A DNA stretch of 31,070 bases from a virus: positions 1 to 31,070 of IMG/VR virus record IMGVR_UViG_3300015371_000125; one strand, given 5' to 3'. The notes beneath the pieces were generated by a model, which worked only from the letters and a program-made list of their open reading frames with translations, was not told the origin of the DNA and made no database searches. A program made the translations under genes and the position numbers. Positions 1 to 31,070 of the stretch are shown here, piece after piece (within the stretch, counting starts at the first letter, position 1; the number at the start of each line of letters is the position of its first letter).

Positions 1-2
1 AA

Positions 3-1901
3 ACCAGGGCGAGCACTGGCGCCACGGGTGCGGAGTCGTGGACATTCAGTGCTGGCTCGCTGGGTATGCGCGGCGCGAACTTCGCGCTCCGCCCTGCGCC
101 GGGCGGCACGGGTGGCACGGCCACCCCGTCATCTCTTGACGGCGTTGCGAGCATTCCAGCGGTCACCACTGAGGGCGGCGCATCGGCAAGTCCTGCTGCG
201 CTTGCTGGTACAGCCTCATTCGGCAGCGTCATCCCGCAAGGCGGGGCCACGGTCAGCCCGGCAGTGGTTGCTGGCGTTGCATCTCAGCCAGCCGTCTCTA
301 CTGGCGGCAGTGGCACCGCGACCCCTTCGGTTGTTACTGGTGTCGGTGCGGTTCCAGCGGTCACCCCGTTGGCTAGCTCTACAGTTAGCCCTGCTGCGGT
401 CGCTGGTACTGCCTTTTTCGGTACCCATCTGACCAGCGTCTCCGACTCCGCTGCCCCTGCCGCAGTTGCCGCTACGGCAACCATTCCGGCGGTCAGTGCT
501 GGGTCAGCACAGTCGGCGACCGTGGTTGCATCCACACTCACGGCCTATGCGGAGATCCCGCAAGCGTGGCGGTTGTTCAACTACACGGCCACCACGGGCA
601 CAGTGACGGGCCTTCAGCAACAGACCAACTACCTGATCACGGTCAGGGCCTACGACACATCGGGTAACCGCTCAGCGGATTCTCCGTCGATCACGGTCTT
701 CACCAATGCGCCAGCATCTGGAGCCTCACCAGCCGTCATTGCCGGCGTTGCGGCTGTCCCCGCGGTCACCACACAAGGCGGCGGGACTAGGTCTCCAGCG
801 GTCCTCGCCGGAGTCGCAGCGGTCGGCTCTGTTACGACCCAAGGTGGGGCCACCACTAGCCCGGCAGTCGTTGCTGGCGTGGGAGCTATCCCGGCTGTCT
901 CCATTGGCGGCGGGGCCTCAACCAGCCCGGCCGTAATTGCTGGCGTTGCCTCGGTTGGCACGGTTACCCCTCAGGCCAGCTCTACGGTCAGCCCAGCGGT
1001 TGTCTCCGGTATCGCATCGATCCCGGCGGTCACACCTCAAGGTGGCGGAGCGCGCAGTCCCGCGGCCGTTGTGGGTGTCGCCTCTGTCGGCACGGTTACG
1101 ACGCAGGCTGGCGCCAGCGCTTCTCCGGCGGTTATTGCTGGAATAGCGGCCCTCCCTGCTATATCCACAGGCGGCGGGGCCTCGACTAGCCCCGCGGCCA
1201 TCGCTGGAACCGCAAACACCCCCGCGGTTGTCACCCAGGCAGGCGCCACGACAGCCCCCGCCGCGCTCGCTGGTGTCGCAGCAATCGGGGCTGTTACATC
1301 TCAGGCTGGCTCAACTGCCTCCCCGGCTGTAATCGCTCGATCAGTAACAATTCCAGCGGTCAGCACGGGTGGAGGCGCATCGGCAAACCCGGCCGTCATC
1401 GCCGGAATTGCAGCCATTGGCGCAGCTACGCCGCAAGCCGGCAGCACAAGCTCTCCTGTCGTCATCGTGGCGGTCGCGGCCATCCCCGCAGTCACGGCTG
1501 GTGCATCAGGTAGTCGCAGCCCTGCTGTGGTGGCTGGTGTTGCCGCCATTGGCTCCACAACCCTCACGGCGGGCTCCACGGTCAGCGCAGTTGCTGTGGT
1601 CGCTGTGGCCGCCTTCCCCGGCTCTACCCCTCAAGGCGGGGCTACCAAGACCGTCACAGTCGTTGCGGCGGTCGCGGCTCTCGGCTCGCCAACTCTCCAA
1701 GGCGGCGGAGGCCGCGCCCCGTCCGTCCTTGCCGCAGTGGTCACCATCCCGGCGCATACGGCGAGCGGAAACAGCGTATTCATCTACACGGGCGGCCCGT
1801 GGACCTTTGGCGAAGGCACGCAAGTTCTCCGGACCTGGAGTCCCGGCGGCGTCAGATGGACATCCTCCGAAGGTCAAGCTAGATGGACAGCGGGGGTGTG
1901 A
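3..1901 (+). CDS. Repeat-rich phage fibre-like structural protein with partial FN3 segment, 5' partial
   Basis: The reading frame is open to the left window edge, so the gene probably starts upstream; the first in-window ATG is at 66. Counting from that Met, six tandem 22-residue repeats (pattern SPAVVAGVAxIPAVTxxGGAx) occupy residues 20-151. Residues 152-220 resemble the second half of a fibronectin type III domain (TGTVTGLQQQTNY, VRAYDTSGNRS). Sixteen more 22-residue repeats fill 221-572, and a Trp/Gly-rich C-terminus ends the protein. Similar Pro/Val/Ala/Gly repeats are known to me from phage tail or fibre proteins; that link is inference. No enzyme motif is visible. It lies upstream of other small virion-like genes, so a virion surface role is likely. 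Confidence 0.75.
   Translation, partial: TRASTGATGAESWTFSAGSLGMRGANFALRPAPGGTGGTATPSSLDGVASIPAVTTEGGASASPAALAGTASFGSVIPQGGATVSPAVVAGVASQPAVSTGGSGTATPSVVTGVGAVPAVTPLASSTVSPAAVAGTAFFGTHLTSVSDSAAPAAVAATATIPAVSAGSAQSATVVASTLTAYAEIPQAWRLFNYTATTGTVTGLQQQTNYLITVRAYDTSGNRSADSPSITVFTNAPASGASPAVIAGVAAVPAVTTQGGGTRSPAVLAGVAAVGSVTTQGGATTSPAVVAGVGAIPAVSIGGGASTSPAVIAGVASVGTVTPQASSTVSPAVVSGIASIPAVTPQGGGARSPAAVVGVASVGTVTTQAGASASPAVIAGIAALPAISTGGGASTSPAAIAGTANTPAVVTQAGATTAPAALAGVAAIGAVTSQAGSTASPAVIARSVTIPAVSTGGGASANPAVIAGIAAIGAATPQAGSTSSPVVIVAVAAIPAVTAGASGSRSPAVVAGVAAIGSTTLTAGSTVSAVAVVAVAAFPGSTPQGGATKTVTVVAAVAALGSPTLQGGGGRAPSVLAAVVTIPAHTASGNSVFIYTGGPWTFGEGTQVLRTWSPGGVRWTSSEGQARWTAGV
123..518 (+). repeat. Six tandem 66-bp (22-aa) coding repeats
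   Basis: Each unit encodes 22 residues ending in a Gly/Ser/Thr-rich turn (for example TTEGGASA, IPQGGATV). Units largely alternate between an IPAV type and an FGSV type in the middle of the repeat. Divergence at nucleotide level is high, so the repeat is maintained as protein rather than as recent DNA duplication. Confidence 0.85.
726..1781 (+). repeat. Sixteen tandem 66-bp (22-aa) coding repeats
   Basis: This is the second array of the same 22-residue unit, separated from the first by the partial FN3 segment. IPAV-type and VGTV-type units mostly alternate, giving a 44-residue super-period with occasional phase slips. The last three or four units lose the SPAV start (SAVAVV, TVTVV, APSVL). 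Regular length with hydrophobic alternation suggests a repetitive beta structure; that is inference. Confidence 0.85.
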
Positions 1902-1902
1902 A

Positions 1903-2172
1903 ATGACCATCGAGGTCCAGCGTGAGACTGTTGACTGGGTCAAGAAGACCCATTATCAAAACGGCGTCACCTACACAGGATCGTGGTCTTACCAGATCGT
2001 CCCCTTCCGCAGCCGCCCCACGGGTAGCTGGGTGAATGCAGTGGTCAACGGCAGCGACAAGGGGATTGATGTCAGCGGCCTGAGCGCTAATTACTACTGG
2101 GTTTTCTACCGCATCGACGGAGTTGCCCCCTATATCCCGGTTGAGGACCCTGAAGTCCTCGTCGTCCTATAA
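1903..2172 (+). CDS. Small phage structural-region protein, unknown function
   Basis: An 89-residue protein starting MTIEVQRETVDWVKK at the ATG directly after the preceding stop (TGAAATG arrangement). It is rich in aromatic and beta-forming residues (SWSYQIVPFR, NYYWVFYRIDG) and has no signal peptide or membrane helix. I do not recognise a family. Its position between the repeat protein and another beta-rich small protein suggests a virion accessory such as a fibre cap or adaptor, which is inference from context only. Confidence 0.7.
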   Translation: MTIEVQRETVDWVKKTHYQNGVTYTGSWSYQIVPFRSRPTGSWVNAVVNGSDKGIDVSGLSANYYWVFYRIDGVAPYIPVEDPEVLVVL

Positions 2173-2184
2173 GTGGAGGTCTGA

Positions 2185-2550
2185 ATGCCGAGCAACATGG
2201 TCGGGCCCTCGGGCTCCATCTATGGCGATCCCGTAACGCTCCACGCCTCCCAGGCGCGCACCTCGACCGGTAGTGGCTCGGCAGTCTTCACCAAGGACGC
2301 GGGCGTCGTTCGGCTCTTGCTGGATGTCACTGCCGTCTCTGGCACCACGCCCTCCATGACGGTCACCTTGGAGCAGTCCCGCGACGCGTCCACCTGGCGC
2401 ACCGTCTCGTCGTTCGCAGCAAAGACCACGGCCACATCAGAAGCGCTCTCAGCCGGCGGCCTGGATCGCTATATTCGAGTCTCGTGGACGATCACGGGCA
2501 CAACGCCCTCGTTTACCTTCTCGGTGACTGGCGAACTCGTAGGGCCGTAG
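2185..2550 (+). CDS. Small beta-rich virion-like protein, unknown function
   Basis: A 121-residue protein (MPSNMVGPSGSIYG) preceded by a good ribosome site (GTGGAGGTCTG before ATG). The sequence alternates Thr/Ser/Val strands with short turns and contains a TVTLEQSRDASTWRTV segment followed by LDRYIRVSWTITG. Proteins of this kind in phages often form jelly-roll or Ig-like decoration or fibre modules; that is family-level inference, not a specific match. It sits in the same direction and tight spacing as its neighbours, consistent with late co-transcription. Confidence 0.7.
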   Translation: MPSNMVGPSGSIYGDPVTLHASQARTSTGSGSAVFTKDAGVVRLLLDVTAVSGTTPSMTVTLEQSRDASTWRTVSSFAAKTTATSEALSAGGLDRYIRVSWTITGTTPSFTFSVTGELVGP

Positions 2551-2554
2551 GGTC

Positions 2555-2740
2555 GTGAAGCCCGAGCGGCTTGAGCGGCTTGAGCACTTCCTCTATGCAC
2601 TGTGGGTAATCCTGGCGATTGTCACTGTGATTAGCCTCATCGTCGTGATCCTTCCCCCAATGCCTACCTGGCTTCAGGCGATCACATGGGGCGCGTTTCT
2701 CCTTGTCGTCATCTATCGCGTTCTAAAGCGTTGGTTTTGA
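2555..2740 (+). CDS. Small two-helix membrane protein, possible holin
   Basis: A 61-residue protein with a GTG start four bases after the preceding stop. A basic/acidic N-terminus with a tandem ERLERLEH is followed by two hydrophobic helices, about residues 12-33 (LYALWVILAIVTVISLIVVIL) and 39-56, and a basic C-terminus (RVLKRWF). Size, two helices and charged tails fit class II holins, and the position after the fibre genes is a common lysis location. No endolysin is recognisable next to it, so another small membrane role is possible. Confidence 0.6.
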   Translation: MKPERLERLEHFLYALWVILAIVTVISLIVVILPPMPTWLQAITWGAFLLVVIYRVLKRWF

Positions 2741-2741
2741 G

Positions 2742-3083
2742 ATGCCGCTTAGACCTTGCCTGGATTGTGGCGCTATCAGCGAGGGAAGTCGTTGTCCCAC
2801 TCACCAGCGAGCTAAAGACCAGGCAAGGCCTAAGCGCCCTACCAGCATTGGGCTCACCCGCAAAGAGCGCGCTCGCCGCGCTGCGGCCGTCATCGCCTGG
2901 CGGGCTGAATATGGCGACTGGTGTCCAGGTTGGGGCGATCAAGGCCCACACAATGTCGCTTGGCCCAACGTGCTAACTGCGGATCACCCAGTGGCAGTCG
3001 CTCAAGGCGGCGCTCAGGAACAGCCGCTCGAGGTGCTATGCCGGGCGTGCAATGGCAGAAAAGCAGACCGGACCGAGGTATGA
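2742..3083 (+). CDS. HNH endonuclease-like protein
   Basis: A 113-residue protein starting one base after the previous stop. The N-terminus has a Cys-rich zinc-binding pattern (CLDCGAISEGSRCPTH). The C-terminal half carries an HNH core: LTADHPVAVAQGG, then an Asn-bearing or substituted middle, then VLCRACNGRKA with a CxxC knuckle. HNH proteins of this size sit beside terminases in many cos-type phages and help cleave packaged DNA; here the terminase begins about 1.8 kb downstream, past a reverse operon. It could alternatively be a free-standing homing nuclease. The stop codon lies in the loop of a terminator hairpin. Confidence 0.8.
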   Translation: MPLRPCLDCGAISEGSRCPTHQRAKDQARPKRPTSIGLTRKERARRAAAVIAWRAEYGDWCPGWGDQGPHNVAWPNVLTADHPVAVAQGGAQEQPLEVLCRACNGRKADRTEV

Positions 3084-3099
3084 GCCCGGTCCGGTCTTT
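3065..3099. terminator. Bidirectional intrinsic terminator
   Basis: A perfect 10-bp inverted repeat (AGACCGGACC at 3065-3074 and GGTCCGGTCT at 3088-3097) with a 13-nt loop. On the + strand it is followed by TTTG; on the - strand by GCTTTTCT. It lies between the end of the forward HNH gene and the end of the reverse operon and can close both. Confidence 0.75.
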
Positions 3100-3168
3100 G
3101 GAGGTTCCCGAGGGATCGTCCGCAGACGCCCTCAGTTTGTGCAGTTTCGCCTTAGTGATTACCTCCCT

Positions 3169-3351
3169 TCAGAATCGTTTGAGATTGACACTTGGGTGGA
3201 CCGCAAAGACGCGGGCCCTTTCTCGCATGATGGCATAGCTTGTGCCAGCTAGCGTCACCTCAGTTAGGCCCCCTTGGGGCTTTGCTCGAGGAGTCTTGAC
3301 CTTGATGACCATGCCGTCGCTGGGACCGCCCATGATTTCGACCTGCATCAC
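3169..3351 (-). CDS. Small hypothetical protein, last gene of reverse operon
   Basis: A 60-residue protein (MMQVEIMGGPSDGMVIKVK...) that starts in an ATGA overlap with the stop of the upstream membrane protein gene, which supports it as translated. The pattern QVEIMGGPSDGMVIKV with later Tyr and Val strands looks like a small beta-rich protein; similar short GGPxDG proteins are common in actinobacterial phages, but I cannot assign a function. It is the promoter-distal gene of the five-gene reverse unit, with a terminator about 70 bp downstream. Confidence 0.65.
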   Translation of the reverse strand: MMQVEIMGGPSDGMVIKVKTPRAKPQGGLTEVTLAGTSYAIMRERARVFAVHPSVNLKRF

Positions 3352-3938
3352 TTCTCTGTCTCCTCGTTGAGGGCCTGTCGTAGCTGGGCCCGATGCTCTT
3401 CTAGGGAAACCGACTTGATCTCGTTGAATCCGTGCTCTGGCTCGGGCTCATCAAGCAACCTGGACATGATCGACATGGATTCCTCCGGCGAAAGTGGCGG
3501 CGGCTTCCCCTGGCGCTTGGCCACCCGCGCCGCTCGGCGCACCTGGCGCGCTGGAGTAGTTGGCCGCTTCTTGGTCTTCAGGTCGGTTACTGTCTGTGCT
3601 TCTGGCTCCCTCATTTCGGGAACCTCGCTCGGTGGGTAGGTCGGCCAGGTGGCCTTGTCCTTGGGTCGCGCGGGATTGATGTAGTTCGGTTCACGCTTTG
3701 CCGGGCGCCTAGTTGGCGGCTTAGTCGGATTGATGCGGGTCTTCTTGCTGATCAGCCACAGTGCGCCTGCCATACCGGCAGCAGTGGCGATCAGTACGCC
3801 GACCGCAACCATGAGCCAGGCCTTCCACTCGGTGGCGATCCACAGCCCAGCCACCACAGCGGCGACTATCCAGCCGAGGGACTCGATGATGACCTGGCGA
3901 TGCGCTGCCTTGCGGCGTGTGCGGCGTGCGGTAGTCAT
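3348..3938 (-). CDS. Membrane protein with two helices and basic cytoplasmic tail
   Basis: A 196-residue protein. A basic N-terminus (MTTARRTRRKAAHRQ) precedes two hydrophobic helices at about residues 17-36 and 41-64, followed by a long Lys/Arg/Pro-rich region (KTRINPTKPPTRRPAKRE, TKKRPTTPARQVRRAARVAKRQGK) and an acidic C-terminus (PLSPEESMSIMSRLLDEPEPE). ATGA overlaps on both sides place it inside a translationally coupled operon. The family is unknown to me. A membrane-anchored protein expressed against the late operon could act in superinfection exclusion or host modification; that is speculation from topology and placement. Confidence 0.75.
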   Translation of the reverse strand: MTTARRTRRKAAHRQVIIESLGWIVAAVVAGLWIATEWKAWLMVAVGVLIATAAGMAGALWLISKKTRINPTKPPTRRPAKREPNYINPARPKDKATWPTYPPSEVPEMREPEAQTVTDLKTKKRPTTPARQVRRAARVAKRQGKPPPLSPEESMSIMSRLLDEPEPEHGFNEIKSVSLEEHRAQLRQALNEETEK

Positions 3939-4138
3939 GGCTTACCCTCGCCCTTCTGGTTCCGCTTATCCCAGTAGTTGTGATGCTTCTGGCGCAAACT
4001 GGGACTCATGTCCCCCATGTGGCGCCACATCACCTGACCGTTGTCGCTCGGTGGAATGAAGGTGCCCCCCCCACGAAGACCCCCTGCATTCTCGGGGAAC
4101 TCGGCACCCATACCGAATACATCGGGAACCTTAGCCAT
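3935..4138 (-). CDS. Small hydrophilic hypothetical protein
   Basis: A 67-residue protein (MAKVPDVFGMGAEFPENAGG...). On the minus strand its ATG is preceded by AAGGAGAACGTC, the best ribosome site in the reverse operon, and its stop overlaps the next ATG (ATGA). Gly/Met/His-rich with a charged C-terminus (RQKHHNYWDKRNQKGEGKP); no membrane segment or known motif seen. The upstream membrane gene ends eight bases inside it. Confidence 0.65.
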   Translation of the reverse strand: MAKVPDVFGMGAEFPENAGGLRGGGTFIPPSDNGQVMWRHMGDMSPSLRQKHHNYWDKRNQKGEGKP

Positions 4139-4304
4139 GACGTTCTCCTTGGTGGTTGGTCCACAGCCTGGTGGCCGGCGGTATGGTTAGTAGCAGGAAG
4201 ATGATCATGGTTAGCCAGTGGTGATGGATAGCTAAGCCAGTGGCAAACACGAGGCCACACACCACTGACACCGAGTAGAACAGCACAGCACCACGACCCA
4301 GCAT
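4131..4304 (-). CDS. Small two-helix membrane protein
   Basis: A 57-residue protein from the ATG at 4304 (an in-frame TTG at 4313 would add three residues and overlap the upstream stop). Two hydrophobic stretches, about residues 7-25 (VLFYSVSVVCGLVFATGLA) and 31-46 (LTMIIFLLLTIPPATRL), predict a helical hairpin. It ends eight bases inside the next gene. Function not recognised; a small membrane protein next to another membrane protein in the same operon suggests an envelope-directed role for this unit. Confidence 0.6.
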   Translation of the reverse strand: MLGRGAVLFYSVSVVCGLVFATGLAIHHHWLTMIIFLLLTIPPATRLWTNHQGERHG

Positions 4305-4306
4305 GA

Positions 4307-4549
4307 CTACCAACCAGCCTCGGCGTCGATGCGACCGGCGATCTGGCGGTACAGCTCAGCCCCCTCGTACTCCAGCCAGAGATCCCGGTCTGATAGGTAA
4401 CAGATGGTCTCTTCGTTGATGGAGTAGCGATCGATGACATCAGAGCACTGGTCAAACGCATAGGTCTTGTAGACAGCAGTACGCATTGATCCAGTGGTGA
4501 ATGAGATGTGTTGCTCGATGGGTAGCTCAGGCAATGTTGTGATGGTCAT
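4307..4549 (-). CDS. First gene of reverse operon, hypothetical
   Basis: An 80-residue acidic protein (MTITTLPELPIEQHISF...) with a C-terminal DLWLEYEGAELYRQIAGRIDAEAGW-type helix. The ATG at 4549 is preferred over a GTG at 4564, because that GTG overlaps the promoter -10 region. Predicted transcription would begin at or within a base or two of this ATG, so the message may be leaderless, which is common in actinobacteria. No membrane helix or known domain. Stop TAG lies three bases before the next ATG. Confidence 0.65.
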   Translation of the reverse strand: MTITTLPELPIEQHISFTTGSMRTAVYKTYAFDQCSDVIDRYSINEETICYLSDRDLWLEYEGAELYRQIAGRIDAEAGW

Positions 4550-4555
4550 GCGGCC

Positions 4556-4584
4556 ATCATACACGGATAGCCGTGTGTTGTCTA
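4556..4584 (-). promoter_or_regulatory. Promoter of the reverse operon with dyad operator (copy A)
   Basis: Read on the minus strand: TAGACA at 4584-4579, a 17-nt spacer, TATGAT at 4561-4556. The spacer carries the dyad CACACGGCTATCCGTGTA (4577-4560), whose last TA is the start of the -10. The same architecture recurs at 14839-14867. A repressor bound here would block RNA polymerase. Transcription would start close to the ATG at 4549. Confidence 0.7.
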
Positions 4585-4856
4585 GTAAGTGTTAATGATC
4601 ATGGTTGTGTGTTGTTGTGTTGTTGATCATGTGTCTGACTAGGGAATAGAGATGGTGACAGACAAGGGGGGGAGGGGTCACATCGCTGTAATTCCCGGAA
4701 AAAGGCCATCCGTAGGCGGGGTGGCTCGCGATGCGTACGGGTTCCATCGGACATTTTGTTCGTGTACTGTTGCGCTCTGACCGCTGGGGGGCCAACTTGA
4801 CCGACCCCGGCAAATGATCTTGAAACGCTAAATGATCTTGAACACTCGGGGGAGCA
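4585..4856. other. Intergenic region upstream of terminase genes
   Basis: No gene is visible here. It contains two TGATCATG octamers (4596-4603 and 4624-4631) separated by a GT-rich stretch, a G-run (GGGGGGAGGGG near 4669), a GC-rich stretch around 4716-4740, and a 13-bp direct repeat close to the terminase start. Being the only sizeable gap between divergent transcription units, and next to the small terminase gene, it is the natural candidate for late promoter and packaging (cos or pac) sequences. I cannot identify an exact cos end. Confidence 0.5.
4812..4842 (+). repeat. 13-bp direct repeat before terminase small subunit
   Basis: AAATGATCTTGAA occurs at 4812-4824 and again at 4830-4842, 18 bp start to start, ending 14 bp before the small terminase ATG. 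An ACTTGAC element at 4795 partly resembles the repeat end. Spacing near two helical turns suits a protein-binding site such as one for the small terminase or a late regulator; that is inference. Confidence 0.55.
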
Positions 4857-5297
4857 ATGCCAGGTCCGCCGCCCAAGGCTGATAGCCAGCGCAGGCGCCG
4901 CAATGCGCCCATAGCCAATACCCGCATCCTGCCCGCCGAGGGCCGCGAGGGCGATCCCCCCGCCTGGCCACTCAGGACCGGTCCCGAAGATAACGAGGCT
5001 GCCATCTGGGCCGACCTCTGGGCCACGCCACAAGCAGTGGCCTGGGAGAGTCTTGGCTATCACCGCATTGTTGCTCGTTACGCCCGGATGCTCGCCCTCG
5101 CTGAAGAAAAGCTCCAGGCCGCACTCCTCGGTGAGACCCGCTCCCTTGAGGATCGCCTAGGCCTCACACCGATGTCAATGCTCCGGCTCCGCTGGGAGAT
5201 CGGGGCAAGTCAGGAGCGCAAGCTCGCCTCGGTCACCAAGATCGAGGAAGCCCCCAGGCCGCAGCGCCGGCTGATCATCGGGGGCGACGATGCCTAA
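4857..5297 (+). CDS. terS: Terminase small subunit
   Basis: A 146-residue protein starting MPGPPPKADSQRRRRNA. The GPPPK motif followed by a basic N-terminus is typical of the P27-like small terminase family of actinobacterial and other siphoviruses. A middle alpha-helical region (AIWADLWATPQAVAWESLGYHRIVARY) and a C-terminal segment (LRLRWEI) match the usual layout and length. It would recognise phage DNA and load the large subunit. The start has GGGGGAGCA just upstream. Its stop overlaps the next small gene by eight bases. Confidence 0.85.
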   Translation: MPGPPPKADSQRRRRNAPIANTRILPAEGREGDPPAWPLRTGPEDNEAAIWADLWATPQAVAWESLGYHRIVARYARMLALAEEKLQAALLGETRSLEDRLGLTPMSMLRLRWEIGASQERKLASVTKIEEAPRPQRRLIIGGDDA

Positions 5298-5463
5298 GAC
5301 CAAAGCCAAGCGAGAGACCCGCGCCGTCGAGTGCATTGACCAGAGCATCGCATGGTGCAACCAGCGCCGCAGAGAGGCTGACGTGCTGGAGCGAGTGGAG
5401 CTGGCGCACACCATTGACGAGCTCCTGGACGATCGCCTGATCCTGACCGGGGCCGACGAGTGA
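5290..5463 (+). CDS. Small hypothetical protein in terminase operon
   Basis: A 57-residue charged protein (MPKTKAKRETRAVECIDQ...HTIDELLDDRLILTGADE). It starts inside the end of the small terminase gene and ends in a GTGA overlap with the next gene, so it is very likely translated by coupling. Predicted helical, with a basic N-terminus and acidic C-terminus. No family recognised. Confidence 0.7.
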   Translation: MPKTKAKRETRAVECIDQSIAWCNQRRREADVLERVELAHTIDELLDDRLILTGADE

Positions 5464-5618
5464 CCATCATCTGGCCCGACCACGACCGCCGCGCGAAAGC
5501 ATGCGGCCCCAAGCTCGGCTGGAACTGCTCGGCCTGCTCCCGTTGGCGCCCATGGTTCCTCAAGCGCTGCCCCGACTGGCGTCAACATCAGGCCGCAGAG
5601 GACTTGGGGCTGTCATGA
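5460..5618 (+). CDS. Small Cys/Trp-rich protein, possible zinc ribbon
   Basis: A 52-residue protein with GTG start overlapping the previous stop (GTGA) and stop overlapping the methyltransferase start (ATGA). Sequence MTIIWPDHDRRAKACG, then NCSACSRWRPWFLKRC: four cysteines in a C-x(8)-CxxC-x(9)-C arrangement could bind zinc. Trp-rich. Function unknown; embedded in the packaging operon directly before a DNA methyltransferase. Confidence 0.7.
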   Translation: MTIIWPDHDRRAKACGPKLGWNCSACSRWRPWFLKRCPDWRQHQAAEDLGLS

Positions 5619-6259
5619 CTAAGCCGCGGCTCCTGGATCTCTTCTGTGGCGCTGGTGGCGCCGCGATGGGCTATTACCGTGCGGGCTTCGAGGTCGTGGG
5701 CGTCGATATCAACCCACAGCCGAGCTACCCGTTCGAGTTCCACCAGGCCGACGCGATGACCTTCCCGCTGGATGGTTTCAATGTGGCCCACGCGAGCCCA
5801 CCGTGCCAGGGATACACACAGCTCGGCAACAAAGACGGTCGTCACCCGCTCCTCATCGAGCCCATGAGGGATCGCCTCAAGGTGGCGGGGATTCCCTATG
5901 TGATCGAGAACGTGGTGGGCGCGCCACTCCTTAGTCCTCTGCTCCTGTGCGGCTCCATGTTCGGCCTGGGTGTCCGCAGACACCGACTCTTCGAGGCCGA
6001 CCCGATGCTCTGGTTTACGCCGGGGCCGTGTCGTCACGCTGGTCAGGAGATCCGCGCCTATTACGGCAAGAAGGGCAACAACGTCCAGGCGATTGGCCGG
6101 CCTCCTCTACTGCGCGGTTCGCTGGAGCACGCTCCCGCCGATATGGGCATCGACTGGATGACTACCTGGGATGAGCTCAGAGAGGCGGTCCCGCCCGCCT
6201 ATACGCAATGGATCGGCACAGAGATCCTCGAACGCCAGTTCGCAGAGGTGGGGCTGTGA
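5615..6259 (+). CDS. Short C5-cytosine DNA methyltransferase
   Basis: A 214-residue protein from the coupled ATG at 5615. Class I SAM-binding motif I (LLDLFCGAGGAAMGY, residues 6-20), motif IV with catalytic Cys64 (ASPPCQGYT), motif VI (ENV, residues 98-100), motif VIII (RRHRLFE, 121-127) and a C-terminal EAVPPAYTQWIG motif are all present, so it appears active. It transfers a methyl group from SAM to cytosine in a specific sequence. At about 214 residues the target-recognition region between motifs VIII and IX is only some 70 residues, shorter than in typical bacterial enzymes. No cognate restriction enzyme is visible, so it is likely an orphan that protects phage DNA. Confidence 0.88.
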   Translation: MTKPRLLDLFCGAGGAAMGYYRAGFEVVGVDINPQPSYPFEFHQADAMTFPLDGFNVAHASPPCQGYTQLGNKDGRHPLLIEPMRDRLKVAGIPYVIENVVGAPLLSPLLLCGSMFGLGVRRHRLFEADPMLWFTPGPCRHAGQEIRAYYGKKGNNVQAIGRPPLLRGSLEHAPADMGIDWMTTWDELREAVPPAYTQWIGTEILERQFAEVGL

Positions 6260-6471
6260 CCATCTGCGCCCACTGCACTCGCCCCGCGCTCGGGAACGCA
6301 TCCATGACCACCACGAGCGAGGGATATAGGCGCCTCTGCCATCCCGACTTCGGGCTGGACTGCTACTCGCTGGTAACCGTCTCTGGCCATGCCACGCCCT
6401 GCCTGTTCTGTAAGCAGATCCGCGACGAGCAGGACTCCTTGCGCGAGGCTGGCCACTTCGGGAGGGTCTGA
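6256..6471 (+). CDS. Small zinc-finger-like protein
   Basis: A 71-residue protein with GTG start in a GTGA overlap with the methyltransferase stop. It begins MTICAHCTRPALG and later has LCHPDFGLDCYSLV and TPCLFCKQI: CxxC, a central CHP...C and CLFC. This spacing of Cys/His pairs fits a compact zinc-binding fold. Such small proteins before the large terminase are frequent in actinophages. DNA or protein binding is likely; the specific job is unknown. Confidence 0.7.
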   Translation: MTICAHCTRPALGNASMTTTSEGYRRLCHPDFGLDCYSLVTVSGHATPCLFCKQIRDEQDSLREAGHFGRV

Positions 6472-6477
6472 TGCCTC

Positions 6478-8088
6478 ATGCCATGGCGCGGCCCGCAGTA
6501 CCCCGGCGAAGCTCCCACCCTGGGTGTCCTGGTCGGGAACTGGATCGAGGAGAACCTCATCATCCCGGACGGGGTTCACTTCGGCGAGCCGTACAAGCTG
6601 ACCGACGAGATGTGGAATCACGTCTTGCACCGGTACCAGCTCCGGCCGACAGCAGTCGAGGCGGACGCTGAGGATGCATTTCTCTACAAGGGATCTCAAC
6701 TCGTCAGGCCTCAGAAGTGGGGCAAGGACCCCTTCATGGCCGCGCTGGACATATTTCACGCTCTCGGCCCCTGTGTGTTCGCTGGATGGGACGCCAATGG
6801 TGACCCAGTGGGCCGTCCCCACCCATCTGCGTGGATCGTCGTCGCCGCAACCGCAGAAGACCAAGTCGACAACACCTGGCGGCCGATCCTGAACATGCTC
6901 CGTGACGGACCGCTTGCTGACACTCCGGGCCTCGACATCGGCGAGACCAGAATCAAGCTCCCCGGAATCGGCTGGATAGATCCAGTCACCAGATCGGCCA
7001 AGGCTCGCCTGGGTGCCCGATATACACACGCCTCGCTGACTGAGACCCATCTGCTCAACGGCGAGGGACCCACTGGCGGTCTGACGTTCGTTCGAGCGAT
7101 CAAGCGCAACGTTGGCGGCATGAATGGGATGTGGATCGAGGGCACCAACCCCTGGGACCCCACCGAGGACAGCGCTGCTCAGAAGACTTATGAGGCCAAG
7201 GCTCGGGATGTCTTTGTCGACTACCGCAGACCTCGGTCCCGGCCGGACCTGGACGATGAAGAGGCGGTGTTAGCCGAGCTCCGCCACGTCTACGGGGATT
7301 CGTTGCGGTCCCGGGGCGGCTGGGTTTCTGAGCGGCGCATCCTCTCCGAGGTGCAGGACCCGGCAACCGGGGAGAGTGAGGCTCGGAGGTACTACCTCCA
7401 GGAGATCACCGCGGGCACCTCCGATGCGATCAACGCCCCACGCTGGCTCTCACTGGCCCGAACCGAGGACCCACTGGTAGCTGGCGAGGAAGTAGCCCTC
7501 GGATTTGACGGCTCGCGGTCTCGCGACGCCACGGCGATATGGATCTGTCGCATTCGTGACGGGCGACTATTCAAAGGCCGCATCTGGGTTCCGGCTGAGT
7601 GCGAGGGCGGCAGGGTCCCGCGGCTCGAGGTCGACGGCGAGATGAATGACATCTTCGGCGTCTATGACGTGAAGTACCTTTTCTATGACCCGTGGATGTG
7701 GCAGGACTACGGAGACGTGTGGTCCGCCCGCTGGCCTGGCCGCGTTGTGGAGTTCGCGACCAACGTCGAGGCCCGCATGGACAAGCTGATCGAGCGCTTC
7801 CAGACGGCATACAAGGCTGGTGAGCTCACCCACGATGGGGATGAGACGCTCACCCAGCACGCCAAGAATGCGGCACTGGCCAAGGGCAAGAAGAAAGCAC
7901 CGCGCGAAGACGACGATCCGGGCAACCCAGCCAGCAAGTACTACCTGAAGCTGGCCAAGAAGCGTCACGGTCTGCTAATCGACGCCTTCGTGGCCGCGCA
8001 TCTTGCGTACGCGGCGCGAGGTCAAGCGGTCGAGGACGGGGCCCTGGAGCCCAAGCGCAAAGTCGAGCTCTGGGGGTTCTACGAGTGA
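6478..8088 (+). CDS. terL: Terminase large subunit
   Basis: A 536-residue ATPase/nuclease that pumps DNA into the prohead. N-terminal ATPase: a Walker A-like RPQKWGKDP at about residues 78-86 and an adenine/coupling region (WIVVAATAEDQVDNTW). C-terminal RNase H-like nuclease: LGFDGSRSRDATAIW near residue 343 supplies the first Asp, FYDPWMWQDYGD near 402 the second acidic site, and LLIDAFVAAHLAYA near 500 the last Asp. Length is normal. The start ATG at 6478 has GGAGGG upstream. The stop overlaps the next small gene (GTGA). Confidence 0.92.
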   Translation: MPWRGPQYPGEAPTLGVLVGNWIEENLIIPDGVHFGEPYKLTDEMWNHVLHRYQLRPTAVEADAEDAFLYKGSQLVRPQKWGKDPFMAALDIFHALGPCVFAGWDANGDPVGRPHPSAWIVVAATAEDQVDNTWRPILNMLRDGPLADTPGLDIGETRIKLPGIGWIDPVTRSAKARLGARYTHASLTETHLLNGEGPTGGLTFVRAIKRNVGGMNGMWIEGTNPWDPTEDSAAQKTYEAKARDVFVDYRRPRSRPDLDDEEAVLAELRHVYGDSLRSRGGWVSERRILSEVQDPATGESEARRYYLQEITAGTSDAINAPRWLSLARTEDPLVAGEEVALGFDGSRSRDATAIWICRIRDGRLFKGRIWVPAECEGGRVPRLEVDGEMNDIFGVYDVKYLFYDPWMWQDYGDVWSARWPGRVVEFATNVEARMDKLIERFQTAYKAGELTHDGDETLTQHAKNAALAKGKKKAPREDDDPGNPASKYYLKLAKKRHGLLIDAFVAAHLAYAARGQAVEDGALEPKRKVELWGFYE

Positions 8089-8261
8089 ATGTGGTAATCG
8101 CTGGAGTGACCTCCGGGATCGGTGCGATACTCACCGTCCTCGCGGCTTTCTTTTTAGCTGGCTGGGCTGCCGCGCTGGGGGCGGCTGGAATCATGTTGCT
8201 CCTGGTGGGCCTCCTCCTGCTCCCGGTCGACCGGCCAGCGCCACCTAGGCGGCGTCCGTGA
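8085..8261 (+). CDS. Small two-helix membrane protein between terminase and portal
   Basis: A 58-residue protein with GTG start overlapping the terminase stop and a stop overlapping the portal start (GTGA at both ends). Two hydrophobic helices, about residues 3-27 (VVIAGVTSGIGAILTVLAAFF) and 28-46 (GAAGIMLLLVGLLLLPV), end in a Pro/Arg tail. Similar tiny membrane proteins occur at this place in some actinophage late operons. Role unknown; an accessory holin-like function is possible. Confidence 0.7.
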   Translation: MNVVIAGVTSGIGAILTVLAAFFLAGWAAALGAAGIMLLLVGLLLLPVDRPAPPRRRP

Positions 8262-9715
8262 ATCTCCTTCAGCGCCTTCGCGGCGGCTCTCGGGCGATGC
8301 CCCCGTATTTTGGTGTGGACACCTATGCAGCGATGGTTAACGACGCCATGGCCGGCTATTACGCCTCTGGCAACCCGCCCATGGAGACGACACTGGGCAA
8401 CCTTGAGGCCGAGCCGATCGAGGACTCGTTTCTCGGCTTCGTGCGCGGTGCCTATAAGGCCAACGGCCCGATTTTTTCGTGCATGGTGGTTCGCCAGCTC
8501 GTCTTTTCTGCGGTCCGCTTCCAGTTCCAGAGATTTCAGAACGGCCGGCCGAGTGAGTTCGTCAACCCGTCGAACCTGAGACTCCTCGAGCGGCCCTGGA
8601 TCGGCGGCACGACGCAGGACCTCCTGGCCCGGATGCTTCAGGACGCCGACACGGCGGGCAATTCGTACTGGACGCTGTGGCGGCCTGACCTTGTGGACAG
8701 CGCCATGGGCGCTCGCGAGGAGCTTGTCCGGCTGCGTCCTGACTGGGTCCAGATCCTGCTGAGGCCCCGCATGGACCCCCGTGGGTATGGCCAGGACGGT
8801 CAGCGCAAACTTGCTCAGCTCGGTTGGGAACGTTTGGGCTATCTCTACACCGAAGGCGGCGCAAGGTCGGGTGCAGATCCGGTTTTTCTACAGCGGGACG
8901 AGGTTGCCCACTTCGCACCGCTGACTGATCCTGAATTCAGCTACCGCGGCATGAGCTGGATCACCCCACTGGTCCGTGAGGTCATGGCCGACAAGCTGAT
9001 GACCGAGCATCAGATGCAGTTCTTCGAGAATGGCGCGACGCCCAACCTCGCGATCATCTATCCGATCGAGGCCTCTTACGACGAGGTCAAGAAGTTCCGG
9101 GATCTGATGCGCGCCGAGCACGAGGGCGTGGAGAACGCCTATAAGGACCTTCACATCGGCCAAGGCGCTGACGTGCGACCCGTGGGCGCGGATTTGCGGC
9201 AAATTGAGTTCGAGACCGTCCGGGCGCAAGGTGAGACCCGTATCGCCATGGCCGCCCGGGTTCCTCCGATCATCGCCGGCATGTCCAAGGGTCTTGACTC
9301 TGCCACCTATAGCAACTACGGCCAGGCTCGCCGCGCGTTCGCCGACCTGACCATGCACCCCATGTGGGGCAATGCCTCCGGCTCGATGGAGACGATTCTG
9401 CCGCCGCCCAACTTCGCCACACGGCTCTGGTACGACGCGCGGGATGTGCCTTTCCTTCGCGAGGACAGCAAGGACGCCGCGGAGGTCCAGGCAGCCCAGG
9501 CTCAGACAATTGCAACCCTTACACGCGAGGGCTTCACCCCGGAGAGTGTCGTCAATGCCGTCCTGTCGGGCGACTACGGACTCCTGAAGCACACCGGACG
9601 CGTCTCGGTTCAGCTCTACGCGGCAGACGGCTCGGACGCCGAGGCGCCACCCAAGCCCAAGGCACTCCCAGCACCCAAGGAGGACCAAGGTGACACAGGC
9701 GCTTTTGCAGCGTAA
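8258..9715 (+). CDS. Portal protein (HK97-like)
   Basis: A 485-residue protein forming the dodecameric DNA entry ring. Typical features: SFLGFVRGAYKANGPIFSCMVVRQLVFS near the start, LLARMLQDADTAGNSYW, a DEVAHFAPLTDPEFSYRGMSWI segment, LMTEHQMQFFENGATPNLAI and the long C-terminal GMSKGLDSATYSNYGQARRAFADLTMHPMW region. Length is as expected. The disordered C-terminus (PPKPKALPAPKEDQGDTG) overlaps the start of the protease gene by 26 bases. Confidence 0.92.
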   Translation: MNLLQRLRGGSRAMPPYFGVDTYAAMVNDAMAGYYASGNPPMETTLGNLEAEPIEDSFLGFVRGAYKANGPIFSCMVVRQLVFSAVRFQFQRFQNGRPSEFVNPSNLRLLERPWIGGTTQDLLARMLQDADTAGNSYWTLWRPDLVDSAMGAREELVRLRPDWVQILLRPRMDPRGYGQDGQRKLAQLGWERLGYLYTEGGARSGADPVFLQRDEVAHFAPLTDPEFSYRGMSWITPLVREVMADKLMTEHQMQFFENGATPNLAIIYPIEASYDEVKKFRDLMRAEHEGVENAYKDLHIGQGADVRPVGADLRQIEFETVRAQGETRIAMAARVPPIIAGMSKGLDSATYSNYGQARRAFADLTMHPMWGNASGSMETILPPPNFATRLWYDARDVPFLREDSKDAAEVQAAQAQTIATLTREGFTPESVVNAVLSGDYGLLKHTGRVSVQLYAADGSDAEAPPKPKALPAPKEDQGDTGAFAA

Positions 9716-10652
9716 GGCCTCGGCGGTCGAGCGAGCTGGCCTCAGCGGGGCCGCTCAGTTCAAGACACGCGCCGAAGGTGAGGGCACTGGCGACGGCCTC
9801 ACCCTCAGCGGGGTCGCGGCGGTTTTCAACAAGCCCACGATTATCAACTCCTGGGAGGGCCACTTCCGCGAGCAACTGGCTAACGGCTCATGGCGGAAGA
9901 CCCTCCGCGAGATGACTCCGGTGATGCAGTTCGATCACGGCGAGCACGCCTCCATCGGCAGCCTTCCGATCGGCTATTACACCAGGACTGCTGAGGAGAA
10001 TGACGGCGTCGCGGTCGAAGGCCGGCTATTCAAGGCCCCCATCTTTGAGCCAGTCCGCGAAGGTATCGCGGCTCAGGCGATCCGCGGGATGTCCTTCCGC
10101 TTTGAGGTGATCCGCGACAAGTGGGTGACCCCGGACGGCAAGGTCCTCCGGGACAACGAGGAGATCCTTCGCGCGATCTACACGACCCCCATTGACGCTG
10201 ATGAGGGCGAGCTCATGACTCGCACCATCCAGGAGGTCCGGGTCCCCGAGATGGGCCCCGTCGTCTTTCCCGCATACGCAGAGACTTCGGTCGATGTGCG
10301 TTCCCGAGCGGTCGTAATCGACCTCGGTGGAACCCGAGAGGCCCAGATTTCCCAGCTCAAGCGAGCGCAAGACCAGCTCGCCGAGATGATCAAGCAACTA
10401 GACGCCAAAGAGAGGGCCGCCCCCGAGCCGCGAGCAGGGCACTCGACAGAGGTCGAGCCGCCTGAGGAGCACTCGGAGGATGAGGTCGACTCTGAGGAGG
10501 CAGAACCCGAGCCGCGAGTAGAGCACTCAGCCCCCGAGGCTGAGCCGCCCGAGGAGCACTCGGCCGAGCGCCAAACAACCGACATATTCGACGAGGCCCG
10601 TGCGCGCATACAGGCACGCATGGCCAAAATCAGAAAGGAAACACCCCTGTGA
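9690..10652 (+). CDS. Prohead protease (HK97 family, S78)
   Basis: A 320-residue protein with GTG start and AAGGAGG upstream. The protease domain spans about residues 25-200, with LSGVAAVFNKPT, then MQFDHGEHASIGSLPIG (likely His83) and IRGMSFRF (likely Ser135), the usual S78 catalytic pair. It cleaves the scaffold (delta) domain of the capsid protein during head maturation. After a coiled coil (LKRAQDQLAEMIKQLDAKE), residues about 255-300 form a very acidic tail containing two similar blocks (PEPRAGHS...EPPEEHS and PEPRVEHS...EPPEEHS). The tail may act as scaffold; that is inference. The stop overlaps the capsid start. Confidence 0.9.
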   Translation: MTQALLQRKASAVERAGLSGAAQFKTRAEGEGTGDGLTLSGVAAVFNKPTIINSWEGHFREQLANGSWRKTLREMTPVMQFDHGEHASIGSLPIGYYTRTAEENDGVAVEGRLFKAPIFEPVREGIAAQAIRGMSFRFEVIRDKWVTPDGKVLRDNEEILRAIYTTPIDADEGELMTRTIQEVRVPEMGPVVFPAYAETSVDVRSRAVVIDLGGTREAQISQLKRAQDQLAEMIKQLDAKERAAPEPRAGHSTEVEPPEEHSEDEVDSEEAEPEPRVEHSAPEAEPPEEHSAERQTTDIFDEARARIQARMAKIRKETPL

Positions 10653-12289
10653 GCTCATTTCACAAGGGACCGCAGCCGCTCATCGTGAACGGCTCCCCGG
10701 TCATGTTTCGCGGGCGCCCGGTTTTTGAAATCGCTGGCGGGTCCGTAGACACAGAAGAGCGCGGTGCTGAGGAATTCACTCACCCCGAGTGCCTCAACCG
10801 GCTCGACGAGATCACCCAGGAGGTCGAACGCCTCTATAACAAGGAAGCCCGTACATCCCAGGACGAGGTTTATCTTCGTCAGTTGGATGCCGAATTCAAC
10901 AGCGTCGACGCTCGCCGCGCGAAGCTGGAGGCAGAGGCCACCAAGAAGCGGATGGAGTCTCGCATGGAGCAGACTCGCAAGCAGGTTGGCGACTTCATCC
11001 GTGGCCACGCCTCGGCCCTCAAAGCCGAAGGTGGCGCTACGGGTTCCAGCGGCAGCATGGACGCCTACGACCGGGACGCGATCCTGGAGCCGGACTCCAT
11101 TGAGTCCAAGCGGTTCCGCAATCCATGGAACATCACCGAGATGCGGGTCTTCAACCGCAGCGCTGAGGCTGTAGCCCAGGAGTTCCGCGCACGCGCATTG
11201 TCGGCCGTCGAGAAGATGCAGGGCGCTAACGACAAGATCCGCGCCGCCGGCACCAAGATCATCGAAGAGCACGACGACGCTGACGGCAACCTGTCCCAGC
11301 TCGTGCTCGCCATCTCCTCACCGGAGTACTACCGGGCATGGTCCAAGCTGGCCAAGGACCCGAAGATGGCGGAGCTTGAGAAGGATGAGAAGCAAGCCCT
11401 CTCCCGTGCGCAGCAACTGCATCGCGCAATGAGCCTGACCGACGCCGCTGGCGGTTATCTGGTGCCTTTCCAGCTCGATCCGACCGTGATCTTGACCTCT
11501 GACGGCTCGTACAACCAGATCCGCCAGATCGCTCGTCAGGTCGTGGCTACCGGTGACGTGTGGAATGGTGTGAGCGCTGGTGCGGTGAGCTGGTCCTTCG
11601 ACGCGGAAGCGGCTGAAGTCTCAGACGACAGCCCGACCTTCGCTGGCCCAGCCATCACCATCCGGACCGCCCGCGGCTTTGTGCCGATCTCGCTCGAGGC
11701 TCGGATGGATGCGGCCAATGTGACCCAAGAGGTCGGCCGTCTCCTGGCGCAGGGCAAGGACGACCTGGAGGCCGTTAAGTTCGCCACCGGCTCGGCCACT
11801 GATGACCCGATCGGCATCGTGACCGCCCTGGCGGCGTCCTCGCCTTCGGTCATCGTGTCTTCCACCACGGCGGACACTTGGGCGTTCAATGACATCTATA
11901 AGCTCCAGAACGCCCTGCCGGAGCGCTACCAGAGCCGCGCCGCTTGGCTGGCCAACCGCGCTATCTACAACCTGGCCAAGCAGACCGCACCGTCGACCAC
12001 GGTGTGGAATGACCCAGGCAATGGCGCACCGAGGGAGCTCCTGGACGCTCCGCGGTACACAGCCGAAGCGATGGACGGAACGGTTACCGGATCAACGACT
12101 AACTACGTCCTGATCTATGGCGACTTCTCCAACTACGTGATCGCGGACCGGATCGGCATGACCGTCGATTTCATCCCTCACCTGTTCGGCTCCAACCGGC
12201 GCCCGACTGGGCAGTCCGGCTGGTTCGCCTACTACCGCGTAGGGGCGGATTCGGTGAACGATGCCGGTTTCCGCATGCTGGACCTGTAG
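10649..12289 (+). CDS. Major capsid protein (HK97 fold)
   Basis: A 546-residue protein, GTG start in a GTGA overlap with the protease. Residues about 45-240 are a charged, helical, coiled-coil delta-like scaffold region (HPECLNRLDEITQEVERLYNKE). The capsid core follows: SLTDAAGGYLVPFQLDPTVILTSDGSYNQIRQIARQV, ISLEARMDA, LLAQGKDDLEAVKFATGSATDDPIGIV, AAWLANRAIYNLAKQ and the terminal GWFAYYRVGADSVNDAGFRMLDL, all characteristic of the HK97 phage capsid family. A separate scaffold gene is absent, consistent with an internal scaffold removed by the protease. Confidence 0.95.
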   Translation: MSSFHKGPQPLIVNGSPVMFRGRPVFEIAGGSVDTEERGAEEFTHPECLNRLDEITQEVERLYNKEARTSQDEVYLRQLDAEFNSVDARRAKLEAEATKKRMESRMEQTRKQVGDFIRGHASALKAEGGATGSSGSMDAYDRDAILEPDSIESKRFRNPWNITEMRVFNRSAEAVAQEFRARALSAVEKMQGANDKIRAAGTKIIEEHDDADGNLSQLVLAISSPEYYRAWSKLAKDPKMAELEKDEKQALSRAQQLHRAMSLTDAAGGYLVPFQLDPTVILTSDGSYNQIRQIARQVVATGDVWNGVSAGAVSWSFDAEAAEVSDDSPTFAGPAITIRTARGFVPISLEARMDAANVTQEVGRLLAQGKDDLEAVKFATGSATDDPIGIVTALAASSPSVIVSSTTADTWAFNDIYKLQNALPERYQSRAAWLANRAIYNLAKQTAPSTTVWNDPGNGAPRELLDAPRYTAEAMDGTVTGSTTNYVLIYGDFSNYVIADRIGMTVDFIPHLFGSNRRPTGQSGWFAYYRVGADSVNDAGFRMLDL

Positions 12290-12314
12290 CCATACACACC
12301 TACCCGTGTAGGGT
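12287..12314 (+). promoter_or_regulatory. Promoter-like element with dyad operator (copy C)
   Basis: Directly at the capsid stop codon: TAGCCA at 12287-12292, a 16-nt spacer and TAGGGT at 12309-12314. The spacer carries the dyad TACACACCTACCCGTGTA (12293-12310), the same motif and orientation relative to the -10 as copies A and B. It could re-initiate transcription for the downstream head gene. The -35 is weaker than in the other two copies. Confidence 0.5.
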
Positions 12315-12320
12315 GAGACG

Positions 12321-12386
12321 TGGGGCCCGGAGAGACACCCAAGTCCGGTGGGACATCCTGGTCATCAGTCCGGAAACCGGGCCCCG
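12321..12386 (+). ncRNA. Structured leader RNA upstream of post-capsid gene
   Basis: A perfect 9-bp inverted repeat, GGGGCCCGG (12322-12330) and CCGGGCCCC (12377-12385), encloses a 46-nt interior. Inside, TCCGG and CCGGA can pair, and CCGGAAACCGG forms an alternative small hairpin with the outer stem. It ends about 28 nt before the next ATG, after which AAGGAG serves as ribosome site. This may be a stabilising leader, an attenuator or a regulatory element; no known riboswitch class recognised. Confidence 0.45.
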
Positions 12387-12413
12387 CAACACAATCGGAT
12401 TTAAGGAGATCAC

Positions 12414-12956
12414 ATGGCCAACCAGGGCTCAGGACTCATGCGAGTCAAGGAGGGCGGCGGGTTCGCAGTCTTCAACCAGGACGGCATCCCACGGGCCTAT
12501 GCAAGTGGCCAGTTGGTCCTCCCCGATGACCCCATCGTCAGGTCACATGGCCACATGTTGGAGCCTGCCGAGACGGGTATCGAGCAGGCAACAGCCTCTC
12601 CGGGGGAACGGCGCCGCCTCCGGCTCCCAAAAGGCAACACAGTTAAGGGCGCTACCGAGGCCAACCCCAACGGAAGGAATCAGTCAGTGGCACCACACGC
12701 GCTCGATCCGAGCGACCCAGCAAGCCCAGCATCCACATTCGCCACAGCTCAGCCCGCCGCGGGCGTCGTAGCTGACGACGTACCCGATGAGCAGAACCCA
12801 GCCGGCGGCCCGAAGGCCTCTGACGCTGGCAACATCGGCGGCGTGGACGAGGAGAAGGTCCCGACCAGCCAGGGCAAGGATGCTCCGGGATCTGGCCAGA
12901 CCCCTCAGGAGGGCGCCAAGAAGGCCCAGGCCGAGCAGAGCAAGGGCGACAAGTAA
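12414..12956 (+). CDS. Post-capsid head-associated protein, function unknown
   Basis: A 180-residue protein (MANQGSGLMRVKEGGGFAVFNQDGIPRAYASGQLVLPDDPIV...). The N-terminal 70 residues look folded, with GGGFAVFNQDGIPRAYASG resembling short proteins encoded right after the capsid gene in many actinophages. The rest is low-complexity, rich in Ala, Pro, Gly, Gln and Lys, ending AEQSKGDK. AAGGAG lies upstream of the ATG. A head decoration or capsid-stabilising role is plausible from position. A promoter-like element and structured leader precede it. Confidence 0.7.
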   Translation: MANQGSGLMRVKEGGGFAVFNQDGIPRAYASGQLVLPDDPIVRSHGHMLEPAETGIEQATASPGERRRLRLPKGNTVKGATEANPNGRNQSVAPHALDPSDPASPASTFATAQPAAGVVADDVPDEQNPAGGPKASDAGNIGGVDEEKVPTSQGKDAPGSGQTPQEGAKKAQAEQSKGDK

Positions 12957-12966
12957 CATCACGACA

Positions 12967-13005
12967 GGAGCCCTCCTGAGTTTGTCACGATCCTCGGAGG
13001 GCTCC
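12967..13005 (+). terminator. Strong hairpin after post-capsid gene, likely terminator or processing site
   Basis: GGAGCCCTCC (12967-12976) pairs perfectly with GGAGGGCTCC (12996-13005) around a 19-nt loop, 11 bp after the stop codon. No U-tract follows, so in a high-GC host it may act as a U-less terminator or as an mRNA 3' stabiliser for the abundant capsid message. Confidence 0.55.
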
Positions 13006-13013
13006 ACCACATA

Positions 13014-13051
13014 GGCAGGCCCCTCGGAAACACGACCCCCGAGGGGCCGCC
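13014..13051 (+). terminator. Second strong hairpin, 13 bp with one bulge
   Basis: GGC-A-GGCCCCTCGG (13014-13027) pairs with CCGAGGGGCC-GCC (13039-13051), 11-nt loop, A17 bulged. It follows the first hairpin by eight bases, forming a tandem pair. No U-tract follows. Tandem GC hairpins of this kind often end highly expressed transcripts. Confidence 0.5.
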
Positions 13052-13151
13052 TGTGCTAGATTTCTAGGCCTCGGGTAGCTCCCGAGTAAGGCCCCTGTCG
13101 GCCTGATGACAGGCGAGATCCCAATCGCAACTGGGCGCGTATGATACGGCA

Positions 13152-13252
13152 GCGAGACGGCCGGTCGTGGGTGACAAGCGGCTCTCAGGTACCGGGGCCT
13201 AATCCCACAGCAACCCCCGGAGGACCGCGCGGAAACCTGGGGGTTTTGCTTT
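13152..13252 (+). ncRNA. Candidate small RNA with pseudoknot and terminator
   Basis: A TATGAT box at 13140-13145 could start an RNA near 13152, and an intrinsic terminator ends at about 13252. Between them CCGGT (13161-13165) can pair with ACCGG (13191-13195), and GTGGG (13167-13171) with CCCAC (13204-13208), a crossing arrangement that makes an H-type pseudoknot. No good -35 is seen. It could equally be the leader of the downstream HNH gene. Entirely a structural prediction by eye. Confidence 0.35.
13212..13252 (+). terminator. Intrinsic terminator before HNH gene
   Basis: AACCCCC (13212-13218) and GGGGGTT (13239-13245), extended inside by AGG/CCT across a GG bulge, are followed by TTTTGCTTT. 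This is the most canonical intrinsic terminator on the + strand in the head region. Genes downstream must be reached by read-through or by another promoter. Confidence 0.65.
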
Positions 13253-13267
13253 CCCCGGGGGGATCTG

Positions 13268-13582
13268 ATGGCCCGCGACAATAAGGGCTTTGTCTGCCAC
13301 AGCCACACGACGAAGGTCTCTTATGAGATCCACCACGTCTGGCCCAAGGAGTACCACGGGCCCGACACCAAGGCGAACAAGGTCAAGATCTGCTGTAACG
13401 CCCATTCGGACATCCATTACTTGCTGGAGCGGATGTTAGGCGGAAAGCTGTATGACCTAAGAGAGTTCGGCCCCCAGGTCCGCCAGCTCGCCCAGAGTGG
13501 CTATGAGCAGGTAGTCGCCTACGCCGATAGTCTGGCTAGCCAGATGGAAGACAGGAGGTCTGATGCGTCCAGATCTCCCTGA
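13268..13582 (+). CDS. HNH nuclease-like small protein after capsid genes
   Basis: A 104-residue protein (MARDNKGFVCHSHTTKVS...). The core YEIHHVWPKEYHGPDTKANKVKICC-type region, split as EIHHVWPKEYHG, then ANKVKICCNAH and SDIHYLL, has the His-His, Asn and final His spacing of an HNH beta-beta-alpha metal fold. The zinc CxxC pairs of the longer HNH proteins are absent. Start ATG has GGGGGGA upstream. It overlaps the next gene by 20 bases. It may be a packaging helper or a free-standing homing nuclease; a structural role with a lost nuclease activity cannot be excluded. Confidence 0.65.
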   Translation: MARDNKGFVCHSHTTKVSYEIHHVWPKEYHGPDTKANKVKICCNAHSDIHYLLERMLGGKLYDLREFGPQVRQLAQSGYEQVVAYADSLASQMEDRRSDASRSP

Positions 13583-14057
13583 ACTCCTCACCGGAGTCCC
13601 GCTCTCCGGCTTTGAGCCCCAAGATGTCCGCGAGGCCAGCGAGGCGATCCGCTCTTATTGCGGTTGGCACATTGCGCCGGCTATTAGCGACACAGTGACT
13701 CTTCGTATCGAGCGTGGCCGCGGGACTGTCATCCTCCCTACTCTTCAGCTCAACTCCATCACCTCGGTCACCGTGGACGGCACGCTATGGTCCGCGAGTG
13801 ATTACGAGGCCTATCTGGGCCGTACGGCCCGCATTGACTTGGGCCGCGGTGTCCTGGCGCGGCGTGTGGTGGTCGTTTTCAATCACGGCTTTACCGAGGC
13901 CCCGGGCGATGTGATCCGCGTCGTCAAGAGCCTTGCCCGCAGTGGTGCGACGGGCTCGAGCGTGCGCGTGGGCTCGGTACAGATCAGCTCCTCGACCAGC
14001 ACGGTCTCGGCCAGTCTGACTAGCCTGAGGCCCTACCAACTCCCGGCGGTTGCCTAA
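13563..14057 (+). CDS. Head-tail connector (adaptor) protein
   Basis: A 164-residue protein with an excellent ribosome site (AGGAGGTCTG) before the ATG. Helical N-terminus (DVREASEAIRSYCGWHIAP), then beta segments (TVTLRIERGRGTVILPTLQLNSITSVTVDGTLWSASDY) and VVVVFNHGFTEAPGDVIRVVKSLA. This layout fits the Gp6/Gp15-type adaptor proteins that sit under the portal ring. Position right after capsid and before the stopper agrees. TAATG overlap with the next gene. Confidence 0.8.
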   Translation: MRPDLPELLTGVPLSGFEPQDVREASEAIRSYCGWHIAPAISDTVTLRIERGRGTVILPTLQLNSITSVTVDGTLWSASDYEAYLGRTARIDLGRGVLARRVVVVFNHGFTEAPGDVIRVVKSLARSGATGSSVRVGSVQISSSTSTVSASLTSLRPYQLPAVA

Positions 14058-14398
14058 TGGCACTGCCCACCGAGATCGCGATCGACACGGTCACCCGCGT
14101 ACGCGCAACCACCACGACCGACTCCCATGGCAACGAGATCCGCTCCTGGGCCACCGCGACGACCTCGGACATCGTTGGGTGCTCCATGCAACCCGAGGAC
14201 GGCTCAGAGATCATCCTGGGGCGCGAGGAAGTCGTCTCGCGCTGGCAGCTCTTCCTCCCTCCGAACGCCGATCTGTTGCCGAGTGACCGCGTCCGCTTCG
14301 AGGGCATCACGTACGAGGTCGACGGATCGGTCCAGAAGTGGCCCGACATTGGTGGGCTGGGACATAAGTCTTGCCTGCTGAAGCTGGTCGAGGGCTAG
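14057..14398 (+). CDS. Head closure (stopper) protein
   Basis: A 113-residue protein (MALPTEIAIDTVTRVRATTTTDSHGNEIRSW...). The beta-rich pattern with a SMQPEDGSEIILGREEVVSRWQLFLPP centre and SDRVRFEGITYEVDGSVQKWPD near the end is typical of SPP1 gp16-like stopper proteins encoded after the adaptor. It plugs the portal channel after packaging and binds the tail. Start overlaps the adaptor stop (TAATG). Its 3' end overlaps a doubtful reverse reading frame. Confidence 0.8.
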   Translation: MALPTEIAIDTVTRVRATTTTDSHGNEIRSWATATTSDIVGCSMQPEDGSEIILGREEVVSRWQLFLPPNADLLPSDRVRFEGITYEVDGSVQKWPDIGGLGHKSCLLKLVEG

Positions 14399-14625
14399 GT
14401 CCTCAATTGCCGCTTGTTGTGTCTATCTAGACGCCAGGACACGTTGCGGCATCGCAGCCGCCACAGCCAGTGGAATGGGCGATAACACCACACCCAGGCC
14501 AGCAACCACAGGAGCGGGGTTTGGTTGTTGACGACCCGATGCCAGTGCCAGCGAGATAACCGGTCCCAAAACGGAAGACTCCGCTCGTATGAGTGGAGTC
14601 TTCGATTAATGAAGCGATTGATCAT
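14395..14625 (-). CDS. Doubtful small Trp-rich reading frame
   Basis: A 76-residue frame (MINRFINRRLHSYERS...) whose ATG overlaps the stop of the reverse gene upstream (TGATG). It has a Trp-rich hydrophobic stretch (TPLLWLLAWVWCYRPFHWLW) that could be a membrane segment. Against it: a perfect hairpin followed by TTTT on the minus strand lies within its first 25 codons, which would end transcription. It may be expressed only by read-through, or not at all. Confidence 0.35.
   Translation of the reverse strand: MINRFINRRLHSYERSLPFWDRLSRWHWHRVVNNQTPLLWLLAWVWCYRPFHWLWRLRCRNVSWRLDRHNKRQLRT
14568..14603 (-). terminator. Intrinsic terminator of the 58-residue reverse gene
   Basis: Left arm GAAGACTCCGCTC (14574-14586) pairs with GAGTGGAGTCTTC (14591-14603) along 13 positions with one G-T wobble and a four-base loop. 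Read on the minus strand it is followed by CGTTTTGGG, giving an intrinsic terminator 22 bases after the stop at 14625. On the plus strand no T-run follows. Confidence 0.7.
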
Positions 14626-14801
14626 CAGCCAGCCAGCGCCTTGTGCTCCAACACGGTGCGGTTCCCGTCCGCGTCCATCCAGACGCGCGGGCCGAGCTTG
14701 GTGAAGGCTTGATCCATGCTGGCCACGTAGCCCCGGACATCGTTGATATCGAAGGTGCCCAGCTTCCGACCCCGCTTGCTGGTGATCACTGCCTGCCACA
14801 T
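14625..14801 (-). CDS. Small reverse-strand protein under dyad-controlled promoter
   Basis: A 58-residue protein starting MWQAVITSKRGRKLG at the ATG at 14801, with AAAGGAAA upstream; a longer in-frame start at 14867 would run through the promoter and is rejected. The sequence (GTFDINDVRGYVASMDQAFTKLGPRVWMDADGNRTVLEHKALAG, in two parts) suggests a small alpha/beta fold. No family recognised. It is a complete one-gene unit read against the late operon, with its own promoter and terminator, which is typical of morons expressed outside the late programme. Confidence 0.7.
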   Translation of the reverse strand: MWQAVITSKRGRKLGTFDINDVRGYVASMDQAFTKLGPRVWMDADGNRTVLEHKALAG

Positions 14802-14838
14802 CTCGGTTTCCTTTCGTTGCTCCTTGCTGATGTCTAAA

Positions 14839-14867
14839 ACAATACACGGATAGGCGTGTAGTGCCAA
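14839..14867 (-). promoter_or_regulatory. Promoter with dyad operator (copy B)
   Basis: Read on the minus strand: TTGGCA at 14867-14862, a 17-nt spacer, TATTGT at 14844-14839. The spacer contains the perfect dyad TACACGCCTATCCGTGTA (14860-14843), with 6-bp arms and a 6-bp centre. The layout is base-for-base aligned with copy A. Start would be near 14832, giving a leader of about 30 nt. The site also lies just upstream of the forward GH16 gene and could affect it. Confidence 0.75.
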
Positions 14868-14885
14868 CTACTTTGGGGGGATACG

Positions 14886-16118
14886 TTGCACAAATCTTCG
14901 GCGGCACTCGCGGCGCTTGTACTCTGCGCCCTGGCCAGCCCGGCGTACGCAGCTCCTAGGCCGGCACCCGCGCCGGATACCACGATCACGTCCGTCAAAG
15001 ACAACGACTCTCCGGTCGGGGTCTTCATCGACGAGGACGGCGGCGGTGACGAGGGTGTGGTCGTTACCTACACCACTACTAACGCCACGGGTGCTCAGTT
15101 CAGCTTTGATAGTGGCGCTTGGCAGTCGTTGGGGGCGACTCCCGCATCGGTGCCTTTTCCTGTCGGGACGCACACGCTGAACGTGCGCGCTACGGCTAAG
15201 GGTGGCGTAGTCGATCCGACACCAGCAACGGTGTCGATCACCATGTGCCCGCAAGCTGGCTGTGCTACCGCGTCGCCTACACCGACGCCAACGCCGACGA
15301 CGGCTAGCCCTACGCCCACGCCGACCCCTACGCCCACCACAGCGAGCCCGACGCCGACCCCTACCACAGCAAGCCCTACGCCCACGCCGACATCGACGCA
15401 AAGCGCAGCGCCGCAGCCCAGCGGCCCCACCGGGACCTGGAATCTGGCCTTTCAAGACGAGTTCAGCGGCACCTCGCTGGACACCACGAAATGGAACCCG
15501 CAAGACGGGCGCACCAACAACAACGTGATCAGCGAGGCCGATGACATCACCGTGTCCGGCGGCAATGCGCACGTCTTCCTCAGCCAATCCGGCACCCAGG
15601 TCTACGGCGGATTCGCCGAGACCCGCACTTTCAACGTGATGCCCGGGACCGCGGTTGAGGCACGGGTCTATATGCCCGGAGCGTGCGCGGCCGGCGCAAC
15701 CTCGTGCAGCGAGGACATCTATGACTGGCCCGGCCTGGTGTGGACATCGGCCCGCGTCGACTGGTCCGAAGATGGCGAATACGACATCGCAGAGGGCCTC
15801 GGCGGCAGCCTGACGATCAATTACCACTCATGCAACGACACGACACCGACCCCTGGCTGTGGCGATGTGTCCAACAATGGCAGCCCCACTCCAACCTGCT
15901 GCTACGGCAACGAATGGCACACCGTCACCCTGGTGCGCGGCGCAACAAGCTCCAAGATCTATTGGGATGGCACGCTACAGCGCACTATTGCAGTGACGGA
16001 CTCCGGCAAGGCGCAGTCGATCATCATGAATATCGGCAAGTCCAACAGCCGCGCGGTGCATCTTGGCACGCAGGGTGAAGCGCTTGTCGACTACGTACGG
16101 GCCTGGACGCCGGCATGA
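14886..16118 (+). CDS. Secreted GH16-like glucanase
   Basis: A 410-residue protein, TTG start with GGGGGG six bases upstream. Signal peptide at residues 1-22 (basic start, hydrophobic core, cleavage after AYA). Residues 23-125 form an Ig-like beta module, 126-182 a Pro/Thr-rich linker (repeats of TASPTPTPT), and 183-410 a concanavalin-like GH16 domain starting WNLAFQDEFSGTSLDTTKWN. The catalytic signature GEYDIAEG (E298-x-D300-x-x-E303) is intact, followed by LTINYHS and IYWDG. Likely an exported enzyme cutting beta-linked glucan or galactan. A paralogous domain lies in the tail protein at 25152. The stop overlaps the peptidase start. Confidence 0.85.
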   Translation: MHKSSAALAALVLCALASPAYAAPRPAPAPDTTITSVKDNDSPVGVFIDEDGGGDEGVVVTYTTTNATGAQFSFDSGAWQSLGATPASVPFPVGTHTLNVRATAKGGVVDPTPATVSITMCPQAGCATASPTPTPTPTTASPTPTPTPTPTTASPTPTPTTASPTPTPTSTQSAAPQPSGPTGTWNLAFQDEFSGTSLDTTKWNPQDGRTNNNVISEADDITVSGGNAHVFLSQSGTQVYGGFAETRTFNVMPGTAVEARVYMPGACAAGATSCSEDIYDWPGLVWTSARVDWSEDGEYDIAEGLGGSLTINYHSCNDTTPTPGCGDVSNNGSPTPTCCYGNEWHTVTLVRGATSSKIYWDGTLQRTIAVTDSGKAQSIIMNIGKSNSRAVHLGTQGEALVDYVRAWTPA

Positions 16119-16816
16119 CCGAGGGTCCTCTGGGCCGGCGGCCGCCCACTGACTGGCGACACGTCGAGCGCTACCCACTGAGCGCCCTCGCGGGCCCGGA
16201 TCGACCAACCGAGGTCCCGAGTCCGGTCGGGGTCAACTGGTATGCAGAGTTTGACCATCCAGTCCAGAGCAACAAGGACCGGCGTTGGCGAGTAGCCCAG
16301 AGCGGCAGGCTGACGCGCGTCCGCGGCGGCCATTGCGTGTGTTTCTCCCCACCGTTCGTGACTGACACGACGCGCTGGTGGAGGTTCTACGACCAGGGCC
16401 AAGAGGGCGCCTGCGTGGGTTTCGGAGCCTCCCGCGCCATGTCCCTGCTGAACCGCAAAAGCTATGACGCTCGCTGGCTGTATCACGCAGCTCAGGAGAT
16501 CGACGAGTGGGCTGACACGCCCCCCGAGGAAGGCACGAGCGTACGCGCTGGTCTGGAGATCCTCCGCACTAGCGGTCATAGGGTGATGCGGGCTGGCTTC
16601 CCGCACCCCCCCAACCCGCGCGAGGGGATTGCGGTGTATCGCTGGGCGACCAGTATCGACGACTGGCTAGCCGCCATTGGCAGGCCCGGCGCCGACGAGG
16701 TCCCCTTCCTTAACTCATGGGGCACGACATACAGCCACATCACCTGGATGCCGACCGAGGTTGTGGAGCGGCTCCTCCGTGAGGACGGGGAGTTCCCCGT
16801 GATCACGGACAAATGA
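16115..16816 (+). CDS. Papain-like cysteine peptidase with permuted active-site order
   Basis: A 233-residue protein in ATGA overlap with the GH16 gene. Papain signatures: DQGQEGACVGF (oxyanion Gln94, nucleophile Cys100) followed by YDARWLYHAAQ, and FLNSWGTTY (Asn200). The His that normally lies between them appears instead upstream as VRGGHCVCF (His73), together with the PVGVNWYAEFD strand that normally precedes it. The order is thus His-Cys-Asn rather than Cys-His-Asn, consistent with circular permutation of the C1 fold. No signal peptide. Substrate unknown; it could process a virion protein or a host target. It is coupled to a ParB-like gene downstream. Confidence 0.75.
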   Translation: MTEGPLGRRPPTDWRHVERYPLSALAGPDRPTEVPSPVGVNWYAEFDHPVQSNKDRRWRVAQSGRLTRVRGGHCVCFSPPFVTDTTRWWRFYDQGQEGACVGFGASRAMSLLNRKSYDARWLYHAAQEIDEWADTPPEEGTSVRAGLEILRTSGHRVMRAGFPHPPNPREGIAVYRWATSIDDWLAAIGRPGADEVPFLNSWGTTYSHITWMPTEVVERLLREDGEFPVITDK

Positions 16817-17055
16817 CCCTGATCCCGCTCGAGCTAATCCTGTTCGGGCGCAATCCGCCCGCCGGTATGGATCTAGCGGTTATTGGTCTTTGGACAGCGA
16901 GGCTGCGGAAGACCGCCGAGCCGGTCGAGCCGCCGATCCAGGTCACGATCGTCGATCACTGTTATTACCGCGTCCACGACGGGCGACATCGAGTCTTCGG
17001 CGCATATGTCGCGGGGCGCACTCACATCGAGGCCGAAATCATTACCGACAAGTAG
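16813..17055 (+). CDS. ParB/sulfiredoxin-like small protein
   Basis: An 80-residue protein starting in an ATGA overlap with the peptidase. The C-terminal YYRVHDGRHRVFGAYVAGRTHIEAEI matches the DGxHR box of the ParB/Srx N-terminal fold, in which the GxHR loop binds nucleotide. The N-terminus supplies a short beta segment. The full ParB DNA-binding part is missing. Small stand-alone members of this fold can be nucleotide-dependent enzymes; here the role is unknown and may be linked to the coupled peptidase. Confidence 0.65.
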   Translation: MTLIPLELILFGRNPPAGMDLAVIGLWTARLRKTAEPVEPPIQVTIVDHCYYRVHDGRHRVFGAYVAGRTHIEAEIITDK

Positions 17056-17063
17056 GAGGACGC

Positions 17064-17219
17064 GTGATCATCCTTGGGCTCATTCTGTTGCTCTTGGGCT
17101 TCTTTCTTCACACCAGCATCTTGTGGACGATCGGGGTGATCGTCCTGATCATCGGGATCGTCTTTCTGGTGCTGGGTGCGCTTGGTCACCCCGTCCTCGG
17201 CCGGAACCGCTGGTACTAG
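17064..17219 (+). CDS. Small membrane protein, DUF6131-like
   Basis: A 51-residue protein with GTG start and AGGAGG upstream. Almost entirely two hydrophobic helices (MIILGLILLLLGFFLH and ILWTIGVIVLIIGIVFLVLGALG) and a short Arg/Trp/Tyr tail. The pattern matches DUF6131-type proteins found in actinobacteria, which points to the host group. Function unknown; it closes the accessory island before the tail-completion genes. Confidence 0.7.
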   Translation: MIILGLILLLLGFFLHTSILWTIGVIVLIIGIVFLVLGALGHPVLGRNRWY

Positions 17220-17223
17220 GGCC

Positions 17224-17493
17224 ATGGGCAGACTCGTACTCCACGACGCGGGCTTTCGACGCCTGCGCACCCTGCCCCAGATGGAGCGGCTCATGGGCCG
17301 CGCTGGGGAGGCCGTAGCCCAACAGGCGGGCGCTGACTATGGCGAGCCTGGACAGTTCGGCTGGGCCAGCTCACCGGGCAATGATCGCGCGGCTGTGGCC
17401 GTCTTCGGGAAGACCTTCCACGCAGACATGGACATCGCGCGACACCCGCACATCCTGATCGGTGCAATGCGAGCGGCTCGCCGTGTCGTCTGA
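17224..17493 (+). CDS. Neck / head-tail joining protein
   Basis: An 89-residue protein starting ATG at 17224 (MGRLVLHDAGFRRLRTLPQMERLMGRAGEAVAQQAG...). A long N-terminal helix, then beta strands (RAAVAVFGKTFHADMDIARHPHILIGAMRAARR) match the HK97 gp10-like neck protein family, which usually has a helix followed by strands. It follows a weak ribosome site. Position between stopper (upstream, past the island) and tail terminator supports the call. It overlaps the next gene's start by about 11 bases. Confidence 0.7.
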   Translation: MGRLVLHDAGFRRLRTLPQMERLMGRAGEAVAQQAGADYGEPGQFGWASSPGNDRAAVAVFGKTFHADMDIARHPHILIGAMRAARRVV

Positions 17494-17854
17494 GGCCATC
17501 GCGCCGCCTGATGTCGAGAAAGTCCTGATCGATTACCTGGAGCCACTGCTGGGCGTGCCCGGCTCCTCCAATGTCCCGCGCAACCGCCCGGACGCCTTCT
17601 TTCTGGTGACCTCGGTCGGCTCTGTGGGCAGTTTCAGCGGCGTCGCCCTGTACGAAGCGGTCATAACGGTCGAGAGTTGGAATGTCTCACGCACAGAGGC
17701 CTCCAGGATCGCCCGGGAGGCCGTGGCTCGTCTGCTAGCCGCGACCAGTTTCACCGCGCGTCCTGGGGGGCCTGGGTGGCTTCCAGATCCCGATTCCGGG
17801 ACGCCCCGCTACGTGTTCACCACGACCGTCTATATCCACGGAACCGTCCTCTAA
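17483..17854 (+). CDS. Tail terminator protein
   Basis: A 123-residue protein from the GTG at 17483 (an upstream GTG at 17462 would add seven residues). Order: helix PPDVEKVLIDYLEPLLG, beta VPRNRPDAFFLVTSVGSVG, a second strand ALYEAVITVESWN, helix SRTEASRIAREAVARLLAA and a C-terminal strand YVFTTTVYIHGT. This is the typical alpha/beta arrangement of the lambda gpU-like or gp17-like tail terminator that caps the tail tube. It sits right before the tail tube genes. Confidence 0.75.
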   Translation: MSSEAIAPPDVEKVLIDYLEPLLGVPGSSNVPRNRPDAFFLVTSVGSVGSFSGVALYEAVITVESWNVSRTEASRIAREAVARLLAATSFTARPGGPGWLPDPDSGTPRYVFTTTVYIHGTVL

Positions 17855-17863
17855 GGAGACCCG

Positions 17864-18118
17864 ATGCCCATCCAAACCCCGGAAGAGAACCCGGCACCCG
17901 TCGAGGTCCCGGCCAGCGCTGCCGAGGAGGCTAGCGCTGAAGACGCTCTCGTCCAGCACCCGACCTTTGAGGATCAAGTCCTCAGCATTCCGGCCGACAA
18001 GCTCGATGAGTACAAGGACGCCGGATGGAAGCCCGTGAAGGGCGAGAAGTACCAAGCCAAGGCGGTCCCCAGCGGCCGGACCTATCGCCACCACTTCGGC
18101 CTGAGCTCCACACCTTAA
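17864..18118 (+). CDS. Small hypothetical protein before the major tail protein
   Basis: An 84-residue protein with AAGGAG upstream of the ATG. A Glu/Pro/Ala-rich disordered N-terminus (MPIQTPEENPAPVEVPASAAEEASAEDA) leads to a small folded C-terminus (IPADKLDEYKDAGWKPVKGEKYQAKAV). The DAGWKPV element is seen in short phage and bacterial head-binding modules, which suggests a tail or head binding accessory. Family not certain. Confidence 0.6.
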   Translation: MPIQTPEENPAPVEVPASAAEEASAEDALVQHPTFEDQVLSIPADKLDEYKDAGWKPVKGEKYQAKAVPSGRTYRHHFGLSSTP

Positions 18119-18153
18119 TTAGCGCCGCCTAGCTATTCCGAAACCATTTGTCC

Positions 18154-18177
18154 CTCTCCGCGACACACGGCGGGGAG
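18154..18177 (+). other. Hairpin upstream of major tail protein gene
   Basis: CTCTCCGC (18154-18161) pairs with GCGGGGAG (18170-18177), one T-G wobble, eight-base loop. It lies in the 107-nt gap before the tail tube gene. It may stabilise or shape the leader of this highly expressed gene; no T-run follows, so a terminator is unlikely. Confidence 0.4.
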
Positions 18178-18225
18178 GTAAATCCCGCGCGCCCTCTCCC
18201 GTCTCTACCAAGGAGCCCCAGCCAC

Positions 18226-18807
18226 ATGGCAAACAACACAATCTCAGAGATCCAGGTCGCCGGCTCGGCGGTCACGGGAGCGGTCTTCTATGCCGTCCCG
18301 GGGACGGCGCTGCCGACCAACACCACAACCGCGCTCGCGGTCGCGTACAAGAACCTCGGCTATGTCGGGGAAGACGGCATCCAGCCCGCTCGTGAGGTGA
18401 GCGTGGATGAGGTCAAGGACATGAATGGCAATGTGATCCGGCGTGTTCAGACCGAGTTCTCCAAGAGCTACGAGATCGTCTTCCTCCAGGTCACCAATGA
18501 GGACCTCAACAACATCGTTTTTGGTGATGCTCAGGTAACCGTTACGGCCGCCACGGTGTCCTCAGGTCGGATCATCGCGATTCTTGACAAAGGCCTAACC
18601 GGTCCCCTCGGCGTAATCGTGATCGAGACGATCGACGGGACGGCCAAGGAGCGCCGCATCCTCCCGGTTGCCCAGGTGACCTCCATGGAGGAAGGCCCAC
18701 TCGTGGGGACCGCCGTGCGGCAGTACACCCTGACCGTGTCGGCCTACCCGGACACTTCGGGCAATTACGAGTACACCTACAACAACGACGGGGTTTTCTC
18801 GCCGTAG
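18226..18807 (+). CDS. Major tail protein (tail tube)
   Basis: A 193-residue protein from the ATG at 18226 with AAGGAG eight bases upstream; a longer upstream start would read through the leader. Beta-rich throughout: NTISEIQVAGSAVTGAVFYAVPG, YKNLGYVGEDGIQPAREVSVDEVKDMNG, FSKSYEIVFLQVTNEDLNNIVFG, then a short C-terminal QYTLTVSAYPDTSG. This is the usual siphovirus tail tube fold and size. It is followed by a hairpin and the chaperone genes, the standard order. Confidence 0.88.
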   Translation: MANNTISEIQVAGSAVTGAVFYAVPGTALPTNTTTALAVAYKNLGYVGEDGIQPAREVSVDEVKDMNGNVIRRVQTEFSKSYEIVFLQVTNEDLNNIVFGDAQVTVTAATVSSGRIIAILDKGLTGPLGVIVIETIDGTAKERRILPVAQVTSMEEGPLVGTAVRQYTLTVSAYPDTSGNYEYTYNNDGVFSP

Positions 18808-18811
18808 CCCG

Positions 18812-18842
18812 CCCGCGCTCGGCCGAGTGGGCTCCGCGCGGG
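18812..18842 (+). terminator. Hairpin after the major tail protein gene
   Basis: CCCGCGC (18812-18818) pairs with GCGCGGG (18836-18842); the loop contains the palindrome CTCGGCCGAG. It starts five bases after the tail tube stop. No T-run follows. It probably reduces transcription of downstream tail genes or protects the tail tube message. Confidence 0.5.
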
Positions 18843-18897
18843 AGGTTCACTCGGCCGTTAATCAGCTCCCGCGCATGTCACAGAAGGAATCCCGCGC

Positions 18898-19221
18898 ATG
18901 CCACCTAGGCAACCTCAAGATCACCTACCCAAGCAGCAGTCTCCGGCTACACCAGAAGAGCCTGAGGGGTTCTTCAGTTTTGAGCATGGCGAGCGGACTT
19001 ATGTCATGCCGAATAAGACGCTCGATGTCCTCACCCCCGGTTTCATCCGGACCCATCGCCACGACGAGGCCGACTTCCTCTTCTCGACAATCGAGCGGCT
19101 AACCGGTGATTCCGATGAGGGTAAGGAAATCCTGGCCGTGATCGACCAACTCCCGATCAAGGACTGGAAGACCTTTCAGAAGCGCTTCCAGGAGCACATC
19201 GGCGCGAGCCTGGGGGAATAG
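18898..19221 (+). CDS. Tail assembly chaperone, short form (gpG-like)
   Basis: A 107-residue protein (MPPRQPQDHLPKQQSPATPEE...). After a disordered N-terminus the core FFSFEHGERTYVMPNKTLDVLTPGFIRTHRHDEADFLFSTIERLTG and AVIDQLPIKDWKTFQKRFQEHIG matches actinophage tail chaperones. It binds and helps assemble the tape measure protein. It ends GASLGE at a GGGGGAATAG sequence where ribosomes can slip into the longer form. Confidence 0.85.
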   Translation: MPPRQPQDHLPKQQSPATPEEPEGFFSFEHGERTYVMPNKTLDVLTPGFIRTHRHDEADFLFSTIERLTGDSDEGKEILAVIDQLPIKDWKTFQKRFQEHIGASLGE

Positions 19222-19646
19222 ATTGGTTGCTGGATCTGGCGGATAACCACGGGCCGGCAATCCGCTACGACCTTCTCAAGCACGGCTATCGGTTGGAGTG
19301 GATGGGCACCCCCCGGCTTCCCTGGGGCGATGCTTACGCACTCGTTGCGATGCAGCCACCCGAGCACTCCGCAGTCTTTCGAGAGCTCTATCCCGAGAAC
19401 TATGACCTGACTCGCGAGGTCCGAATCCTCGAGATCATGGCCGTGCTCCTCCAGTCAGCCAACATCGCTCGCGGCAATCAGTCGGGGGCCAAGGCCAACG
19501 AATTCCCGCACACATTCAGTGACCTCTTTCCACGAGAGCGCAAGGCCCCAGCGGCGAACGAGGAGGACATCCTCGCCCAGATTGCGGCGTGGGAGCGGCT
19601 TAATGCGTCTCTAACGGAGCGAGGTGAGGATGGCTCAAGCGGTTGA
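18898..19646 (+). CDS. Tail assembly chaperone, frameshifted long form (gpGT-like)
   Basis: Predicted -1 frameshift fusion of about 249 residues. The downstream frame, open well before any start codon, continues IDWLLDLADNHGPAIRYDLLKHGYRLEWMG and has no good ribosome site of its own. Heptamer G GGG GAA at 19212-19218 sits immediately before the zero-frame TAG. The downstream frame is the -1 frame, as in lambda-type siphoviruses. C-terminal helices (EEDILAQIAAWERLNASL) end inside the tape measure start. The exact slip codon is inferred. Confidence 0.8.
19212..19218 (+). promoter_or_regulatory. Programmed -1 frameshift slippery site
   Basis: GGGGGAA read as G GGG GAA in the zero frame and followed by the stop TAG. 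The P-site GGG re-pairs perfectly after a -1 slip; the A-site GAA re-pairs imperfectly to GGA. The adjacent stop should cause a pause that favours slipping. Confidence 0.65.
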
Positions 19647-22600
19647 CCTCGCGACTGGATATGTCGATCTCGTTATCAGTACCCGCGGTATGGGGCGACA
19701 GATCGGCAGGATCTTTGCCGGGGTCGAGAGGCAGGCCGCCCAGGTCGGACAGCGCTCGGGCAACTCGTTTACGTCTGGGCTGAGTACTCGCCTCAAGGTC
19801 GGGGCCGGAGGGGCTGCGGCGTCCCTTGGGCTTGTCACAAAGGGGGCAGGGGCGGCAGGGGCGGCACTATTGGCCGCGGGCACGGCCGGCGGCGTCATGG
19901 GCCTCAAGACGGCTGCGGGTATGGAGCAAGCCAAGATCGGCTTCACAACCATGCTCGGCTCGGCCGAGAAGGCCGACAAGTTCATCAAGCAACTAGCCGC
20001 GTTCGCAGCCAAGACGCCTTTCGAGTTTCCCGAGCTCCAAACTGCGGCATCCAATCTGGTCGCCGTAGGGCTCAAAACCAAAGATGTCATCCCCGTGATG
20101 ACCACTCTTGGCAATGTCACATCCGGGATGGGTACTGGCTCAGAAGGCATCCAGCGCGCCGTCGTCGCCTTGCAGCAGATGCAGGGCGCTGGCCGGATCT
20201 CGGCCGAGGACCTCAACCAGCTTCGCGATGCTGGACTAAATACCAGCTTCGTCTTCGAGGCCATCTCGAAACAGACTGGGCAAAGCGTCACCGAGCTTAA
20301 TAAGCTCCGCGACTCCGGCAAGCTGGGCCGCAAAGAGCTCGATGCCCTAATGAAGAGCCTCACTACCGGTGAGGGCTTCGAGAAGTTCAACGGCCTCATG
20401 GAGAAGCAGAGCCAGTCGCTAACTGGCCTGTTCTCCACGTTCAAGGACACCCTTGGTCAGGGGCTAGCGAAGGCAATCCAGCCACTACTCCCGACCATCA
20501 AGAGCCTTATTGGCTTCGGGACCAATCTGGTTGGGGTGGTACTCAAGCCGCTACCTGGCATTTTCAAGCAGGTTGCTACAGGAGTGCATGCCTTCGTAGG
20601 GGCATTCCAAGAGGGGGATATCACCTCTGACGGCTGGGTTGGAAGCCTGGAGCGGCTAGGTGTAGCGGCGCGAGGCTTCATTGCTCAGGCGAAGCAAGTT
20701 GCGGGGGTCGTTGGCCCCGTCCTGATCAGCGTCTTCCGTGGCGTTGCGGACGCGGTCCGGGGCGTCCTGCCTGGAATCCTCGGGATCGGCAAGGCATTCC
20801 TCGGCTTCCTCAAGACCGTCCTGCCCATCATCGGCCAGGTTGTCGGCGCAATAATCTCCAAATTCAACGAGATGCGCCCCCAGATCCTCTCGGTAATGAC
20901 CTCGGTCAGGGAGATTATCTCCGGCGTCACCACGATCATCCGGGTAATTTGGGACCGCTGGGGCTCCCACATCCTGAGCGTGGTCAAATCCGTCTTTGGT
21001 GGCTTGATCAACATCGTTTCCGGCGTGCTGAAAGCCCTCGCGGGCGTCATTAAGCTCGCCGTCGCACTGATCCAGGGGGACTGGAGCGGCGCATGGGCCG
21101 CCGTAAAGCAGATTTTTGCCGGCGTCTGGCAGGGACTGAAGGGGGTCTTCCAGGTCGCGACCGCTGGGCTCTTCGAGTCCATGCGGATTTGGTGGGAGAA
21201 GGTCAAGAGTCTATGGACCACCACGACAGGGGCGGTCCGGGGCATCTGGGACCGGCTCTGGAGCGGCGTCAGGGGTGCCGTTTCCACCGCTGTGTCGATC
21301 GTCGCGACGATTCTCAAGCGAGCATTTAACCTCTGGACGCTGCCGATCCGTGTGGTCATGACCGCAATCGGCACCATCATGCTTCTGGGCTGGCTTGCCA
21401 TTCGTAAGCCCGTGCTGGCCGCGATGACTTTCATCAGAGATCGGGTAATCATCCCGGTCTGGAACGCCATAACCAGCCGATTTCGCGCCGCGATGAGTCT
21501 CATCCGCGCCGCCTGGACCCGCTTCTGGGGCCTAGTCCGCTCGGGTGCTTCGGTCGTGTGGAACTTCGTCTACCGCGGGATCATCCTGCCCGTGTGGAAC
21601 CGCATTAAAGCCGTCTGGACCGCGGCCTCGTCGGCGGTACGGGGCACATGGACCCGCTTCTGGTCGGCCATCAAAGGCGCCACAACCCCGGCGATGAACG
21701 CAGTCCGCGACAGGATCCGCACGGTCCTCGACCACATCAAGAACGCCTTCAGCACGGCCAAGGCCAACATCAAGCGAATCTGGGACGGCCTGAGAGACAT
21801 CGTCTCCAAGCCGGTCCGCTGGGTCGTGGACCACGTCTATAACAAGCCCCTGGTGCCCGTGTGGAACCGTGTGGCCGGGCTGGTCAGCGGCCCCAAGCTG
21901 AGTGCGTACGCCCGAGGTGGTGTCCACGAGCCTTACGGCGTGCGGCCGGGCTACACCCCGGGCCGGGATACTCACCCGATCATGGTGAGCGGCGGCGAGG
22001 CCATTCTGCGGCCCGAGTTCACTCGCGCTGTCGGCCGGGATTGGGTTGAGCGAGCCAACAGGGCCGCACGCAAGGGCCGAGCACGCAAGTTCGTACAGGA
22101 TGGCGGAATCCCCGGCTTCGCTGGTGGCGGCGTCGTCGGCTGGCTCAAGGGCGTCGCGAGCAATGTCTCGACCAAGGTCGGTAACCTGAAGAACAAGCTG
22201 AAGGACTGGGTCCTCGGCAGCCTGCGCAGCGTGGCCGGGAAGATTCTCGACCCCGTCAAGGGCGTCATCGACCGCGCTATGCCCAACAGCGGTGTTGGTC
22301 GCACTGTCGGCGGCATCGGTAAGAAGGCGATCGACCTTGTCCTGGACAAGATCAAGAAGGAAGACGCCCAGGCGGTCGTCGCGCAGGGTGGCTACTCAGG
22401 CCCTCCCGGCACAGGCTCTCGCAGGCGTGTCCGCTGGCATGGCGGCACCTTCACCGAGCGCTTCCGCAACACATTGGAGCAAGCCCAGAAGATCGCCGGG
22501 ACCTATATCAATGTCCTTCAGGGCGGCTTCTCCCGATCCGTGCGAGCCTCCGGCACGTCGCACTATGGCGATGCGATCGACACAAGCTGGAAGTCCGCTG

Positions 22601-23016
22601 TCCTTTCGGGCCTGCGAAGGGCCGGGGTGGCCGCCTGGCATCGCACCCCTGCTCAGGGTTTCCCGCACCACATTCACGGCGTGCCCCTGCCCGGCAGGGG
22701 ATACCCGGCCGGCTCTGGCAAGTGGCAAGCCCAGGACTACCTCCGCGGCGGCAACGGCCTAGCGCTGGGGGGCATCGTCAGGGGCGGCCGCGGCGGGATC
22801 TTTACCCAGATCGGCGAAGGCCGTCGCGACGAGCTTGTGCTTCCACTGCCGCCTAGCTGGCGGACCGACGCCAGGGGATCATCTCCTGCCGTAGCCAGCT
22901 CGAGCGGGGTCACTGTCATGGGCGACATCCACGGTTACTCGGCCGAGGAGGTCGCAGACGCGATCCTCAAGAAAGCACGCCGCGAGCGCGCGCTTCGGCC
23001 TGTTTTCGCTGCGTAA
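19630..23016 (+). CDS. Tape measure protein with C-terminal peptidase-like domain
   Basis: About 1128 residues from the ATG at 19630 (GAGGTGAGG upstream). The tape measure core (GMEQAKIGFTTMLGSAEKADKF, FAAKTPFEFPELQTAASNLVAVG, RISAEDLNQLRDAG) is followed by long hydrophobic and Trp-rich helical repeats from about 230 to 760 (VIRVIWDRWGSHI, DWSGAWAAVKQIFAGVWQGLKG). Residues about 945-1040 hold an M15-like zinc peptidase pattern, SGTSHYGDAID (His978, Asp984) and FPHHIHGV (His1013-1016), which may cut peptidoglycan on entry. It sets tail length. Its start overlaps the chaperone end. Confidence 0.9.
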   Translation: MAQAVDLATGYVDLVISTRGMGRQIGRIFAGVERQAAQVGQRSGNSFTSGLSTRLKVGAGGAAASLGLVTKGAGAAGAALLAAGTAGGVMGLKTAAGMEQAKIGFTTMLGSAEKADKFIKQLAAFAAKTPFEFPELQTAASNLVAVGLKTKDVIPVMTTLGNVTSGMGTGSEGIQRAVVALQQMQGAGRISAEDLNQLRDAGLNTSFVFEAISKQTGQSVTELNKLRDSGKLGRKELDALMKSLTTGEGFEKFNGLMEKQSQSLTGLFSTFKDTLGQGLAKAIQPLLPTIKSLIGFGTNLVGVVLKPLPGIFKQVATGVHAFVGAFQEGDITSDGWVGSLERLGVAARGFIAQAKQVAGVVGPVLISVFRGVADAVRGVLPGILGIGKAFLGFLKTVLPIIGQVVGAIISKFNEMRPQILSVMTSVREIISGVTTIIRVIWDRWGSHILSVVKSVFGGLINIVSGVLKALAGVIKLAVALIQGDWSGAWAAVKQIFAGVWQGLKGVFQVATAGLFESMRIWWEKVKSLWTTTTGAVRGIWDRLWSGVRGAVSTAVSIVATILKRAFNLWTLPIRVVMTAIGTIMLLGWLAIRKPVLAAMTFIRDRVIIPVWNAITSRFRAAMSLIRAAWTRFWGLVRSGASVVWNFVYRGIILPVWNRIKAVWTAASSAVRGTWTRFWSAIKGATTPAMNAVRDRIRTVLDHIKNAFSTAKANIKRIWDGLRDIVSKPVRWVVDHVYNKPLVPVWNRVAGLVSGPKLSAYARGGVHEPYGVRPGYTPGRDTHPIMVSGGEAILRPEFTRAVGRDWVERANRAARKGRARKFVQDGGIPGFAGGGVVGWLKGVASNVSTKVGNLKNKLKDWVLGSLRSVAGKILDPVKGVIDRAMPNSGVGRTVGGIGKKAIDLVLDKIKKEDAQAVVAQGGYSGPPGTGSRRRVRWHGGTFTERFRNTLEQAQKIAGTYINVLQGGFSRSVRASGTSHYGDAIDTSWKSAVLSGLRRAGVAAWHRTPAQGFPHHIHGVPLPGRGYPAGSGKWQAQDYLRGGNGLALGGIVRGGRGGIFTQIGEGRRDELVLPLPPSWRTDARGSSPAVASSSGVTVMGDIHGYSAEEVADAILKKARRERALRPVFAA

Positions 23017-23028
23017 GGGGGTCTCTCA

Positions 23029-23988
23029 GTGCCGATTCTGGTCGACTCCGAGGACACCACTGGCGCCTATGGGTTCCCGATCTTTGGCAGCGACGGGGCC
23101 ATGGACGAAACTCGCCGCCTTGCGTTCCGCGCCCTGGATGGGACCTATCCCTTCCCGAGTACGGGCGGGGAGTTCGTCTTCATGGCCGACTCCGAGGGCC
23201 TCGGGATGCCCCCGCGGGAGCTTGTCCGCGAGACCCTTCCGGGGATCGACGGGGCCTTGCTCAGGGAGATCCGCACCCTGGAGCGGGAGGTCTTCATCCC
23301 CATCTGGGTCGCCTCATTCAGCGCCCATGTCAACTATCTGGAGCGTCTTGGGGATCTGTCCGACCTCTTTCAGTACCGCTTCGTCGATTACCAAGGCCTG
23401 GACGGGACGTTTGACATCGAGGCCACCTCGGTCAATGGCCAGCGCTGGCTGCGTGTCGCCTACTCAGACGGCATGCGGTCGACGAACTGGCCAACCGAGT
23501 CGGCATGGTGGGGCAAGCTCGGGTTGACCTTCTTGGCGGTCCAGCCCTACTGGGTGGGCGAGGACTGGACGACCGCGACGATCACTCTCGAGGGCGATGA
23601 GCCGGACACTTTCGCGGAGTTTCCGCTGGAGTTCTCCTCCTCGACCCTCGGCGGGACCGGAATCCCGGTCGAGATCGGCGGCAATATCCCCTCCTGGGTG
23701 ACGGTCGACCTAACAGGACCGGCGACTGCCATCACCATCACGGGCCCCGGCTTGCTGATCTCGATCCCAGCCGGCCTGGCCGTGGGCGAGACTGCCCAAA
23801 TCGTCACCGATCCGCGGAGCCGGACCGCATCCTTCGACGGCACTGTGGACTGGGGCCGCGTCGGGGCGCTGTCGACCTGGCGGCCATTGAATCCCGGCTC
23901 GCAGATGCTGGATCTGGTGATGACTGGTGGCGCCATCGGCTCCTCGGTTCGGGTCTCAGGCAAGACGCGTTACGAGAGGCCCTGGTAA
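23029..23988 (+). CDS. Distal tail protein (Dit-like)
   Basis: A 319-residue protein, GTG start 13 bases after the tape measure stop. N-terminal half: LVDSEDTTGAYGFPIFGSDGAMDETRRL, ELVRETLPGIDGALLREIRTLEREVFIPIWV, and FDIEATSVNGQRWLRVAYSDG typical of the tail-tip adaptor domain; C-terminal half is a galectin-like beta region (FPLEFSSSTLGGTGIPVEIGGNIPSW, ISIPAGLAVGETAQIVTDPRSRTASFDG). This is the usual gene after the tape measure and forms the baseplate hub ring. Confidence 0.8.
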   Translation: MPILVDSEDTTGAYGFPIFGSDGAMDETRRLAFRALDGTYPFPSTGGEFVFMADSEGLGMPPRELVRETLPGIDGALLREIRTLEREVFIPIWVASFSAHVNYLERLGDLSDLFQYRFVDYQGLDGTFDIEATSVNGQRWLRVAYSDGMRSTNWPTESAWWGKLGLTFLAVQPYWVGEDWTTATITLEGDEPDTFAEFPLEFSSSTLGGTGIPVEIGGNIPSWVTVDLTGPATAITITGPGLLISIPAGLAVGETAQIVTDPRSRTASFDGTVDWGRVGALSTWRPLNPGSQMLDLVMTGGAIGSSVRVSGKTRYERPW

Positions 23989-23991
23989 CCC

Positions 23992-25152
23992 GTGTGGACG
24001 CCACGCAAGCGGGCCAAGTCGACGAATACTCTCATCGATCCAGTGGTCTTCAGCGAACTCGTCTTGATCGAGCGGTACAACCAGCCCGATACGTTGTCGA
24101 TAACCGGCCGCCTCGACGACATCCGCGTCCTCATGGAGGAGGGCAGTGGGGTCTATCTGGTCGATGACCTGGCCAGGCCGCGCTTCTCGGGATGGGCGAC
24201 CCCCATCGAGCGACGCGGAGACAAGACGGGCACGGTAACCTACATCGGCGACCTGACACTTTTGTGGGATCGCTTCTGCTGGCCCACCCCGGCCAACGCG
24301 TGGACCAACCAGACCAGCTCCTATGACACCCAGACCGCGGTCAACGAGGACCGCATCCTGGGCTACATCACCCGCAATGCTGGCACGAGCGCCTATAACG
24401 GGGGCGGGGTTGACCGCCGAGTCTCGGGTCTGCGCGTTCCTGCCAGCCTGGGGCGGGGGAGCTCGGCGGTCACTTCGGCTCGCTTCCAGAATCTCGGCCA
24501 GCTCTGCGCCGACCTGGCAGAGGCCGCCAACCTCCGCGTCCGGATCTTGTTCACACCCAACGAGGCCGGCTCGAACTACTTCGACGTGTTCGTTGACGAC
24601 GCCCCTGATCTGTCGAGCTGGGCTCAGTTCGGCGACGGCTACGCCAGCGGCCCGGGTCTCCTGGGCGAGGGCTGGCGCTATCAGGTTGGCGCCGGGGTCT
24701 CGATGATCCTGTCCGCAGCCCAGGGTGAACTCAACGCCCGCGGCCTGGACTTCCTCCAAGACACCACGCGGCGGGACAACTGGGGGCGACACATCGAGTT
24801 TTTCGTGGACCAGCGCGACACGACCGACGCGACCGAGATCAGCGAGGGCATGGCCAACGCGATGTCTGAGAACGCTCCGACCGTGGAGGCCGAGGCTCCG
24901 ATCGTGAGCGGAAGCCTGACCTTCGGCCCAGGCTCGGGCAGTATCCCAGTCGGCGCCAAGGTCGCAGTCAGCCTGGACGGCCAGATCATCACAGAGCGCG
25001 TACGCCAGCTCACCACGACTGTCTCAGTCAAGGACAGCGGCGCGACCGAGACGGTCGAACCACTTTTCGGAACCCCAGACGCGGGGCTCACTCCCGAGCT
25101 CAAGGCCCTACTCCAGGGCCTACGCCGGATCAGGACCTTGGAGGTGAGGTAG
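23992..25152 (+). CDS. Baseplate/tail-tip protein, ReqiPepy6 Gp37-like
   Basis: A 386-residue protein with GTG start (MWTPRKRAKSTNTLIDPVVF). The features ERYNQPDTLSITGRLDDIRVLMEEGSGVYLVDD, RPRFSGWATPIERRGDKTGTVTYIGDLTLLWDRFCWP and the C-terminal SGSLTFGPGSGSIPVGAKVAVSLDGQIITERVRQ match the Gp37-like family named after a Rhodococcus phage, which acts as tail-associated hub protein. Stop overlaps the next start by one base. Confidence 0.85.
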   Translation: MWTPRKRAKSTNTLIDPVVFSELVLIERYNQPDTLSITGRLDDIRVLMEEGSGVYLVDDLARPRFSGWATPIERRGDKTGTVTYIGDLTLLWDRFCWPTPANAWTNQTSSYDTQTAVNEDRILGYITRNAGTSAYNGGGVDRRVSGLRVPASLGRGSSAVTSARFQNLGQLCADLAEAANLRVRILFTPNEAGSNYFDVFVDDAPDLSSWAQFGDGYASGPGLLGEGWRYQVGAGVSMILSAAQGELNARGLDFLQDTTRRDNWGRHIEFFVDQRDTTDATEISEGMANAMSENAPTVEAEAPIVSGSLTFGPGSGSIPVGAKVAVSLDGQIITERVRQLTTTVSVKDSGATETVEPLFGTPDAGLTPELKALLQGLRRIRTLEVR

Positions 25153-27173
25153 TGGCCCGGGGTACCTTCGGCGGCGGGATTACAGACTGGCTGGTCAGTA
25201 CCACTAGCGGCGGCCTCCTCAAGCTCTTCGAGGGGTCACTGGAGCTGAGCTTCTGGAGTGCAGAGACTGGCGGCACCCAATACACAGACCTCCTCAATGA
25301 GGATGGCGTACCGATTACGACCTTGGTAGTGGTCGGCCACCAGATCCCCACATTCTCCGGCCCTGACGGGGTCGATGAGATGTGGGCTCAGCCAACCGGC
25401 GACACTGAGCGCTATCTCATGACCTTCCGCTCCGGGGCGGGCTCTGGCTTTATCGAGGACCCCCTTGACCCAGGGACTTTCATCTCAGGCGATGGCGGTA
25501 GCGGCGGCGGCGGTCTGCCAGCCCTGACGCAGGAGATCAACACCCAGACCGGGGCGACCTACACCGCGGTTCTCGGCGACCTGGGAAAGCTGATCAGGCT
25601 CGCCAATCAGAACCCGATCAGCTTCATAGTCCCGCCGAACTCGTCAGTCCCGTACACGGTGGAAAGTTTCCTCGACATCGAGGCCGCTGGCGCTGGTCCG
25701 GTTACGATCACGCCCGGCTCTGGCGTCACCCTGAACTCCCCCGGCGGCGTGCTCACCCTGGGCGCGCAATACTCGCGGGTCCGGTTGGCGAAAGTCGGAA
25801 CCGATACCTGGGATGTGTCAGGAGACCTTCATGCTGGCCCGGTCGGACCGGATGGTGACTGGATTCTGGGGTTCTCCGATGACTTCCCCGGTAGCTCTGT
25901 CGATGCCACCAAGTGGAACGTCCTGAACGCCGGGACGATCAACAACGTCACTCCCGACCCGGTCAACGTGTCCGTCGCTGGTAGCGAGCTGGTTTTGCAG
26001 CTAGCAAGCGATGGGCTCACGGGCGGCGCAGTCTCTTCGGGCAGTTACGGCGGCGCCGGGTCTGAGTTCTACCGCTTCCCGGTGGGTGCTTACGTCGAGG
26101 CCGCCTGCTACTTCCCGGGCGATCCCAACGATGCCTCCGACCACATCTGGAACTTCCCGGCTGCCTGGACCTCCGGCGACAACTGGCCTATCAACGGCGA
26201 GATTGACTACGCCGAAGGGCTGGGCGGGGAGATGACGATCAACTATCACCACGGCGTCACCGTGGGGGCTGACTTCCCCAACAACAGCTCCACGATTCCT
26301 GGGACATGGATGAATGGCTGGCACGTCTTCGGAGCTCACAGACTCGCGAACCGTGTCGATGTCTATTGGGATGGCGCACTGAAGCGCCACATCTACACCG
26401 ACGACGCGGGCGGGTCTCATACGCTGCTTTTCAACCTCGGCAAGTCGGGCAGCCGGCCACTTCACTCCGGATCGCCGGGCGCGCTCAAAATCGCCTGGGT
26501 GAGGTCATGGCACCCGGCCGGGACCCTGGCTGGCAGCATCGCGGCGGTTGGTTCGGCGACCCTGACCGAGATCGCCTCTGGCAGCGGGGACTTTGCGGTC
26601 AGCATCGGCAGCGGCTGGAACGAAGGCGACTTCGCGGTTATCCACCTGGCAACAGCGAACGCGGCAGCACCGACACCTCCGGCGGGCTGGACGCTCATGC
26701 CCAACACGCTGCAAACCAGCTCCTCTGTCCCTATGTCCGGCAGTGCTTATTACCGATTTGCGACCGCCGGCATGAGCGGCCCAATCACCTTCAGCAACTG
26801 CGGCACTGGGCGATGCACGTCCATCGTGCAACGGTTCACTGGCGTGCATGCGCTGATTCCCTTCGATTGCGATGTCTCCGGGATCAAGAATCCTGGCGCG
26901 ACCTCACTGGCTGTGCCGCCGATCGTCCCTGTGTCACAGAAGGCGATGATCATCTCAGGCGCGACGCTCGGTGCGGCCTCGGCCAACTCCCTCGTCACAC
27001 CATCGGGGATGACACAGCCGACCAACGGGCAAAGCACTGGCACCGGGCGCCGGGCTGCGTTCGCCTACCAGATCCAGAACACCCCAGGCTGGACTGGCGC
27101 GAAGACCTGGGCCGACAGCCCTGTCACCTCGCTTCCCATCTCGGGCTGGCTAGCTGCCCTGAGACCCGCATAG
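25152..27173 (+). CDS. Tail fibre-like protein with embedded GH16-like domain
   Basis: A 673-residue protein, GTG start overlapping the previous stop by one base. Domains: about 1-112 an N-terminal attachment region (TFGGGITDWLVSTTSGGLLKLFEG); a Gly hinge (SGDGGSGGGG); about 124-230 a beta module common in phage fibres (YTAVLGDLGKLIRLANQNP, GVTLNSPGGVLTL); about 236-455 a GH16-like domain (WILGFSDDFPGSSVDATKWN) with intact NGEIDYAEG near residue 348; and 456-673 a C-terminal beta domain (AAPTPPAGWTLMPNTL). It probably hydrolyses a host surface glucan during adsorption. The GH16 part is paralogous to the secreted protein at 14886. Confidence 0.85.
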   Translation: MARGTFGGGITDWLVSTTSGGLLKLFEGSLELSFWSAETGGTQYTDLLNEDGVPITTLVVVGHQIPTFSGPDGVDEMWAQPTGDTERYLMTFRSGAGSGFIEDPLDPGTFISGDGGSGGGGLPALTQEINTQTGATYTAVLGDLGKLIRLANQNPISFIVPPNSSVPYTVESFLDIEAAGAGPVTITPGSGVTLNSPGGVLTLGAQYSRVRLAKVGTDTWDVSGDLHAGPVGPDGDWILGFSDDFPGSSVDATKWNVLNAGTINNVTPDPVNVSVAGSELVLQLASDGLTGGAVSSGSYGGAGSEFYRFPVGAYVEAACYFPGDPNDASDHIWNFPAAWTSGDNWPINGEIDYAEGLGGEMTINYHHGVTVGADFPNNSSTIPGTWMNGWHVFGAHRLANRVDVYWDGALKRHIYTDDAGGSHTLLFNLGKSGSRPLHSGSPGALKIAWVRSWHPAGTLAGSIAAVGSATLTEIASGSGDFAVSIGSGWNEGDFAVIHLATANAAAPTPPAGWTLMPNTLQTSSSVPMSGSAYYRFATAGMSGPITFSNCGTGRCTSIVQRFTGVHALIPFDCDVSGIKNPGATSLAVPPIVPVSQKAMIISGATLGAASANSLVTPSGMTQPTNGQSTGTGRRAAFAYQIQNTPGWTGAKTWADSPVTSLPISGWLAALRPA

Positions 27174-27182
27174 GAGGTCGGC

Positions 27183-29126
27183 GTGCAGTTATTGCCTGTC
27201 ACCCAACGCAATACCGCTGAGATCGTTGACCGACTCATCGCATACCTCGCCGACGTTGGGCCTGCAAATGGCTACTTCTACGCAGCGTCCTATCCCGGGG
27301 CTACCGACGACGCCAGGGCGCAGGCCGCACTGACTGCGTGCTATGCCGCTGGCGGCGGCACCGTGGTACTTCCGGCTGGCACCTTGACCTGGGCTGTGGC
27401 GCCTTTGCAGCTCCTGCCGAATGGCATACGAGTGAAGGTCCAGGGCGCACCGCTCGGGACCAAGGTAGTTCTCACCGCGGGCTGCCCACGGTTCGCCGAC
27501 TTCGCGCGCTCCGCAGACGGCGACACCTTCACCGATATTGCCGTGGAGGATCTGCTTGTCGATGCCAATAGTGTTGGCGGGAAACACCACGTCATCTTAG
27601 GAAACTGCATCGGCTTTGCGGCCGGGCCAGCGACGAAGGTGAATCTCAACCGCATCAGTGTCCGGCGGGTCCGCGCCATCAATGTTCCGGTCGGCACTGA
27701 CGACGCCGTGGATTTGCGCGTCGGAGTTGCCATCCAATCCTGGAACAACGGCGACACTCCTGACGCCCAAAACACCATTAGTGACGTGGTGATCGAGGAT
27801 GTTCACGTCGAGGGCGGCAAGGTCGGATTCCAGGTTGCTGGCTTCCCCCTTGGCGGCGGCGTCACCTCAGCAAACGTGTGGGTGGATGGGGTGTATATCA
27901 ACCGCTGCTCTCACATTTGTGCCGTGCCGACTCAGTTCGGCGCCGGGAATCATGTGATCATCGGCAACAAGGGCTGGGGCGGAATCGCCCGCCTCTCCAA
28001 TTTCAAAGGCGTCGGCTGCTCAGACTGTGGCATCGAAGTCAACGCCATCCAGGACTTCGTCGGCACCAACATCTATGTTGAAGATGCCTGGAATCACGCC
28101 TATTACAACCAGAATTATCACGCACCCAGCAATGCCTCGACCCAGCTCCATCGGTACAACAAGTGCTCCGCGCAGCGCACGTCATCGATGACGAATGCCT
28201 CGTCGAACGGCGTGCATTACGCCACCAAATCGGCGGGCGGTAGCTACCCAGCAAACATCGACATCGACGGCTTCCGGTGGGTCGATGGTGCGACCACTTT
28301 CAACGGCGGCGGCGGCGACGGCATCCACATCGAGGGGCCTTTGCGTCAAACCGTGCGCGACTTCCTGGGCTACCGCGATTTCGGCACCTACAGCGGCGGC
28401 ACGGCGGTCACTACTGCCATGGTGTGGTGCGACTCGCTGGATACTTCACAGAACCCGTCACGGGTCACGATGGACAATGTTCGCTGCAAGATCATCGGAA
28501 CCAAAAGCGGCAGCGGTGCGGTCACTAACTATGCGATCCGGGTTGGAAAGGTCGGCATTACCGACTTCCGGCTGCTCAATTGCGAGGCCGACTTCGTGGT
28601 TACCTCTGCCATCGCCTATGGCATCACTGTCGGCGATTCCGGGTCGGTCCCGACTGTTCGGGGCACCATTGACAAGGCCAGTTTCGCCACCAATGGCTCC
28701 TCGTCTACCTCAGGTATCAGAATCCACGGCAGCGGCACTACGACTATTACTGGCGCGGTGACGATCATCGACCCCGACTTCAGCCGCATGCAATCATCGG
28801 CTACCGAGATCGACTTCCAAGGCACCAGCAACGCTGCCAAGGTTCACGTCATCCGGCCACGCTGGCGGACCGCGAAGACCCCCTCGGCTATCAGCCCCGG
28901 GGCATCGCCATACAGCTATCAGAACTTGGACGGCTATAGCGAGCGAGTCATTGTCCGCGGCGGAACCGTGTCACTGATCGAGCTGGCGGCCGATAACACG
29001 AACTTTGAGGACACGGGCGTGACCGCTGGCGCGTTCCTGGTCGAGCCCGGGGCCACGCTGAAAGTGACCTATTCCTCTGCGCCAACCATGCGAAAGATCC
29101 CGCCCGTGGCGACAGCCGTAGCTTAG
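27183..29126 (+). CDS. Tail spike with right-handed beta-helix
   Basis: A 647-residue protein, GTG start with AGGAGGT upstream. Early YPGATDDARAQAALTACYAAGGGTVVLPAGTLTW is the usual pectate-lyase-like opening. A parallel beta-helix follows with repeated short strands (ISDVVIEDVHVEGGKVGFQV, NVWVDGVYINRCSHI, VRDFLGYRDFG). Such spikes bind or cut host cell-surface polysaccharide. No specific catalytic residues could be assigned. The C-terminal about 70 residues form a beta cap (SERVIVRGGTVSLIELAADNTNF). Confidence 0.85.
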   Translation: MQLLPVTQRNTAEIVDRLIAYLADVGPANGYFYAASYPGATDDARAQAALTACYAAGGGTVVLPAGTLTWAVAPLQLLPNGIRVKVQGAPLGTKVVLTAGCPRFADFARSADGDTFTDIAVEDLLVDANSVGGKHHVILGNCIGFAAGPATKVNLNRISVRRVRAINVPVGTDDAVDLRVGVAIQSWNNGDTPDAQNTISDVVIEDVHVEGGKVGFQVAGFPLGGGVTSANVWVDGVYINRCSHICAVPTQFGAGNHVIIGNKGWGGIARLSNFKGVGCSDCGIEVNAIQDFVGTNIYVEDAWNHAYYNQNYHAPSNASTQLHRYNKCSAQRTSSMTNASSNGVHYATKSAGGSYPANIDIDGFRWVDGATTFNGGGGDGIHIEGPLRQTVRDFLGYRDFGTYSGGTAVTTAMVWCDSLDTSQNPSRVTMDNVRCKIIGTKSGSGAVTNYAIRVGKVGITDFRLLNCEADFVVTSAIAYGITVGDSGSVPTVRGTIDKASFATNGSSSTSGIRIHGSGTTTITGAVTIIDPDFSRMQSSATEIDFQGTSNAAKVHVIRPRWRTAKTPSAISPGASPYSYQNLDGYSERVIVRGGTVSLIELAADNTNFEDTGVTAGAFLVEPGATLKVTYSSAPTMRKIPPVATAVA

Positions 29127-29134
29127 GGGGCTCG

Positions 29135-30148
29135 ATGACTTTCAAACCCCTCGGGGTCGACGAGAACGGCGTGCTGGCGGCTAGGGCGGAGAGTCGTATC
29201 GTCCACATCGCCGGAACCGAGACAGTCACTGGCAATAAGAAGTTCTCCGGCACGGTCGCATTCGGCAGTGCCACGACTGGCGATGTGAGACAGCCTCTTC
29301 AGTCGACTCAGGTCATCGCAGCCAATGCGGCGGGGGCGAATGACAAGGTTGGCCATGTCCTTACAACCACCCTGACCGGCAACTTCGGTGCCGAGGTGAG
29401 CGGCTCTAATCCCACCTTCGGGTGGGGGTTAAACGTGTTTACCACCACGGGCACCGCTGCTGGCGATGGTGCGGGCGGGAACCTTGAAAATTTGGTTGAG
29501 TTTTCAGTGAAGGCCGCGTCGGGCACGATTGCTTATGTGGCTGGCCTCCTTGCCGAGGCTGCGTTCTTCGGCCCGGCGGCTGGTGCGACGGTCACCCAAA
29601 TGGAATCAATGCGGGTCGCGTCGCCAAAGCGCAAGGATGGCGCCACAGCCGGAACGGCGACGAATGCCTACGGACTGTTCATTGAGACAGTCAGCTCAGC
29701 CACCCTGGGCTCTACGGCCGCGTTCTCGCTGTACGTCAATGGCGGCACCTCCAGATTTGGCGGTCGGGTCGATGTGACCGACAACATCTCCAACAATGGC
29801 TCTAGCGACTTATCAATCTTCGCTGGGTTCGCCAACGCTGACGGCGGCACCATCAAGATGCGGAAGTCTGCAAATGGTGGCCATACCGATGCCGTGCTGG
29901 CTGTGTCCGGCGCGGCGTTCCGCGTGAGCGACGGCACCAACAACAAGATCCTGCTGACCCGCGACGGCGGCATACAGGTCAACAACTCAGCTACAGCGTT
30001 TGGCAGCGGCGTCGGCGTGATCGGCGTCTCAAACGCGACTACTCTGCCATCGACCAACCCATCTGGTGGGGGAGTCCTATACGCCGACGCGGGCGCACTG
30101 AAGTGGCGCGGTTCCGGTGGCACTGTGACAACGATTGCAGTCGCGTGA
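29135..30148 (+). CDS. Fibre/minor tail protein
   Basis: A 337-residue protein starting MTFKPLGVDENGVLAARAESRIVHIAGTETVTGNKKFSGTV in pieces, a stretch common at the start of phage fibre proteins. The middle contains NAYGLFIETVSSATLGSTAAFSLYVNGGTSRFGGRVDVTDNI and the end GGVLYADAGALKWRGSGGTVTTIAVA, also typical of fibre C-termini. Trimeric shaft-like repeats likely. It lies in the fibre region and overlaps the next small gene (GTGA). Confidence 0.75.
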   Translation: MTFKPLGVDENGVLAARAESRIVHIAGTETVTGNKKFSGTVAFGSATTGDVRQPLQSTQVIAANAAGANDKVGHVLTTTLTGNFGAEVSGSNPTFGWGLNVFTTTGTAAGDGAGGNLENLVEFSVKAASGTIAYVAGLLAEAAFFGPAAGATVTQMESMRVASPKRKDGATAGTATNAYGLFIETVSSATLGSTAAFSLYVNGGTSRFGGRVDVTDNISNNGSSDLSIFAGFANADGGTIKMRKSANGGHTDAVLAVSGAAFRVSDGTNNKILLTRDGGIQVNNSATAFGSGVGVIGVSNATTLPSTNPSGGGVLYADAGALKWRGSGGTVTTIAVA

Positions 30149-30285
30149 ACGCCGAAGTCATCCTCCTGCTTGTTGGTGACCTATATGCACAACTGCTGAA
30201 GGCGCAGCAAGAGAACGCGGCCCTACAGCAAGAGAACGCGGCCCTAAAGGCAGAGCTAGTCACGCGCGAGGAGGCCCCTGAGTGA
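30145..30285 (+). CDS. Small coiled-coil protein with tandem heptad duplication
   Basis: A 46-residue protein with GTG start in a GTGA overlap with the previous stop and a stop overlapping the next start. A hydrophobic N-terminus (MNAEVILLLVGDLYAQLL) leads to the coiled coil KAQQENAALQQENAALKAEL. The heptad QQENAAL is perfectly duplicated at DNA level. Similar tiny coiled-coil proteins occur between fibre genes in actinophages; function unknown, perhaps a chaperone or trimeriser. Confidence 0.7.
   Translation: MNAEVILLLVGDLYAQLLKAQQENAALQQENAALKAELVTREEAPE
30205..30246 (+). repeat. Perfect 21-bp tandem repeat (heptad)
   Basis: Two identical 21-bp copies, 30205-30225 and 30226-30246, encode QQENAAL twice in the coiled-coil protein. 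Identity at nucleotide level points to recent duplication that lengthens the coil by exactly one heptad. Confidence 0.9.
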
Positions 30286-31070
30286 CCACGATCAGCTATC
30301 CAGCTAAGGGGACTGGCGGCTTCCCGATCGACAAGTGGGCCGAGGTCTTCGAGGGCGAGAATGGCATCCTCAACGACTACGCCGGGACCTCGTGCGCACT
30401 GACGCGGATTGATGCCGGCGACATCGCGCGGATCAGCCCGGGCCAGGTCCGCGTGGGCGGCTATGTCCTCCAGGTCACGGCTAACCACGACCTGACCGTC
30501 TCCACCACTGCGGCGACCTATTACATCTGGGCCTGCTATGACCCGGCGCTGAACGTGGGCACGGTCGCCGACCCTGCTGGGCCTTGCACGCTGGGCATCT
30601 CTTCGGGCGCCCCCTCGACCTCGGGTGGCAAGGTCTACACACTCCTCTACCGGATCGTCCGGAGCGCGGCGCAAGCCCTCACGGCAGCCACACTGAAAGA
30701 CGATCGACTCTGGCAGGGACCGGCTCTGCATATCCCGGCCGCATCCACCATCCCGGCCGAGCTCCTGACAGATCCGATCTCCTGGCCGACAGGTCTCGGG
30801 CCGTACCCGATCGGGACCCAGCTCACCTGGGGCTCGCGCGAGCGCTACACGCTGATCAAGTCAACCTCGGGTCTGAAGTTCGAGAGCACGGGCGGCGGGT
30901 GGAAGGCATTCTCGACGATCCCCTTCACGCTCACCTTGGCTAGCGGTTGGGGCTCACTGACCGGGCAGAAATTCAAGCTCCTCCCCGGCAACAAGGTCGC
31001 CATCCAGCTCCAGGTCAATCGCAGCGGCTCGACCATCGGGCCATCCAACAGCAATGGCAACATCTCCCCC
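30282..31070 (+). CDS. Fibre-region structural protein, 3' partial
   Basis: At least 263 residues from a GTG overlapping the previous stop, open to the right window edge. It begins MTTISYPAKGTGGFPIDKWAEVFEGENGILNDYAG and contains ISPGQVRVGGYVLQVTANHDLTVSTTAATYYIWACYDP, a common opening of phage baseplate/fibre proteins that bind the tail tip. The later YPIGTQLTWGSRERYTLIK region is beta-rich. Complete domains and function cannot be judged because the gene is cut. Confidence 0.75.
   Translation, partial: MTTISYPAKGTGGFPIDKWAEVFEGENGILNDYAGTSCALTRIDAGDIARISPGQVRVGGYVLQVTANHDLTVSTTAATYYIWACYDPALNVGTVADPAGPCTLGISSGAPSTSGGKVYTLLYRIVRSAAQALTAATLKDDRLWQGPALHIPAASTIPAELLTDPISWPTGLGPYPIGTQLTWGSRERYTLIKSTSGLKFESTGGGWKAFSTIPFTLTLASGWGSLTGQKFKLLPGNKVAIQLQVNRSGSTIGPSNSNGNISP

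Follow-up and report, generated by a model that had tools for sequence, protein, structure and literature searches.

A symmetric dyad in the promoter spacers of small phage accessory units, set apart from the presumed immunity operator and found together with a small helix-turn-helix protein

The nearest described analogue of the element considered here is the SAS/ESAS system of the cluster K mycobacteriophages, in which a short conserved element is found near gene starts, in many copies per genome, and is rare in the host (PMC3203893). The SAS sequence, GGGATAGGAGCCC, lies beside the start codon, and some SAS copies have an inverted repeat directly upstream, with ESAS arms of 17 bp and a variable spacer (PMC3203893). 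The likeness consists of a short conserved element, its many copies and, for some of them, the inverted repeats (PMC3203893). The arrangement described below differs in that an 18-bp dyad occupies a promoter spacer, with a second element, TCAGCAAGG, just after the expected transcription start; in place of a GGGATAGGAGCCC core next to the start codon, it is TCAGCAAGG that is found, some 40-50 bases before the start codon.

Other known systems share single features with this one. The stoperators of the cluster A mycobacteriophages are asymmetric repressor sites that also terminate elongation (PMC9283540). They resemble the present case in that several copies of one regulator's site are dispersed outside the immunity region (PMC9283540), whereas the present dyads are symmetric sites lying across promoters, and differ from the GTCTA sites found in the repressor region. 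Apl of phage 186 acts at direct repeats spaced by one helical turn (PMC7498355); the candidate regulator here is, like Apl, a small winged helix-turn-helix (HTH) phage protein, but the site is an inverted repeat. As in MerR-family promoters, the dyad lies between the -35 and -10 boxes, and a model of the candidate resembles the MerR DNA-binding domain, albeit with weak E-values; unlike in that family, the spacers are 16-18 bp, and the candidate has no room for a dimerisation helix or a sensor domain. Among papers on Arthrobacter cluster AS-type phages retrieved in a literature search that was not exhaustive (PMC12701499, PMC11845989, PMC13064005 and PMC12821334), there is no mention of a repeat, motif, promoter or palindrome.

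The window, which is the whole stretch of DNA analysed, is the whole of a virus record of 31,070 bases with siphovirus packaging, head and tail genes, and its closest named DNA relatives are mycobacterium phages such as Babsiella and Brujita together with Gordonia phages, at about 67%. Three dyads, here called A, B and C, had been reported in a preliminary description, and all three are present in the window. The features associated with A and B are as follows.

4560-4577, minus strand: candidate operator dyad A, TACACGGATAGCCGTGTG, in a promoter spacer; 6 of 7 outer pairs complementary
4579-4584 (read 4584-4579), minus strand: -35-like TAGACA of promoter A, 17 bp from the -10, read directly
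4556-4561 (read 4561-4556), minus strand: -10-like TATGAT of promoter A, beginning inside dyad A
3169-4549, minus strand: unit A, five small ORFs (4307-4549, 4131-4304, 3935-4138, 3348-3938 and 3169-3351)
14843-14860, minus strand: candidate operator dyad B, TACACGGATAGGCGTGTA, in a promoter spacer; 6 of 7 outer pairs complementary
14862-14867 (read 14867-14862), minus strand: -35-like TTGGCA of promoter B, 17 bp from the -10, read directly
14839-14844 (read 14844-14839), minus strand: -10-like TATTGT of promoter B, beginning inside dyad B, read directly
14822-14830, minus strand: leader element TCAGCAAGG of promoter B, common to the dyad promoters of other phages
14625-14801, minus strand: gene B, a single gene of 58 aa

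For A and B the -35-like boxes, the 17-bp spacing and the overlap of the dyad with the -10 box are all as had been described. Both promoters lie on the minus strand, with A heading the five-ORF unit and B the 58-residue gene. Promoter A looks leaderless, since its -10 box is followed, after 6 nt, by the ATG at 4549. The further claim that all three dyads lie in promoters holds for the well-spaced A and B, whereas C is accompanied by TAGGGT but has no -35 box.

In 100 dinucleotide shuffles of the window, a search with an unchanged mismatch limit gave no match. A symmetrised matrix built from 17 distinct sites of other phages, with the window and its close relative L003 left out, ranked exactly B (25.7), A (22.3) and C (19.9) as the top three positions of the window, with the fourth at 12.3. 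The expected numbers per simulated window, from 3,000 simulated windows, were 0.0003, 0.0003 and 0.0017 for the three dyads. A site repeated at several promoters of one genome above chance is found both in the window, with three copies, and in the AS-type phages, with two or three per genome.

Statistically, copy C is real, and one relative has kept it, but its role as an operator is uncertain. Its surroundings contain the following features.

12293-12310, plus strand: dyad C, TACACACCTACCCGTGTA, 3' of the capsid gene; 5 of 7 outer pairs complementary
12320-12387, plus strand: GC-rich stem between the capsid gene and the next gene, with arms 12320-12330 and 12377-12387
12414-12956, plus strand: post-C gene, with a weak match to the head-tail connector family PHROG 9538

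The dyad overlaps TAGGGT (12309-12314, plus strand), with neither a -35 box nor the TCAGCAAGG leader. There is a considerable chance, if somewhat short of even, that this copy alone is part of the post-capsid spacer, for example of an RNA structure, and no operator: besides lacking both promoter elements it lies on the forward strand within the late genes, with a large GC stem on its 3' side; GC-rich stems occur at the same place in L003 and L020-L023, and the more distant relatives have such stems without the dyad. The independent matrix, however, scores copy C far above chance, and the dyad is retained together with its 3' flank in L003, a short contig whose portal and capsid are 78-83% identical to those of the window, despite divergence of the bases directly upstream. 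No promoter dyad was found in the window's capsid relatives at 52-67% identity.

Further occurrences at promoters were found in 37 AS-type records, in metagenomic contigs and in G003. A scan of IMG/VR for the dyad with a -10 box gave four contigs, three of them with one near-identical site, and all four have TTG-type -35 boxes, which the pattern did not require; with CAGCAAG added to the pattern, seven contigs were found, and a looser version gave fourteen stretches. A BLAST search of phage records with one such promoter matched 39 Arthrobacter records, of which 37 hold most of the promoter. These 37 records of cultured Arthrobacter cluster AS-type phages have two or three dyad places each, and they point to an operator class that was not found described in the literature examined. 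The dyad is also present in metagenomic relatives and in G003, a phage otherwise unrelated to the AS-type group. In the five AS-type genomes that were read whole, the dyad copies head reverse-strand units in the interval from the lysis genes to the integrase. The promoter spacers in these other phages are 16-18 bp by inspection, and several of the AS-type dyad promoters have poor -35 boxes.

The TCAGCAAGG element is found 11-12 bases after the dyad in the AS-type promoters and at most metagenomic sites, with the variant ACAGCAGG in the leaders of L056 and L065. In dyad promoters and in others alike, either form lies some 7-8 bases past the -10 box. Because it is also present after promoters that have no dyad, TCAGCAAGG is treated as a separate leader element, and the two forms possibly represent a conserved 5' leader of these phages. 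When promoter B and the G003 promoter were used as short queries against phage records, they matched by the leader only, or by chance; the leader-only matches were to Arthrobacter Yangvirus phages (E 0.02).

The best candidate for a protein that binds the dyad is a small HTH protein of about 60-75 residues that matches PHROG 597 (DNA binding protein; E 3.6e-24 and 1.2e-23), with PHROG 66, 'excisionase and transcriptional regulator', as the second profile match; in Abidatro it is gp27 and in Chickaboom gp25. Matches to the AlpA family (Pfam PF05930) were obtained for four of eight members, with a best E of 0.0015, and did not pass the cut-off (12.1 vs 21 for the member shown). A PDB sequence search with the HTH profile gave nothing significant, and the fold model (mean pLDDT 75) resembles the DNA-binding domains of MerR, BldC and RacA with weak E-values.

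When 19 proteins from AS-type phages or G001 were compared, among them the repressor, ParA and further HTH proteins, the candidate alone was present in all nine of the other dyad phages examined. G003 is a 39-kb contig with a consensus dyad promoter, and the only proteins that it has in common with the AS-type group are the HTH protein, at 79-85% identity, and the terminase, which matches at about 27%; the dyad promoter is at one end of the contig and the HTH gene at the opposite end, and the two may form one unit if the genome is circular or permuted. Of 15 records in which the HTH protein is at least 79% identical, 14 have the dyad in a promoter, and the remaining one is a contig that starts shortly before the gene. 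A matrix built from window-type sites only passes 11 of 15 loci at this level of identity and 3 of 65 at 72% or less (Fisher p 4e-8), with both the p-value and the co-occurrence inflated by the kinship of the AS-type phages; G003, L071 and L084 are the more independent cases, and among the carriers of both the dyad and the HTH protein only G003 is clearly unrelated.

In G001, G004 and G008, the dyad lies directly upstream of the HTH gene itself. In L071, which has an HTH protein of about 60% identity and is one of the three passing loci in the more divergent set, a promoter with a TACAC-type dyad lies 252 bp upstream of the HTH gene, with TTGCGG, a 17-bp spacing and a leaderless start, and in L084, also at about 60% and below the matrix threshold, a perfect TACACCCGAACGGGTGTA dyad with TATAGT lies 360 bp upstream of the gene. 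Three further records have one TACACG dyad each and lack the HTH protein. The 31,070-base window fragment contains no HTH homologue, so the link between dyad and HTH protein in the window phage is made by analogy.

A ParA gene is found at 14872-15513 of G001, with homologues in G006, G008, L056 and L065, which are relatives of the AS-type phages. In none of these ParA-bearing relatives could a homologue of the tyrosine integrase of either the AS-type phages or G003 be detected, and it is possible that they are plasmid prophages. Since they keep the HTH protein without a detectable AS-type integrase, a role as regulator fits the candidate better than one as excisionase.

The DNA shows a motif with its promoter geometry, which recurs across phages, differs from the GTCTA sites and co-occurs with the HTH gene. 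From this it may be proposed, with about an even chance of being right, that the dyad is the operator of a phage-encoded regulator other than the immunity repressor, for which the PHROG 597 HTH protein is the best candidate, and that this regulator represses its own gene and the accessory units. In such a scheme, TACACGNNTANNCGTGTA would be an operator in the spacer between the -35 and -10 boxes that covers the first bases of the -10, and the dyad promoters would serve small accessory units that lie mostly on the reverse strand. The AlpA/MerR-like protein would bind the dyad and block RNA polymerase at promoters of near-normal spacing (16-18 bp), and would thereby act as a repressor of its own operon and of a few accessory units; in the window phage, its gene would be in the missing part of the genome.

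Repression with autoregulation, itself given roughly equal odds, is favoured because the dyad takes up the whole spacer and reaches the -10 box, and because the spacers are 16-18 bp. MerR-type activation needs a promoter spacer of 19-20 bp, and the spacers here are 17 bp in A and B and 16-18 bp elsewhere, although the poor -35 boxes of several AS-type promoters would also fit activation. Proteins of AlpA/MerR-like fold often bind direct repeats, which counts against the candidate. If the small HTH protein is the regulator, this would provide a function for a protein that many records of actinobacteriophages label only 'DNA binding' or 'hypothetical', and would define a regulatory circuit common to phages with different immunity.

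An extension of this proposal, put forward tentatively, is that the AlpA/MerR-like protein and the operator-plus-leader promoter form a portable regulon that moves between unrelated phages of different immunity. Accessory genes of phages with a common host would then come under a single switch, and such phages could regulate one another.

The presence of the element in phages as unrelated as the window phage, G003 and the AS-type group could also be explained by an Arthrobacter-like host transcription factor that binds the dyad and is used by unrelated phages through their shared host, and leader B does resemble the leaders of another Arthrobacter phage group. This is unlikely, however, as the full promoter pattern of dyad, -10 box and CAGCAAG has a single match in 84,980 species genomes (257 Gb of cellular sequence), which is a chance hit in an unrelated, AT-rich MAG with a context unlike the others, and no match in the plasmids searched. 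It is similarly improbable that the dyad is bound by a phage regulator distinct from both the immunity repressor and the AlpA/MerR-like protein: several other HTH genes are present in dyad-controlled units, namely Abidatro gp30 (PHROG 664) and G001 16015-16296 (PHROG 4629), but each of these proteins is missing from several dyad-bearing phages.

The repressor regions of the AS-type phages have a different dyad, with the following places.

L040 24690, 24785, 32744 and 35169: GTCTA-N7-TAGAC sites, with matching places in L041-L044, G001, G006 and G008

Each AS-type genome read has four such sites, two between the repressor gene and a divergent HTH gene and two at right-arm promoters, compared with a chance expectation of about 0.04 per genome, an estimate from base counts that assumes equal bases; Leona has one additional GTCTA pair with a 4-bp gap. 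From this placement, GTCTA-N7-TAGAC is likely to be the immunity-repressor operator of the AS-type phages. It is absent from the window and from G003, both of which have the TACACG dyad, and the AS-type repressor intergenic regions have no TACACG dyad; the window fragment excludes the window phage's own repressor region. Because the GTCTA sites mark the repressor region and are absent from the window and G003, the TACACG dyad is assigned to a second operator class, distinct from the presumed immunity operator of the AS-type phages. The preliminary description had proposed one regulator, perhaps an immunity repressor, for the accessory units. A single regulator acting on small accessory units is well supported, since the same arrangement recurs in many other phages, but its identification with the immunity repressor is not supported, since where a repressor is annotated it is the GTCTA dyad that marks the repressor region. 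Several promoter sites per genome, as with many repressors, and the location of A and B in a region normally silent in a prophage are what an immunity-repressor operator silencing accessory genes in the lysogen would show, but this is very improbable, as in AS-type phages with an annotated repressor it is GTCTA-N7-TAGAC and not TACACG that occupies the repressor intergenic region and the two right-arm promoters, and no repressor homologue is detectable in G003, which has the TACACG dyad.

A search for defence families among the dyad-controlled genes found none; in the same search, the Abidatro repressor gp35 itself had a weak match to capH. In a scan with a leaderless pattern, dyads of the same form were found in leaderless promoters at L142 546-577, L143 722-753 and L144 1172-1203. 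The three records have -35 boxes of the TTG type, lack an HTH homologue and apparently come from phages of other hosts, and their dyads may well be similar sites of other regulators. In the window, a cytosine-type DNA methyltransferase gene at 5615-6259 is flanked by terminase genes.

What the first reader, a model, noticed from the sequence alone, without database searches (positions are those of the whole stretch)
16115..16816. Papain-like peptidase with His before Cys: apparent circular permutation
The Cys motif DQGQEGACVGF (Cys100) and Asn motif FLNSWG (Asn200) are classic C1, but the only GGH-type His segment, VRGGHCVCF (His73), and its neighbouring VGVNWY strand lie before the Cys instead of between Cys and Asn. 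Papain order is Cys-His-Asn. A phage enzyme with this topology, coupled to a secreted GH16 enzyme and a ParB-like protein, is unusual and may have a specific processing target.
Basis: partly seen in the sequence, partly recalled or inferred. Interest (0 to 1): 0.75.

Follow-up and report, generated by a model that had tools for sequence, protein, structure and literature searches.

The report
Papain-like phage protease with transposed histidine segment
A virus-encoded papain-type protease has had the 45-residue piece carrying its catalytic histidine moved from behind the catalytic cysteine to in front of it, while relatives up to 60% identical keep the ordinary order, which makes it a rare natural example of an enzyme rebuilt by shuffling its chain in a way that is not a circular permutation.

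Summary
The order recurs in 38 distinct proteins from viral contigs, two Solirubrobacter isolate genomes and a Gemmatimonadaceae MAG. His73 and Cys100 are invariant in 33 aligned members, Asn200 is kept in 32, and no other His between Cys and Asn is conserved. Ten close relatives (core identity up to 60%) and distant ones carry the same ~45-residue GxNWY...RGGHxxC segment in the normal place, between Cys and Asn. Segment profiles find the counterpart in both directions (26-78 bits; best shuffled decoy 10), and profile alignment (E 7.6e-70) shows two complementary gaps of about 45 columns. AlphaFold2 gives confident folds for both orders; order-bound alignment to xylellain covers 169 residues (permuted) against 213 (normal). 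'Circular permutation' is wrong: H-C-N is not a rotation of C-H-N. It is a non-cyclic transposition of the beta1-beta2 hairpin. Active-site geometry (no coordinates available), activity and target remain inferred. A single origin is not rejected, though the free tree needs two switches.

The parts
16115..16816 (+). Gene of the segment-transposed papain-like peptidase, 233 aa plus stop
   Evidence: ORF; relatives in 32 other aligned loci; purifying selection; AlphaFold2 pLDDT 92.1, pTM 0.90
16115..16207 (+). N-terminal block (residues 1-31, LGRRxPTDWxHVxxYPL), kept in the same place in permuted and normal-order relatives
   Evidence: hhalign A2 against A3
16211..16351 (+). Transposed segment B (residues 33-79): strand beta1 (VGVNWY), loop, strand beta2 with RGGHCVC; lies between Cys and Asn in normal-order relatives
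   Evidence: segment HMMs in both directions with shuffled and reversed controls; hhalign gaps; strands predicted at 36-43 and 69-77
16331..16333 (+). Codon of His73, proposed catalytic His (papain His159 position)
   Evidence: invariant in 33 of 33; homologous to the His of the normal-order segment
16355..16687 (+). Block A (residues 81-191): the Cys helix and L-domain, same place in both orders
   Evidence: hhalign; the permuted protein matches phrog_16701 only here
16394..16396 (+). Codon of Gln94, proposed oxyanion-hole residue
   Evidence: invariant in 33 of 33, 6 residues before Cys as in papain
16412..16414 (+). Codon of Cys100, proposed nucleophile
   Evidence: invariant in 33 of 33; start of predicted helix 100-113
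16685..16690 (+). Vacated site: junction (about residue 191/192) where normal-order relatives carry segment B
   Evidence: template-only stretch of about 45 residues in hhalign
16688..16813 (+). Block C (residues 192-233): Asn strand (FLNSWG) to the C-terminus
16712..16714 (+). Codon of Asn200, proposed third catalytic residue
   Evidence: Asn in 32 of 33, Gln in one
14886..16118 (+). Upstream gene: secreted ConA-like/GH16-like protein, overlapping the peptidase start (ATGA)
   Evidence: sub-threshold PF13385; no PDB sequence match; EYDIAE motif and signal-like N-terminus seen in the sequence
16813..17055 (+). Downstream 80-aa gene with ParB-like look, overlapping the peptidase stop (ATGA)
   Evidence: no PHROG or Pfam hit; resemblance by eye only

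Best explanation
It is a xylellain-type (papain/C1-like) cysteine peptidase whose own beta1-beta2 hairpin (about 45 residues, carrying the catalytic His) was transposed within the gene from between the L-domain and the Asn strand to a point just upstream of the Cys helix. This changes the block order from N-A(Cys)-B(His)-C(Asn) to N-B(His)-A(Cys)-C(Asn). The hairpin is thought to dock in the same R-domain position, so that His73, Cys100, Asn200 and Gln94 rebuild a normal papain active site: Cys thiolate attacks, His acts as acid/base, Asn orients His, Gln lines the oxyanion hole. Shown here: the rearrangement, homology of the moved segment, conservation of the residues, confident globular models. 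Inferred: spatial reassembly of the site, peptidase activity, and a non-maturation accessory ('moron'-like) role in the late gene region. The target is not known; a host or envelope protein is the most likely guess (about 40%).
For: Thirty-three aligned permuted proteins (38 distinct by ORF scan) with invariant His, Gln, Cys and Trp-Gly. Ten near relatives (38-52% core identity to the window protein; up to 60% between L012 and L031) with the same segment in the normal place. HMM of the permuted segment finds it between Cys and Asn in 10 of 10 near and 34 of 34 far normal-order proteins (some far ones only weakly); the reverse HMM finds it before Cys in 33 of 33 (26-78 bits between the near and permuted sets; best shuffled decoy 10.0 bits, best reversed 5.0). 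hhalign A2 v A3: E 7.6e-70, 190 columns at 45% identity with two complementary gaps. Moved segment and core diverge equally between orders (mean 41.8% and 40.6% identity), so it is the gene's own segment. AF2 models: pLDDT 92.1 / pTM 0.90 permuted, 88.7 / 0.89 normal. VIA-align to xylellain 3ois: Z 12.3, rmsd 3.3, 169 residues (permuted) against Z 21.2, rmsd 2.9, 213 residues (normal). Two isolate Solirubrobacter genomes carry it intact, so it is not an assembly artefact.
Against: No coordinates were available, so the His73-Cys100-Asn200 distances were not measured. The models rest on 33 and 10 sequences. Single-member deviations exist (L030 GEH for GGH, L035 Gln for Asn). No intermediate carrying both copies was found. 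No biochemical evidence of proteolysis exists. A domain-swapped dimer would also satisfy the data.
Confidence: 0.87

Rival explanations
1. The GGH segment before the Cys is a coincidental or independently acquired motif, and the enzyme is either inactive or uses another His in normal order.
For: P0001 does have His124, His155 and His164 between Cys and Asn.
Against: Those columns are His in at most 19 of 33 members while His73 is invariant. The pre-Cys segment is homologous to the normal-order His segment far beyond shuffled controls, and the normal place is empty in permuted members.
Confidence: 0.03
2. A circular permutation of the papain domain, comparable to permuted NlpC/P60, PPPDE or Ulp1-type folds.
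For: His precedes Cys, as in those groups.
Against: H-C-N is not a rotation of C-H-N; N-terminal and C-terminal blocks remain in place and only an internal hairpin moved.
Confidence: 0.03
3. A domain-swapped dimer: the transposed hairpin does not pack on its own chain's R-domain but completes the active site of a partner chain.
For: Re-ordered segments can swap between chains (general knowledge); the linker between beta2 (ends residue 77) and the Cys helix (starts residue 100) could allow either.
Against: The monomer model is confident as one domain (pTM 0.90; pLDDT block means 92-96 over residues 31-80).
Confidence: 0.12
4. The permuted form arose more than once, or reverted to normal order, perhaps through intragenic recombination between phages (compatible with the best explanation, differs in history).
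For: On the core-only tree the seven normal-order proteins around L031 sit inside the permuted set; the permuted label needs 2 changes, and 0% of bootstrap trees have it as one side of a branch.
Against: Holding the permuted proteins as one clade is not rejected (p-AU 0.28), and the deep supports are modest.
Confidence: 0.3

Closest known systems
Xylellain (PDB 3ois) and other xylellain-type bacterial/phage C1A peptidases (transfer into Caudoviricetes reported in PMC10380794)
   Same: Best structural match of both models; same catalytic residues and fold
   Different: Normal Cys-His-Asn order; only 169 of 233 residues of the permuted model align in order, against 213 of 228 for the normal-order relative
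Phage peptidases of phrog_16701 (e.g. Streptomyces phages BillNye, Circinus, Wakanda, DekoNeimoidia)
   Same: Homologous; Cys block, GxNWY...GGH segment and NSWG all shared
   Different: phrog_16701 matches the normal-order relative L033 over 3-222 (profile 4-226 of 234) but the window protein only over its Cys block, 91-189
Circularly permuted papain-like folds: permuted NlpC/P60 and PPPDE; strand-permuted OTUD5 and TYMV protease (PMC10318531)
   Same: Papain-like fold with altered chain order
   Different: Those are rotations or old strand permutations seen by structure; here an internal hairpin moved and unpermuted sisters are still up to 60% identical
Permuted-palm RNA polymerases of birnaviruses and permutotetraviruses (PMC4666646)
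   Same: Works alike: an internal catalytic motif relocated upstream (C-A-B) with the rest of the enzyme in place and the active site kept
   Different: Unrelated enzyme; deep divergence between permuted and canonical forms
Non-circularly permuted HK97-fold capsid protein of phage BPP-1 (PMC3863775)
   Same: A phage protein with a non-circular permutation
   Different: Structural protein; no recognisable sequence similarity to the unpermuted form, so its origin could not be read from sequence

Membership tests
Papain family C1 / clan CA (xylellain-type) | Papain-like two-domain fold | tested here: met
   Permuted model to 3ois Z 12.3, 169 residues, 3.3 A; the listed rows are papain-type cysteine proteases; normal-order relative Z 21.2
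Papain family C1 / clan CA (xylellain-type) | Cys nucleophile at the start of the long helix with Gln six residues upstream | tested here: met
   Q94 and C100 invariant in 33 of 33; helix 100-113
Papain family C1 / clan CA (xylellain-type) | His and Asn completing the triad | tested here: met
   His73 33 of 33, Asn200 32 of 33, by conservation and homology; geometry not measured
Papain family C1 / clan CA (xylellain-type) | Sequence order Cys-His-Asn | tested here: not met
   His-Cys-Asn in all 33 aligned members; so a derived variant, not a canonical member
Papain family C1 / clan CA (xylellain-type) | Match to Pfam Peptidase_C1 (PF00112) | tested here: not met
   0 of 33 permuted members at E up to 1; 4 of 10 normal-order relatives, best E 0.0087
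Circularly permuted papain-like folds | Catalytic order is a rotation of C-H-N, with new termini inside the old chain | tested here: not met
   Order H-C-N; terminal blocks unchanged
Non-cyclic (segment-transposed) permutation | Homologous internal segment at a different place, remaining blocks collinear | tested here: met
   HMM test, hhalign complementary gaps, equal divergence of segment and core
Non-cyclic (segment-transposed) permutation | Moved segment occupies the same spatial position | not testable with these tools
   No coordinates given; supported only indirectly by the confident one-domain model
Phage head maturation protease | Sole or canonical prohead protease of the phage | tested here: not met
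   An S78/phrog_80 protease is present at 9690-10652 next to portal and capsid
Active cysteine endopeptidase | Proteolytic activity dependent on Cys100 and His73 | not testable with these tools
   Needs biochemistry

The most novel reading that the evidence does not exclude
The family has switched between His-Cys-Asn and Cys-His-Asn orders more than once, in phages, while staying about 60% identical, so the chain order of a catalytic domain behaves as a changeable character with sequence-resolved before and after states.
Probability: 0.3. Interest if true: 0.82.

Novelty: new variant of a known kind. Interest (0 to 1): 0.68.

Why it matters
Non-cyclic permutations within a domain are described as rare (PMC3863775, PMC10085705), and the examples read here (BPP-1 capsid protein, permuted RdRp palm) are so old that the event is visible mainly in structure. 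Here permuted and unpermuted enzymes coexist at up to 60% identity, so breakpoints, the order of events, and stability and activity of both topologies can be tested directly. Within papain-like peptidases it gives a catalytic order (H-C-N) that I did not find in the passages read of the superfamily survey (PMC10318531). It also explains why order-bound profile searches miss or truncate these genes: Pfam gives nothing and PHROGs matches only one block.

Tried and rejected
Circular permutation: rejected on block order. Alternative normal-order His: rejected on conservation. Assembly artefact or chimera: rejected because the order recurs in dozens of contigs and two isolate genomes. Transposed segment taken from a distant gene: unlikely, since core and segment diverge equally. 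Search for duplicated intermediates among 186 family ORFs: none with a segment on both sides of the Cys block. Head maturation role: unlikely because of the S78 protease. Conserved operon partner: none found by a crude gene caller and clustering, apart from subgroup-specific neighbours. Solved-structure sequence search with P0001: only chance hits. Isolate phages (INPHARED) searched with five permuted queries: only normal-order relatives, partial matches or nothing; plasmids: one short match to a C1 peptidase. BFVD fold search: no match with query TM above 0.48, but Foldseek is order-bound, so absence is not proof. A sample of 299 genomes of the Solirubrobacter class added no further full-length member beyond G002, only two partial matches whose order was not determined. 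The segment-only tree (46 columns) was not resolved.

Full report
Observation. Pfam gives nothing. PHROGs phrog_16701 'peptidase' matches residues 91-189 only, E 2.1e-9.

The order is a property of a family. Searches of viral contigs and bacterial genomes gave many relatives. Extracting their ORFs split them into two orders. Permuted members (33 aligned in A2; 38 distinct by a scan of all fetched loci) have GxNWY...RGGHxxC before the Cys. They include two Solirubrobacter isolate genomes and a Gemmatimonadaceae MAG. In the 33, His73, Gln94, Glu97, Gly98, Cys100, Trp202 and Gly203 are invariant and Asn200 is Asn in 32; other His columns between Cys and Asn reach at most 19 of 33. In the pairs compared, dN/dS is 0.02-0.41 where dS was not saturated.

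Normal-order sisters. Ten close relatives (A3) share the N-terminal block (LGRRxPTDWxHV), the Cys block, the RWATSVD stretch and the NSWG block, but carry the GxNWY...RGGHxxC segment between RWATSVD and NSWG. More distant relatives, among them Streptomyces phage DekoNeimoidia, also have this normal order. The closest cross-order pair, L012 (permuted) and L031 (normal), is 60% identical in the core and 56% in the segment.

Tests that the segment is the same one. A profile of the segment from permuted members finds it between Cys and Asn in 10 of 10 near (35-68 bits) and 34 of 34 far normal-order proteins (median 19 bits, some far ones near zero); the reverse profile finds it before Cys in 33 of 33 permuted proteins (26-78 bits). 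Shuffled controls reach 10.0 bits at most and reversed ones 5.0. Profile-profile alignment of the two sets gives E 7.6e-70 with 190 columns at 45% identity and two complementary gaps: a query-only stretch in the N-terminal third and a template-only stretch of about 45 residues after query residue 191. Core and segment have diverged equally between orders (mean identity 40.6% and 41.8%), so the segment was moved within the gene rather than acquired from a remote one.

Structure. AlphaFold2 with the permuted alignment gives pLDDT 92.1 and pTM 0.90, with strands at 36-43 and 69-77, the Cys helix at 100-113 and the Asn strand at 195-199. The normal-order relative L033 gives 88.7 and 0.89, with the equivalent strands at 142-149 and 173-185, between the Cys helix and the Asn strand. 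Both are closest to xylellain. Under sequence-ordered alignment by VIA-align 2 the permuted model covers 169 residues at Z 12.3 (rmsd 3.3) and the normal one 213 at Z 21.2 (rmsd 2.9). The shortfall of 44 residues fits the size of the moved segment (mean 46).

What kind of rearrangement. Writing the normal protein as N-A(Cys)-B(His)-C(Asn), the permuted one is N-B-A-C. That is not a rotation, hence not a circular permutation. The moved piece is the beta1-beta2 hairpin with loop ends, a plausible structural unit. Published parallels are the C-A-B palm of birnaviruses and permutotetraviruses (PMC4666646) and the non-circularly permuted HK97 fold of phage BPP-1 (PMC3863775). The survey of papain-like proteinases (PMC10318531) describes circular permutation of the alpha-helix with or without strand beta1', and strand permutations in OTUD5 and a few viral enzymes; I found no mention of a beta1-beta2 transposition in the passages searched. 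The C1A evolution paper (PMC10380794) reports xylellain-type genes in tailed phages and does not use the word 'permut' in its main text.

History. All distant relatives have the normal order, so it is most simply ancestral. On the core-only tree the near normal-order proteins split in two, three branching outside and seven inside the permuted set (2 changes). One permuted clade is not rejected (p-AU 0.28). So one transposition, one transposition with a reversion, or two events all remain possible. No protein with the segment on both sides of the Cys block was found.

Context and function. The window is a siphovirus-like structural module: terminase, portal, S78 prohead protease, HK97 capsid, connectors, then the peptidase between a ConA-like/GH16-like secreted protein and a small ParB-like ORF, then tail genes (tail genes by order and length). 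Because an S78 protease is present, the peptidase is not needed for ordinary head maturation. Neighbours differ among relatives: a portal gene follows it in L001, a portal-like gene precedes it in L009, an SLT transglycosylase precedes it in L012, a beta-helix protein follows it in L085, and host genes flank it in Solirubrobacter, where the upstream region is also conserved between two species. This changing placement suits an accessory gene. My working guess is a cysteine endopeptidase acting on host or envelope proteins late in infection (about 40%), with virion-associated use (about 25%) and counter-defence (about 20%) as alternatives; these numbers are judgement, not measurement.

Verdict. 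Observation confirmed. Interpretation partly supported: a real catalytic-order rearrangement, but non-cyclic. It is a new variant of a known kind (a papain-like peptidase), with unusual value because both topologies survive at high identity.

Noticed in passing
L055:1820-2767: A normal-order relative carries an in-frame tandem duplication of about 47 aa (YEGTSVLAG...AVLGVPW repeated) spanning the end of the Cys block and strand beta1; it could be a real duplication step of the kind that could lead to rearrangement, or an assembly error.
   Followed up: partly
L083:5995-6681 and L084:5995-6681: Two Solirubrobacter species carry the permuted peptidase among bacterial genes (SpoIIE/GAF regulator, RTX-repeat protein) with conserved upstream sequence and dN/dS 0.24, suggesting a phage gene kept by the host.
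   Followed up: partly
L034:2336-3045: A normal-order relative is split by a frameshift: Cys block and His segment lie in two overlapping ORFs.
   Followed up: no
L040:5001-5909: A permuted member has a roughly 55-residue insertion after the Cys helix.
   Followed up: no
window 16340-16342 (Cys76): A second Cys three residues after the catalytic His is kept in 32 of 33 permuted members; its role is unknown.
   Followed up: no
L035:5001-5690: Permuted member with Gln in place of the catalytic Asn (LQSWG) and a long branch; possibly a degraded or altered active site.
   Followed up: no
window 13268-13582: Small homing-endonuclease-like ORF (phrog_655, E 0.001) between capsid and connector genes.
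   Followed up: no
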